Positions 1-49,215 of a stretch of 49,215 nt of DNA are shown piece by piece. Position numbers and translations under genes: made by a program. Positions within the stretch are counted from its first letter, which is position 1, and each line of letters starts with the position of its first letter. The notes under the pieces are model-generated. The model saw nothing but the letters and a program-made list of their open reading frames with translations. It did no database searches and was not told where the DNA came from. Source of the stretch: Clostridia bacterium (lineage in GTDB: Bacteria > Bacillota > Clostridia > Oscillospirales > Acutalibacteraceae); the NCBI GenBank assembly GCA_017436285.1, contig JAFSDL010000017.1:1-49215 (forward strand), read 5' to 3'.

Positions 1-41
1 AAAACTCAAAAAACAGGAAAAATTAATGTTTTATGCTACGA

Positions 42-189
42 ACAAACCTCGCCACTCGACGTACCTTTGTACGCCTTCGGGCAAATCCCGATAAGCCTGA
101 AGCCTTATCGGGACTCGGTTTGTCCGTTCTGCATCTTTTTTCCTATCCCCGAAAAGATGCTGTAAAAAAATTTGTCGTTTTTTTACAGC
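42..189. repeat. Nested palindromic intergenic element
   Basis: Four nested or adjacent inverted repeats fill this stretch. An outer 7-bp pair ACAAACC/GGTTTGT lies at 42-48 and near 117-123. It encloses a small hairpin at 60-64/69-73 and a 10-bp stem at 86-95/104-113 (core CCCGATAAG). A 9-bp stem follows at 131-139/152-160 (GCATCTTTT). The last is a perfect 12-bp stem at 159-170/178-189 (GCTGTAAAAAAA). The last two share three bases and so are mutually exclusive. The block is more GC-rich than nearby intergenic DNA. It may be a dispersed palindromic repeat or the 3' end of an upstream gene; I see no second copy in this window. The final stem could act as a terminator for a gene left of the window. 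Confidence 0.55.
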
Positions 190-256
190 CCCTTTTGTAT
201 TTTATGTAAAAAATTGACAATACTATTTTTGAAATAATATTTATGGAGGTATATAA

Positions 257-1318
257 ATGAATTTCAAAAAAATGTTGTCGTTGGTTTTAGTTGTGGTTTT
301 ATGCCTTTCTGTTTTTAGCGCTTGCGGTGAAAATAAACAGAACACAACCACAACAACTACCGAAATCACGGGTCAGAGTACAGGCAAAACAATCGCTTTG
401 GTTGGTGAAAATGAGGATTCAGGCTTTTATAAAAATCTGAAAAAAGGTGCAGAGGAAGCGGCTAAAAAATATGGCTTTACCCTTGAATATATGGGAACTG
501 AGGAGAATACCGAAAATATTGTCACAGCCCATATTTCAAGCTTGGAAAAGGTTATAAGCAATGATGCTTCGGGCGTTGTTATTATACCGAGAGGCGAGGG
601 CTATAGTGAAATTTTCGGTAAGTTATATGATGAGAAAATTCCTGTTGTTCAGATTGATGCATTAACAGAGGATGATTTTGAAAAAATTGAAGGCAATAAG
701 AAAAATCCTGTTGTTTCAATGGTTTCAACCTCATATAAGGAGGCGGGTGCTTTCTGTGCAGAAAAGCTTTTTGAAGAGGTAAAGGAAGATATTAAAAAAT
801 CAGAAGGCACATTCGTTATAGGGGTAATTGAAAGAGATGACAGTGCTTCCGATGAAGAAAAAGCAACGGGCTTTGTTGAAAAATTCAGTGAATTGGCAGA
901 TGCAGATTCTGAAATAAAAGATAAATATAAAATTGAAACAGAGTCTGAAAGTGCAGTTGAAAATTCTTTATCTGAGCTTGAAGAAATTGAGGTTAAAGCG
1001 GTTTTTATAACCCATCCGAGTATTGCAGATAAAGTAAGTGATATGGTTTCTGCAGAAGCGGAAAAATATAAAAATATTGTATTTTGCGGATTCGATTCAG
1101 GTGCAAAGCAGTTAAAGTGGCTCGAAAATGAAAATACCGCAAAATTTATTGGTGGCGTGGCTCAGGATGCCTATAATTTAGGCTATAATGCGGTTGAACA
1201 ATGTGTTTTTTCAATTCAGGGAAAAGAAGTCAAGAGCGAAATTACTATTGAAGCCAAGTGGTATGATGAAACCAATCTTGATAAAATGAAGGAGGATAAT
1301 TTGATTTTTGAGAAATAA
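257..1318 (+). CDS. Substrate-binding lipoprotein, periplasmic-binding-protein type 1 (sugar ABC-type)
   Basis: A 353-residue lipoprotein. The N-terminus is Lys-rich, then hydrophobic, and ends in the lipobox FSAC with the lipidated cysteine at 23. A Thr/Asn-rich linker follows (about 25-45). The rest (about 46-350) looks like a RbsB-type binding fold: a beta-strand start ending in LVGENEDSGFYKNLKKGAEEAAKK, a DASGVVIIPRG segment, and a late GFDSGAKQLKW segment. Such proteins bind sugars or related small ligands outside the membrane. The start is set by the GGAGGT just upstream of the ATG. No permease or ATPase genes adjoin it, so it is an orphan receptor here and its ligand is unknown. A hairpin terminator follows directly. 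Confidence 0.8.
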   Translation: MNFKKMLSLVLVVVLCLSVFSACGENKQNTTTTTTEITGQSTGKTIALVGENEDSGFYKNLKKGAEEAAKKYGFTLEYMGTEENTENIVTAHISSLEKVISNDASGVVIIPRGEGYSEIFGKLYDEKIPVVQIDALTEDDFEKIEGNKKNPVVSMVSTSYKEAGAFCAEKLFEEVKEDIKKSEGTFVIGVIERDDSASDEEKATGFVEKFSELADADSEIKDKYKIETESESAVENSLSELEEIEVKAVFITHPSIADKVSDMVSAEAEKYKNIVFCGFDSGAKQLKWLENENTAKFIGGVAQDAYNLGYNAVEQCVFSIQGKEVKSEITIEAKWYDETNLDKMKEDNLIFEK

Positions 1319-1325
1319 ATTAAAT

Positions 1326-1359
1326 GAGTGTATTCAATCAGAAATGACTGAATACACTC
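1326..1359. terminator. Bidirectional intrinsic terminator between convergent genes
   Basis: A perfect 11-bp stem (GAGTGTATTCA at 1326-1336, its complement at 1349-1359) has a 12-nt loop and AT-rich flanks on both sides. It lies between the lipoprotein stop at 1318 and the stop of the opposing gene at 1364. Confidence 0.75.
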
Positions 1360-1363
1360 GTTA

Positions 1364-2194
1364 TTATTTGCAACCACAGTTATTGTTAGGTTTAAAATTC
1401 ATTTCGCAAGAGCAATCATTTGCATTTGGTGGGAAAAATTCGTCAATGGGGAAGCTGATTTTTCTGAAGGTATCACAGGGGTCTTCTGTATCACAACAGC
1501 ATTCCTTGGTGGGAACGCAGAAATCATAAGCAGGAATAAGCATCTGCACATCTCTTTCAAGCTGAACAATTGTGAAAATACCCAAGGTAACCTTAATTGC
1601 TTTTTCACCCTCACAGCAACCGAAATTGCCCTCAAAGCAACGACAAATATGATTGGGCACAGAATCACAGCAGTTGCCCATTGTGTTACAGCAATCACAG
1701 ATTCTGCAGATATTGGCATCAAGAATAATGGGGTCAACAACCTGTACCTTTGCTCTCGGGTTGGTGTTGCCGATAGGATTCTGGTCATCAAAGCCATCAC
1801 AAACAAAGCTTGATGAGAAGATTTTTACATTACCCTCGCTACCGTAAAGAATGCACTTTTTGTTAAAGGTTACAAGTCCTTCAAGAATAGTGGGTGAGGC
1901 AGTAGGGCAGGTGTAGGCATCAAGGCAAACCTTAACAAAAAATGTAAGGTCAACGGAATAGCAGCCCTTGTTGAAGGGCACCTTTTCAACCTCAACAAGG
2001 CAGTTAAGTATTTCAGCGGCTCTCGGGCGAACTGATGAAGCATTTTCGAGAATGCATTGACCTCTGTCGGTTAAATAAACTCTTAAATCCGTAAGGCAGT
2101 CCTTATCGGCGCAGGAGTCATAAACCCTGTTAGTATCAATGCAAATCGCTTCTTTGATATGGTGAAGGTCTGTAAAATTTTTGTTATCAGCCAT
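1364..2194 (-). CDS. Cysteine-rich protein of unknown function
   Basis: A 276-residue soluble protein with no signal peptide or membrane segment. It carries 29 cysteines by my count (over 10%), many paired or clustered: CRICDCC, GNCCD, HICRCFEG, GCCEGE, KECCCD and a CGCK C-terminus. The AGGAGGA at 2201-2207 sets the start at 2194; a longer reading frame to 2227 adds 11 residues without a good ribosome site. I do not recognise a named family. Cysteine pairs of this kind occur in spore coat and exosporium proteins and in metal-binding proteins. Since the organism sporulates, a coat role is a reasonable guess but unproven. It lies 83 nt downstream of the radical SAM gene on the same strand and may be co-transcribed with it. 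Confidence 0.75.
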   Translation of the reverse strand: MADNKNFTDLHHIKEAICIDTNRVYDSCADKDCLTDLRVYLTDRGQCILENASSVRPRAAEILNCLVEVEKVPFNKGCYSVDLTFFVKVCLDAYTCPTASPTILEGLVTFNKKCILYGSEGNVKIFSSSFVCDGFDDQNPIGNTNPRAKVQVVDPIILDANICRICDCCNTMGNCCDSVPNHICRCFEGNFGCCEGEKAIKVTLGIFTIVQLERDVQMLIPAYDFCVPTKECCCDTEDPCDTFRKISFPIDEFFPPNANDCSCEMNFKPNNNCGCK

Positions 2195-2277
2195 ATCTTT
2201 TCCTCCTAATATAAGTATTGAAGCCATAACTTTAACTTCACTACATAATATGAGGCTAAGTGGTTTATGTTACAAAA

Positions 2278-3162
2278 TTATACACCCTCTAAATTAAAAG
2301 GCGGAATATACTCTTCCTTTGCCGAAGATAATTCCTGCATAAAACCGTCTTCTATACCCGAGTTGAAAAGATATTCCTCAATTTCATCATATTCCTCTTG
2401 GATGAGCCTTCTGGATAATTCAGGGATATTGCAGGTTTTATTGGGCGTGAACTGGCTCATAAGACTGAAAAGCACTTCACCATCCTTGAAATTTTTCTTA
2501 ACCCAATCAATTACCTTCTTGGTGTTTTCAAGGTGGTTAGGTAGAATCAAATGGCGGATTATAACGCCCTTAGTCATAATTCCGTTATCACTAAACTCAC
2601 ATTTACCAACCTGCCTGAACATTTCCTTAATGGCATTGGTTGCAATTTCAAAATAATCAGGTGCTTCAGAGTATTTTAAAGCCAATTCGTCATCGCTGTA
2701 TTTTAAATCAGGCAGGTATATCTGTACCTTGTTTTCTAAAAGCTTTAATGCGTTTATGCTTTCATAACCCCCACAGTTATAAACAACGGGAACGGGGAGG
2801 GGCTCATTAAGTGATTCTGCGATTGGTTTAATAAAATGTGTTCCCGTAACAAGATTTATATTGTGTGCGCCTTGCTCAATCAATTCAAAATATATTTCTC
2901 TTAATCGCGCAACTGTTATTTCCTTACCCAAACAACCCTTGCTTATCTCTTCATTCTGGCAATAGGCACATTTCAGATTGCATCCCGAAAAGAAAATTGT
3001 TCCGCTACCTTTTGTACCGCTTATAGGTGGCTCCTCCCAGAAATGCAGGGCTGCTCTTGCTATTACGGGGCTTTCACCCATATTGCAAAAGCCCTTACCG
3101 GCATCGGTAAGAGCTTTTCTTTGAATATTACATTTTCTTGGACAAAGGTTACAGGTGAACAT
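2278..3162 (-). CDS. Radical SAM protein, PflX-like (COG1313 type)
   Basis: A 294-residue radical S-adenosylmethionine protein. The cluster motif CxxxCxxC appears as GCNLKCAYCQ. An N-terminal cysteine block, CNLCPRKC plus a later GFC, precedes it, as in the PflA-like proteins formerly called PflX. A glycine-rich NLVTGTHF segment fits the SAM-binding barrel. These proteins use a 4Fe-4S cluster to cleave SAM; the substrate of this subfamily is not known. I place the start at 3162, where GGAG lies 7 nt upstream. An upstream ATG at 3177 would overlap the preceding gene and lacks a ribosome site. The SH3-domain gene ends at 3164, so the two genes abut and are probably translationally linked. Confidence 0.85.
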   Translation of the reverse strand: MFTCNLCPRKCNIQRKALTDAGKGFCNMGESPVIARAALHFWEEPPISGTKGSGTIFFSGCNLKCAYCQNEEISKGCLGKEITVARLREIYFELIEQGAHNINLVTGTHFIKPIAESLNEPLPVPVVYNCGGYESINALKLLENKVQIYLPDLKYSDDELALKYSEAPDYFEIATNAIKEMFRQVGKCEFSDNGIMTKGVIIRHLILPNHLENTKKVIDWVKKNFKDGEVLFSLMSQFTPNKTCNIPELSRRLIQEEYDEIEEYLFNSGIEDGFMQELSSAKEEYIPPFNLEGV

Positions 3163-3163
3163 C

Positions 3164-3625
3164 TTATTGCTCCGCATCTGAAGTGGTTTTCTTATTTGAA
3201 GAAACAAGCTCAAGATAGTTCATTGAGAGCCATCCGCCTGTCTGCTCGTAAACAACATAGCCCCAGTCCTCCCAAATTGCAAGAACCTCAACCTCGTAAT
3301 CCTTAGGAACATAAATAAGTCTGTCAGAGGTGGTGTTAGGTTCAAGGCGAAGACCGAGAGGGTCATCCTTAGTAGCAACCTTATATTTACCGGGTTCATA
3401 AGAATATGATGTTTTGTTCTGCGATTTCTTTGTTGTGGAATTGTTGTTCATATCAGCAATAGAAGCAAGGTCGATTGAAACACCTTCCTCTGTTGAGTGA
3501 GTTGCAGTTACTTTTTCATCCTTGCTTGAGGATGCAGTAGCCACAACCGCAACAATAATTGCAATTAAAATAAGCACTGCAGAGATTATCAAAACAATAG
3601 TATTTTTGTTCTTTAATTTTTCCAT
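3164..3625 (-). CDS. Membrane-anchored bacterial SH3-domain protein
   Basis: A 153-residue protein with one N-terminal membrane segment (about 9-30), a Ser/Thr/Lys linker, and a C-terminal SH3b domain (about 80-145). The domain shows LGLRLEPNTTSDRLIYVPKD, then WEDWGYVVYE and GWLSMNYLEL, the usual SH3_3 pattern of RLEPN and GW. Such domains bind peptidoglycan or cell-wall peptides outside the membrane. It is the first gene of a minus-strand unit with the radical SAM gene. A promoter with an extended -10 lies about 50 bp upstream. The target and purpose are unknown. Confidence 0.82.
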   Translation of the reverse strand: MEKLKNKNTIVLIISAVLILIAIIVAVVATASSSKDEKVTATHSTEEGVSIDLASIADMNNNSTTKKSQNKTSYSYEPGKYKVATKDDPLGLRLEPNTTSDRLIYVPKDYEVEVLAIWEDWGYVVYEQTGGWLSMNYLELVSSNKKTTSDAEQ

Positions 3626-3670
3626 AAAAATTCTCCTGAAAACTATATTTCAAACACTTTAGCTAACATA

Positions 3671-3699
3671 ATTGTATCATTTTTTCTCAAGAAAATCAA
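3671..3699 (-). promoter_or_regulatory. Sigma-A promoter for the SH3-domain gene
   Basis: Read on the minus strand: TTGATT (3694-3699), a 17-bp spacer, then TACAAT (3671-3676). TGA directly precedes the -10, which makes it an extended -10. It sits about 46 bp upstream of the start codon. Confidence 0.6.
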
Positions 3700-3756
3700 G
3701 ACTATAAGCAATACATAAAAAATTGTATTTATAATGTGAAAAATAATATAAAAATA

Positions 3757-3786
3757 TTGATATTTTCTATATTATTATGGTATAAT
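3757..3786 (+). promoter_or_regulatory. Sigma-A promoter for the ruvC operon
   Basis: TTGATA (3757-3762), an 18-bp spacer and a perfect TATAAT (3781-3786) preceded by TGG (extended -10). It lies about 50 bp upstream of ruvC and is divergent from the SH3-gene promoter. Confidence 0.7.
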
Positions 3787-3837
3787 TATTTGAATTATAA
3801 TATGCGGTAGTGTTGCTTTGTGTAAGGCGGTGAAAAT

Positions 3838-4332
3838 ATGGTCATTTTTGGTATAGACCCGGGCTATGCAATTGTTGGTTGCGGTGTTGTAAGATATGAG
3901 AAAAACAACTTTTCTCTTATGGGCTACGGTGCAGTAACAACCCATAAGGATATGCCCTTTAATGAGCGTCTTACTAAAATTTATGACGATGTAACCGAGC
4001 TTTTGGAAAAATTCAAGCCTGATGCGGTCAGTATTGAAAGACTGTATTTCAACACTAACCAGAAAACCGCTATTGATGTTGCACAGGCACGCGGTGTTAT
4101 AGTTTTAGCAGTTGAAAAAGCAGGAATACCGATTTTTGAGTACACTCCCTTACAGGTTAAGCAAAGTATTGTAGGCTATGGCAGAGCAGAAAAGCAACAG
4201 GTTCAGGAAATGACAAGGATGTTTCTTCATCTTGATAAAATCCCCAAGCCCGATGATGCCGCTGATGCTCTTGCACTTGCAATCTGTCACGGTCACGCAA
4301 GTGATTCTCTGATGATAAAAAATAAAATATAA
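3838..4332 (+). CDS. ruvC: Holliday junction endonuclease RuvC
   Basis: RuvC is the dimeric nuclease that cuts Holliday junctions symmetrically after RuvAB branch migration. At 164 residues it is of normal length. The catalytic acidic residues are visible: D7 in FGIDPG, E67 in SIERLYF, and the C-terminal DDAADAL cluster at 139-143. The start has an AGGCGGTGA ribosome site. It heads the ruvC-ruvA-ruvB order and a long run of same-strand genes, with a good promoter upstream. The identification is firm. Confidence 0.97.
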   Translation: MVIFGIDPGYAIVGCGVVRYEKNNFSLMGYGAVTTHKDMPFNERLTKIYDDVTELLEKFKPDAVSIERLYFNTNQKTAIDVAQARGVIVLAVEKAGIPIFEYTPLQVKQSIVGYGRAEKQQVQEMTRMFLHLDKIPKPDDAADALALAICHGHASDSLMIKNKI

Positions 4333-4348
4333 AATATAAGGTGACTTT

Positions 4349-4960
4349 ATGTTCTATAGTTTAACAGGAAAAATAATATATAAGGATGAGCAAGCAATTG
4401 CAATTTCTTGCGGTGGTGTGGGCTTCAAATGCTTCACAACAAGAAATTCTCTTGCAAAGCTTTCCTTGCAGAGTAATGAGGTAACGGTTTTTACTCACCT
4501 CAATGTCCGTGAAGATGCCCTTGATTTATTCGGCTTTGCAACAAGTGATGAGCTTGATGCATTCAAGCTTTTGATAAGCGTTTCAGGTGTCGGACCGAAA
4601 GCCGCTCTGGCAATTCTTTCTGAGCTTACTCCCGATGCCTTTGCAGTTGCTGTAGCTTCAGGGGATGCAAAGGCAATTACTGCCGCAAACGGTGTCGGAC
4701 CTAAGCTTGCACAGAGGGTGATAATGGAGCTTAAGGATAAAATTGCTAATGTTGGTTTTATTTCAGAGGAAAGCAGTACGGTTTCAAGCGCAGTCAATAC
4801 TGCTAACTCAATGAGCAACACCTCTGAAGCAATTGCAGCACTTACCGCTTTAGGTTATTCTCAGACAGAGGCTTCTGTTGCGGTCAGTAAGCTTTCACCA
4901 AGTCTTTCCGTTGAGGAGCTTATTAAGGGCGCTTTGAAAAATATGACTTTGAGATTTTAA
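4349..4960 (+). CDS. ruvA: Holliday junction branch-migration subunit RuvA
   Basis: RuvA is the tetrameric junction-binding subunit of the RuvAB motor. At 203 residues it is of typical length. Domain I starts MFYSLTGKIIYKDE. The helix-hairpin-helix region shows LLISVSGVGPKAALAIL and AANGVGPKLAQRVIMELKDK. A flexible, Ser-rich linker (about 140-155) precedes the C-terminal RuvB-binding domain, with ALTALGYSQTEASVAV. It is 16 nt from ruvC and 12 nt from ruvB, so clearly co-transcribed. Confidence 0.97.
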   Translation: MFYSLTGKIIYKDEQAIAISCGGVGFKCFTTRNSLAKLSLQSNEVTVFTHLNVREDALDLFGFATSDELDAFKLLISVSGVGPKAALAILSELTPDAFAVAVASGDAKAITAANGVGPKLAQRVIMELKDKIANVGFISEESSTVSSAVNTANSMSNTSEAIAALTALGYSQTEASVAVSKLSPSLSVEELIKGALKNMTLRF

Positions 4961-4972
4961 TAGGAGTAGGAA

Positions 4973-6022
4973 ATGAACGATTTTTTTATTGCTGACGAAG
5001 AAAGAGTTATCGCTCCCGAATATATTTCAGACGATAATGAAATTGAAACCTCTCTTCGTCCCCATACTCTTGAAGAGTATATAGGGCAGGAAAAAGCGAA
5101 GGAAAACTTGAAAATATATATTGAGGCTGCAAAAAACAGACACGAGTCCTTAGACCATGTTTTGCTTTACGGACCTCCGGGATTAGGTAAAACCACTCTC
5201 GCAGGAATTGTTGCTAATGAAATGGGTGTGCAGATAAGAGTTACCTCAGGTCCTGCAATTGAAAAGCCCGGTGATTTGGCGGCACTTCTTACAAGCCTTA
5301 ATGATGGTGATATTCTCTTTATAGATGAAATCCATCGTCTTTCAAGGAGTATTGAAGAGGTTCTATATCCCGCTATGGAGGATTTTGCCCTTGATATCAT
5401 CATTGGTAAAGGTCCTTCTGCTCGTTCCATAAGGCTTGACCTTAAGAAATTCACGCTTATTGGTGCAACAACCCGTGCGGGTCAGCTTTCAGCCCCTTTA
5501 AGAGACCGCTTTGGTGTTATTTTAAGGCTTGAGCTTTATTCACCTGAGGAGCTTGCAAAAATTGTTAAGCGTAGTGCAGGTATTCTTAATATAGAGTCAG
5601 AGCAGGACGGTGCTTTGGAAATTGCCTCCCGCTCTCGCGGAACTCCCCGTATTGCCAACAGACTTTTAAAGCGTGCAAGAGACTATGCTCAGGTTATGGG
5701 TAATGGTATAATTACGGTGGAATCTGCGCAAAATGCACTTGAGAGAATGGAAATTGATGAATTGGGTCTTGACCTTGTTGACAGAAACCTTTTAAGAGCA
5801 ATGATTGAAAATTATAATGGCGGTCCTGTTGGTCTTGATACCATCGCTGCTATGATTGGCGAAGAAGCGGTAACTATTGAGGATGTTTATGAGCCCTATC
5901 TTATGCAGTTAGGCTTTTTAACAAGAACCCCAAGGGGCAGAAAGGTAACTGCTTTAGGCTACAGGCATTTAGGCTTTAACCCTGTAACAGACGATACACA
6001 AGGTACGTTTGATTCTTTTTAA
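4973..6022 (+). CDS. ruvB: Holliday junction DNA helicase RuvB
   Basis: RuvB is the hexameric AAA+ motor that drives branch migration. At 349 residues it is of family length. Walker A is GPPGLGKT (67-74) and Walker B is ILFIDEIHR. Sensor 1 lies in [10 protein letters not shown] and the arginine finger region is PLRDRFGV. The C-terminal winged helix includes TPRGRKVT. It begins 12 nt after ruvA and is followed by glmM after 21 nt. Confidence 0.97.
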
Positions 6023-6043
6023 TTTAATTCAGGAGTGTTTTTT

Positions 6044-7417
6044 ATGGGTAGACTTTTTGGTACTGATGGAGCAAGAGGCGTTGCTAATACAGAATTAACC
6101 TGTGAGCTTGCAATGGAAATAGGCAGAGCTGCCGCTATGGTGCTCACAAAGCATTCAAACAAGAGAAACAAGGTGCTTATCGGTATGGATACAAGAGCAT
6201 CCTCACAAATGCTTGAATCTGCAATTTCTGCAGGACTTTGCTCTGTTGGTGCAGATGTTATGCTTTTAGGCGAAATTCCTACCCCGGCAGTTGCATATCT
6301 TGTGAAAAAATATGAGTACGATGCTGCAGTAATGATTTCTGCATCACATAATCCTTGTGAATATAACGGTATTAAAATCTTTCAGGGCTCGGGCTTTAAG
6401 CTTCCCGATGCTCTTGAAGAGGAGATTGAGAGCATAATTCTTGATAAAGCTCAGGTACCTCCTGTTAAGGTTGGTGGTGAGGTTGGCAGAATAACCCGCT
6501 CGAAAACAGCCCGCACAGATTATATCAACTATCTTATTGATGTTGCAGAAACCGATTTGAATTCTAATAATTATAAGGATTTTGAAGGCTTGAGAATTGC
6601 AGTGGACTGTTCAAATGGTTCTTCCTCTGTTACCGCGCCACAGATTTTTATGAATCTTTGTGATGATTGCTTTTTCATAGCTTCTCATCCCAATGGTACA
6701 AATATCAACGAAAAATGCGGCTCAACCCATCTTGAAATTCTGCAGGATTTTGTTGTGAGAAACAAATGCGATGTTGGTCTTGCTTTTGATGGCGATGCGG
6801 ACAGATTCCTTGCAGTTGATGAAAATGGTAATGTTGTTGACGGTGATAAATTAATTGCTATTTTTGCGAAGTATATGCAAGAAAAAGGCACCTTGAAGAA
6901 TAATACCGCAGTTGTTACTGTTATGAGTAATATGGGCTTTTTCAAGTTCTGTGAAGATAACGGCATTAATTGTGAAAAAACCAAGGTCGGCGACAGATAT
7001 GTTCTTGAAAATATGCTTGAGAATGATTATGTAATCGGTGGTGAACAGTCAGGTCATATTATTTTCAAGGATTTTGCCACAACAGGTGATGGTCAGCTTT
7101 CTGCCCTGAAGCTTCTTTGTATTATGAAGGCAACGGGTAAAAAGCTTTCTGAATTAGCATCAGTTATGCAGGTGTTTCCTCAGACCCTTGTTAATGTTCG
7201 TGTATCTGATTTCGGTAAAGCAAGATTCCCGAGAGATGAAGAAATTAAGAATGCAATAGCTACCGCAGAAAAAGAGCTTGGTAACGATGGTAGAGTTCTT
7301 GTCCGCGTTTCAGGTACAGAACCCCTTGTACGAGTTATGCTCGAGGGTAAGGATGAAGAAAAGATAAACACACTTGCGCAGGAAATTGCACAGGTTGTTA
7401 AGGAGAGATTACTTTAA
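6044..7417 (+). CDS. glmM: Phosphoglucosamine mutase GlmM
   Basis: GlmM converts glucosamine-6-phosphate to glucosamine-1-phosphate on the way to UDP-GlcNAc for peptidoglycan. It has 457 residues. It starts MGRLFGTDGARGVAN. The phosphoserine loop is ISASHNP (catalytic Ser near 101), the metal loop is FDGDADR, the sugar-binding loop is GGEQSGH, and the phosphate-binding loop is RVSGTEPLVRVM. The ATG at 6044 has AGGAG 8 nt upstream; a GTG at 6035 lies inside that site and is unlikely. The stop overlaps the next start as TAATG. Confidence 0.96.
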   Translation: MGRLFGTDGARGVANTELTCELAMEIGRAAAMVLTKHSNKRNKVLIGMDTRASSQMLESAISAGLCSVGADVMLLGEIPTPAVAYLVKKYEYDAAVMISASHNPCEYNGIKIFQGSGFKLPDALEEEIESIILDKAQVPPVKVGGEVGRITRSKTARTDYINYLIDVAETDLNSNNYKDFEGLRIAVDCSNGSSSVTAPQIFMNLCDDCFFIASHPNGTNINEKCGSTHLEILQDFVVRNKCDVGLAFDGDADRFLAVDENGNVVDGDKLIAIFAKYMQEKGTLKNNTAVVTVMSNMGFFKFCEDNGINCEKTKVGDRYVLENMLENDYVIGGEQSGHIIFKDFATTGDGQLSALKLLCIMKATGKKLSELASVMQVFPQTLVNVRVSDFGKARFPRDEEIKNAIATAEKELGNDGRVLVRVSGTEPLVRVMLEGKDEEKINTLAQEIAQVVKERLL

Positions 7418-8283
7418 TGCGAGTTTCTGACTTTTGGAAGGATTACGAGCTTATAGATTGTTCCGATGGTGAGCGCCTTGAGAGATGGGGAGATATTTTT
7501 CTCATAAGACCTGACCCTCAGGCACTCTGGAACACAAACAGAACAAATCCTATGTGGAAAAAGGCTCACGCAAGATACCACCGTTCAAATCAGGGTGGTG
7601 GATCATGGGAGTTTTACAGACAAATTCCTGAGGTGTGGCAGATTGGCTACAGAGATTTAAAATTCAATCTTAAGCCAATGGGCTTCAAGCATACGGGTGT
7701 TTTTCCCGAGCAGGCTTGTAACTGGGATTTGGTTGCAGATATTATTGAAAAAAGCGGAAGAACAGATGTTAAGGTTCTTAACCTTTTTGCATATACAGGT
7801 GCTGCAACGGTTTCTGCTCTTTTAAAGGGGGCTTCCGTTGTTCACGTTGATGCATCAAAGGGTATGGTGCAATGGGCAAAGGAAAATGCAGCATCATCAG
7901 GTGTTGCAGACAGAAGTGTCCGTTGGATTGTTGATGATTGTATGAAATTTGTTGCCCGTGAAATCAGAAGGGGCAATAAATACGACATTATAATTATGGA
8001 CCCGCCATCCTATGGCAGAGGGCCCGGTGGCGAGGTCTGGAAGCTCGAAAATGAAATTTACGGCTTTGTTAATCAATGCTGTGAGCTTTTAACGGAAAAT
8101 TCTCTTGCTGTTCTTATTAACTCCTATACTGCAGGTGTTTCTCCCGCAGTTATGAGCTACATATTAAATTCAACAGTAGCAAAGCGCTTCGGAGGATTTG
8201 CTACCGCAGATGAAATCGGTCTTAAGGTTACTGATAGCGGTCTTGTTCTTCCTTGCGGTTCTACTGCAGTGTGGAAAAAATGA
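7417..8283 (+). CDS. Class I SAM-dependent methyltransferase (RlmI/RlmK-like, COG1092 type)
   Basis: A 288-residue Rossmann-fold methyltransferase. Motif I is NLFAYTGAAT (122-131), followed by an acidic VVHVDASKGM strand. The catalytic-type motif is MDPPSYGRG (from about 194), common in nucleic-acid methyltransferases. It resembles the C-terminal half of the 23S rRNA m5C methyltransferase RlmI but lacks the N-terminal PUA domain. The substrate, probably rRNA or another RNA, is inferred. It overlaps glmM by one base and the next gene by ATGA, so it sits in a translationally coupled run. Confidence 0.85.
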   Translation: MRVSDFWKDYELIDCSDGERLERWGDIFLIRPDPQALWNTNRTNPMWKKAHARYHRSNQGGGSWEFYRQIPEVWQIGYRDLKFNLKPMGFKHTGVFPEQACNWDLVADIIEKSGRTDVKVLNLFAYTGAATVSALLKGASVVHVDASKGMVQWAKENAASSGVADRSVRWIVDDCMKFVAREIRRGNKYDIIIMDPPSYGRGPGGEVWKLENEIYGFVNQCCELLTENSLAVLINSYTAGVSPAVMSYILNSTVAKRFGGFATADEIGLKVTDSGLVLPCGSTAVWKK

Positions 8284-9128
8284 GTATGAATAAAATTATT
8301 GAATTCAAAAATGTTGATTTTCGTTATGCCGATGAAGAAAGCGATGCATTAAATGGCTTGAATCTTGAGTTTTATGAGGGGCAGTTTACTTGTGTGCTCG
8401 GTCATAATGGCTCAGGCAAATCAACTATGGCAAAGCTTATAAACGCTTTGGAATATCCCACAAGCGGAAGTGTTATAACCTATGGCTATGATACATCCGA
8501 TGAAAAGAATGAAATACCTATCAGGCGAAAGGTAGGAATGGTTTTCCAGAACCCTGATAATCAGATTGTTGCAACCATTGTTGAGGATGATGTTGCCTTC
8601 GGTCCCGAAAATTTAGGTGTTCCCCGCGAAGAAATCAGAAGGCGTGTTGATGAAGCCTTAAGGCTTGTTGATATGTATGATTACAGAAAGCATGAGCCTC
8701 ACCGTCTTTCAGGCGGTCAGAAGCAAAGAGTAGCAATTGCAGGTGTAATTGCAATGCAAACAAATTGTATTGTTCTTGATGAGCCTACTGCTATGCTTGA
8801 CCCTAAGGGCAGGCGAGAGGTAATGAATGCTCTTTTAAAACTGAAAAATGATTTAGGTATTTCTGTTATTCTTGTTACTCATTTTATGGATGAAGCAGTT
8901 AAAGCCGACAGGGTAGTGGTAATGAATGACGGTAAGGCTTGCCTTGATGGCTCACCTGCAGAGGTTTTTTCTCATTCAGCGCTTTTGAAAAATATCGGAC
9001 TTGCCGTTCCAAAACCAATGGAGCTTGCAGTTTCCTTAAAAGAAAATGGTGTTGATTTAAAAGAAACACCACTTACTACAGAAGAATTTATAAAATTATT
9101 TAAAAATTATATTGATAATAGAGGTTGA
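8280..9128 (+). CDS. ecfA1: ECF transporter ATPase EcfA1
   Basis: One of two ATPases of the energy-coupling factor module that powers uptake of vitamins and metals through exchangeable S subunits. It has 282 residues. Walker A is GHNGSGKS (41-48), the Q-loop is MVFQNPDNQIV, the signature is LSGGQKQR (from 143) and Walker B is CIVLDEPTAMLD. The start ATGA overlaps the previous stop. The QNPDNQ Q-loop is typical of EcfA1. The order ecfA1-ecfA2-ecfT-truA is the conserved Firmicutes order. No S subunit is encoded nearby, so this is the shared (group II) module. Confidence 0.94.
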   Translation: MSMNKIIEFKNVDFRYADEESDALNGLNLEFYEGQFTCVLGHNGSGKSTMAKLINALEYPTSGSVITYGYDTSDEKNEIPIRRKVGMVFQNPDNQIVATIVEDDVAFGPENLGVPREEIRRRVDEALRLVDMYDYRKHEPHRLSGGQKQRVAIAGVIAMQTNCIVLDEPTAMLDPKGRREVMNALLKLKNDLGISVILVTHFMDEAVKADRVVVMNDGKACLDGSPAEVFSHSALLKNIGLAVPKPMELAVSLKENGVDLKETPLTTEEFIKLFKNYIDNRG

Positions 9129-9131
9129 ATT

Positions 9132-9995
9132 ATGTCCGTTCTTTCAGTGGACAATTTAATATATGGCTATTCCAAGGGTACTCCCTTTGAAACGGGTGCC
9201 TTGAGAGGTGTTTCTCTTGATTTTGAGCAGGGTGAAATTGTTGCTCTTATCGGTCATACAGGCTCAGGTAAAAGTACACTTTTGCAACATCTGAACGGTC
9301 TTTTAAAGGCAGATTCAGGTAAGGTTCTTTTAGAGGGTGTTGATATTCATTCTTCAAAAGAGGCACTTCGTAAATGTCGCTTTAATGTGGGTCTTTGCTT
9401 TCAATACCCCGAGCAACAGCTTTTTGAATCAACTGTTTATAAGGATATTGCCTTCGGACCTAAAAATATGGGTCTTTCAGAGGAGGAAATCAAAAGCAGA
9501 GTTTATTCAGCTATCTCTTATGTAGGTCTTTCTGAGGAGTATCTTCAGAAATCTCCCTTTGACCTTTCGGGTGGCGAAAAAAGAAGAGTTGCAATTGCAG
9601 GTGTAATTGCAATGGAGCCCAAGGTTCTTATTCTTGATGAGCCAACTGCAGGTCTTGACCCTATGGGGAAAAATGCACTTTTGAAGCTTATAAAGGATTA
9701 TAACCATTCAACAGGCAGTACAGTTATTTTTGTTTCTCATAATATGGATGATGTTGCAAGTGTTGCCGATAGAGTTGTTGTTATGAATAAAGGTCAGGTT
9801 GCGATTTCGGGAACAGTTGAGCAGGTTTATTCTAAGGGTGAATTCCTTGCTGAATTAGGTCTTGATGTGCCTGAAATTACAAATATTTTCCTTGAACTTA
9901 AGAAAAATGGCTTTGATTTGGGCGAAACTGCTTATACAGTTGAGAATGCTAAAAATGCTATTTTAAGATTTTTAGGTAAGGGGGAAGAAATATGA
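9132..9995 (+). CDS. ecfA2: ECF transporter ATPase EcfA2
   Basis: The second, non-identical ATPase of the ECF module, 287 residues. Walker A is GHTGSGKS (41-48), the Q-loop is LCFQYPEQQLFE, the signature is LSGGEKRR (from 145) and Walker B is VLILDEPTAGLD. The QYPEQQ Q-loop is typical of EcfA2. It begins 3 nt after ecfA1 and its stop overlaps the ecfT start by ATGA, so the subunits are likely made in fixed ratio. Confidence 0.94.
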   Translation: MSVLSVDNLIYGYSKGTPFETGALRGVSLDFEQGEIVALIGHTGSGKSTLLQHLNGLLKADSGKVLLEGVDIHSSKEALRKCRFNVGLCFQYPEQQLFESTVYKDIAFGPKNMGLSEEEIKSRVYSAISYVGLSEEYLQKSPFDLSGGEKRRVAIAGVIAMEPKVLILDEPTAGLDPMGKNALLKLIKDYNHSTGSTVIFVSHNMDDVASVADRVVVMNKGQVAISGTVEQVYSKGEFLAELGLDVPEITNIFLELKKNGFDLGETAYTVENAKNAILRFLGKGEEI

Positions 9996-10807
9996 TTAAG
10001 GATATTACAATAGGTCAGTTTTTTCCCGGTAGCTCACCAATTCACAAATTAGATGCACGAACAAAGATTGTTTTAACCTTTATATTTATTATTTTTATTT
10101 TTGTTTGTCAGAATTTCTGGTCTTTAGGTCTTTTAAGTGCGTTTTCAGTTGTTGTGTTTTTAATGACCAAGCTTTCACCAAAGCTTGTTTTAAAAAGCTT
10201 TAAACCACTTTTACCCATTGTTTTGCTTACAACTGTTTTGCAGATTTATTATGTTAAAGAGGGTAATGTTCTTTTTGAATGGAAATTTATCACCATAACC
10301 GATGGTGGCATTTTTATGGCGATTTTTATTGTTGTAAGAATTTTCGCATTGCTTTTAATGAGCTCTCTTTTAACCTACACAACCTCACCAACGGATTTAA
10401 CAGATGCAATTGAAAAGCTTTTATCACCTTTAAAAGCACTTGAGGTTGATGTTCACACATTTGCAATGATGATGACGATTGCTTTGAGGTTTATTCCCAC
10501 TCTTATTGATGAGATTGACAGAATTATGTCTGCTCAGAAGGCGAGAGGTGCAGATTTTGAAAGCGGTAATTTAATAGCCAGAATAAAGGCGTTGTTCCCA
10601 ATATTTATTCCGCTTTTTATTTCTGCTTTTAAAAGAGCTATTGAGCTTACTGATGCTATGTCCTGTCGTTGCTACACAGGTGGCGAGGGCAGAACAAGAT
10701 TAAGGCAAATGAAAATGACATATCGTGATGCTTTTGCATTTGTTATTATGGCGGTTGTTTGCTCTGTAATAATTTTTTTGAATATATATTTTAAAAATGT
10801 GATTTGA
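9992..10807 (+). CDS. ecfT: ECF transporter transmembrane subunit EcfT
   Basis: The membrane scaffold of the ECF module, 271 residues, with several hydrophobic segments (about 28-60, 68-88, 105-130 and near the C-terminus). The two coupling motifs that grip the ATPases appear as QKARGAD and SCRCYTGGEGRT; the latter corresponds to the usual ARG-Y-x-GG form with Cys in place of Ala. It overlaps ecfA2 and precedes truA by 3 nt, as in many Firmicutes. Confidence 0.93.
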   Translation: MIKDITIGQFFPGSSPIHKLDARTKIVLTFIFIIFIFVCQNFWSLGLLSAFSVVVFLMTKLSPKLVLKSFKPLLPIVLLTTVLQIYYVKEGNVLFEWKFITITDGGIFMAIFIVVRIFALLLMSSLLTYTTSPTDLTDAIEKLLSPLKALEVDVHTFAMMMTIALRFIPTLIDEIDRIMSAQKARGADFESGNLIARIKALFPIFIPLFISAFKRAIELTDAMSCRCYTGGEGRTRLRQMKMTYRDAFAFVIMAVVCSVIIFLNIYFKNVI

Positions 10808-10810
10808 TTT

Positions 10811-11569
10811 ATGAGAAATTTATTGTTTAAAATTGCCTTTGACGGTTCTGCCTTTCACGGTTGGCAACAGCAGGATAATGCAGTTACCGTTCAGGGTGAG
10901 TTAAAAAAGGCTTGGGAACGCCTTACGGGTGAAGTGCCAAATATAATCGGTTGCAGTCGTACCGATGCAGGTGTTCACGCCAATGAATATTATTTCAATG
11001 TGCGGACTGCTTCAACCATTCCTGCAGAAAGCTTTCCCGTTGCCCTTCCCTCTGCAAAGCTTCCTAAGGAAATATCGGTGTATTCCTGTAAGGAGGTTGA
11101 TTATGAATTCAATGCCCGTTTCGATTGTGAGAAGAAGGAGTATGAATACATAATCGAAAATACACAGGTGCCTTCACCGTTTATGTATAAAAGAGCAATG
11201 CATTATAAATATAATGCCGATGTTGACTTGCTCAATAAAGCGGCGCAGTTTTTCGTGGGGACTTATGATTTTTCCGCATTTTGTGCTGCTGATGCACAGG
11301 TTAATTCAAAGGTCAGGACAATTTATAGTGCAAGTGTTGTTCGTGAAGGCGATTTTGTTAAGTTCAGAGTTTGCGGTAACGGTTTTCTTTATAATATGGT
11401 GCGTATAATGGCAGGTACGCTTTTATATGTTGCAAACGGAAAAATTAAAGCGGAAGATATACCTGCGATAATTGATAGCAGAGACCGAACCAAAGCAGGA
11501 ATTACCGCAATTCCTGACGGGCTTTATTTAAACAAGGTTTATTACGGAGGTGAAGTGCTTGAAGGTTAA
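10811..11569 (+). CDS. truA: tRNA pseudouridine(38-40) synthase TruA
   Basis: TruA makes pseudouridine at positions 38-40 of the tRNA anticodon arm. At 252 residues it is of family length. It starts LFKIAFDGSAFHGWQQQ. The catalytic aspartate is D52 in CSRTDAGVHA. Later motifs KKEYEYII and FLYNMVRIMAGTLL are typical. Its last 11 bases overlap the next gene. Confidence 0.96.
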   Translation: MRNLLFKIAFDGSAFHGWQQQDNAVTVQGELKKAWERLTGEVPNIIGCSRTDAGVHANEYYFNVRTASTIPAESFPVALPSAKLPKEISVYSCKEVDYEFNARFDCEKKEYEYIIENTQVPSPFMYKRAMHYKYNADVDLLNKAAQFFVGTYDFSAFCAADAQVNSKVRTIYSASVVREGDFVKFRVCGNGFLYNMVRIMAGTLLYVANGKIKAEDIPAIIDSRDRTKAGITAIPDGLYLNKVYYGGEVLEG

Positions 11570-12770
11570 ATTAACAGAATTAAACAGTGGATTTACAGGA
11601 TATGGGAGAGTTTCGCGATTTTCTCAGAAAACCCGAAGCAAAATGATTATTGCCGGAGTTCTTGTTGCTGTTTTTCTCTTTGTTTTTATACTTTCCTCTG
11701 TGGGTATTGTTCCCTTTGATGCAATTACTGCCCGAGCTTCATCTTTTATACGGCAGGATGGTGGCAATTTCCCCATATCAATTAATACTGATTCAACCAT
11801 AAATACCGTAATTTTAGGCGATAGTGTTCTTGTTCTTACAACGGAGAATTTCTCCGTTTATTCAAAAGGTGGGAAGCTTACATATTCTCAACCCCACAGC
11901 TATGCTTCACCAGCAATATCGGTCAATGGTGATAAAGCAGTTGTGTTTGACAGAGGCTACAAGGCTTTTTCCCTTATTAATGAGAAAAAGGTTGTTTATT
12001 CAGGTGAAGCGCCAAATGCTATAATATGCGCGGAATATGGCGAAGGCGGAAATTATGCAATAGGCACCCGAGGTGAAGAGTCAACAAGTAAGCTGACTGT
12101 TTATTCTGCAACCAATAAGGTCGTTTTTCAATGGAATTGTGCTTATGAGCATATAGCTTCAATAGCATTGGCATCAAACGGAAAATTTGCAGGCGTTGCA
12201 GTTCTGGGCACAGAGAACGGAGAAATTTATACCAATGTTGAATATTTCGGCTTCGATTATCAGGAAGCCTTAAACAGTCAGAAGATTTCAGGCGCGGCAG
12301 CCTTTGATTTGGAATTTACCGCCACCAATACTTTAACCTTATATTCTGATTCAGGTATTTATGTGGTAACCAAAAAAGGGGAGAGCTTTGAAACTGTAAC
12401 TCAATATTATTCATCCGAATTCAACTCTTATGATTGTTCAGACAACGGAAAATATATTGTTTCTTTGGCAAAATACGGTAGTGCAAATAATTTCGTGATT
12501 TCAATTTATTCGCCTAAAGGAAAAGAAAAGGCTCAGATTTCTGTTTCTTGCCCTATAAAAGATGTTATATTGAGTGATAAATATATTTTTGCTCTTGCCG
12601 AAAGCAATATATTAGTATATAATTTAAGTGGAAGAGAAATAAGCAAAATAGATGTAAAGGGTGAGGTTAAAAGTATTCTCGCAACCGATAAGTATATCTA
12701 TATCGTCTCTTTAGATAAAATAAGTCGTTGCTTTTCATACGGAAACGCCACAGTTGAATTAAGCAATTAA
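11559..12770 (+). CDS. DUF5711-type membrane-anchored protein, probable beta-propeller
   Basis: A 403-residue protein with a short cytoplasmic N-terminus, one membrane segment (about residues 30-52) and a large outer domain. That domain repeats short strand pairs such as SVYSKGGKLTYSQ, AVVFDRGYKAFSLIN and YIFALAESNILVYNLSGREI, like a WD/PQQ propeller. This matches the family I know as DUF5711, whose function is unknown. I choose the TTG at 11559 because GGAGG (11546-11550) lies 8 nt upstream; a GTG at 11550 is inside that site. It overlaps truA and precedes cvpA, so an envelope role is likely but unproven. Confidence 0.8.
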   Translation: MKVKLTELNSGFTGYGRVSRFSQKTRSKMIIAGVLVAVFLFVFILSSVGIVPFDAITARASSFIRQDGGNFPISINTDSTINTVILGDSVLVLTTENFSVYSKGGKLTYSQPHSYASPAISVNGDKAVVFDRGYKAFSLINEKKVVYSGEAPNAIICAEYGEGGNYAIGTRGEESTSKLTVYSATNKVVFQWNCAYEHIASIALASNGKFAGVAVLGTENGEIYTNVEYFGFDYQEALNSQKISGAAAFDLEFTATNTLTLYSDSGIYVVTKKGESFETVTQYYSSEFNSYDCSDNGKYIVSLAKYGSANNFVISIYSPKGKEKAQISVSCPIKDVILSDKYIFALAESNILVYNLSGREISKIDVKGEVKSILATDKYIYIVSLDKISRCFSYGNATVELSN

Positions 12771-12788
12771 TTTTAAGGAGGATTTTTT

Positions 12789-13496
12789 ATGGCATATATT
12801 ATTGATATTATTATTGTAGCTTTATTTGTATTTCTGGTAACACTTGCTTATAAAAAAGGTTTTCTTTCAACAATTATTGACACATTTGCAGTTGTAATTT
12901 CCGCAATTGCTTCACACAAGATTTTTGAAGGTGTTGCTGAGAGTGCTTACAACCTCTTGGTTCGCGACCTTGTTGAAACCCGCTTTACAAGAGTTATTGA
13001 TGATATTTCATCAACCTTGAGTGTTTCTGAAAAAATCACCGCTATGATTGATGGTCTTCCTCAGGGCGCTGTTAAGCTGGCGCAGGTTATGGGCGTTAAT
13101 ATGACAGCCTTAACCAATTCTTTGAACACAGCAGGCAATCTTTCGGATGATGAGCTTATAAAGCTTGCGGTTGACAAAATCGGTCACACAATAATGATTA
13201 ACATAACAGAAGTTATTACTTTTGTTGTTTTGTTTGTTGTAATTACACTTGCTTTAAAATTTCTTGCAAGCGTTTTCAAAAAAGCAAACGATATTCCTCT
13301 TTTAGGAAAATTCAATGCCTTGCTCGGCGGTGTGGTTGGTGTTGTTAAAGCACTCGCTATTGTTTACATAGCTTGCACAGGCTTCTATTTTATTGCCGGT
13401 ATGTCAGGTGCCGCTCCTGTTATTGAAGCAGTTAACAATTCAATTATTTATAAATTTATTGTTGAAAACAATCCCATTATTAGTCTTGTTGGTTAA
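12789..13496 (+). CDS. CvpA family membrane protein
   Basis: A 235-residue protein with membrane segments near residues 5-22, 27-45, about 140-160 and about 180-205, starting MAYIIDIIIVALFVFLVTLAYKKGF. The opening, with a short turn K-K-G-F, and the two-plus-two helix layout fit the CvpA (colicin V production) family. In other bacteria CvpA relatives affect envelope homeostasis; the molecular role is unclear. A central polar region (about 60-130) lies between the helix pairs. It sits 18 nt after the DUF5711 gene and 11 nt before pgsA. Confidence 0.82.
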   Translation: MAYIIDIIIVALFVFLVTLAYKKGFLSTIIDTFAVVISAIASHKIFEGVAESAYNLLVRDLVETRFTRVIDDISSTLSVSEKITAMIDGLPQGAVKLAQVMGVNMTALTNSLNTAGNLSDDELIKLAVDKIGHTIMINITEVITFVVLFVVITLALKFLASVFKKANDIPLLGKFNALLGGVVGVVKALAIVYIACTGFYFIAGMSGAAPVIEAVNNSIIYKFIVENNPIISLVG

Positions 13497-13507
13497 GGAG
13501 AAGGAAA

Positions 13508-14122
13508 ATGAAAGATTTATTTAAAGGCTGTTGGACAATTCCGAATTTACTCAGTGTTATAAGAATTCTTCTGATTCCTGTTTTTGCAGTTTTGTTTTAC
13601 AGGCAGGAATATGGTTGGGCTGTTTTAACGCTTGTTCTTTCGGGTCTTTCTGATTTTTTTGATGGTAAAATTGCCCGTAAATTCAATCAAATCAGTGCGT
13701 TGGGCAAAATGCTTGACCCTGTTGCAGATAAATTAACTCAGGTTACTCTTGCAGTTCTTTTGTTTATGTCCTTTAATAAAGCGCAGGATGAAACATTAAA
13801 AGCATTCAGTTGGGTATTCCTTGTGTTTATTGTTAAAGAAATCATTATGGTTGTCGGTGGCGCTGTTATGCTTGCTTGCGGTATTCGTCCCGGTGCAGCA
13901 GAAATCTATGGCAAGGTTGCAACCTTTGCTTTCTATGCTATTATGATTTTGGTTATTGCCTTCGGTCCCGAGGTTGGTGTTTTCAGAACAGTATTTACTC
14001 TTCCTAATGTTCTTATGATGATACTTGTTATTATTTCGGCAATACTAACTCTTGTAGCATTTGCAAGCTATATTCCAGGAACATTCCGTCAGTTTAAGGA
14101 ACGTTTCGCAAAAAATAAATAA
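13508..14122 (+). CDS. pgsA: CDP-diacylglycerol-glycerol-3-phosphate 3-phosphatidyltransferase
   Basis: PgsA makes phosphatidylglycerol-phosphate from CDP-diacylglycerol and glycerol-3-phosphate, the committed step of anionic phospholipid synthesis. It has 204 residues and several membrane helices. The CDP-alcohol phosphotransferase signature D-G-x2-A-R-x8-G-x3-D-x3-D is complete: DGKIAR, then GKMLDPVADK. The N-terminal WTIPNLLSVIRILLIP is typical of PgsA. It is followed after 30 nt by the Clp ATPase. Confidence 0.94.
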   Translation: MKDLFKGCWTIPNLLSVIRILLIPVFAVLFYRQEYGWAVLTLVLSGLSDFFDGKIARKFNQISALGKMLDPVADKLTQVTLAVLLFMSFNKAQDETLKAFSWVFLVFIVKEIIMVVGGAVMLACGIRPGAAEIYGKVATFAFYAIMILVIAFGPEVGVFRTVFTLPNVLMMILVIISAILTLVAFASYIPGTFRQFKERFAKNK

Positions 14123-14152
14123 AACGAATTATACTTTTCCCGGGAGAAATAA

Positions 14153-16462
14153 ATGAACAATAAAATGATATGCAGTAAATGCAAAAAACGTCCTGCGGTG
14201 ATTTTTGTTTCCCGCGTTGATGGTGATAAAACCACTCAGGAGGGGTATTGCATAAAATGTGCCTCAGAGCTTAATATCGGTCCTATAAAACAGATGATGC
14301 AGAGTATGGGGATTACAGAGGATGATATTGATGCTGTAAGCGAGCAGTTCGGTGATATGATGGAAAATCTTGACGATTTCCAGCTTGGTGGCGCAGGAAC
14401 AATGCCTTTTATGCAAAATTTCCTCAATAATAATCCGATGGGTAATAATTCATCTGCTGAAAATGAAGAGATAGCGGATGAAGAAGAGGATGAAAAAGAA
14501 GATAAAAAGGCTAAGAAGAAAAAGAAAAAACATAAAACAAAAAGAAAATTCCTGAATTCTTATTGTACCGACCTTACCGCAAGAGCAAGGGATGGTAAAA
14601 TTGACAGAATTATCGGTAGAGAAACCGAGATTTACAGAGTAACACAGATTCTTTGCAGAAGAACAAAAAACAACCCTTGCCTTATTGGTGAGCCCGGTGT
14701 CGGTAAAACTGCAATTGCAGAGGGTCTCGCTCTTAAAATTGCCGCAGGGGATGTTCCTGCAAGAATTGCAGATAAGGAAATCCATCTTCTTGATTTAACT
14801 TCGCTTGTGGCAGGCACTCAGTTCAGAGGTCAGTTTGAAAGCAGAATCAAGGGTCTTGTTGACGAGGTTAAGGAAGAGGGAAATATAATCCTCTTTATTG
14901 ACGAGGTTCATAACCTTGTTGGTACAGGTGATGCAGAGGGCTCAATGAATGCCGCTAACATTCTTAAGCCTGCTCTTTCAAGAGGTCAGATTCAGGTTAT
15001 TGGTGCAACAACCTTTAACGAATACAGAAAGCATATTGAAAAGGATGCTGCCCTTGAAAGACGCTTCCAGCCTGTTAAGGTTGAAGAGCCTTCAGTTGAA
15101 GAGTGCTTTAAAATGCTTGTTGGTATCAAAGAATACTATGAGGATTTCCATAAGGTTAAAATTTCCGATGCCCTTGTTTACAGAGCAGTTCATCTTTCAG
15201 AAAGATATATTAATGATAGGTTTTTACCCGATAAAGCAATTGACCTTCTTGATGAGGCTTGCACCTGTGCAAACCTTCGTAATGTTGCAATAAGCGATTA
15301 TCAGAAGCTTATGAACAAGCTTCAGGATTTGAACGAGCGTGAGGAAGAGCTTCTTGACACAACGTCTGAAGAGGGTCCCGATTACGAAGCGATTTCAAAT
15401 CTCAAGGCAGAGAAAATTGCTATTGAAAAGGAAGCGGCTCAGGTTAAAATCAAAGCCGATGATAATGATGTTACAGAAGAGGATATCGCAAGGGTAATCA
15501 ACCTTTGGACAGGTATTCCTACATCAAAAATCATTGAAAATGATATGAGAAAGCTTTCAAATCTTGAAAGCAAGCTTAAGCAGAGAATTATCGGTCAGGA
15601 TGAAGCAATTGAGGTTCTTGCAGCCGCTATCAGAAGAAGCAGAGTGCAGATTTCTGCAGTAAGAAAGCCTGCCTCCTTTATTTTTGTTGGTCCCACAGGC
15701 GTTGGTAAAACAGAGCTTGTAAAGCAGCTTGCTAATGAGCTTTTTGAAACACCCGAAACCCTTATTCGTCTTGATATGAGTGAGTTTATGGAGAAACATA
15801 GTGTTTCTCGTCTTATTGGCTCACCACCCGGTTATGTTGGCTATGATGAAGCAGGTCAGCTTACAGAAAAGGTAAGAAGAAAGCCTTATTCAGTTGTTCT
15901 TTTTGATGAAATTGAAAAGGCTCATCCCGATGTTCTTAATATCCTTCTTCAGATTCTTGATGAAGGCAAAACCAATGATGCTCAGGGCAGAACAGTAAGC
16001 TTTGAAAATACGGTTATTATTATGACATCTAACGCAGGTAGCCATATTTCTGAAAATGCTCTCGGCTTCAATCGTGATAAGAATCAGGCATCTAAGGATA
16101 AAACAATGAGGGCTCTTAAGGAATTCTTAAGACCTGAGTTCTTAGGCAGAGTTGATGAAATTGTTACCTTCAACACTCTCGGCAAGGCTGAGCTTGTTAA
16201 GATTGCAGAGGTTCTTTTAGGCGAGCTTAAGGCACCTCTCAAGGATAAGGGCATTGAACTTGTTGTTGGTGATGGTGTATATGAAATTATTGCCGACCTT
16301 TCTGAAGATGGTGGCAGAGGTGCCCGTGATATCAGAAGAACAATAAGAAAAGAGGTTGAAGATAAAATCGCCAATATTCTTATTGATAACGCAGGTGCAC
16401 TTGTAAACGAAATCACAGTTAATGCAGTTAATGGTGTGATTTCAGTAGATTTTAAAGCATAA
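14153..16462 (+). CDS. ClpE-like AAA+ unfoldase with N-terminal zinc finger
   Basis: A 769-residue Hsp100 ATPase. The N-terminus is a treble-clef-like zinc site, C7-x2-C10 and C33-x2-C36, as in ClpE and McsA, instead of the double Clp-N repeat of ClpC. An acidic then Lys-rich linker (about 100-135) follows. AAA module 1 has Walker A GEPGVGKT and Walker B FIDEVHNL. A middle coiled segment comes next. AAA module 2 has GPTGVGKT and VLFDEIEKAHPD. Partnership with ClpP is likely but not shown here. No ctsR, mcsB or CtsR operator lies nearby. The closest family match is ClpE; ClpC is the alternative name often given. A hairpin follows the stop. Confidence 0.88.
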   Translation: MNNKMICSKCKKRPAVIFVSRVDGDKTTQEGYCIKCASELNIGPIKQMMQSMGITEDDIDAVSEQFGDMMENLDDFQLGGAGTMPFMQNFLNNNPMGNNSSAENEEIADEEEDEKEDKKAKKKKKKHKTKRKFLNSYCTDLTARARDGKIDRIIGRETEIYRVTQILCRRTKNNPCLIGEPGVGKTAIAEGLALKIAAGDVPARIADKEIHLLDLTSLVAGTQFRGQFESRIKGLVDEVKEEGNIILFIDEVHNLVGTGDAEGSMNAANILKPALSRGQIQVIGATTFNEYRKHIEKDAALERRFQPVKVEEPSVEECFKMLVGIKEYYEDFHKVKISDALVYRAVHLSERYINDRFLPDKAIDLLDEACTCANLRNVAISDYQKLMNKLQDLNEREEELLDTTSEEGPDYEAISNLKAEKIAIEKEAAQVKIKADDNDVTEEDIARVINLWTGIPTSKIIENDMRKLSNLESKLKQRIIGQDEAIEVLAAAIRRSRVQISAVRKPASFIFVGPTGVGKTELVKQLANELFETPETLIRLDMSEFMEKHSVSRLIGSPPGYVGYDEAGQLTEKVRRKPYSVVLFDEIEKAHPDVLNILLQILDEGKTNDAQGRTVSFENTVIIMTSNAGSHISENALGFNRDKNQASKDKTMRALKEFLRPEFLGRVDEIVTFNTLGKAELVKIAEVLLGELKAPLKDKGIELVVGDGVYEIIADLSEDGGRGARDIRRTIRKEVEDKIANILIDNAGALVNEITVNAVNGVISVDFKA

Positions 16463-16473
16463 TAAAATAAAAC

Positions 16474-16500
16474 ACCGACAGAGCAAAAAGTTCTGTCGGT
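16474..16500 (+). terminator. Intrinsic terminator or attenuator hairpin
   Basis: A 9-bp stem (ACCGACAGA at 16474-16482, complement at 16492-16500) with a 9-nt loop is followed by only four T's. It lies just after the ClpE-like gene and only 18 nt before the next start codon, so it may be a leaky terminator or a regulated attenuator for the GTPase gene. Confidence 0.65.
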
Positions 16501-16518
16501 ATTTTAGAATAGGTAAGT

Positions 16519-19107
16519 ATGAATAAAAAAGTGGTAGTCGGTATCATTGCCCACGTTGACGCGGGTAAAACAACTCTTGCAGAAACACTTCTTTATAAAT
16601 CGGGCAAAATAAGGAAATTAGGTCGTGTTGATAATGGTGACACGGCTTTAGATACTCATACCCTTGAGCGTGAAAGAGGCATTACAATTTTTGCAGGTCA
16701 GTCAGTGTTCAATATAGGGGAATTAGAAATCAACCTTCTTGATACACCGGGTCACGTGGACTTTTCTGCGGAAACAGAACGAAGCCTTAAAATTCTTGAC
16801 TATGCAATTCTTGTTATAAGCGGAACTGACGGTGTTCAGGCTCACACAAGAACATTGTGGAAGCTTCTTTGCGCCTATAATATACCCACCTTTATTTTCG
16901 TTACAAAAATGGACTATGCAAGGCTTTCAAGGGAAGAGCTTATTGCAGATTTAAAGGAGCTTTGCTCTGATAATTGTATTGATTTTTCAGTTGATAATTC
17001 CGAAGGCTTTTTCGAGAATGTTTCAATGTGTGATGAAGAAGCGTTAGAAATCTATCTTGAAAACGGATTAATCGAAAAAGAGAAAATAAAGGAGCTTATC
17101 AAAGCCCGGAAATGCACCCCTTGTTATTTCGGCTCAGGCATAAAGGGTGATGGTGTTGATGAATTCATAAACGGGCTTGAAAAATACATTTCCGTTAAAA
17201 AATACCCCGAAGAATTTGGCGCAAAGGTCTATAAAATTACCCACGACAGTAAAGGCGAAAGAATTACTCATGTAAAGGTTACAGGTGGCTCATTAAAGGT
17301 TAAGGATACAATATCTGTAAACGAAAAAACAGAAAAGATAAATAATATTAGAGTTTATTCGGGAGATAAGTTTATAACCGTTGAAGAGGCTGTAAAGGGT
17401 GGTATTTATGCCCTTACAGGACTTAATTCAGTTAATACAGGCGATGGCTTAGGCTTTGAAAAATTCTTCGGAAAAGCCTTTTTAGAGCCCGTTATGAACT
17501 ATCGTATAGTTCTTCCCAAGGACTGCGACCCGAAAACCTTTTTCCCTAAACTCAAAGAGCTTGAAGCAGAAGACCCTCAACTACATATTACCTGGAACAC
17601 CTATTTGCAGGAAATCAATGTTTCCTTAATGGGTGATGTTCAAACCGAAATTCTCAAAAGCATCATTTCAACCCGATTCAATGTTGATGTGGAAATTGAT
17701 AGCGGTAAGGTGCTTTATAAGGAAACCATTGAAAATAAGGTTGAGGGAGTAGGTCACTATGAGCCCTTAAGGCATTATGCCGAGGTTCATTTGATTATTG
17801 AACCCTTACCGAGAGGTAGCGGAATTCAGCTTGCATCAAAATGCAACGAGGACTCTTTAAGCCGGAATTGGCAGAATCTAATTATGGGTCATTTAAGCGA
17901 AAAGGAGCATCTTGGCGTGCTTACAGGCTCGCCTGTAACAGATGTTAAAATCACTCTTGCGGCAGGCAGAGCCCATTTAAAGCATACCGAGGGTGGCGAT
18001 TTCAGGCAGTCAACCTACAGAGCGGTAAGGCAAGGTCTTATGCAGGCAAAATCCCTGCTTTTAGAGCCTTATTATAGCTTCCGCCTCGAAGTGCCCTCAG
18101 AGCAAATCGGCAGAGCAATCAATGATATCAGAATGAAAAACGGTACAATTGACTCTCCCGAGGATTCAAACGGAACAAGTATTTTAACAGGCAAAGCCCC
18201 TGTTACAACCTTAAATGGCTATGCATTAGAGGTAGCAGCATATACAAGCGGTAAGGGTCGTTTATTCCTTGAGGTCTGCGGTTACGATATCTGCCATAAT
18301 GCAGATGAAATAATAGAAAATTCAAAATATTCTCCCGAAAGTGATTTGGAGAATACGCCCGATTCCGTTTTCTGTGCTCACGGTGCAGGCTTCAATGTGA
18401 AATGGGATAAGGTTTTCGAATATATGCACATCGACTCTTGCTTAGAGCAGGAAAAAACACCTTATGAAGCCAATCTCAATAAAAGGAATTTCCATATTGA
18501 CGATAAAGAGCTTGAGGCTATAATGACCCGTGAATTTGGTGAAGATAAGCACCCGTTTTACAGATATAGCCACAATAAAACTCCCGCAAAGCCCGTCAAT
18601 ACAGAGTATAACACAGAAATACGCAAGAAATATGTTATTGTTGACGGCTATAACGTGATTTTTGCCTGGGACGAATTAAAGGAAATTGCAAACGAAAATC
18701 TTAGTATTGCCCGTGATAAGCTTTTAGATATTCTTTGCAATTATTCTGCTTTCACCAAATGCGAAACCATCGTTGTTTTTGATGCCTATAAGGTTGCAGG
18801 TAACAACGGTCAAAGATTCAATTACAACAACATTCATGTTGTTTATACTAAAGAGCGTGAGCTTGGTGATAACTATATTGAAAAGCTTATAAGCGATATT
18901 GGTAAAAATGATAATGTCCGTGTTGTAACATCCGATAATCTTATTCAGCTTTCTGCAGTGCGCTTTGGTGTTCTCAAGGTATCTGCGAAGGATTTCAAAA
19001 GAGAGATTGATGCAGTTGAAAAGAATATTGATGATTTGCTCTTTAAAATAAATAAACCCCGACCTCAGAGGGTTGGCGATTTAGTAGAGCTTTTGTTAGA
19101 AAATTAA
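16519..19107 (+). CDS. TetM-like ribosomal GTPase fused to a Rae1/YacP-type NYN nuclease domain
   Basis: An 862-residue fusion. Residues 1 to about 640 are an EF-G/TetM-type translational GTPase: G1 AHVDAGKTT (11-19), switch region ERERGIT, G3 DTPGHVDF (75-82), G4 TKMD (129-132), then domains II-V, ending with YSFRLEVPSEQIGRA and a GYALEVAAYTSGKG segment. TetM proteins end near 640. After a linker, about residues 702-862 form a NYN/YacP domain: VDGYNVIFAW (D709), VVFDAYKV (D755), TKERELGDNYIEKL (D784) and VVTSD (D806). These match the acidic residues and order I know for Bacillus Rae1, an endonuclease acting in the ribosomal A site. The domain IV tip reads KHTEGGDFR (488-496), not the SPVSTPADFR loop of TetM, so tetracycline resistance should not be assumed. 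First gene of a four-gene unit. Confidence 0.9.
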   Translation: MNKKVVVGIIAHVDAGKTTLAETLLYKSGKIRKLGRVDNGDTALDTHTLERERGITIFAGQSVFNIGELEINLLDTPGHVDFSAETERSLKILDYAILVISGTDGVQAHTRTLWKLLCAYNIPTFIFVTKMDYARLSREELIADLKELCSDNCIDFSVDNSEGFFENVSMCDEEALEIYLENGLIEKEKIKELIKARKCTPCYFGSGIKGDGVDEFINGLEKYISVKKYPEEFGAKVYKITHDSKGERITHVKVTGGSLKVKDTISVNEKTEKINNIRVYSGDKFITVEEAVKGGIYALTGLNSVNTGDGLGFEKFFGKAFLEPVMNYRIVLPKDCDPKTFFPKLKELEAEDPQLHITWNTYLQEINVSLMGDVQTEILKSIISTRFNVDVEIDSGKVLYKETIENKVEGVGHYEPLRHYAEVHLIIEPLPRGSGIQLASKCNEDSLSRNWQNLIMGHLSEKEHLGVLTGSPVTDVKITLAAGRAHLKHTEGGDFRQSTYRAVRQGLMQAKSLLLEPYYSFRLEVPSEQIGRAINDIRMKNGTIDSPEDSNGTSILTGKAPVTTLNGYALEVAAYTSGKGRLFLEVCGYDICHNADEIIENSKYSPESDLENTPDSVFCAHGAGFNVKWDKVFEYMHIDSCLEQEKTPYEANLNKRNFHIDDKELEAIMTREFGEDKHPFYRYSHNKTPAKPVNTEYNTEIRKKYVIVDGYNVIFAWDELKEIANENLSIARDKLLDILCNYSAFTKCETIVVFDAYKVAGNNGQRFNYNNIHVVYTKERELGDNYIEKLISDIGKNDNVRVVTSDNLIQLSAVRFGVLKVSAKDFKREIDAVEKNIDDLLFKINKPRPQRVGDLVELLLEN

Positions 19108-19125
19108 TGGGAATCAGGTGATAAA

Positions 19126-19992
19126 ATGAAATGCCCGAAATGTAACAAGGAAATAGGAAGGTTCGAGCTTTCCCCAAATTGCAAGCATTGTGGGGTGAAT
19201 ATTTTCTATGCTCAGCAGGAGGTCTTGCTTACAGAGGATGCAAAAAGATGCGAACTGGAATATGCAACCTTTCACATTTTAACTGCAAAGCTTAAAAATG
19301 CTTTTATAGGCGGTAAAATCCAGATAATGAGAATTGTTGCAATGGTTTTAGCAATAGGTGCAATTTTTGTTCCCTTTGCAACTGTTGAGGCAGGCTTTAG
19401 CTTGTTTACCGCCAAATTCAGCTTTGGTGCATTTGGCATTTATCAGGCTTTTACTGACGGAACATTGCAGGCAGTTTTGAATATGAGCACATACGCTCCT
19501 GAATTAACAGCTTCCTTGTTTGTGCTTTTAGCGTTGATTGTGTTGATTTTCCTCAGTGGGTTCGGCGTGTTTGCTGCACTTATTCTTTCATTTATTAATA
19601 TACAGAAATCAGCAAAAAAGGCACAGATTTTATCATTAACAGGCATTGTTTTTTCTGTATTCTCATTAGTGTTAAGCCTTGCATTACCAAAAATTATTTC
19701 CGACATAGCTTTTATCAATGCTAAGTTCGGAGTGGGCTCGATTGCCTGCATTGCAGTTTTGGTGTTAATATTTGTTTTAAACAGGCTCATTGTTACTAAA
19801 AATATTCAACCTGAAATTAAAGATATTGATTTGCAAAGAGTTGAAATAAAAAATAGGATTAAAAAAGGCGAAATCACTTATGCTGACTTACCCTTGCCTG
19901 TTTTAGAATCGGAAGAAGAAAAAGAGAAACGCCTCAGAGAAAAGGAAGAAAAAGAGGCGCTTGTCCAATCTGCAAAAGGGGAGGGCAAATAA
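19126..19992 (+). CDS. Zinc-ribbon multi-pass membrane protein, unknown function
   Basis: A 288-residue protein. It starts with a zinc ribbon, CPKCNKEIG then CKHCG. Then come four hydrophobic segments (near 65-85, 120-155, 160-185 and 190-215). The C-terminal tail is charged, very Glu/Lys-rich and probably helical (about 220-288). I do not recognise a named family. The ribosome site AGGTGAT lies just upstream, and the gene follows the GTPase-nuclease fusion by 18 nt. The stop is 1 nt before the next start. Zinc ribbons on membrane proteins are common in Firmicutes and say little about the job; the tight linkage suggests a shared transcript. Confidence 0.72.
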   Translation: MKCPKCNKEIGRFELSPNCKHCGVNIFYAQQEVLLTEDAKRCELEYATFHILTAKLKNAFIGGKIQIMRIVAMVLAIGAIFVPFATVEAGFSLFTAKFSFGAFGIYQAFTDGTLQAVLNMSTYAPELTASLFVLLALIVLIFLSGFGVFAALILSFINIQKSAKKAQILSLTGIVFSVFSLVLSLALPKIISDIAFINAKFGVGSIACIAVLVLIFVLNRLIVTKNIQPEIKDIDLQRVEIKNRIKKGEITYADLPLPVLESEEEKEKRLREKEEKEALVQSAKGEGK

Positions 19993-19993
19993 T

Positions 19994-21097
19994 ATGAATG
20001 GTAAATTAAAACAATTTGTTGCTTTTGGTGTTGCATCTGTTGTTGCTCTTGCTGTTTGCTTAGGTGTGCTTGTAGTAACCGTAAATAATCTTGGAGATGA
20101 AACAACAACCACTGAAAATAAAGCTATAATCAATAAAACCGAGTTTTCTTCCTCCAAAAAAGAATTAGCGGATTATGTTAATACTCTGATTTCAGAAACG
20201 GACAGCAGATTTGTAAAAACAAAAGCATATACAGAAATTTCTGTAAACGATTTAAAGGTTTTGAATTCTGAAAATCAGGCGCAGGATGAAGCCCTTTTGA
20301 ATTTTGCTAAAGATAAGATGCTTTCTTCAGTTGATGACTTTTATGATGGGGATTTTCAAGGTACATTTGAAAAGGGTGATAGTAAAAAGCCTTCATTTAT
20401 AGTTGATGAAGCGATATTGAAGGATGCAGGCTTCTCAATTGGTCAGGTTAATGAAAATGGTGAAAGCCTGTATGACGATGAGGGTAACCTGATTGATAAC
20501 GAATACTATTTTTTAACCTATAGCCTTGATGTAAAAAGTGAGTTATTTAATAAAAAATATTCTGAAAAGCTTTCTCTTAAAAATGATTTGTCTGCAAAAA
20601 GACAGTTTGTTGATGCAGTAAAGGATAATTGCAAAATAAATAGTTTTGATGCAAAGCTTGAGAGCCTTTTAATAGAAGCGAAGGTAAATCGTGAAAATGA
20701 CTATATACAATATATAGATGTAATAAGGCAGTATGCTGTTGCTCTTGATACTGAATTTATAAATGATGCTGAGCTTTTCGGTGAAAAGGAAATTTCCTTC
20801 GTTTATACTGTAACTGATACTTACGAGTACTCTTATGCGGGTATTTCGTTTGTTGAGGATGAGGTTACCATTAAACAAGGCGAAGAGTATATGCTCAATG
20901 TGAATGCCATTATTGATGACGACAGCGAGTATACAGTTGAGTTTTCATCATCGAATGATGATATTGCTACTATTGACGAAATGGGCTATGTTAAGGGCTT
21001 AAAGAATATCGAAGAGCCAGCAATAATTACAGTTAAGCTCAGTTACCTCGAAGAAGCGTTTACTGATACTTGTATCGTAAATGTTTCCGAAGAATAG
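19994..21097 (+). CDS. Membrane-anchored protein with C-terminal Ig-like (Big_2-like) domain
   Basis: A 367-residue protein with an N-terminal membrane segment (about 7-29), a Thr-rich stalk, a mixed polar region (about 50-270) and a C-terminal Ig-like domain (about 280-365). The domain shows EVTIKQGEEYMLNV, EFSSSNDDIATIDEMGYVKG and IITVKLSY, the pattern of bacterial Ig-like group 2. The outer part is probably extracellular. The central part has no family I recognise. The ATG at 19994 follows a GGGGAGGG ribosome site within the end of the previous gene, so translation is coupled. The next gene begins 13 nt after the stop. Confidence 0.75.
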   Translation: MNGKLKQFVAFGVASVVALAVCLGVLVVTVNNLGDETTTTENKAIINKTEFSSSKKELADYVNTLISETDSRFVKTKAYTEISVNDLKVLNSENQAQDEALLNFAKDKMLSSVDDFYDGDFQGTFEKGDSKKPSFIVDEAILKDAGFSIGQVNENGESLYDDEGNLIDNEYYFLTYSLDVKSELFNKKYSEKLSLKNDLSAKRQFVDAVKDNCKINSFDAKLESLLIEAKVNRENDYIQYIDVIRQYAVALDTEFINDAELFGEKEISFVYTVTDTYEYSYAGISFVEDEVTIKQGEEYMLNVNAIIDDDSEYTVEFSSSNDDIATIDEMGYVKGLKNIEEPAIITVKLSYLEEAFTDTCIVNVSEE

Positions 21098-21110
21098 GGG
21101 AGGTGGTTTG

Positions 21111-22601
21111 ATGAGTGATAGAGAGATTGCTAATGTAACGCAAACAGATGAAAATGAAAATGTCAGATATTACGAGGGATTTAATTATGTAGGCGTCCGC
21201 GAAACTGTAGCCTACCTTCTGAATGACTGGTCCAACTCGTTTAATATAAATGGCTTCAATGAAAGGTTTGTTTGGGACGTTGTCCATATTGATTTCGGCG
21301 TAAGTGCGGTAATGAATCTTGTAACTGCCGCGTGGGACATAGTTAATGATACATTTATTTCAGTTCTTGTTGACGGAACAAGAACAAGAATAGGTAAGTT
21401 CAGGCCATATCTCATAGGTATGCAGATGCCATTGACTATCATCAGTATTTTCACATGGCTTTTACCACTGTTCTTTCCCAATACCGCAGGTACACATTTA
21501 CCGAAACTGATTTATTATTATTTGTTTGCAATAATAAATGAAACCGCAGGAACATTTACCAATGTGGCAAAAAGTGGTTATATGTCCACCATAACGCCCA
21601 ATCCGAATGAGCGTATACGGCTTATAACCCTTGCAGAGCTTTTAACGGGCTATATGGGCGAGGATTTGCCCCGTTACATAATGGGTGTGCTGATTGACCT
21701 TGTTAATAATAAGGTGGTTAAATGGAAGCTCAGCTCTGTGTTTATGGTTATGGGTGGCGGAACTGCATTGATTTCCTCTCTTTGCACATTCTGGTTCTTC
21801 CTGCAATCCAAGGAGCGTGTTCCTCAGTCTATTGAAAAGCCAAGTGTTAAGCAGGGGATGAAAGCAATCGTTTCAAACTATCCCGTATTGCTGATGTGCT
21901 TGTCAGAGTTTTTAGGTAACTTCTCAATCAGTAAAAGTGAAACTAACTACTTTATAGATGTTTTAGGTAGTTATTCTCTTATTACATTATTAAATATACC
22001 TTCTTCAATGAATGGCAGTATAAGTTATGCTTTTGTTGCTCCTTTAAGAAAAAGATTTTCTTCAAAATCTTTGTTGATTTTCAATGATATTTATAACAGT
22101 GCCATAACAACTGCGGTTTTCCTTTTTGGTATGACAGGAAAGAAAACAATGTTCAAGCGTACTGTTCCTATGTGTATAGCCTTCGGCTTGAAGGAATGGT
22201 TTATAAAATGGTCATGGGGAATTTCAAAGGTTATTAATGCAGACCTGTGGAATGAAGCTATGGACTATTGTGAGTGGAAAAACGGTTATCGTATGGAAGC
22301 CACAACGGGTGTTGCAAAGGGCTTGATATTAAAGATACAAAGTGCTCTTTTAGGCTCGGTTACAAGCCTTATAATGAAACGTATCGGCTATGTTCAGGGG
22401 CTTGAAATCGGTACTCAGAATGACAGAACAAAGTTCTGGGAGTTTGCGCTTTGCACAATTGTTCCTACTGTTACAGGTATATTAAGAATAGTTCCCAAAT
22501 TTCTTTGGCCTATATCTCGCCAAAAACGAGAATGGATGTATGCTGAGCTTGCAGATAAAAGACAAGAAAATGTTATGGGATATGCAGATAATATTTTATA
22601 A
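21111..22601 (+). CDS. GPH-family (MelB-like, MFS_2) transporter
   Basis: A 496-residue polytopic membrane protein of the glycoside-pentoside-hexuronide:cation symporter family. The diagnostic segment around helix II reads AWDIVNDTFISVLVDGTR, then TRIGKFRPYLIG (about 92-103), close to the family consensus D-x2-N-D-P-x3-G-x3-D-x-T-x2-R-x-G-x-x-R-P; the usual Pro after ND is Thr here. Further hydrophobic segments continue to about residue 475. The substrate could be a sugar, sugar acid or nucleoside and cannot be read from sequence. It is not in a sugar operon but ends the GTPase-nuclease unit. GGGGAGGTGG upstream fixes the start. A strong terminator follows. Confidence 0.82.
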   Translation: MSDREIANVTQTDENENVRYYEGFNYVGVRETVAYLLNDWSNSFNINGFNERFVWDVVHIDFGVSAVMNLVTAAWDIVNDTFISVLVDGTRTRIGKFRPYLIGMQMPLTIISIFTWLLPLFFPNTAGTHLPKLIYYYLFAIINETAGTFTNVAKSGYMSTITPNPNERIRLITLAELLTGYMGEDLPRYIMGVLIDLVNNKVVKWKLSSVFMVMGGGTALISSLCTFWFFLQSKERVPQSIEKPSVKQGMKAIVSNYPVLLMCLSEFLGNFSISKSETNYFIDVLGSYSLITLLNIPSSMNGSISYAFVAPLRKRFSSKSLLIFNDIYNSAITTAVFLFGMTGKKTMFKRTVPMCIAFGLKEWFIKWSWGISKVINADLWNEAMDYCEWKNGYRMEATTGVAKGLILKIQSALLGSVTSLIMKRIGYVQGLEIGTQNDRTKFWEFALCTIVPTVTGILRIVPKFLWPISRQKREWMYAELADKRQENVMGYADNIL

Positions 22602-22614
22602 ATAAAATAAATAC

Positions 22615-22636
22615 CCCCTCGGTTTAAACCGGGGGG
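22615..22636. terminator. Intrinsic terminator, end of GTPase-transporter unit
   Basis: A C5-rich/G6-rich hairpin (22615-22622 pairing with 22629-22636) encloses GGTTTAAACC and is followed by TTTTTG at 22639. It separates the transporter gene from the convergent ceramidase-like gene and could serve both. Confidence 0.8.
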
Positions 22637-22653
22637 CGTTTTTGTATCAAAAG

Positions 22654-24576
22654 TTACACGCGTTCAATTGATTCGTTGAGCTCTATAAGTCCATCCATAA
22701 GAGCGGAGGCAACATTTCTACCAAGAGAAATAAGCTCGTGATAGTGATTTACCGGATCACCCATTGTAAAGTCATTATCAGGAACAACATATCCTATAGC
22801 ATCGTTCATAAGACCAAAGCATTTAACATCGTTACCAAAGATATCACAAGCGGGTTTTGACTGGAATGGTGATGCTGTAACGGAGTTTGCCGGATTAAGT
22901 GATGCGCCACCGGGTGCAATAAGATCCTGACAAATTTCACCGGGGAGGAAAACAGTTTTAAATTGATTTCCCATTTCCATATAACCAATTTCTGTGATTG
23001 TAGCATATGTGCCATCTTCTTTTGTAATAACAACATAGTTAGCCATATTAAGCTTACCAACTGCTTCAATAAGATGATTTGAAATCGGAACTTCGACCTG
23101 AGCGATAAGGAGATTAAGGAAAGGTTCAACAATTTCTTCTTCAGGAATTACATCGTTACCTTCTTCGTCCTTGTTCCAGTTTTCGTACCAGATTGAGTAA
23201 TATTCATTGTCGCCGTATTCAGCGATTTCTTCGGCGCAGTTAAGCATATCGTCTGCTTCTATTTCTTCTTCAGTCATAGTAAGCGCGAGAGCCATTCTTG
23301 CGAGCTCAAAACCATATCTCTGTGATTCTTCAACACGCTGTTCTGTAGGAACACCATCGCCGGTAACACTTCTTGACATATAAATACCGGCAATAGCACC
23401 CTGGAAGAACATAAAGTTGTAGCCTGCATCTTCAAGGAACTTTCCGCAATAGAAGAGGTAGTCACCACTGATTTCACGACCGGAGTTTGATTCTGTGGGA
23501 AGACCTGCAACATCGGGGTGAGCAGCGATGTTAAGCATCATTGTTGGTGTTTTTGTTGCGTCATCAGGGGTAAAAATGAATCTGGAAATATCAGTCATGG
23601 CAATTTCTTTTTTGCCATTGTATACTGCTTCTCCGTCCTCGTTGATTTCATAAACCATATTACCTGAGGAAGGACGATTTTTGTTGTTGAAATAATCCTG
23701 ACCAATGTCTTTTTCGGTATAAGTAAGTACACCGGGTTGTAAATCATTGTATGCGTCAATAAGAGCATCAGCAACCTTTTCTTTAAGGAACGCCATATAT
23801 GCCGGGTTTGTACCCTGAACAAGTTCTTCGTCTTCTCCTGTACCACTTATAATTCCATTATGAGCAAGTTTGTAAAGGAGTTTTGTCCAAAGTCCTTCTG
23901 TGTCGATACAGCTGTGTGTATGAGTAGAGGAGACATTAATTGCAACAATATCATCAATAGAGTTTTCTTCTGCATATGCTGCTACAATTGCACGAATATC
24001 TTTAATGTCGGCGTTTGTAATTCCGATGCAGTCAATTGTTGCGAATAAAACTGTGCCGTTATCTGTCCCATCATTAATGGCAATACAACGAGCTTTCATA
24101 TCATCTTTGCCAATTCCGGGAATTTCAGCAATTCCTTCAACAACATTAGAAAAACCATTTTCTATAGCGATGTAGCCACCAATGTAATATGTACCATTGC
24201 TGTAGTCATTGGGGATGAGGCTTGTGTTTGAGTAACCTAAATTCCACTTTGCATCTGTTTTTGCTGATGTTTGGAACTTGTATTTGTTATCGGAAGTCTT
24301 TTCAGCTGTACCATCATAGAAATTCAGTTCAGCTTTGGCTTCCGCTTCGTCTTGGTCAACAAATCCCGGTCCATTATCAAATAATCCGGAAAAAAGTTTT
24401 AAAACAAAATTTAACAAAGTTTCAATCATATCAGAGAGAACAACTCCGACTGGATCTTCACTACTAAAAATAGGGTAAATGCTTGAAGCGCCTGCTGTTA
24501 CCGCGCCAAAGGATGCAAAAGCAATTGTCAGCGAAAGAATAACAGCGATGAGTTTTGTTAATCTGCTTTTTTTCAT
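22654..24576 (-). CDS. Secreted neutral/alkaline ceramidase-like hydrolase
   Basis: A 640-residue exported protein. It has a signal peptide (about 1-30, KKSRLTKLIAVILSLTIAF then AGASS) and a linker with an amphipathic stretch (about 45-65). A region resembling the neutral ceramidase N-terminal domain follows. Family-like elements are YYIGGYIAIENGFSNV, the zinc-site motif NVSSTHTHS (STHTHS at about 217-222), AAHPDVAG and SGREISGDYLFYCGKFLE near 350-375, and a later FQGAIAG. Neutral ceramidases cleave ceramide to sphingosine and fatty acid with one zinc ion. The actual substrate here is uncertain; other amide or ester lipids are possible. A strong AAAGGAGA ribosome site precedes the start, and the promoter region is shared divergently with the repeat protein. 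Confidence 0.78.
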   Translation of the reverse strand: MKKSRLTKLIAVILSLTIAFASFGAVTAGASSIYPIFSSEDPVGVVLSDMIETLLNFVLKLFSGLFDNGPGFVDQDEAEAKAELNFYDGTAEKTSDNKYKFQTSAKTDAKWNLGYSNTSLIPNDYSNGTYYIGGYIAIENGFSNVVEGIAEIPGIGKDDMKARCIAINDGTDNGTVLFATIDCIGITNADIKDIRAIVAAYAEENSIDDIVAINVSSTHTHSCIDTEGLWTKLLYKLAHNGIISGTGEDEELVQGTNPAYMAFLKEKVADALIDAYNDLQPGVLTYTEKDIGQDYFNNKNRPSSGNMVYEINEDGEAVYNGKKEIAMTDISRFIFTPDDATKTPTMMLNIAAHPDVAGLPTESNSGREISGDYLFYCGKFLEDAGYNFMFFQGAIAGIYMSRSVTGDGVPTEQRVEESQRYGFELARMALALTMTEEEIEADDMLNCAEEIAEYGDNEYYSIWYENWNKDEEGNDVIPEEEIVEPFLNLLIAQVEVPISNHLIEAVGKLNMANYVVITKEDGTYATITEIGYMEMGNQFKTVFLPGEICQDLIAPGGASLNPANSVTASPFQSKPACDIFGNDVKCFGLMNDAIGYVVPDNDFTMGDPVNHYHELISLGRNVASALMDGLIELNESIERV

Positions 24577-24630
24577 GGTTAAATTCTCCTTTGATATTGC
24601 CCAATATATGACAATAATACTTGTTTTATT

Positions 24631-24659
24631 ATTTTATAATATAAATCTGACATTTTCAA
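24631..24659 (-). promoter_or_regulatory. Sigma-A promoter for the ceramidase-like gene
   Basis: On the minus strand: TTGAAA (24654-24659), a 17-bp spacer, TAAAAT (24631-24636). It lies about 55 bp upstream of the start codon at 24576. Confidence 0.55.
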
Positions 24660-24753
24660 CTATCAATATAACTAAATTAAGATTTAATAATTAAGTATTT
24701 TTCACAAAAATTTCTTTTTCTGGCTTTTATAATAAACTTACGCATAAATCATA

Positions 24754-24782
24754 TTGACTTTTTGAAAATTATTGTGTAAAAT
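24754..24782 (+). promoter_or_regulatory. Sigma-A promoter for the nonapeptide-repeat gene
   Basis: TTGACT (24754-24759), a 17-bp spacer, TAAAAT (24777-24782), with AAGGGGG as ribosome site shortly before the ATG at 24819. Confidence 0.6.
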
Positions 24783-24818
24783 AATTAGGAATTAATAGGT
24801 ATCAAGGGGGATACTCTG

Positions 24819-25661
24819 ATGAAAAAATTGGAAAACAATGGCGGACTTAAAAAAGTTATTGCCTTGTTGCTTGTTACCACTATGACAGTTGGCATTCTTT
24901 CAAGCGCAGCGGTTAAGCTTATTGCTTCAACCTACTATATGCAAACAAAGCGTAAGCTTAAGGTTGATAACCCTGTTGTTCAGCAGGCTATTGATAATAT
25001 TGTTGATGACAACAATATTGCAGGTCCTGAGACAACTGCTCCCACAGTTACAGCTCCCGCTACAACACAGCCCGCTACAACAGAACCAACTACTGAGCCC
25101 ACAACAGAGGCTCCCACAGAAGCTCCCACAGAGCCTGAATCTGAAACAGAGGTTACAACAACCGAACCCACTACTGAATCTTCAGGTGACAGTGGCTCAA
25201 CCGATATTTTAGGTATGATTACAGGTCTTCTCGGTGGATTTGATATCGGCAGTCTTCTTGGTGGCATTGATATCGGTGGACTCCTTGGCGGACTTGACCT
25301 GGGCGGAATGCTCGGTGGCTTTGATATCGGCAGCCTTCTTGGTGATATCGATATTGGTGGTCTTCTCGGTGGTATCACAGGTGATTCAAACGAAGAAACT
25401 ACTGAAGATACAACTGAGGATACAACAGAAGATGTAACCGAAGAAGTTACTGAAGATACAACCGAAGATACAACTGAAGATGTAACCGAAGATACAACCG
25501 ATGAATCAACCGGTATAGATATCGGTGGCATTCTTGGCGATATTGATATCGGTGAAATGCTTGGTGGTCTTGATCTCGGTGATATTGATGTCGGCGGTCT
25601 TCTCGGCGATTTCGATATCGGTAGTATGCTCGGGGATATCACAGGCGGTTTAACCGAATAA
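24819..25661 (+). CDS. Exported protein with Asp-Ile-Gly nonapeptide repeats
   Basis: A 280-residue protein of unusual make-up. An N-terminal signal or anchor segment (about 12-33) is followed by a Thr/Pro/Glu-rich stalk (about 67-125). Then comes repeat block 1 (about 138-186), five tandem nonapeptides of the form G-x-D-I-G-x-L-L-G (for example GFDIGSLLG, GIDIGGLLG). An acidic Thr-Glu-Asp spacer follows (about 192-230). Repeat block 2 (about 233-275) has four to five more units, one of them shortened (GLDLG). There is no LPxTG sorting signal, lipobox or known domain. The period of nine with Gly and Asp at fixed places suggests a solenoid or self-assembling surface structure, which is my inference. 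The coding repeats are about 27 bp long. Confidence 0.75.
   Translation: MKKLENNGGLKKVIALLLVTTMTVGILSSAAVKLIASTYYMQTKRKLKVDNPVVQQAIDNIVDDNNIAGPETTAPTVTAPATTQPATTEPTTEPTTEAPTEAPTEPESETEVTTTEPTTESSGDSGSTDILGMITGLLGGFDIGSLLGGIDIGGLLGGLDLGGMLGGFDIGSLLGDIDIGGLLGGITGDSNEETTEDTTEDTTEDVTEEVTEDTTEDTTEDVTEDTTDESTGIDIGGILGDIDIGEMLGGLDLGDIDVGGLLGDFDIGSMLGDITGGLTE
25231..25372 (+). repeat. In-frame 27-bp tandem repeats, block 1
   Basis: About five imperfect 27-bp units, each encoding one G-x-D-I-G-x-L-L-G nonapeptide. The recurring core is GATATCGG. The units are contiguous and in frame, so they are coding repeats. Block 2 continues at about 25516-25640 after the Thr-Glu-Asp spacer. Confidence 0.7.
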
Positions 25662-25732
25662 GCAACAGAGGCTGAATAGTCTTTTACTTAATAAAGTATC
25701 CTAACCCTAATAAATATTTACAATTAAATTTT

Positions 25733-25761
25733 GGAAGAACAGGTTCAAAATCTGTTCTTCC
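25733..25761 (+). terminator. Intrinsic terminator after the repeat-protein gene
   Basis: A perfect 10-bp stem (GGAAGAACAG at 25733-25742, complement at 25752-25761) with a 9-nt loop, followed by seven T's (25762-25768). Confidence 0.88.
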
Positions 25762-25776
25762 TTTTTTTATATTCTC

Positions 25777-25805
25777 TTGATAAATAAAATCAGTTGTGAT
25801 ATAAT
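25777..25805 (+). promoter_or_regulatory. Sigma-A promoter for the nusB operon
   Basis: TTGATA (25777-25782), a 17-bp spacer, TATAAT (25800-25805) preceded by TGA (extended -10). It starts 9 bp after the preceding T-tract and about 49 bp before nusB. Confidence 0.72.
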
Positions 25806-25853
25806 TTTATATTGACAAATTGTATATTTAAAAACATATTTAAGGAGACGCTT

Positions 25854-26246
25854 ATGACAAGACGAGAAGCCAGAGAACAAGCATTTATTGTTTTGTTTGA
25901 GAAAATTTTTGACAATGAAGCAACACTTTCTGAAATAGTTGCAACTGCAAAGGATGCCGAGCTTATAAAAATCAATGCTTTTGCAGAAAACATTCTTAAT
26001 ATGGTTGAAGAGAATTCAGAGGAAATTGATGAGATAATTGAGGGGAATTCTCAGGATTGGACAATTTCAAGATTACCCAAGGTTTCTCTTGCTATTTTGC
26101 GCCTTGCTATTGCTGAAATTAAATATATTGATGAGGTTCCCAACGGTGTTGCGGTAAATGAAGCGGTTGAGCTTGCAAAAAAATACGGAACTTATGAGGA
26201 TGCTTCATTTATAAACGGTGTTCTCGGTACTGTTGCAAAAGCATAA
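25854..26246 (+). CDS. nusB: Transcription antitermination factor NusB
   Basis: NusB binds boxA RNA with NusE (S10) to promote antitermination of rRNA transcription. It has 130 residues and is all-helical, starting MTRREAREQAFIVLFE. The C-terminal motifs RLPKVSLAILRLAIAEI and VAVNEAVELAKKYG are characteristic. The ATG at 25854 has AAGGAG upstream; a frame extension to 25812 lacks support. It heads a long same-strand run that continues to upp. Confidence 0.95.
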   Translation: MTRREAREQAFIVLFEKIFDNEATLSEIVATAKDAELIKINAFAENILNMVEENSEEIDEIIEGNSQDWTISRLPKVSLAILRLAIAEIKYIDEVPNGVAVNEAVELAKKYGTYEDASFINGVLGTVAKA

Positions 26247-26247
26247 T

Positions 26248-27168
26248 ATGAGTGGATTTTTAGGCTTTGATACAAGCAATTATACAACATCAGTTGCGAT
26301 TTTTTCTGATGGTAATATGATTCACAGAAAGCGCCTTTTACCCGTAAAGGATGGGGAAAGGGGAATTCGCCAGAGTGATGCGGTTTTCCATCATACAAAG
26401 GCGTATGCAGAGCTTTCAGAGAGTGTTTTATCTGAATATTCAGGCGAAATTTCTGCCGTTGGTGCATCTGTTACTCCAACAACTCAGGTGGGCTCATATA
26501 TGCCCTGCTTTCTTGTTGGTGAAAATGCCGCAAGAACTGTTGCAGCCGCATTGAATGTGCCGTTTTATAGCTTTTCACATCAACAAGGGCACATTGCGGC
26601 GGCTCTTTATTCCGCCGGAAGAACAGACCTGTTGGAAAAGAACTTTCTTGCCTTTCATATATCGGGCGGTACAACTGATTTAGTTCTCTGTGAGCCTGAT
26701 AGTGAGAAAATTTTAAAAATAACACCCGTTTCTGCTTCAAATGATTTAAAAGCGGGACAAGCAGTTGACCGGATTGGTGTTAAAATGGGGCTTAAATTTC
26801 CTGCAGGTGCAGAGCTTGAAAAATTAGCCCTTAAATCGGAAAAGAAATATAAGAATAAAATTAAATTGCAGGATGGTTGTTGCTCTCTTTCAGGTCTTGA
26901 AAATAAATGTCTCAAAATGCTTGAGGATGGCGAAACAAAGGAAGATACTTCAAAATTTCTTCTTGATTATGTAAGCGATATAGTTACCGCAATGACTGAA
27001 CACGCCTTGAAAATATATGGCGACCTGCCGATTGTTTTTGCAGGTGGTGTTATGTCAAATAAAATTATAAAAGAAGCAATTACCTCGCGGTTTGACTGCT
27101 CCTTTGCAGAGCCTGAATTTTCTTGCGATAATGCAGCAGGAATTGCTTTTTTAACCTCATTAAAATAA
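26248..27168 (+). CDS. TsaD/Kae1-family paralog (ASKHA fold, peptidase M22-like)
   Basis: A 306-residue protein of the TsaD/Kae1/Qri7 superfamily. It starts GFLGFDTSNYTTSVAIF and keeps the metal-binding HxxxH as SHQQGHIAAALYS. It also has HISGGTTDLVL and the closing FAGGVMSNK and CDNAAGIAFL motifs. True TsaD makes the tRNA t6A modification with TsaB and TsaE and usually starts with an ILGIETSCDET-like segment. This shorter version differs there and looks like the divergent clostridial paralog, whose role is unclear. It begins one base after the nusB stop. Confidence 0.82.
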   Translation: MSGFLGFDTSNYTTSVAIFSDGNMIHRKRLLPVKDGERGIRQSDAVFHHTKAYAELSESVLSEYSGEISAVGASVTPTTQVGSYMPCFLVGENAARTVAAALNVPFYSFSHQQGHIAAALYSAGRTDLLEKNFLAFHISGGTTDLVLCEPDSEKILKITPVSASNDLKAGQAVDRIGVKMGLKFPAGAELEKLALKSEKKYKNKIKLQDGCCSLSGLENKCLKMLEDGETKEDTSKFLLDYVSDIVTAMTEHALKIYGDLPIVFAGGVMSNKIIKEAITSRFDCSFAEPEFSCDNAAGIAFLTSLK

Positions 27169-27184
27169 CACGGAGTTAAGATTT

Positions 27185-28393
27185 ATGATTGCACCCACAC
27201 CGACTGTTTACAGTGTTTCACAATTAAATAGTTATGTTAAGGGTGTTCTTGACAGAGATGAAAGCCTTGCGCATATTTTTGTAACAGGTGAGATTTCTAA
27301 CTACAAGCCTCATTATAGCGGTCATCTGTATATGACTGTTAAGGATGAAGCGGCATCTGTTAAAGCAGTTATGTTTGCGGGAAATGCTTCAAAATTGCGC
27401 TTCAGACCCGAAAACGGAATGAAAATTCTCGCTTTTGGCACAGTTTCGCTCTTCCCTCGCGATGGCTCATATCAATTATATATAAACGATATGCAGCCTG
27501 ACGGAGTTGGTGCATTGAATATCGCTTTTGAGCAATTAAAAAAGAAGCTTGAAGCGGAAGGGCTTTTTAAAAGTGAGCATAAAAAGCCTTTACCTGAATT
27601 TCCGCGAAGGGTCGGTGTTGTGACCTCGGCAACAGGTGCAGCAGTTCAGGATATTTTCAATGTTTTAAAGCGCAGATATCCCGTTGCGGAAGTAGTTTTA
27701 AGACCCTGTCAGGTTCAGGGCGAGGGTGTGGCAGAGGATATTGCCAAAGCAATTTATGAATTTAATGCTTTAAAGGGCGCAGATGTGCTTATTGTTGGGC
27801 GCGGTGGCGGTTCAATTGAAGATTTATGGGCATTTAATGAAGAGGTGGTTGCCCGTGCGGTTTTTGCTTCCGAAATTCCCGTTATTTCTGCAGTTGGCCA
27901 CGAAACAGATTACACAATCTGTGATTTTGTTGCGGATTTGAGAGCCCCGACACCTTCTGCTGCCGCTGAGTGTGCAGTTCCCGATTGCTATGAGCTGAAA
28001 TCTAATCTTATTGCCCTTAAGCAAAGGCTATTTTCGACAACCAGGAATAAAATTGATTTGGAAAGAGGCAGGTTGACCGCCATTGAAAAAAGTGGTGCCT
28101 TAAAAGACCCTGTTTCAAAGATTAATGATAACAGAAAAGAGCTTCTTTACCTTTCTGAAAAGCTTTATGGCTCGGTAAATAATCAACTTGATTCAAATAA
28201 ATTAAAGCTTTCTGCTCTGGCAGGCAAGCTTGATGCATTGAGCCCCCTGAATGTTATTTCAAGAGGATATGCCCTTGTTGAAAAGGATGAAAAGCCGGTT
28301 ACAAGTGTTAAAGCCCTTGCAGTCGGTGAAAATATCTTAATTAAGCTTTCTGATGGCATTGTTAAAGCCGATGTAATAGAAATTGGAGAATAA
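27185..28393 (+). CDS. xseA: Exodeoxyribonuclease VII large subunit
   Basis: XseA is the catalytic subunit of ExoVII, which degrades single-stranded DNA in both directions. It has 402 residues. The N-terminal OB-fold includes FVTGEISNYKPHYSGHLYMTVKD. The catalytic core shows VGVVTSATGAAVQDI, VGRGGGSIEDLWAFNEE and SAVGHETDYTICDFVADLRAPTPS (shown in part). The C-terminal coiled helix ends SRGYALV. It is followed 3 nt later by xseB. Confidence 0.96.
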   Translation: MIAPTPTVYSVSQLNSYVKGVLDRDESLAHIFVTGEISNYKPHYSGHLYMTVKDEAASVKAVMFAGNASKLRFRPENGMKILAFGTVSLFPRDGSYQLYINDMQPDGVGALNIAFEQLKKKLEAEGLFKSEHKKPLPEFPRRVGVVTSATGAAVQDIFNVLKRRYPVAEVVLRPCQVQGEGVAEDIAKAIYEFNALKGADVLIVGRGGGSIEDLWAFNEEVVARAVFASEIPVISAVGHETDYTICDFVADLRAPTPSAAAECAVPDCYELKSNLIALKQRLFSTTRNKIDLERGRLTAIEKSGALKDPVSKINDNRKELLYLSEKLYGSVNNQLDSNKLKLSALAGKLDALSPLNVISRGYALVEKDEKPVTSVKALAVGENILIKLSDGIVKADVIEIGE

Positions 28394-28396
28394 ATT

Positions 28397-28588
28397 ATGG
28401 AACAGAATTATGAAAAATCATTAAAAAGGTTAGAAGAAATTGTTTCTTTATTGGAAGCAGGCGGACAACCTCTTGAAAAAACTCTTGAGCTTTTCAGCGA
28501 GGGCACTGCTCTTCTCAGTGCTTGTTCAAAATACCTTGATAATGCCGAACAGAAAATAACCTCTCTTCTTGGTGATAAAAATGACTAA
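28397..28588 (+). CDS. xseB: Exodeoxyribonuclease VII small subunit
   Basis: A 63-residue helical protein that binds XseA to form ExoVII. It starts MEQNYEKSLKRLEEIVSLLE and has EKTLELFSEGTALLSAC, the usual XseB pattern. The last 8 bases overlap ispA. Confidence 0.94.
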   Translation: MEQNYEKSLKRLEEIVSLLEAGGQPLEKTLELFSEGTALLSACSKYLDNAEQKITSLLGDKND

Positions 28589-29465
28589 TAAAATTAAAGA
28601 GCTTGCAGATTTATTTGAAAATCATCTGTATGAGTATTTCGGTGAATATCTTCAGGAATATAAATTGATTTTTGAATCAATGGAATATAGTGTGAAAAAT
28701 GGCGGTAAAAGAGTAAGACCTCTTCTTACAATGCTTTTTTGTGATGCTTGTGGTGGTGATGTTAAAACAGCTCTTCCTATGGCTCAGGCAGTTGAATTTA
28801 TTCATACCTATTCCTTGATTCACGATGATTTACCCTGTATGGATAACGATGATTACCGCAGAGGTAAGCCCTCAAATCACAAGGTTTATGGGGAAGCCTT
28901 TGCTCTTTTAGCAGGTGATGGTCTTCTTACTGCCGCCTTTGAGCTGATTTCAAAAGGGTGCATAGATGGTCTTTACGATAGCGCAACTGCAATAAGTGGT
29001 GTTTCTGCACTTTCCGCTCTTGCGGGTAGCAGGGGAATGATTGGCGGTCAGGTTATAGATTTGCTTAATGAAAACAATCCCAATGCGGATTTTGAAAATT
29101 TGCAGCTTATGGATTCTCTGAAAACAGGTGCGTTAATTGAAGCGGCTTGTGTTTTAGGCTGCATTGTTGCAGATGCAGATGAGGAAAAGCTTAATGCCGC
29201 AAGATGCTTTGCACAGAATATCGGACTTGCTTTTCAGATAAAGGATGATGTTCTTGATGTTACAAGCTCATTGGAAAAGCTTGGCAAAATGACAGGTAGC
29301 GACACACAGAATGGTAAATCTACCTATGTTACACTTTTAGGTGTTGAAAAATGTCAGGCGCTTGTTGAAAGGCTTACAGATGAAGCTATGGCTTCCCTTG
29401 AAGCATTTGATAATAATGGGGCTCTTAAAGCCTATGCAGAATATTTAGCCCACAGAGAGAGTTGA
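28581..29465 (+). CDS. ispA: Polyprenyl (farnesyl) diphosphate synthase
   Basis: A 294-residue trans-prenyltransferase that condenses isopentenyl diphosphate with allylic diphosphates to C10-C15 products. The first aspartate-rich motif is HDDLPCMDNDD and the second is KDDVLD. KNGGKRVRPLL and GGQVIDL also fit. Its place between xseB and dxs is the standard gene order, which supports farnesyl diphosphate synthase rather than a longer-chain enzyme. The ATG at 28581 follows GGTGAT inside xseB. Confidence 0.93.
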   Translation: MTNKIKELADLFENHLYEYFGEYLQEYKLIFESMEYSVKNGGKRVRPLLTMLFCDACGGDVKTALPMAQAVEFIHTYSLIHDDLPCMDNDDYRRGKPSNHKVYGEAFALLAGDGLLTAAFELISKGCIDGLYDSATAISGVSALSALAGSRGMIGGQVIDLLNENNPNADFENLQLMDSLKTGALIEAACVLGCIVADADEEKLNAARCFAQNIGLAFQIKDDVLDVTSSLEKLGKMTGSDTQNGKSTYVTLLGVEKCQALVERLTDEAMASLEAFDNNGALKAYAEYLAHRES

Positions 29466-29469
29466 TTTG

Positions 29470-31335
29470 ATGGAACACGAGATTCTTTCAAAAATTAAAT
29501 CACCATCCGATTTGAAGAAATTGGATGAAAATAAGCTTCCCTTGCTTGCAGAGGAGGTCAGAGATACTATTATCTCAACAGTTTCTGAAAACGGCGGTCA
29601 TTTGGCTTCGAATTTAGGTGTGGTTGAGCTTACAATTGCTCTTCACAAGGTTTTCAATTCCCCTGATGATAAAATTATCTGGGACGTTGGTCATCAGGTT
29701 TATACCCATAAGCTTCTTACAGGTAGATATGAGGCGTTTTCGACGCTTCGTTGCGAAAAGGGTATTTCTGGCTTCTCAAGACCTGATGAAAGTGAGCACG
29801 ATATTGTTTTCAGTGGCCATAGCAGTGTTTCTGTTTCAACTGCACTGGGTATTGCTTCCGCTAATAAAATCAATGGTAAAAAGGATTATGCCATCGCTGT
29901 TTTAGGAGATGGTGCTCTTACAGGCGGTCTTATTTATGAAGCCCTTAATAACGCAGGGCATATGAAGGGTTCAAGGCTTATCATTATTCTCAATGATAAC
30001 GGAATGTCTATTTCTAAGAATGTGGGTCACCTTGCTAAAAGACTTGCAGTTATGCGCTCGCGCTCAGGCTATTTCAGGCTTAAGGCGTTAACAGAGAGAG
30101 CTGTTTCTAAAATTCCTCTGGTGGGAAAACCACTTGCAAATGAAATTTTTAAAATTAAAACTGATTTGAAAAATATGCTCTATGAGAGTAATTTCTTTGA
30201 GGATTTTGGTATCAGATATATGGGGCCCATTGACGGACACAATATTTCTCAACTTTGTGATGCTCTTGAGGGTGCAAAGCTTGTAAATTCACCTGTTCTT
30301 GTGCATATTAACACAGTTAAGGGTAAAGGCTATAAGCCGGCAGAGGAAAGACCCTCGGAATTTCACGGTGTTGCACCATTTGATAAGAAAACCGGAAATC
30401 TTTCCTCATCCTCAAATAACTTTTCTGAAAAATTCGGTGAATTTTTATATAACCAGGCACCAAAGGATAAAAGAATATGCGCTATAACTGCGGCAATGTC
30501 ATTGGGTACAGGGCTTAAAAAATTCTCTGAGGAATATCCCGACAGAGTTTTTGATGTGGGTATTGCAGAGGAGCATGCAGTTCCATTTGCCTTAGGTCTT
30601 TCCAAAAACGGAATGTTGCCTGTTTTCGTTGTGTATTCAACCTTTTTACAGCGTTGCTATGACCAGCTCATTCACGATTGCGCCTTGCAGAACAGCAGAA
30701 TGATAATTGCAGTTGACAGAGCAGGCATTGTTGGTGACGATGGCGAAACACATAATGGTATCTACGATACCGCGTTTTTCAACGGTATACCCAATATAAT
30801 GGTTTATTCACCAAGCTGTTATTGTGAGCTTAACAACGCCCTTGTTAATGCACTTTATCATAGTGACGGACCTTGTGTAATCAGGTATCCCAGAGGTGCA
30901 GAGCCTGAAATGCCTGAAAATTATGAGTGTAGCGGCAAGCCCTTTGATGTTTTTGGTGATGAGGATGCCGATGTTGTTCTTGTTACCTATGGCAGAATTT
31001 TTGCAAATTGCTATAAGGCATATAACCGCCTTAAAGCAGACGGGGGAAAGGTTAAAATTATTAAATTAAATGTTATTGTTCCTGTTCCCGAGGGTAGCCT
31101 TGATTGTATCGGTAACGCAAAAAAAGTTTTCTTCTTTGAAGAGGGCGTTAAAAGTGGTGGTGTAGGCGAAAGCTTTGCAACTAATATGCTTGAGAAAAAT
31201 ATTAAGGCAGATTTCTCCCTTACCGCTTTCCCTGATTGCTTTGTTAAGCAGGGTAAGCTTGATAGTATTTTAAGGCAGTATTCCCTTGATAGTGACGGAA
31301 TATATAATGTTGTTACAACGGAGTTAAATAAATGA
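29470..31335 (+). CDS. dxs: 1-deoxy-D-xylulose-5-phosphate synthase
   Basis: Dxs condenses pyruvate and glyceraldehyde-3-phosphate, the first step of the MEP isoprenoid pathway, and also feeds thiamine and pyridoxal synthesis. It has 621 residues. The thiamine-diphosphate motif is VLGDGALTGG through LNDNGMSIS (GDG near 146), the N-terminal SNLGVVELTIALHKVF is present, and the catalytic Glu lies in VGIAEEHAV (about 367). The C-terminal domain has YPRG. An in-frame TTG lies one codon upstream. Its stop overlaps tlyA by ATGA. Confidence 0.96.
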   Translation: MEHEILSKIKSPSDLKKLDENKLPLLAEEVRDTIISTVSENGGHLASNLGVVELTIALHKVFNSPDDKIIWDVGHQVYTHKLLTGRYEAFSTLRCEKGISGFSRPDESEHDIVFSGHSSVSVSTALGIASANKINGKKDYAIAVLGDGALTGGLIYEALNNAGHMKGSRLIIILNDNGMSISKNVGHLAKRLAVMRSRSGYFRLKALTERAVSKIPLVGKPLANEIFKIKTDLKNMLYESNFFEDFGIRYMGPIDGHNISQLCDALEGAKLVNSPVLVHINTVKGKGYKPAEERPSEFHGVAPFDKKTGNLSSSSNNFSEKFGEFLYNQAPKDKRICAITAAMSLGTGLKKFSEEYPDRVFDVGIAEEHAVPFALGLSKNGMLPVFVVYSTFLQRCYDQLIHDCALQNSRMIIAVDRAGIVGDDGETHNGIYDTAFFNGIPNIMVYSPSCYCELNNALVNALYHSDGPCVIRYPRGAEPEMPENYECSGKPFDVFGDEDADVVLVTYGRIFANCYKAYNRLKADGGKVKIIKLNVIVPVPEGSLDCIGNAKKVFFFEEGVKSGGVGESFATNMLEKNIKADFSLTAFPDCFVKQGKLDSILRQYSLDSDGIYNVVTTELNK

Positions 31336-32147
31336 GTGATAAAAAAAGGCTTGATATAGCTCTTTTTGAGCAGGGTTTTGCAGAAAGCAGAGAAAAGGCG
31401 AAAGCCCTTATTATGTCAGGTATAGTTTATGTAAATGACCAGAAGGAAATAAAAGCAGGTCGTGATATAAAAATCGGTGATATCATTGAGGTTCGCGGTA
31501 GTACCCTAAAATATGTGAGCCGTGGTGGTCTTAAGCTTGAAAAGGCAATGGAAAGCTTTCCTATTGACCTTAACGGTAAGCTTTGTATGGATATCGGTGC
31601 TTCAACAGGTGGCTTTACTGACTGTATGCTTCAGAATGGTGCAGTTAAGGTTTATTCCATTGATGTCGGCTATGGTCAGCTTGCATGGAAGCTTCGTAGT
31701 GATGAGAGGGTTGTGAACCTTGAAAGAACAAATTTCCGCTATGTTACTAAAGAGCAGATTCCCGAGGATATTGATTTTGCCTCTGTGGATGTTTCTTTCA
31801 TTTCCCTGAAGCTTATTTTACCTGTGATGTTTAAGCTTCTTAAAGCTGATGGCGAGGCAGTATGCCTTATAAAGCCTCAGTTTGAAGCAGGTCGGGAAAA
31901 TGTAGGTAAAAAAGGCGTTGTCCGTGACCCTGCAGTTCACGAAAGCGTTATTAAAACAATTGCAGAATTTGCAAACTCACAATGCTTTGAGGTTTTAGGC
32001 CTTGAGCATTCTCCGGTTAAAGGGCCTGAAGGCAATATTGAGTATCTTATGTATGTGAGAAAATGCGCAGAGCCTCAGAATTCAGAAGAGGTTATTGCTT
32101 CTGCAGGTGAGCTTGTTGAACGCTCTCACAAGGCTTTGGATAAATAA
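31332..32147 (+). CDS. tlyA: TlyA family rRNA (cytidine-2'-O)-methyltransferase
   Basis: A 271-residue protein with an N-terminal S4 RNA-binding domain (RLDIALFEQGFAESREKAKALI, shown in part, about 5-60) and an FtsJ-type methyltransferase domain. The SAM site is CMDIGASTGGFTDCML, followed by VDVSFISLK and LIKPQFEAGRE. TlyA in mycobacteria methylates 16S C1409 and 23S C1920 and affects capreomycin sensitivity; whether this homologue hits both is not known. It lies in the common dxs-tlyA-nadK-argR-recN order. Confidence 0.92.
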   Translation: MSDKKRLDIALFEQGFAESREKAKALIMSGIVYVNDQKEIKAGRDIKIGDIIEVRGSTLKYVSRGGLKLEKAMESFPIDLNGKLCMDIGASTGGFTDCMLQNGAVKVYSIDVGYGQLAWKLRSDERVVNLERTNFRYVTKEQIPEDIDFASVDVSFISLKLILPVMFKLLKADGEAVCLIKPQFEAGRENVGKKGVVRDPAVHESVIKTIAEFANSQCFEVLGLEHSPVKGPEGNIEYLMYVRKCAEPQNSEEVIASAGELVERSHKALDK

Positions 32148-32169
32148 GTTTTAATGTTCGGGTGGTATT

Positions 32170-33018
32170 ATGAAATTTTTTATAATTCCCAATATGACAA
32201 GAGAAAATGCTCCCTCGGTAACAATGGATGTTATAAAAGAGCTGCTTGCTCTTGATTGCCGGGTTTTTATGGACTCATCTCTTAAGACTGCTTTCGGTGA
32301 TTTTGCAGAAATCACCTTTGACGAGCAAAAATTTCTTTTGAATTCTTGCGATATTGTTGTTTCTGTGGGTGGTGACGGTTCTTTTATTAATGCGGCAAAG
32401 CTTGCAACAGAAAATAACAAGCCCTTGCTTTGCATTAATGCAGGTAAGCTTGCATATCTTGCCTGCCTTGAAGGTGATGAGCTGAGGCTACTTTCCGGGG
32501 TTGTAAAAAAGGAATACATAACTGAAAAAAGAATGATGCTTGAGGTTAGTATTCTTGACAAAAATGATAGAATAATATATCATTCAAATTGTATAAATGA
32601 TGCAGTTGTTTCAAGAAGCGGTGTTATAAGAATTATGAAGCTTTCCGTATCCTGTAACAACGCACCGTTAATAGATTATATGGCAGATGGCGTTATTGTT
32701 GCCACGCCCACAGGCTCAACGGCATATTCTCTTTCTGCAGGCGGACCTGTAATTGACCCCTGCGTTGAGAGTATATTGTTAACTCCCGTTTGCGCTCACA
32801 GTGTTTTCTCACGTTCAGTTGTTTTAGGGGGCAATTCAGAGCTTGAAATTACCCACGATAACAGTGGTGAGGCAATTTTATCTTGTGATGGGCAAAGTGC
32901 GGTGTTAATACCCGAGGGCGCAAAAGTCAGCATTAAGCGTTCTCAGAATTACGCTTCATTTATAAAAATTAAAAATGATACTTTTATCGATGTTTTAAAT
33001 AAAAAAATATCGGGTTAG
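32170..33018 (+). CDS. nadK: NAD kinase
   Basis: NadK phosphorylates NAD to NADP using ATP or polyphosphate. It has 282 residues. The GGDG motif (67-70, in [14 protein letters not shown]) and the NAD-binding [22 protein letters not shown] segment (shown in part) are both clear. [10 protein letters not shown] matches the conserved N-E/D segment, here with Asp. It begins 22 nt after tlyA. Confidence 0.95.
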
Positions 33019-33028
33019 GATGGGGAAA

Positions 33029-33484
33029 ATGAAAAAAAGAAGACATAAGCTTATACTTGATTTAATCGAGCAGTATGATGTTGGTACTCAGGAGGAGCTT
33101 TTAGCTCTTTTAAGAGACAGAGGCTATGATGTAACTCAGGCAACTGTTTCAAGAGATGTTAAGGAATTGCGTCTTTTAAAAACACTTGGTGCTAACGGAG
33201 TGTATAAATATTCAGTAGAAAATACAAAAACTGCAACAGGCTATTCAGGTATGTTCGATGCTCTTTTCCAGAGCGCAATGACTAAGGTTGACTATGCAGG
33301 TAATATCTGTGTAATTAAATGCTCTCCCGGTCTTGCGGGTGCCGCTTGTGCCACTATTGATTCAATGAATGTTCACGATATCGTAGGCACAATTGCAGGT
33401 GACGATACTATATTTATGCTTTGCCGTACCTCTGAGGAGGCTCGCGGTGTTGCAGAAGCACTTAACAGAATGATTGGCAGGTAA
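33029..33484 (+). CDS. argR: Arginine repressor/activator ArgR (AhrC)
   Basis: A 151-residue hexameric regulator of arginine metabolism. The N-terminal winged helix shows TQEELLALLRDRG and VTQATVSRDVKELRL. The C-terminal arginine-binding domain includes VDYAGNICVIKCSPG and the GTIAGDDTIFMLCR motif with its paired Asp residues. I place the start at 33029, where TAGGA lies 8 nt upstream, giving MKKRRHKLIL as in AhrC. An ATG at 33020 would add three residues. No ARG-box target is evident in this window. Confidence 0.94.
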   Translation: MKKRRHKLILDLIEQYDVGTQEELLALLRDRGYDVTQATVSRDVKELRLLKTLGANGVYKYSVENTKTATGYSGMFDALFQSAMTKVDYAGNICVIKCSPGLAGAACATIDSMNVHDIVGTIAGDDTIFMLCRTSEEARGVAEALNRMIGR

Positions 33485-33490
33485 AACCTT

Positions 33491-35158
33491 ATGCTTTCCC
33501 TTTTAAAAATCGACAACATAGCCATTATTGAAAGCGCCGAAATTGAATTTTCAAGGGGCTTTAATGTGTTGAGCGGTGAAACGGGAGCAGGTAAATCCAT
33601 AATTTTAGACTCTATTAACGCAGTACTCGGTTTTCGTACCTCCCGCGAGCTTATAAGAACGGGAGCAACGGAAGCGAGAGTTACTGCGTTGTTTTCGTGT
33701 ATAAGCGAAAGTGTTGAAAAGAAATTGGAAGCACTTTCCATACCCTTAAGTCCCGATAAAACCTTGCTTGTAAGCAGGGTCATAAGCCCCGATAAAAATG
33801 TCTGCAAGGTTAATAATACCCTTACAAATGTTACTGCCCTGAGAGAAATTGGCTCAGAGCTTATTTCAATTCACGGTCAGCAGGATAACAGAGAGCTTCT
33901 CAATAGTGAAACACATATCTCATATATTGATTCTATTGGTGATTTAACAGAATTGGTTGAAGAATATACAGAGCTTTATAACGAACTTCTGGGTATTAAA
34001 ACGCAAATAAAAAGGCTTTCAGGCAACAGGGAAGAAAAGGCAAGAAAAATTGATATTCTTTCATATCAGATTGATGAGCTTGAAAAGGCTGAAATAAATC
34101 CCGGTGAATGGGAAAGCTTAAAAAACAGAAGAACAGAACTTCAGAATTTTGAAAAAATCCAAGAAAGCCTGTCTGCATCTTATGATGCGCTTTATGGTGG
34201 CGACTCCTACAAGGGCGCAGTTGAAATGGTTTCGGGGGCATTCAGAGAGCTTTCCTCAATTTCAAAATTTTCAACAGATGCTCAGGCTATATCAGAAAAA
34301 TTAGGGGATTTATATTACGAGCTTTCCGATATTGCCGATACAATACGTGATAATATTTCAGGTGATGGCTATAATCCTCTTGAGCTTGAAGAAATTGAAA
34401 ACAGACTTGATTTGCTTTATAAATTAAGCAAAAAGTATGGTGAAACCGAGGAAGATATGCTTTCATTCCTTGAAAATGCCAAAAAGGAATTGGGTGAAAT
34501 TTCTCTTTCCGATGAGGTTCTTGATGAGCTTAAGGTTGAGTATAAAAATAAGCTTGCCAAAGCACAGGCTCTTGCCGAAAAGCTTTCTCAGCAACGAAAG
34601 GCAGAAGCAAAAATCTTTTGTGAAAAGGTATGTGAGGAGCTTCGTTTTCTTGATATGCCCAATGTGGAATTCCTTGTTGATTTCAAGGCGGTTGACCTTT
34701 GCGAAAACGGGATTGACAGTGCAGAATTTTTCATTTCTGCCAATGTTGGTGAAATTCCCAAGCCCATTGCAAAAATTGCAAGTGGCGGTGAGCTTTCAAG
34801 AATAATGTTGGCTTTGAAAACTGTTTTAGCCCATAAGGATAAAATAGACACAATGATTTTTGATGAAATTGATGCAGGCGTAAGCGGAAGAGCTGCATTA
34901 AAGGTTGCATCAAAGCTTAAGGGTGTTTCAGAGGGCAAGCAGGTTCTTTGTGTAACTCACCTTGCACAGCTGATGTCTTATGCAGATAGCCATTATCTTA
35001 TTGAAAAGGCAGTTCGTGACGGAAAAACCTATACAGGTGTTACGCTTCTTGATTTAGAGGGCAGAACAAAGGAAATTGCAAGAATTACAAGCGGTGGTGA
35101 AATCACTCAGACTCAGCTTGATAATGCTCTTGAAATGATAAATAATGCAAGAGGGTAG
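33491..35158 (+). CDS. recN: DNA repair protein RecN
   Basis: RecN is an SMC-like ATPase acting at double-strand breaks. It has 555 residues. Walker A is GETGAGKS (29-36). Then come long coiled-coil arms (about 160-370) and the signature ASGGELSRIMLALK. Walker B is MIFDEIDAGVSG and the late His switch lies in VTHLAQLMSYAD. It sits 6 nt after argR. In Bacillus spoIVB and spo0A follow recN; here they lie some 11.7 kb further on. Confidence 0.95.
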   Translation: MLSLLKIDNIAIIESAEIEFSRGFNVLSGETGAGKSIILDSINAVLGFRTSRELIRTGATEARVTALFSCISESVEKKLEALSIPLSPDKTLLVSRVISPDKNVCKVNNTLTNVTALREIGSELISIHGQQDNRELLNSETHISYIDSIGDLTELVEEYTELYNELLGIKTQIKRLSGNREEKARKIDILSYQIDELEKAEINPGEWESLKNRRTELQNFEKIQESLSASYDALYGGDSYKGAVEMVSGAFRELSSISKFSTDAQAISEKLGDLYYELSDIADTIRDNISGDGYNPLELEEIENRLDLLYKLSKKYGETEEDMLSFLENAKKELGEISLSDEVLDELKVEYKNKLAKAQALAEKLSQQRKAEAKIFCEKVCEELRFLDMPNVEFLVDFKAVDLCENGIDSAEFFISANVGEIPKPIAKIASGGELSRIMLALKTVLAHKDKIDTMIFDEIDAGVSGRAALKVASKLKGVSEGKQVLCVTHLAQLMSYADSHYLIEKAVRDGKTYTGVTLLDLEGRTKEIARITSGGEITQTQLDNALEMINNARG

Positions 35159-35165
35159 AGGCTTT

Positions 35166-35951
35166 ATGAAAATTGGTGTTTGTCGCGGTCTTGATGACTT
35201 TGAAAGTATAAAATCTGCATCACAAGCAGGGGCTGATTATTACGAATGCGGTTTCGGAAGCCTTGCTAAATATGATGATGAAAAATTTAATGAATGTAAG
35301 AATTTTTTAATGGCACATAATCTGCCTTGCCTTGCTGCAAACGGCTTTATTCCCGGTGAATTAAAGGTTGTGGGCGATAGCATTGATTATGGTGCATTGA
35401 CCGAATATCTTGACAAGGGCTTTGAAAGAGCCGAAAAGCTGGGCGTTAAAAAGGTTGTTTTCGGCTCAGGCGCAGCAAGAAGCTTTCCCGAGGGCTTTTC
35501 TTCTGAAAAAGCAAAGGAGCAAATGGCTTTCTTTTTAAGCGAATATGCCGCACCTAAGGCAGAAAAGGCAGGCTGTGTAATTGTTATGGAGCCGTTGAGA
35601 TTCTGCGAATCCTCAATGATTTACACAGTTGCAGACGGTATCGAAATTGCCCGTATGAGCGGTAAGAAAAATGTTGCAGGTCTTGCAGACCTTTATCACG
35701 TTTTCGGGAATAATGATAGTATTGAGGGCATTGCAGATTTTAAGGGTGAGCTTTTGCATGCGCATATTGCCGAGCCTGAAAAAAGGGTTTACCCCTCAGC
35801 TAAGGACAGCGAAGAGGTTATTGCTATTTATAAAAAATTCTTTGAAGCTCTTAAAATTGCAGGTTGCGAGACTTGTTCAATTGAAGCAAGAACTGATGAT
35901 TTTAAAGCTGATATTGCAGATGCACTTGCAATTCTTAAAACTTTGATATAA
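35166..35951 (+). CDS. Sugar phosphate isomerase/epimerase-like TIM-barrel protein
   Basis: A 261-residue protein of the xylose-isomerase-like TIM-barrel (AP endonuclease family 2) superfamily. It starts MKIGVCRGLDDFESIKSA. Likely metal-ligand segments are VIVMEPLRF (Glu), AGLADLYHVF (Asp, His), LLHAHIAEPEKR (His) and SIEARTDDF (Glu). This set fits a metal-dependent sugar epimerase or isomerase, but the substrate is unknown. The ATG at 35166 follows AGAGG; the stop of recN lies 8 nt before it. It is probably co-transcribed with recN. Confidence 0.8.
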   Translation: MKIGVCRGLDDFESIKSASQAGADYYECGFGSLAKYDDEKFNECKNFLMAHNLPCLAANGFIPGELKVVGDSIDYGALTEYLDKGFERAEKLGVKKVVFGSGAARSFPEGFSSEKAKEQMAFFLSEYAAPKAEKAGCVIVMEPLRFCESSMIYTVADGIEIARMSGKKNVAGLADLYHVFGNNDSIEGIADFKGELLHAHIAEPEKRVYPSAKDSEEVIAIYKKFFEALKIAGCETCSIEARTDDFKADIADALAILKTLI

Positions 35952-35974
35952 AATAAATTTAACGATATTTTTAA

Positions 35975-36625
<651 letters not shown>

Positions 36626-36640
36626 ATTAACAATATATGT

Positions 36641-36677
36641 AAAAAACACATTTGGAAAAGCTCCAAATGTGTTTTTT
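36641..36677. terminator. Bidirectional intrinsic terminator after upp
   Basis: A perfect 16-bp stem (36641-36656 pairing with 36662-36677) with a 5-nt loop and A6/T6 ends works on both strands. It lies between upp and the convergent DUF378 gene, whose stop is at 36679. Confidence 0.9.
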
Positions 36678-36678
36678 C

Positions 36679-36912
36679 TTATTCAACCTTGTCATCAATC
36701 ATATCGTTTCTGGATTCAACCATATCATTTTCTCTGAAAAGAAGAGATATGCACCAGATACCTGCAAGAGCAACAAGTACGTAAACAATTCTTGAAAGAA
36801 TAGCCGCCTGACCACCGAAAAGCCACGCAACAAGGTCAAACTTAAAAAGACCAACGCTACCCCAGTTAAGCGCACCGATTGTTACAAGAATCAAAGCAAT
36901 TCTGTCTAACAT
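36679..36912 (-). CDS. DUF378 family small membrane protein (YuzA-like)
   Basis: A 77-residue protein with two membrane helices (about 3-22 and 36-58). It starts MLDRIALILVTIGALNWGSVGLF and has LVAWLFGG, the signature of DUF378. The function is unknown. The C-terminal tail is short and charged. AAAGGAG (minus strand) precedes the start. It stands alone, convergent with upp and divergent from addB. Confidence 0.88.
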   Translation of the reverse strand: MLDRIALILVTIGALNWGSVGLFKFDLVAWLFGGQAAILSRIVYVLVALAGIWCISLLFRENDMVESRNDMIDDKVE

Positions 36913-37041
36913 AAAAAAACTCCTTTCTGCAAAAAGCCATTAATCGCTTTGATAATATTGTTTGCTGAAAACCGAAAAATATAAATTTTAATTATGTTTT
37001 TTAAATTTTTCGTTGCAGTACCATTAAATGTATCTCAAAAT

Positions 37042-37071
37042 TTGCAATTTATAAGTTAAATATGTTATTAT
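37042..37071 (+). promoter_or_regulatory. Sigma-A promoter for addBA
   Basis: TTGCAA (37042-37047), an 18-bp spacer, TATTAT (37066-37071) preceded by TGT (extended -10), about 29 bp before the addB start. The rest of the 186-bp gap between the DUF378 gene and addB is AT-rich, with no other clear feature. Confidence 0.55.
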
Positions 37072-37099
37072 ATCAATATGAATCAATAGGAGGTGAATT

Positions 37100-40000
37100 A
37101 TGCTACATTTATTAAAGGGCAGGGCAGGTAGCGGTAAAACTGCCAGAATGCGTCAGATTATTTCAGAATTAGCAGAAAAAGGTAATAGCAGACCATTACT
37201 TCTTGTGCCTGAGCAATTTTCCTTTGAAACAGAAAGAACAATGCTTAAGCTTTTAGGTCCTAAAAAGCTAAAATGTGTTGATATATTCAGCTTTCCCCGT
37301 ATGGCTTTTTCTGAATTGAAAAAAGAGGGGGTAAATATCACCACTGCTGATAATGGCGTTAAAATCGCCATAATGAGCGAGGCTCTTGTTCAGCTAGAGG
37401 GCAGATTGAATATTTTTTCTGATATCAGGCATAATTCAACCGCTTTGAATCCACTTGTTGATTTTTGCAAGGAGCTTAAATATTGTTGTATTGATAGCGA
37501 TACCTTAAACGAGAAGCTTGAAAGCTCAACAAATAGCTTTTTGAAAAATAAATTAACCGAATTGGATTTAATCAGAAACTCTTATGAAGCGCTTTTATCT
37601 CAAAGCTATTTTGATGATACAGATGCAGTAAGCGTTTTTACTGAGCTTGCTGTTAAGAATAATTATTTTAAAAACAAAACAATTTTCCTTGATGGCTTCA
37701 GAAGCTTTTCCAAGCAGGAGCTTGAATGTTTAAAGGTTGCGTTTTCTCAATGTGATGATGCATATATCACCATTTGTGCAGATGAAGGTGCAAAAAAATT
37801 CACCTCTCTTTACTATATGAAGGAGCTTGAAAACAAGCTTCGCACAATTGCATCTAAAACCAACACTGCAGTTGATATTATAGAATGTAAGCAGTCAGAA
37901 GATGCCTTTGCACCTGATATTTCAAGGCTTGAAAAAGTGCTTTTTTCAACAGAAAAAATCGAAAAATCAAGCTGTAATGGTGATATTGTTGTTGCCAAAT
38001 GCTCAGATGCCGAGGATGAAGCTACCTTTGTTGCAAGCACAATTAAAAAGCTTCTTAAATCAGGGGAATACAGATGCCGTGATATTGCAGTAATTGAGCG
38101 TACCAACGGAACATATAAAAAGCTTGTTATTGATGCTCTTAAAAAGCTTTCCATTCCTGTATTTGATGATAGCAGACAGCCTCTTGCTACAGAAGCCTTA
38201 TTTATAAATATCTGCTCTGCTCTTCAATGTATCACTAAAGGCTTATCTACCGAAAGCCTTATGAGTTACCTGAAAACAGGGCTTACCGATTTATCTCTTT
38301 CAGAAATTTCAAGGCTTGAAAAATATGCTCTTGTATGGGATTTGAAGGCAACGGGTTGGCAAAAGGATTTCACAATGCATCCTCAGGGCTTCGGCAACTC
38401 TCTTGATGAAAAAGCCCGAAAGGAATTGGAGGAGCTTAATGCTATCCGCAAAAAAGCAGTTTTGCCTCTTCTTAAATTGAAAAAGAATTGTCAGGATGCA
38501 GACGGCAAAGCTGTTGCAAAGGCAGTTTATGAATTTATTATTGACTCTGATATTAAAGAAAAATTATATAAATTAACAGTTGAGCTTGATGAAAACGGAT
38601 TTTCTCTTGAAGCAAATCGTCAGGAATATTCCTGGAATGCCTTAATGCATATTCTTGATACAATGGCGATTATTACGGAAAACAAATTCTATTCCTTAAC
38701 CCGTTGGGTTGAGCTTTTTATGATGCTTGTTTCATCGGGTGATATGGGTGAAATTCCACAGGGTCTCGATGAGGTAACTGTTGGCTGTGCCGACAGAATC
38801 CGCCTTGAAAAAGCAAGAGTTGTTTTCCTTGTGGGTGTTAATAAAGAGGAGTTTCCGCTTGTGAGCGTTGGTAATGGAATTCTGACCGATGCCGACAGAG
38901 TTTTGTTAACCAATTTGGGAATTGAGGTTCGTCCGCCATTTGAGGATACGGTTGATGAGGAACGTTTTATTGCCTATTGTGCGGTTACCGCCGCTTCCGA
39001 AAAGCTTTATCTCACCTATAAATGCAACGATGGTGAGGGTGGCGCACTCTTTAAATCTGAGATTATTTCTGCTATTGAAAAAAACTTTGAAAATTTCAAT
39101 ACTCTTGTTACTACCGGGCTTCCTGTTGATTACTTTATTGAAAGTGAAGATAGTGCATTTTCTGTTTATTCGAAAAATTATCTTTTTAATAATGAAATCA
39201 AATCAACCTTAAAAGCCTATTTTGATAATAAAAATGACTTTGAGGGCAAGCTTAAGGCTCTTGAAATTTTAAGCGGTAATAAGCCCTTCGGCTTTGAAAA
39301 TTCAAAAAATTCAACTGCACTTTTCGGTGAAAATGTATATATTTCTGCAAGTAAGGTTGAAAGCTTCTATAATTGTCCTTTTGCATATTTTATGCGCTAT
39401 GGCTTGGGTGCAGAGCCCTTAAGGGAAGCATCCCTTGACCCTGCCCAGAGTGGTACAATAATCCATCTTGTTATGGAGGAAATTCTTAAAAAATATCCTC
39501 GCGCTCAGTTTATAAATACCCCGGATGATGAAATCAGAGCAACCGTTACATCTGTTTTAAAATCATATCTTGAAGAAAAAATGGGCGGTGCAGATGATAA
39601 AAATCAACGCTTTATGCGTCTTTTTAACCGCCTTGTTGATATTTCAATGGCTGTTATCGAGCGTATTAAGGTTGAATTCGGCGTGGGCAGTTTCGCCCCC
39701 TGCGATTTTGAACTGCGCATTGGCGGTGAAAATATCCCTGCCTATGAATTACCCCTTGAAGAAGGCAAATTAAAGGTTACAGGCTCAATCGACCGCGTTG
39801 ATTTAATGGAAAAGGACGGGGTTAAATACCTTCGTGTTGTTGACTATAAAACTGGTCAGAAGGAGTTTAAATTAGCAGAACTTTTTGATGGGCTTAATAT
39901 TCAGATGGTGCTTTACCTTATGGCACTTGTTAAAAACGGCAAGGAATATTATGGCGAGGTTGTACCATCAGGTGTGTTGTACCTTCCCTCAAGGCTTGGT

Positions 40001-40438
40001 CTTAAGAGCTATCTCGGTAGCAGAATGCCCTCAGATGATGAAATCGCAGACCAGAAGCGAAAAAGCGGAAGGCTTTCGGGTATGGTCTTAGATAGCCCCG
40101 TTGTGTTTAATGGTATGGGTGTTGATGCCTTTCCCGATTATTTCCCCGTAGCCTATAATGCTAAGGGTGGTGCAAAGGGGAATTATTACACTCTTTCACA
40201 ATTTAAGGCGCTTTCAAAAATTATTGATGAAAAAATCATATCAATGGGTAATGCCCTTCATAATGGTGAAATCGCTGCTACACCCATTGGTGATGCAGAT
40301 AAAAACGAGGGCAAAATGTGTTCATATTGTTCATACAGACCCGTTTGTGCAAGAGAAAACGGAGAGTCGGTCAAGCCCTTGAATAAGCTTACCCATATTA
40401 AAGCCCTCGAAAGATTGGACGGTGAAGAAATTGAGTAG
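37100..40438 (+). CDS. addB: ATP-dependent helicase/nuclease subunit AddB
   Basis: AddB partners AddA in the double-strand-break resecting enzyme of Firmicutes. It has 1112 residues. The N-terminal Walker A is GRAGSGKT (about 7-14). The C-terminal RecB-type nuclease domain has DYKTGQKEF and an iron-sulfur staple: C759 (NCPFAYFMRYG), then C1074-x2-C1077-x5-C1083 (MCSYCSYRPVC). This spacing matches the 4Fe-4S cluster of known AddB proteins. AGGAGGTGA sits before the start. The end overlaps addA. Confidence 0.94.
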   Translation: MLHLLKGRAGSGKTARMRQIISELAEKGNSRPLLLVPEQFSFETERTMLKLLGPKKLKCVDIFSFPRMAFSELKKEGVNITTADNGVKIAIMSEALVQLEGRLNIFSDIRHNSTALNPLVDFCKELKYCCIDSDTLNEKLESSTNSFLKNKLTELDLIRNSYEALLSQSYFDDTDAVSVFTELAVKNNYFKNKTIFLDGFRSFSKQELECLKVAFSQCDDAYITICADEGAKKFTSLYYMKELENKLRTIASKTNTAVDIIECKQSEDAFAPDISRLEKVLFSTEKIEKSSCNGDIVVAKCSDAEDEATFVASTIKKLLKSGEYRCRDIAVIERTNGTYKKLVIDALKKLSIPVFDDSRQPLATEALFINICSALQCITKGLSTESLMSYLKTGLTDLSLSEISRLEKYALVWDLKATGWQKDFTMHPQGFGNSLDEKARKELEELNAIRKKAVLPLLKLKKNCQDADGKAVAKAVYEFIIDSDIKEKLYKLTVELDENGFSLEANRQEYSWNALMHILDTMAIITENKFYSLTRWVELFMMLVSSGDMGEIPQGLDEVTVGCADRIRLEKARVVFLVGVNKEEFPLVSVGNGILTDADRVLLTNLGIEVRPPFEDTVDEERFIAYCAVTAASEKLYLTYKCNDGEGGALFKSEIISAIEKNFENFNTLVTTGLPVDYFIESEDSAFSVYSKNYLFNNEIKSTLKAYFDNKNDFEGKLKALEILSGNKPFGFENSKNSTALFGENVYISASKVESFYNCPFAYFMRYGLGAEPLREASLDPAQSGTIIHLVMEEILKKYPRAQFINTPDDEIRATVTSVLKSYLEEKMGGADDKNQRFMRLFNRLVDISMAVIERIKVEFGVGSFAPCDFELRIGGENIPAYELPLEEGKLKVTGSIDRVDLMEKDGVKYLRVVDYKTGQKEFKLAELFDGLNIQMVLYLMALVKNGKEYYGEVVPSGVLYLPSRLGLKSYLGSRMPSDDEIADQKRKSGRLSGMVLDSPVVFNGMGVDAFPDYFPVAYNAKGGAKGNYYTLSQFKALSKIIDEKIISMGNALHNGEIAATPIGDADKNEGKMCSYCSYRPVCARENGESVKPLNKLTHIKALERLDGEEIE

Positions 40439-43400
40439 GGAGTGGACAGAAAATCAAATAAAGGCTATTGAAGCCCGTAATATGCAGGTGCTCGTTTCTG
40501 CTGCTGCAGGCTCGGGCAAAACCTCTGTGCTTACAGAAAGGGTTAAGCAGATTTTGTGCGATACCGAAAATCCCTGCTCAGTTTCAGAAATTCTTGTTGT
40601 TACCTTTACCCGTGCCGCCGCAACTGAAATGAGGGACAGAATATATAAAGCAATTTCTGAGGAGCTTGAAAATAATGAGGAAAATGCAGATTACCTTCGC
40701 AGGCAAATGACACTTTTACCTACTGCAGATATCTGCACAATGGATTCCTTCTGTGCAAAGCTTGTAAGAGAATATTTTAATTTTGCGGATGTCAGCGCAG
40801 ATTTTAAAATATTTGATGAAAAGGATAGCAAGGAGTTTATGAAGCACGCCTTGAAGCAGGTTGTTGATGAGCTTTATGAAAATAATGAAGAGGGGTTTGA
40901 GCGTCTTAGTCAGATGTTTTTCACAGAGCGCGATGACCTTCGTCTTGAAGAGGTTATCGAAACTCTTTATACCTATTCCCGTTCATATCCTTCACCTGAA
41001 AATTGGCTTGATGAGGTTGCCGGGAATTTTTCAAGTGATAAATCACTCGTTGATACCCAATGGTGCAGGGTAATATGCAAATATCTTTCTATGTTTGCAG
41101 AGTTTTATAACAGTCGGCTTAACAGATGTGTTACTTTGCTTGAGGATTCAGGCAATTTTGACCCTAATTATATCAGGCGCTTTTCCGAATCTGCCGGTAA
41201 TTTAAAGGTGTTAAAGGAGCTTAGCGATAATGCTCAATGGGATTCTGTTGTTGAGCTTATAAGAAATAATCTCGTTATAAGGCCAACCTCCCGAAACAAA
41301 AATGTTGATAAAGACCTTCAGGCTGTTACAGATAAAATTTTTAAGGAATTTGAAGCAAGTGTCGGAACACTTGAAAAGAAAACCTTACCAACTACCGAGG
41401 AGCACAAGGCAGATTGCATTGTGCTATATCCTGCGGTTAAGGTTTTGTGCAAGGCAGTAAAACGCCTTACAGAAATTCTTGATGAAGCCAAAAAAGAAAA
41501 AAATGCCTATGGCTTTGATGATATTCTTCATAAAGCAATTAAATTACTTGTGGATTTTTCGGATGCGGATGCACCGAAAAAAACACCCCTTGCAGAAGAA
41601 TTAACACAAAAATATAAAGAAATTCTCATTGATGAATATCAGGACACAAACAAAGCGCAGAACAGTATTTTTGAAATGCTTTCAAGAAATAAAACCAATC
41701 TTTACACAGTTGGCGATGTTAAGCAGAGTATATATGGCTTCCGTCTTGCAAGCCCTGATTTGTTTATGAATTTAAAGGATTCTATGACAATCTATGACGG
41801 CACACAAAAGCCATCACTTATTACACTTGAAAATAATTTCCGTAGCCGCGAGGGTGTTACAAAAACCGTCAATGCAGTATTTTCAGGTATAATGTCAAAG
41901 GAAATCGGCGGTATTGAATATAATGAAAGGGAATACCTTAATTATAGTGCCAATTTTCCCCGAAAACCCACTCCCGATGTTGATATTATCTGCGTTAATG
42001 CCGATAAAAAGGATGCAGATGCACCTACTGAGCCACAAGCAGTAGCAAAATATATCAGAAGTGTTGTGAAATCAGGTGCAACCATTTCAACACCAAATGG
42101 TCCGCGTAGTGTAAGGTGGGGGGATTTTTGCATTCTTTTACGAAGCACTAAAAATAAGGTCGGCATTTATTGTGATGAACTGAAAAAGCTTTCAATACCT
42201 GTTACCGCCACAACTGATAACGATTGCTCACAGTCAAAGGAAATTCAGTTCTTGACTTCATTGGTAAAGGTGGTAAATAATCCGCTTATTGATATTCCGC
42301 TTATTTCAGTTTTGCTTTCTGCAGTTTTCGGCTTTACACCTGATGAGCTTGCTGAAATAAGGCTTATAGATAAAAAAGCAGATTTTTATGCCTGCCTTGT
42401 AAAATATGCAGATCAAAATAAAAAAGCAAGGGCATTTCTTGATAAGCTTCAGCTTTACCGCAATATTTCTGCCGCTTACCCCATAGATGAATTTGTAAGG
42501 TTCATTGTCAGTGATACATCTGTTGCCGATGTTTACTATGCAGCAGGCGAGGGCGATTTGCGTAATGCAAATATCAAGGGCTTTATAAAGCTCGCGGATG
42601 ATTTTTGCAAAAACGGTAGAGTTGGCTTAAGTGATTTTGTCCGCTATACAGATATCGCTATTGAAAAGGGTGCATTAAAAGGTGTAAGCGGTAATTTTGA
42701 TGATGATAGCGTTAAAATTATGTCTATACACAAAAGCAAGGGTCTTGAATTCCCTTATGTAATTGTTGCAGATTGCTCAAAAAGCTTTAACCGACAGGAT
42801 GCCTATAAGCAATTAACCCTTTCCAAAACAACGGGAATCGGTATGCAGATAAGAGATGATGAACGCTTCACAAGGTATCACACTCTTTCTTCTGTTGCTA
42901 CGGAAAAATCAGTCCTTTTGGATTCAATTTCCGAGGAGCTTCGTGTGTTTTATGTTGCAATGACAAGAGCAAAGGAGCATCTCACATTTTTCTGCAATGT
43001 TGCAGAAAAATCCTTGAAAACAAAAATTCAGATGAATCACTATTTTTCAAAGGATGCTTCGGGTAAGCTTCGTCCCTACGAGGTATATTCTGCCTCGAGT
43101 ATGTCTGAATGGCTCCTGAGCAGTCTTTCTCATCATAGCGATGCCGCTATTATCAGGGATATTTGCGGTATTCCTGTCCACAGCTTTACAGAAAGCAGTG
43201 AATTTTCCTTCGATTGCTCGTATATTGAAAGCAGTGATGATGATTTTACTGTTGAAACACATAGCAATGAGCTTGTTCCCGCCAATGAGGAGCTTCTTTC
43301 AAAAATCAGGGAGAATATTGATTATGCTTACCCTTACGATTATTCGGGAGTTCTTGCAAAAAGAACCGCTTCATCAACAGAAGCAACCCGCCAAAAGAGA

Positions 43401-43955
43401 GAATATTTCGGCACAATGAAGCCTAAATTTCTCAATGAAAAATTCAGTGGTGCAGACAGGGGAACTGCAGTTCATAAATTCCTTGAGCTTTGCGATTTCA
43501 GTAATGCGTTCAAGGATTTGGAGCAGGAAAAGGCAAGGCTTAAGGCTAAAAATCTTTTAACAGAGGAAGAGCTTTCTGTTCTTGATAAAAATTCAGTTGA
43601 AAGCTTTTTGGAATGTCCTGTGGGTGTTCGTCTTTTAGCGTCTGAGGAAATTCTAAAAGAGTATGAGTTTTCTATTCTTAAAAATGCAGATGAGCTTTAT
43701 CCCGATTTACCCGAAAGCGCAAGGAATGAAAAAATCGTTGTTCAGGGTAAATTGGACTGCGCCTTTAAAGAAAATGACGGTTATGTGCTTATAGATTATA
43801 AAACCGATAATGTAACTGACGAAAATCATTTTGTTTCAGTTTATAAAAATCAGCTTGAAATCTATGCAGATGCCCTTTATCAATGCACAGAAATTCCTGT
43901 TAAGGAAATATATATTTACTCGTTCAGGCTTAAGAAATTTATTAAAATAAATTAA
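40431..43955 (+). CDS. addA: ATP-dependent helicase/nuclease subunit AddA
   Basis: AddA is the UvrD-type helicase plus nuclease of the AddAB complex, about 1174 residues. Helicase motif I is AAAGSGKT near the N-terminus, motif Ia is VTFTRAAATEM, motif II is LIDEYQDT, motif III is VGDVKQSIYGFR, and a late motif is IMSIHKSKGLEFPYV then YVAMTRAKEHL. The C-terminal nuclease motif is GKLDCAFK then YVLIDYKTDN. I favour the TTG at 40431 (MSREWTENQ) because GGTGA lies 5 nt upstream; a GTG at 40422 adds three residues. Either way it overlaps addB. Confidence 0.93.
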   Translation: MSREWTENQIKAIEARNMQVLVSAAAGSGKTSVLTERVKQILCDTENPCSVSEILVVTFTRAAATEMRDRIYKAISEELENNEENADYLRRQMTLLPTADICTMDSFCAKLVREYFNFADVSADFKIFDEKDSKEFMKHALKQVVDELYENNEEGFERLSQMFFTERDDLRLEEVIETLYTYSRSYPSPENWLDEVAGNFSSDKSLVDTQWCRVICKYLSMFAEFYNSRLNRCVTLLEDSGNFDPNYIRRFSESAGNLKVLKELSDNAQWDSVVELIRNNLVIRPTSRNKNVDKDLQAVTDKIFKEFEASVGTLEKKTLPTTEEHKADCIVLYPAVKVLCKAVKRLTEILDEAKKEKNAYGFDDILHKAIKLLVDFSDADAPKKTPLAEELTQKYKEILIDEYQDTNKAQNSIFEMLSRNKTNLYTVGDVKQSIYGFRLASPDLFMNLKDSMTIYDGTQKPSLITLENNFRSREGVTKTVNAVFSGIMSKEIGGIEYNEREYLNYSANFPRKPTPDVDIICVNADKKDADAPTEPQAVAKYIRSVVKSGATISTPNGPRSVRWGDFCILLRSTKNKVGIYCDELKKLSIPVTATTDNDCSQSKEIQFLTSLVKVVNNPLIDIPLISVLLSAVFGFTPDELAEIRLIDKKADFYACLVKYADQNKKARAFLDKLQLYRNISAAYPIDEFVRFIVSDTSVADVYYAAGEGDLRNANIKGFIKLADDFCKNGRVGLSDFVRYTDIAIEKGALKGVSGNFDDDSVKIMSIHKSKGLEFPYVIVADCSKSFNRQDAYKQLTLSKTTGIGMQIRDDERFTRYHTLSSVATEKSVLLDSISEELRVFYVAMTRAKEHLTFFCNVAEKSLKTKIQMNHYFSKDASGKLRPYEVYSASSMSEWLLSSLSHHSDAAIIRDICGIPVHSFTESSEFSFDCSYIESSDDDFTVETHSNELVPANEELLSKIRENIDYAYPYDYSGVLAKRTASSTEATRQKREYFGTMKPKFLNEKFSGADRGTAVHKFLELCDFSNAFKDLEQEKARLKAKNLLTEEELSVLDKNSVESFLECPVGVRLLASEEILKEYEFSILKNADELYPDLPESARNEKIVVQGKLDCAFKENDGYVLIDYKTDNVTDENHFVSVYKNQLEIYADALYQCTEIPVKEIYIYSFRLKKFIKIN

Positions 43956-43971
43956 GTTAAGAGGTGTTTTT

Positions 43972-44472
43972 ATGAACAAAAAATATGGTTTGATAGCTAT
44001 CGGATTTGTTGTTGTTTTGGTTGTTATCATTCTTGCTGTTGTTGGAATAACAAGGGATAATAATAAAAAAGCCCCTGTGCCTGTAGTAAGCGATGAAGCG
44101 TCCTTACAAGCTCAGGAGGGTAATTATACTCTTAAAATAACAAAGGTGCTTGAGGTTGAGCCCAATCCCAAGGAGGAAAATCCCCCTGAGGCAAAAACCG
44201 TTGCAATTGTTGTTTATGAATACACAAATGATGATATTGCACACGGTCTTGTTATAGGCAATTCTCATTTCAAGGCATACGACAGTAGGGGCAAGGAGCT
44301 TGAACAGTATCCGCAGAAGGACCTTTTTGAGCCCAGTGAGGTAGGGGCTTCAGGCACATTTACCGCAAGCGTTGCCTTTGCTCTTAATAATGATAAGGAC
44401 TGTCTTGAGATTGAGTATTATAAAGATATTTCCGCCAAAAATCCCGACGTGGTTTTTGAGCAGGAGTGGTAA
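43972..44472 (+). CDS. DUF5067-type membrane-anchored protein
   Basis: A 166-residue protein with one N-terminal membrane segment (about 6-27) and an outer beta-rich domain. The domain includes LKITKVLEVEPNPKEE, TVAIVVYEYTND and SVAFALNNDKDCLEIEY, resembling the DUF5067/DUF4352 Ig-like family of Firmicutes surface proteins. Function unknown. AAGAGGTG precedes the start 16 nt after addA. A terminator follows. Confidence 0.75.
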   Translation: MNKKYGLIAIGFVVVLVVIILAVVGITRDNNKKAPVPVVSDEASLQAQEGNYTLKITKVLEVEPNPKEENPPEAKTVAIVVYEYTNDDIAHGLVIGNSHFKAYDSRGKELEQYPQKDLFEPSEVGASGTFTASVAFALNNDKDCLEIEYYKDISAKNPDVVFEQEW

Positions 44473-44478
44473 GGATAG

Positions 44479-44506
44479 CTGCCAGGCGCCAGTCGCCAGC
44501 TGCCAG
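44479..44506. repeat. Four tandem GC-rich heptamers (NNGCCAG)
   Basis: Four contiguous 7-bp units CTGCCAG, GCGCCAG, TCGCCAG, CTGCCAG lie just after the DUF5067 stop. The tract is much richer in GC than its surroundings. It is non-coding and lies before a terminator. Confidence 0.7.
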
Positions 44507-44523
44507 TATATTAAACACAACAA

Positions 44524-44556
44524 AACCCGAAGAAGAGGTGAACTCTTTTTCGGGTT
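44524..44556. terminator. Intrinsic terminator after the DUF5067 gene
   Basis: A 14-bp stem with one G-U pair (AACCCGAAGAAGAG at 44524-44537, partner 44543-44556) has a 5-nt loop and is followed by a run of T's from 44559. It also flanks the stop of the convergent lipoprotein gene. Confidence 0.88.
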
Positions 44557-44563
44557 GCTTTTT

Positions 44564-45643
44564 TTATTCTATATTCCCTTTAAACGCCGTATCTGTCGGA
44601 TATTTGCCTCTGTGGTTCCTGTATTTTTCTGCACCGGATTCAAATATGATATACTGACTGCTGTCAACCTGAACAATGCCCTCAGCCATAGGTGGTGCAA
44701 CAATTGTTTTGCTTAACAAATCACTGCCACAGGCGAGTAGGTCGATTTCTGTACCATCAATTGTATAAAAGCCTACTCTCTCAGATAAAAGCACATCCTC
44801 ATAAACATAATTTTTTGAGTTGTTTTTTCTTCCGTAGCTGGTTGAAAAAATCAGCTTTCCGCTATGGGTAAAGCACATTCCCTGAACCTGCTCGGGAATT
44901 GCAAGCATATAATCGGGGATATAGCCATTGTTTTCGGAATTGATTTTCTTGATATCGGGCAGACCGTCCTTTAAAGCATAGCCCTCGCAATAGGCATAAA
45001 AGGTTTCGCCGCTTGTGAGTGTGGTGATTTTTTTTGCTTCCTCTCGAGCATCGTCACTGCTTTCAATAAAGTCGCCCGTCCACAAAATATCGTTATCAAA
45101 GCAGGCAAAGGAGCCCTTTGTGTTTAATTTGAAATTGCTTTGAAATTTCAGTGTGTCGCCGTTTTTAAGCTTTTCCAAGCTATCAATTTCACAGATATAG
45201 CAGGTGCTTTCGCTTGTGATATAAAGGTAATCATCAGAAGAGGCAATACCGCCAGCGTGACCTGAATAATCCTCCCCATCAACATTCTGCAAGGGGAATG
45301 CCTTTGTGAATTTGCCTGTTTTTGCATCAATAAGCATCAGCATTGAGGGGAACAAGCCATCCTCATAATAACCGCTTACTGCAAATGCGTTCAGCTTACT
45401 GATGTAGCACATTCCCTGGGGGATTATACCCTCAAAAAGACCGGGAATTGTGAAATCTGCTTTAAACTCTCTGAAGAATTTTTTATAATCCTCAATCTCG
45501 GTTATATCGGTTTCTGTAACAACTGCAGTCTGTGTAATTTTATCGGTTATTTCCTTTGTTTTTAAAACACTTGTGTTACCGCAGGAGCTTAACAGAATAA
45601 CAGCAACCGCCAAGCTCAATATTTTAATGATTTTATTTCTCAT
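44564..45643 (-). CDS. Lipoprotein with probable beta-propeller fold, unknown function
   Basis: A 359-residue lipoprotein. The signal peptide ends in LLSSC with the lipidated cysteine at 21. The outer domain has repeated strand pairs, such as GMCYISKLNAFAVSGYY, MLMLIDAKTGKFTKAF, GGIASSDDYLYIT and GMCFTHSGKLIFSTSYGR. This looks like a propeller with about five to seven blades. The two GMC-x(3-4)-K-L segments hint at an internal repeat. I know no family name. The CAT at 45641-45643 (start) has GGTGAT 3 nt upstream; a longer frame to 45688 lacks support. The promoter lies about 17 bp upstream. Confidence 0.75.
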   Translation of the reverse strand: MRNKIIKILSLAVAVILLSSCGNTSVLKTKEITDKITQTAVVTETDITEIEDYKKFFREFKADFTIPGLFEGIIPQGMCYISKLNAFAVSGYYEDGLFPSMLMLIDAKTGKFTKAFPLQNVDGEDYSGHAGGIASSDDYLYITSESTCYICEIDSLEKLKNGDTLKFQSNFKLNTKGSFACFDNDILWTGDFIESSDDAREEAKKITTLTSGETFYAYCEGYALKDGLPDIKKINSENNGYIPDYMLAIPEQVQGMCFTHSGKLIFSTSYGRKNNSKNYVYEDVLLSERVGFYTIDGTEIDLLACGSDLLSKTIVAPPMAEGIVQVDSSQYIIFESGAEKYRNHRGKYPTDTAFKGNIE

Positions 45644-45659
45644 ATTATCACCGGAAAAC

Positions 45660-45688
45660 AGTATAACATAATCAATATAAAATGGCAA
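45660..45688 (-). promoter_or_regulatory. Sigma-A promoter for the propeller lipoprotein gene
   Basis: On the minus strand: TTGCCA (45683-45688), a 17-bp spacer, TATACT (45660-45665) with TGT before the -10. The predicted leader is very short, about 10 nt. Confidence 0.5.
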
Positions 45689-45733
45689 ATTATATTAAAA
45701 ATTACTTAATTTTACAAATTTCACTAATTAGTC

Positions 45734-45762
45734 TTGATAGATTAAAATTTCTATGATATAAT
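45734..45762 (+). promoter_or_regulatory. Sigma-A promoter for pfkA
   Basis: TTGATA (45734-45739), a 17-bp spacer, TATAAT (45757-45762) preceded by TGA. It has the same elements and spacing as the nusB promoter and lies about 48 bp before pfkA. Confidence 0.75.
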
Positions 45763-45809
45763 TCATTGGATTTAAAATGAAAACACTATGTGTGATGGAG
45801 GTCATTGAA

Positions 45810-46778
45810 GTGAAAACAATCGGTGTACTTACAAGTGGCGGTGACGCACCCGGTATGAACGCTGCTATTCGTGCAGTAGTAAGAACTGCTTGCGAAAGTG
45901 GTATGAGAGTTATGGGTATCCGCCGTGGTTATAAAGGTCTTGTTGAGGGCGATATGTACGAAATGAATCTTCGTTCCGTTTCTGATATTATTCATCGTGG
46001 CGGTACAATGCTTTATTCAGCTCGTTGCCCTGAGTTTGCAGACCCTGAGGTACAGGATAAGGCAGTTGAGGTTTGTAAGGAATTCGGTCTTGAGGGTATT
46101 GTTGCTATCGGTGGTGACGGAACATTCAAGGGTGCTCGCGCTCTTACTCTTAAGGGTATTCCCTGTATCGGTATTCCCGGCACTATTGATAACGATATCG
46201 CATCCTGCGACCATACTATAGGTTATGATACTGCTCTTAACACTGTTATGGCAATGGTTGACCGTATCCGTGATACAACCGAGTCTCACGACAGATGCTC
46301 TGTTGTTGAGGTAATGGGCAGAAATGCAGGCTACCTTGCTCTTAATGCAGGTCTTGCTATCGGCGCAACATGCATTCTTATTCCTGAGGTCGATTATGAT
46401 ATTGATTCATACATCATCGAAAGAATGAAGCGCACTCAGAAAACAGGCAAGGAGCATTTTGTTATTGTTGTTGCTGAAGGCGTTAAGGGTATTGATGCTC
46501 ATTCTCTTGCAAAATATATTGAGCAAAAAACAGGCGTTGAAAGCCGTGCAACAATTCTCGGTCACGTTCAGCGTGGTGGTTCACCCTCAGTTCGCGACAG
46601 AGTTCTTGCTTCCCAGATGGGTAACTATGCAGTTCAGCTTCTTAAAAACGATATCGGCAACAGAGTTGTTGCTTCCTGTAAGGAAAAAATTGTTGACTAT
46701 GATATTATTGAGGCGCTCAATATGAAGAAAACAATTGACCTTGACCTTTACAGAATTGCAAACGAAATTTCCATCTGA
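45810..46778 (+). CDS. pfkA: 6-phosphofructokinase (ATP-dependent)
   Basis: PfkA phosphorylates fructose-6-phosphate, the committed step of glycolysis. From the GTG at 45810, with GGAGGT 7 nt upstream, it has 322 residues, close to the usual 319-320; an ATG at 45777 would add 11 unsupported residues. It has VLTSGGDAPGMNAAIRAVVR, the ATP-site GGDGTF (101-106), the catalytic PGTIDNDI and the regulatory-type EVMGRNAGYLAL. The GGDGTF form indicates ATP rather than pyrophosphate use. It is monocistronic, with its own promoter and terminator. Confidence 0.96.
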   Translation: MKTIGVLTSGGDAPGMNAAIRAVVRTACESGMRVMGIRRGYKGLVEGDMYEMNLRSVSDIIHRGGTMLYSARCPEFADPEVQDKAVEVCKEFGLEGIVAIGGDGTFKGARALTLKGIPCIGIPGTIDNDIASCDHTIGYDTALNTVMAMVDRIRDTTESHDRCSVVEVMGRNAGYLALNAGLAIGATCILIPEVDYDIDSYIIERMKRTQKTGKEHFVIVVAEGVKGIDAHSLAKYIEQKTGVESRATILGHVQRGGSPSVRDRVLASQMGNYAVQLLKNDIGNRVVASCKEKIVDYDIIEALNMKKTIDLDLYRIANEISI

Positions 46779-46800
46779 TTTAACAAAATTTACTAATTTT

Positions 46801-46828
46801 GAGCAACCTTGAATTTTCAGGGTTGCTC
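46801..46828 (+). terminator. Intrinsic terminator after pfkA
   Basis: A 12-bp stem with one G-U pair (GAGCAACCTTGA at 46801-46812, partner 46817-46828), a 4-nt loop and a T-rich tail from 46830. Confidence 0.88.
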
Positions 46829-46868
46829 ATTTTTTCTATATTTTTTTGCTTATATTCGCTTTTGTTTT

Positions 46869-46886
46869 ACACAAAGTAATTTGTGT
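46869..46886. promoter_or_regulatory. Inverted repeat just upstream of spoIVB
   Basis: A perfect 7-bp inverted repeat (ACACAAA at 46869-46875, TTTGTGT at 46880-46886, 4-nt spacer) ends 5 nt before the GAGGTGAT ribosome site of spoIVB. It could be an operator or a leader hairpin. The forespore promoter expected for spoIVB is not obvious by eye. Confidence 0.4.
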
Positions 46887-46904
46887 GAAATGAGGTGATT
46901 TTTT

Positions 46905-48050
46905 TTGAAAAAAAGCAAGATTTTTTTATCGATGCTTTCAATAATATTATCTGCAGTCTTAATGCTTTCTGTTTTTTCTTCGGGAATATTTCAGAATGAT
47001 GCGGTTGCGGATGTTAAGCTTTATAATGTAAGCGGTAAATTAACAGAAATCAAAGAGGATTTTCTGAACATATTTAATAATGAAAATGATGAAAATAACG
47101 GAAAAAGGCAAGCAACCGAGCCTTTACCGCAGGTTTATATCGGTGGCTATCCCATTGGCTTGAAGCTTTATGCAGATGGTGTTGTTATTGTGGGAACCGA
47201 GGCAGTCGATACTGAAAACGGTCTTGTTGATACCGCAGAAAAAGCAGGGCTTAAGCTTGGAGATATTATAAAGAAAATCAACGGTGTTCAGGTGAAAAGC
47301 AATATGCAGGTTTCCGAAATTATTGAAAAAAGTGGCGGACAGGCTCTCACCTTTGATGTTGAAAGAAACGGTAAGAGCCTTCAGGTTTCGTTTAAAGGTG
47401 CGTATTCTCAGAGTGAGCAAAAATATAAAGCAGGTATTTGGATAAGAGATAGCTCTGCGGGTATCGGAACAGTAACATTTTGTATGCAGGATGGTTCGTT
47501 TGCATCTCTCGGTCACGCGGTTTGCGATATTGATACAAAATCCACCATTCCCATTTCTCAGGGGGAATGTACCGATGCGGAAATTACAGGCTTCATAAAA
47601 GGTGAAAATGGCTCAGCAGGTGAGCTTTGCGGGTATCTTGATAATAAAAAAACAGGTGTGATTTTCAGTAATGATGATTTAGGGGTTTATGGCCGCTTCG
47701 ATTCCTTGCCGGAAAATAAAAATCTGTATCAGATTGCTCACAATAGCGAAATTCAGTTAGGTGAAGCAGAAATTATCACAACAGTTGAAAAGGGAATAAC
47801 CGAAAGCTATTCAATAATTATTGAGAAAATTGATAAAAATTCAAGTGACAATAAAAACCTTGTTATAAGAATAACCGACAGAAAATTAATTGTAAAAACA
47901 GGGGGAATAATTCAGGGGATGAGCGGTAGCCCTATAATTCAGAATGGTAAAATAATCGGTGCGGTTACTCACGTTTTTCTTAACGATGCAACAGGTGGCT
48001 TCGGTATTTTTGCAGAGACCATGTTAGAAAAATTGGAGGAGGAAAAATAG
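46905..48050 (+). CDS. spoIVB: SpoIVB stage IV sporulation signalling peptidase
   Basis: SpoIVB is the forespore-made serine protease that cuts SpoIVFA and so triggers pro-sigma-K processing in the mother cell. It has 381 residues: an N-terminal membrane signal segment (about 8-28), a PDZ domain (about 85-165, with GLKLGDIIKKINGVQV), and the S55 peptidase domain. The catalytic His is H204 in SLGHAV and the catalytic Ser is S340 in QGMSGSPI. The TTG start has GAGGTGAT upstream. It is directly followed by spo0A, as in other spore formers. Confidence 0.94.
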   Translation: MKKSKIFLSMLSIILSAVLMLSVFSSGIFQNDAVADVKLYNVSGKLTEIKEDFLNIFNNENDENNGKRQATEPLPQVYIGGYPIGLKLYADGVVIVGTEAVDTENGLVDTAEKAGLKLGDIIKKINGVQVKSNMQVSEIIEKSGGQALTFDVERNGKSLQVSFKGAYSQSEQKYKAGIWIRDSSAGIGTVTFCMQDGSFASLGHAVCDIDTKSTIPISQGECTDAEITGFIKGENGSAGELCGYLDNKKTGVIFSNDDLGVYGRFDSLPENKNLYQIAHNSEIQLGEAEIITTVEKGITESYSIIIEKIDKNSSDNKNLVIRITDRKLIVKTGGIIQGMSGSPIIQNGKIIGAVTHVFLNDATGGFGIFAETMLEKLEEEK

Positions 48051-48095
48051 AAATTACTTCTTGTAAAATCTTTATGTGTCATTATGCACAAAGCT

Positions 48096-48104
48096 TTCGA
48101 CAAA
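48096..48104 (-). promoter_or_regulatory. 0A box (Spo0A binding site) upstream of spo0A
   Basis: TTCGACAAA at 48096-48104 is TTTGTCGAA on the minus strand, a perfect match to the Spo0A box core TGTCGAA. A second, imperfect copy TACGACA (minus strand TGTCGTA) lies at 48106-48112. The pair is about 110 bp upstream of the likely sigma-A promoter and suggests autoregulation. Confidence 0.65.
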
Positions 48105-48192
48105 TTACGACATTTTAGAAATAATTTATTCTTTTTTCATTTTTAGAAAAATGGCGTAATTTGTTTAATCTAACGATATTCTGCGAACCCTC

Positions 48193-48221
48193 TTGAATAT
48201 TAAGGCTTTAGGGGGTATAAT
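48193..48221 (+). promoter_or_regulatory. Sigma-A promoter for spo0A
   Basis: TTGAAT (48193-48198), a 17-bp spacer, a perfect TATAAT (48216-48221), followed by TAGGAGGTG before the ATG at 48248. The leader would be about 20 nt. A sigma-H promoter is not evident. Confidence 0.65.
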
Positions 48222-48247
48222 CTATTCATACTTTAGGAGGTGTTCAA

Positions 48248-49012
48248 ATGGTTGGCAATCTGCGAGTTTTGTTAACAGATGAAAAGGATGAAGTCACACT
48301 TCAGCTTGCAAATGCTCTTCGTGCAAGCAAAATGGAGGTAAGGCTTTGTCAAAAAAATGGTGCGGAGCTTCTTAATATTATAGAAGAAACCAATCCTGAT
48401 GTTGTGGTTATGGATGCATTTTTGCAACATATTGATGCGGTGGGAGTTGTATCAAGATTAAATATGAAGGACCCTGCAAAAAGACCGTTGTTGATTATTA
48501 TGTCAGGTATTGACAATGCGAATTTTGAAAGGGAGATTTTAAGATGCGGAGTTGACTATTATTTTCTTAAGCCCATTGATGCTTCGATGGTTGCCCAGAG
48601 AATAGTTCAGTTAACAAGCTGGAAGGATGTTGGCGGCGGTGCTCACTTTGAAGAGCCCAAGGATTTGAATGTTATTATTACAGATATTCTTCATCAGATT
48701 GGTGTTCCTGCTCATATCAAGGGCTACAGATATGTCCGTGAGGCTATCAAGCTGACTGTTGAAAATCCCGAAATGTTAAATTCAGTTACAAAAATTCTTT
48801 ATCCCACAGTTGCTAAAAGCTTTAAAAGCACCTCTTCAAGAGTTGAAAGGGCTATTCGTCACGGTATTGAAACCGCATGGGACAGAGGCGATATTGATGT
48901 TCTCAATTCTTATTTCGGCTACACTATTCAAAACGATCGTGGAAAGCCTACAAATTCTGAATTTATCGCAATGATTGCTGATGATATAAGATTAAAAAGA
49001 AGAGTATCCTGA
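48248..49012 (+). CDS. spo0A: Sporulation master regulator Spo0A
   Basis: Spo0A is the phosphorylated response regulator that commits cells to sporulation. It has 254 residues. The receiver domain (about 1-125) has the phosphorylated D56 in VVVMDAFLQHIDAVGV, Lys108 in FLKPID, and Ser where the conserved Thr usually sits (IMSG). The acidic pocket reads TDEK (D11, E12) where Bacillus has DD. After a linker comes the Spo0A DNA-binding domain, with LYPTVAKSFKSTSSRVERAIRHG, shown in part, and ETAWDRGD. It follows spoIVB, with 0A-box-like sites between them, and ends at a terminator. Confidence 0.97.
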   Translation: MVGNLRVLLTDEKDEVTLQLANALRASKMEVRLCQKNGAELLNIIEETNPDVVVMDAFLQHIDAVGVVSRLNMKDPAKRPLLIIMSGIDNANFEREILRCGVDYYFLKPIDASMVAQRIVQLTSWKDVGGGAHFEEPKDLNVIITDILHQIGVPAHIKGYRYVREAIKLTVENPEMLNSVTKILYPTVAKSFKSTSSRVERAIRHGIETAWDRGDIDVLNSYFGYTIQNDRGKPTNSEFIAMIADDIRLKRRVS

Positions 49013-49019
49013 CTTTTAC

Positions 49020-49045
49020 AGACTATCACATTTTTGTGGTAGTCT
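49020..49045 (+). terminator. Intrinsic terminator after spo0A
   Basis: An 11-bp stem with one G-U pair (AGACTATCACA at 49020-49030, partner 49035-49045), a TTTT loop and a T-tract from 49045. Confidence 0.88.
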
Positions 49046-49107
49046 TTTTATATTATATATTATTAAATATATATAAAAATATATTATATTTTTGAGCAAT
49101 AAAACAG

Positions 49108-49136
49108 TTTACAAGAAAGTAGGTTTGTTGTAAAAT
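49108..49136 (+). promoter_or_regulatory. Sigma-A promoter for the gene at the right edge
   Basis: TTTACA (49108-49113), a 17-bp spacer, TAAAAT (49131-49136), about 50 bp before the ATG at 49187. Confidence 0.5.
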
Positions 49137-49186
49137 ATAATAGAAAAAATAGGAATATATCGCAATGCGATGAAAGGGGATATTTT

Positions 49187-49215
49187 ATGATACCTGTTTA
49201 TAAAAGATTATTGTT
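49187..49215 (+). CDS. Start of an unidentified gene, cut by the window edge
   Basis: An ATG at 49187 follows GAAAGGGGA at a suitable distance and a promoter-like pair. Only nine full codons are visible (MIPVYKRLL), so nothing can be said about the product. That it is a real gene rests on the promoter and ribosome site. Confidence 0.5.

Follow-up and report, generated by a model that had tools for sequence, protein, structure and literature searches.

Rae1 of Bacillus subtilis, also called YacP, is a free-standing mRNA endoribonuclease proposed to act in the ribosomal A site (PMC6613710, PMC10100781), and its canonical gene lies between rlmB and sigH. In the Tet resistance proteins, which are translational GTPases, the domain IV tip residue Pro509 is located in the drug site (PMC8161019). 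A combination of the two, a Tet-NYN fusion in ten clostridial species, has been reported in one sentence that reads it as antibiotic resistance (Atkinson 2015, PMC4342817), and the open-licence literature searched holds little beyond this. The preliminary description of the present gene had called the function of such a fusion little described; the fusion itself was already published. The architecture given there is the same as here and, likened by description rather than by sequence, those fusions and our gene very probably form one protein family. In contrast to the reading as resistance, the subfamily described here is widespread, distinct from Tet and linked to loss of free-standing Rae1; new here are the near mutual exclusion of fused and intact free forms, relics of rae1 at its old site and a fusion-specific linker motif.

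The window, meaning the whole 49,215-nucleotide stretch analysed, holds a translational GTPase joined to a Rae1/YacP NYN domain in one frame, as first described; the frame begins with ATG, has no break, and both parts are recognized by Pfam. Its features, all on the plus strand, are as follows.

14153..16462, +, ClpC/ClpB-type AAA+ protein encoded immediately upstream, at a distance of 56 bp (genus-level context only)
16519..19107, +, whole gene for the fused translational GTPase and Rae1/YacP NYN nuclease, 862 aa (ORF, Pfam)
16531..17190, +, GTP-binding domain, residues 5-224 (Pfam GTP_EFTU, 166 bits)
17218..17451, +, EF-G domain II, residues 234-311 (Pfam)
17485..17697, +, EF-G domain III, residues 323-393 (Pfam)
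17704..18051, +, EF-G domain IV, residues 396-511 (Pfam)
17974..18006, +, domain IV tip loop HLKHTEGGDFR, residues 486-496 (alignment)
18058..18300, +, EF-G domain V, residues 514-594 (Pfam)
18301..18438, +, C-terminal extension, residues 595-640, containing SVFCAHGAGFNVKWDKVFEYMH at 616-637 (alignment)
18439..18633, +, linker, residues 641-705, largely unconserved (alignment)
18499..18549, +, fusion-specific conserved linker motif DDKELEAIMTREFGEDK, residues 661-677 (alignment)
18634..19056, +, NYN_YacP nuclease domain, residues 706-846 (Pfam, 151.9 bits, cut-off 24.6)
18643, 18781, 18868 and 18934, +, NYN acidic residues D709, D755, D784 and D806 (alignment)

The G motifs and domains II-V place the first part among translational GTPases of the EF-G/EF-2 fold. 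G1 (AHVDAGKTT), G2 (RGIT) and G3 (DTPGH) are intact, and the G motifs are invariant or nearly so across 21 aligned fusions; the window and its four aligned congeners share TKMD as G4, and the remaining 16 fusions have N at this position. The GTPase is complete, as the preliminary description had it, but the EF-G-like domains end at about residue 594 rather than 640, and are followed by the extension to about 640 and the linker to about 705. Eight residues of the extension (S616, F618, C619, G622, V627, W629, V632 and M636) are identical in all 21 fusions, and a similar segment occurs in unfused homologues. Linker residues 661-703 show 9-28% identity outside the genus, and the motif within them, with E664 identical in 21/21 fusions, is absent from the unfused homologues. 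Within the genus, four comparisons with the window gave pN of 0.11-0.18 against pS of 0.66-0.82 in both domains, pS being saturated, and dN/dS ratios are therefore not relied on. A conserved internal start for a separate NYN protein was considered and rejected: a purine-preceded start lies at about the same place in four of the five genus rows, and such starts are scattered in five of the other 16.

The GTPase had been called TetM-like, which holds as superfamily kinship only; as judged by its sequence, it is a subfamily of its own and not a true Tet protein. The published suggestion of a resistance protein with an added RNase (PMC4342817) agrees with the best NCBIfam profile being tet_protect and the best-matching solved structures being TetM and TetO, and the fusion shares domain order, C-terminal extension and tip-loop length with Tet(M), Tet(O), Tet(W) and Tet(S). 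Yet the tet_protect score, 446 bits, falls short of the 775-bit cut-off, identity to these four proteins is 31-33%, and the nuclease is extra; the EF-G equivalog TIGR00484 is likewise missed (269.6 bits against 659). In a quick GTPase tree the four Tet rows form their own clade (support 100), and a second clade (support 96) unites the 43 rows of fused and unfused proteins, long branches parting the two. The tip differs too: K488, H489, T490, D494 and F495 occur in 26/26 fused rows, and H489, T490, G492, G493, D494 and R496 in 17/17 unfused rows, where Tet(M/O/W) rows read YSPVSTPADFR; in the window LKH stands in place of S508-P509-V510 of domain IV loop III, and the KHTxGGDFR tip lacks the drug-site Pro509 (PMC8161019). 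An idea that the tip loop is shortened as in inactive Tet mutants was dropped, its length equalling that of Tet(M). A true Tet protein is ruled out by score, clade and tip and, as the fusion is also found where free rae1 has been lost, we regard a resistance function as improbable.

The nuclease is of the Rae1 type. Searched alone, the NYN part matched B. subtilis YacP/Rae1 (PDB 5mq8/5mq9) over chain residues 4-149 with E 5.6e-23, a comparison that the preliminary description had proposed, and its 151.9 bits are far above the NYN_YacP cut-off. DGYN, FDA, the D of 'gD' and TSD line up with the B. subtilis protein, and D709, D755, D784 and D806, first noted for their Rae1 order, share all four positions with it and are invariant in 21/21 aligned fusions. 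What differs is the setting: instead of a free protein of about 170 aa adjoining sigH, the domain is the C-terminus of an 862-aa GTPase at another locus. In the NYN tree the fused-type domains cluster apart from canonical ones, and a single origin is not rejected (p-AU 0.227); L135 (G102, gene split into two frames) was omitted from both the GTPase and NYN trees, and L134, whose contig ends within the NYN domain, from the latter. Cleavage of rRNA or tRNA, either to mature ribosomes or to survey defective ones, with the GTPase checking subunits, would suit both a proposal, cited in Atkinson 2015 (PMC4342817), that the YacP-type NYN domain has a maturation role, and the position of canonical rae1 beside rlmB, a 23S rRNA methyltransferase gene. 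The studied homologue is nevertheless described as an A-site mRNA endonuclease (PMC6613710, PMC10100781), and we consider such targets very unlikely.

The same architecture recurs in many genomes, which excludes a fusion made by sequencing, assembly or chance: the GTPase lies in an ORF of at least 780 aa in at least 127 genomes among the 148 listed, three of these rows (G225, G120 and G246) having one stop each within the matched stretch. One fused member is labelled 'translation factor GTPase' in databases. The ClpC/ClpB-type gene precedes the fused gene by 47-56 bp in 5/5 loci of the genus, and no neighbourhood is conserved across families among 21 loci. The fusion is dispensable, because 9 of 21 congeners have no NYN match, including three that are 95-97% complete (G011, G018 and G019). 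No relatives were found in IMG/VR by a search sensitive to close relatives only, and a defence system was dismissed, with no PADLOC match at E<=0.01.

Unfused homologues, comprising a Ligilactobacillus salivarius protein (NZ_CP114521, 'TetM/TetW/TetO/TetS family', 50% identical) and 16 further rows from the class, have the tip and C-terminal extension of the fusion but stop at about residue 640, with neither linker motif nor nuclease. These bear on whether the two parts are independent, the nuclease being a relocated Rae1 that finds ribosomes itself, the GTPase doing its own job and the fusion coupling only expression or dosage. Some genomes have the unfused GTPase without free Rae1 and others the reverse, and the linker is long and largely unconserved, as independence would allow. 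Free Rae1 accompanies the unfused GTPase in 13 of 18 genomes listed against at least 250 of 393 overall, and a Rosetta-stone link between them, for which enrichment is absent, is rejected. Against independence, the fused rows form one group across many families in the GTPase tree, fission is rare among the rows seen (perhaps G265, and the L. salivarius protein, nested in the fused group), and the linker carries its conserved fusion-specific motif. On balance, independent parts seem unlikely.

Fused and intact free Rae1 are mutually exclusive among the genomes examined, with the single exception of G340; whether fused genomes lack a separate yacP had been posed as a check in the preliminary description. 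More than one YacP match was seen in five genomes among the matches listed, and of these five G340 alone carries a second copy that is intact. None of the 65 listed genomes with free rae1 as best match has an ORF of at least 780 aa of this GTPase. The two forms also alternate within families: one family (f43) has one fused and four free among five genomes, and another (f42, n=10) has four whole fusions, two apparently cut at contig ends, two free and two with neither; no genome in either family has both. Free rae1 is also lost without fusion, because the matches listed include no YacP for 143 of the 393 genomes of the class.

The old site retains traces of this exchange. Of the 20 standalone rae1 loci examined in the class, 19 adjoin sigH, whereas sigH was found near the fused gene in 0/21 fused loci (within 7 kb or to the contig end). 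Among 24 fusion genomes with rlmB beside sigH, rae1 is kept between them in G340 and missing in 23, and 18 of these 23 gaps are shorter than an intact rae1. A search of the gaps of fusion-bearing genomes, using a model built from every NYN row, found relics at E<0.05 in five of 23 (G426 with two pieces, G133, G081, G154 and G355); a model of 18 canonical Rae1 proteins, built after that result was seen, found seven, adding G172 and G192, and left 16 with no relic at this threshold. Taken one by one, several relics are weak (E 0.03-0.04); the G426 pieces reach E 4e-12 and 2e-6 with the canonical model, and one exceeds the Pfam YacP cut-off, with sigH just beyond it. The two models score G154 about equally, and a fused-type model does slightly better on G195 (E 0.05-0.12). 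Neither model gave a match at E<0.05 in one reversed and five shuffled control sets, and no NYN-like fragments occur elsewhere in the same 24 loci at E<=1. In the NCBIfam comparison that confirmed rlmB and sigH, a 176-aa protein, presumably that of mrnC, gave no match. These remnants indicate that free-standing rae1 has decayed at its old site in some fusion genomes, suggesting that the fusion took over Rae1's job.

We think it probable that the protein is a single-chain mRNA endonuclease targeted to ribosomes and that it has assumed the role of free-standing Rae1 across much of the class Clostridia. The GTP form would bind ribosomes with an open A site, and either hydrolysis of the GTP or a loosened domain IV would let the tethered nuclease into the vacated site, or the nuclease may instead reach the mRNA at its entry side; it would then cut the mRNA in the manner proposed for Rae1. 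In this way the GTPase would deliver the nuclease to stalled ribosomes, giving Rae1-type cleavage both a destination and an on-off control. As the A site proposed for Rae1 would also be the seat of EF-G/Tet-type domain IV, the site would have to pass from one to the other along the linker.

Domain IV and the NYN domain could not occupy the A site together, a point that counts against the reading as a ribosome-targeted endonuclease. Also against it are the dispensability of the fusion within the genus, the loss of rae1 in genomes that lack a fusion, the 16 gaps with no relic, the shortness of 18 of the 23 gaps, the weakness of several relics and the missing enrichment of unfused GTPases with free Rae1.

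A more specific form of the targeted-endonuclease reading, which we offer tentatively, is a one-protein no-go-decay machine: the KHTxGGDFR-tipped GTPase would inspect paused ribosomes, hydrolysis would hand the A site to the tethered Rae1 through a docking motif in the linker, and free Rae1 would have been displaced in a large part of Clostridia, leaving the old gene in decay. Eukaryotic Hbs1-type GTPases act with the A-site nucleases Cue2/NONU-1 as separate proteins. The likeness of Hbs1/Pelota with Cue2/NONU-1 to the fusion is one of logic only, a ribosome-scanning GTPase with an mRNA endonuclease; the nuclease fold is not known to be related to NYN, and Hbs1 is from a different branch of translational GTPases.

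The natural fusion of Rae1 to a presumed ribosome-binding GTPase offers a direct handle on how Rae1 chooses its ribosomes. The gene also draws attention to a subfamily of translational GTPases that is widespread and has hardly been studied. One of its unfused members is annotated in databases as tetracycline resistance, a label of consequence for surveys of resistance genes. Finally, the decay of rae1 suggests that an mRNA nuclease with a housekeeping role is giving way to a targeted version.

The 862 codons of the fused gene run without interruption, and the encoded protein carries, in order, Pfam matches to a GTP-binding domain, EF-G-type domains II-V and NYN_YacP (residues 706-846, 151.9 bits). 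Among solved structures, its last 176 residues match two chains of Bacillus subtilis YacP/Rae1, 5mq8 and 5mq9, over chain positions 4-149 (E = 5.6e-23), and the next match is at only E = 0.61. Thus, open frame, domains and structure match bear out the preliminary description of a GTPase and a YacP-type NYN nuclease in one frame. The acidic set named there (D709, D755, D784 and D806) is invariant in all 21 fused proteins, the window's and those of 20 other genomes.

16519-19107, forward strand: fused GTPase-NYN gene.
16903-16914, forward strand: G4 motif of the GTPase, TKMD; the T is shared by 4 aligned congeners, and 16 other fusions have N.
14153-16462, forward strand: ClpC/ClpB-type AAA+ protein gene, 56 bp upstream of the fusion.

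A ClpC/ClpB-type gene lies 47-56 bp upstream in all five loci of the genus inspected, and within the genus only the two genes may form one operon. At locus L135 (6130-8759) of G102, a class Clostridia genome, the fused gene is split into two overlapping frames of 584 and 345 amino acids.

The top NCBIfam profile for the GTPase, tet_protect, scores 446 bits, well under its cut-off of 775, and the EF-G profile scores 270 bits against a cut-off of 659; plasmid-borne Tet(M/O/W/S) proteins are 31-33% identical to it. In a 48-row tree made by a quick method (26 fused, 17 unfused, 4 Tet and 1 EF-G), the Tet rows form a separate clade (support 100), the remaining 43 fused and unfused rows form one clade (96), and the fused rows form a single group (94) that also contains an unfused Ligilactobacillus salivarius protein; the deep branching is tentative because the EF-G branch is very long and the method quick. 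The L. salivarius homologue is plasmid-borne (L153, 3974-5917), is annotated as tetracycline resistance, and is perhaps a transferred copy minus its nuclease. The domain IV tip reads H-x-K-H-T-x-G-G-D-F-R. All 26 fused rows share K488, H489, T490, D494 and F495, and all 17 unfused rows share H489, T490, G492, G493, D494 and R496. In contrast, the equally long tip of Tet(M), Tet(O) and Tet(W) at this site reads Y-S-P-V-S-T-P-A-D-F-R; two reports describe a Pro509-bearing tip loop of Tet(M) that extends into the drug site (PMC8161019, PMC4750697). The GTPase is thus a Tet/EF-G build with a distinct domain IV probe, and its earlier label 'TetM-like' holds for the build but not for profile score, identity, clade or tip.

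The fusion is real and widespread. A YacP domain was found in 18 of 60 relatives, one apiece, in frames of at least 686 amino acids, and its absence from 9 of 21 congeners indicates that the fused gene is not essential. Across 393 class genomes (completeness filter 90%), 250 had a YacP match and 143 had none. The preliminary description had proposed surveying fusion frequency; among the matches listed, frames were of fused size (734-1190 amino acids) in 80 genomes, of free size (169-216) in 65 and intermediate (295-501) in 5. A GTPase-only profile built from 21 rows (A1) matched 170 of the 393 genomes at E ≤ 1e-120; among the matches listed, window included, it sat in an ORF of at least 780 amino acids in 127 of 148 genomes and of less than 720 in 21, counting three broken or cut fusions (G102, G228 and G291). 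The NYN domain was seen directly in the same frame in the 80 listed genomes and the extracted proteins, and elsewhere was deduced from ORF length plus a YacP match in the same genome. A scan of named genomes listed 80 loci, mostly ordinary EF-G kin; among these, full-length matches came from Lachnospiraceae, Oscillospiraceae and other Clostridia, and matches in Bifidobacterium, Collinsella, Neobacillus and Intestinibacter stopped at about residue 637-655. One annotator calls the Monoglobus pectinilyticus fused protein a 'translation factor GTPase family protein'. The fused gene also occurs in two human-faeces 'Bacteriophage sp.' records, MT835563 (L159, 5397-8024; flagged UNVERIFIED) and MT835514 (H52), which may be bacterial scaffolds rather than phage.

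In NYN trees, canonical free Rae1 (18 rows, or 19 with the copy from genome G340 added) is a well-supported clade (100/99). Fused-type NYNs lie on the opposite side, joined by two free NYNs, one adjoining sigH (genome G281) and one not near sigH (G265), and monophyly of the fused rows was not rejected (p-AU 0.227). The simplest reading is that the fusion derived from a G281-like Rae1 lineage and then spread or was inherited widely. The G265 NYN stands alone at L076 (8787-9308) with an unfused GTPase elsewhere in the genome, possibly through fission of a fused gene.

At 20 free rae1 loci examined, sigH was adjacent in 19, rlmB near in 17 (both identities confirmed by NCBIfam) and a 176-amino-acid gene, which we take to be mrnC, near in 17. 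This rlmB/sigH-type neighbourhood occurred at none of 21 fused loci, some of which end at contig edges. YacP matched more than once in five class genomes; when these were re-inspected, only G340 proved to have an intact free rae1 in addition to a fusion. That copy is flanked by rlmB and sigH and groups within the canonical clade. G426 held broken YacP pieces and no intact second copy; G176, G230 and G264 (L150, L149 and L148) had a weak partial match, 21 bits and below cut-off, far from sigH. These partial matches cover profile positions 3-49, in frames of about 165 amino acids. Close contrasts agree with replacement of rae1: one fused and four free in family f43 (n = 5); four whole fusions, two apparently cut by contig ends, two free and two with neither in family f42 (n = 10); and two fused and one free in genus g66. 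YacP is present in 13 of 18 listed unfused-GTPase genomes, not above the expectation from 250/393.

Because 143 of the 393 class genomes have no YacP, rae1 loss alone is no proof of replacement; the argument draws on exclusion, on the relics that fusion carriers retain and on G340, the single genome with both genes. We obtained 47 sigH loci from 50 genomes searched in two sets (17 of 20 and 30 of 30), 46 of these genomes picked solely as fusion carriers and G340, G281, G265 and G000 for other reasons. rlmB lay beside sigH (within a 1.5-kb flank) in 24 loci, all from fusion genomes; rae1 lay between them only in G340, and the other 23 gaps span 123-792 bp. When 6098 six-frame fragments of at least 15 amino acids were searched with a profile of all NYN rows, every NYN-like piece at E ≤ 1 in the 24 loci fell within the gap on the genes' strand, a class comprising just 240 of their 3061 fragments; its other matches, all outside these loci, were the intact gene of G281 and two pieces with weak scores (E = 0.49 and 0.98). 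Pieces at E < 0.05 occurred in 5 of 23 gaps, and in 7 with a second model of the 18 canonical Rae1 only, made after the first result, leaving 16 of 23 without.

NYN-like pieces at E < 0.05 in rae1-less rlmB-sigH gaps (genome: all-NYN model; canonical-only model)
G426: 1.4e-9 and 1.7e-6; 4.2e-12 and 1.7e-6
G133: 3.9e-4; 2.6e-4
G172: none; 5.5e-4
G192: none; 2.2e-3
G081: 0.013; 2.4e-3 and 0.014
G154: 0.017; 0.033
G355: 0.033; 0.036

The canonical model beat a fused-type model, or alone scored, in six of these seven gaps, with G154 tied; the G195 gap (E = 0.12 and 0.051) favours the fused-type model. Control sets, five of them shuffled and one reversed, gave no match at E < 0.05 with the all-NYN or the canonical-only model. 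We read the gap pieces as probable remains of decaying canonical rae1 genes.

Linker residues 661-703 are 9-28% identical outside the genus. By inspection, a short motif is nevertheless present in 25 of 25 printed fusions, as DDKELEAIMTREFGEDK in the window and in variants including DKELMRIFEKTYGSIK and LEEIDQIFNKTFYANRGKK. Among 12086 open stretches, a pattern composed after viewing the sequences matched 57 loci ahead of NYN, several being overlapping pieces of one genome, and 2 unrelated places, and matched no unfused GTPase or free Rae1. We suggest that the motif is a putative docking helix.

The preliminary description regarded the function of the fused unit as little described, and we found a single account of the fusion in the open-licence literature: Atkinson 2015 records Tet proteins with a YacP-like NYN domain in ten clostridial species and suggests antibiotic resistance through RNase action (PMC4342817). 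Rae1 is described, in two reports, as an A-site endoribonuclease with proposed action on stalled ribosomes (PMC6613710, PMC10100781). In the former, the B. subtilis efp swarming defect is suppressed by losing rae1 or yacO, an rlmB homologue (PMC6613710), which fits Rae1 action at paused ribosomes. Judging from its GTPase family, the fused protein would bind the ribosome in a GTP-dependent manner and, by analogy with Rae1, would cleave mRNA there; as domain IV and the nuclease both want the A site, a hand-over between them would be expected. The fusion makes a testable story, that of a GTPase-bound Rae1 that would have replaced Rae1.
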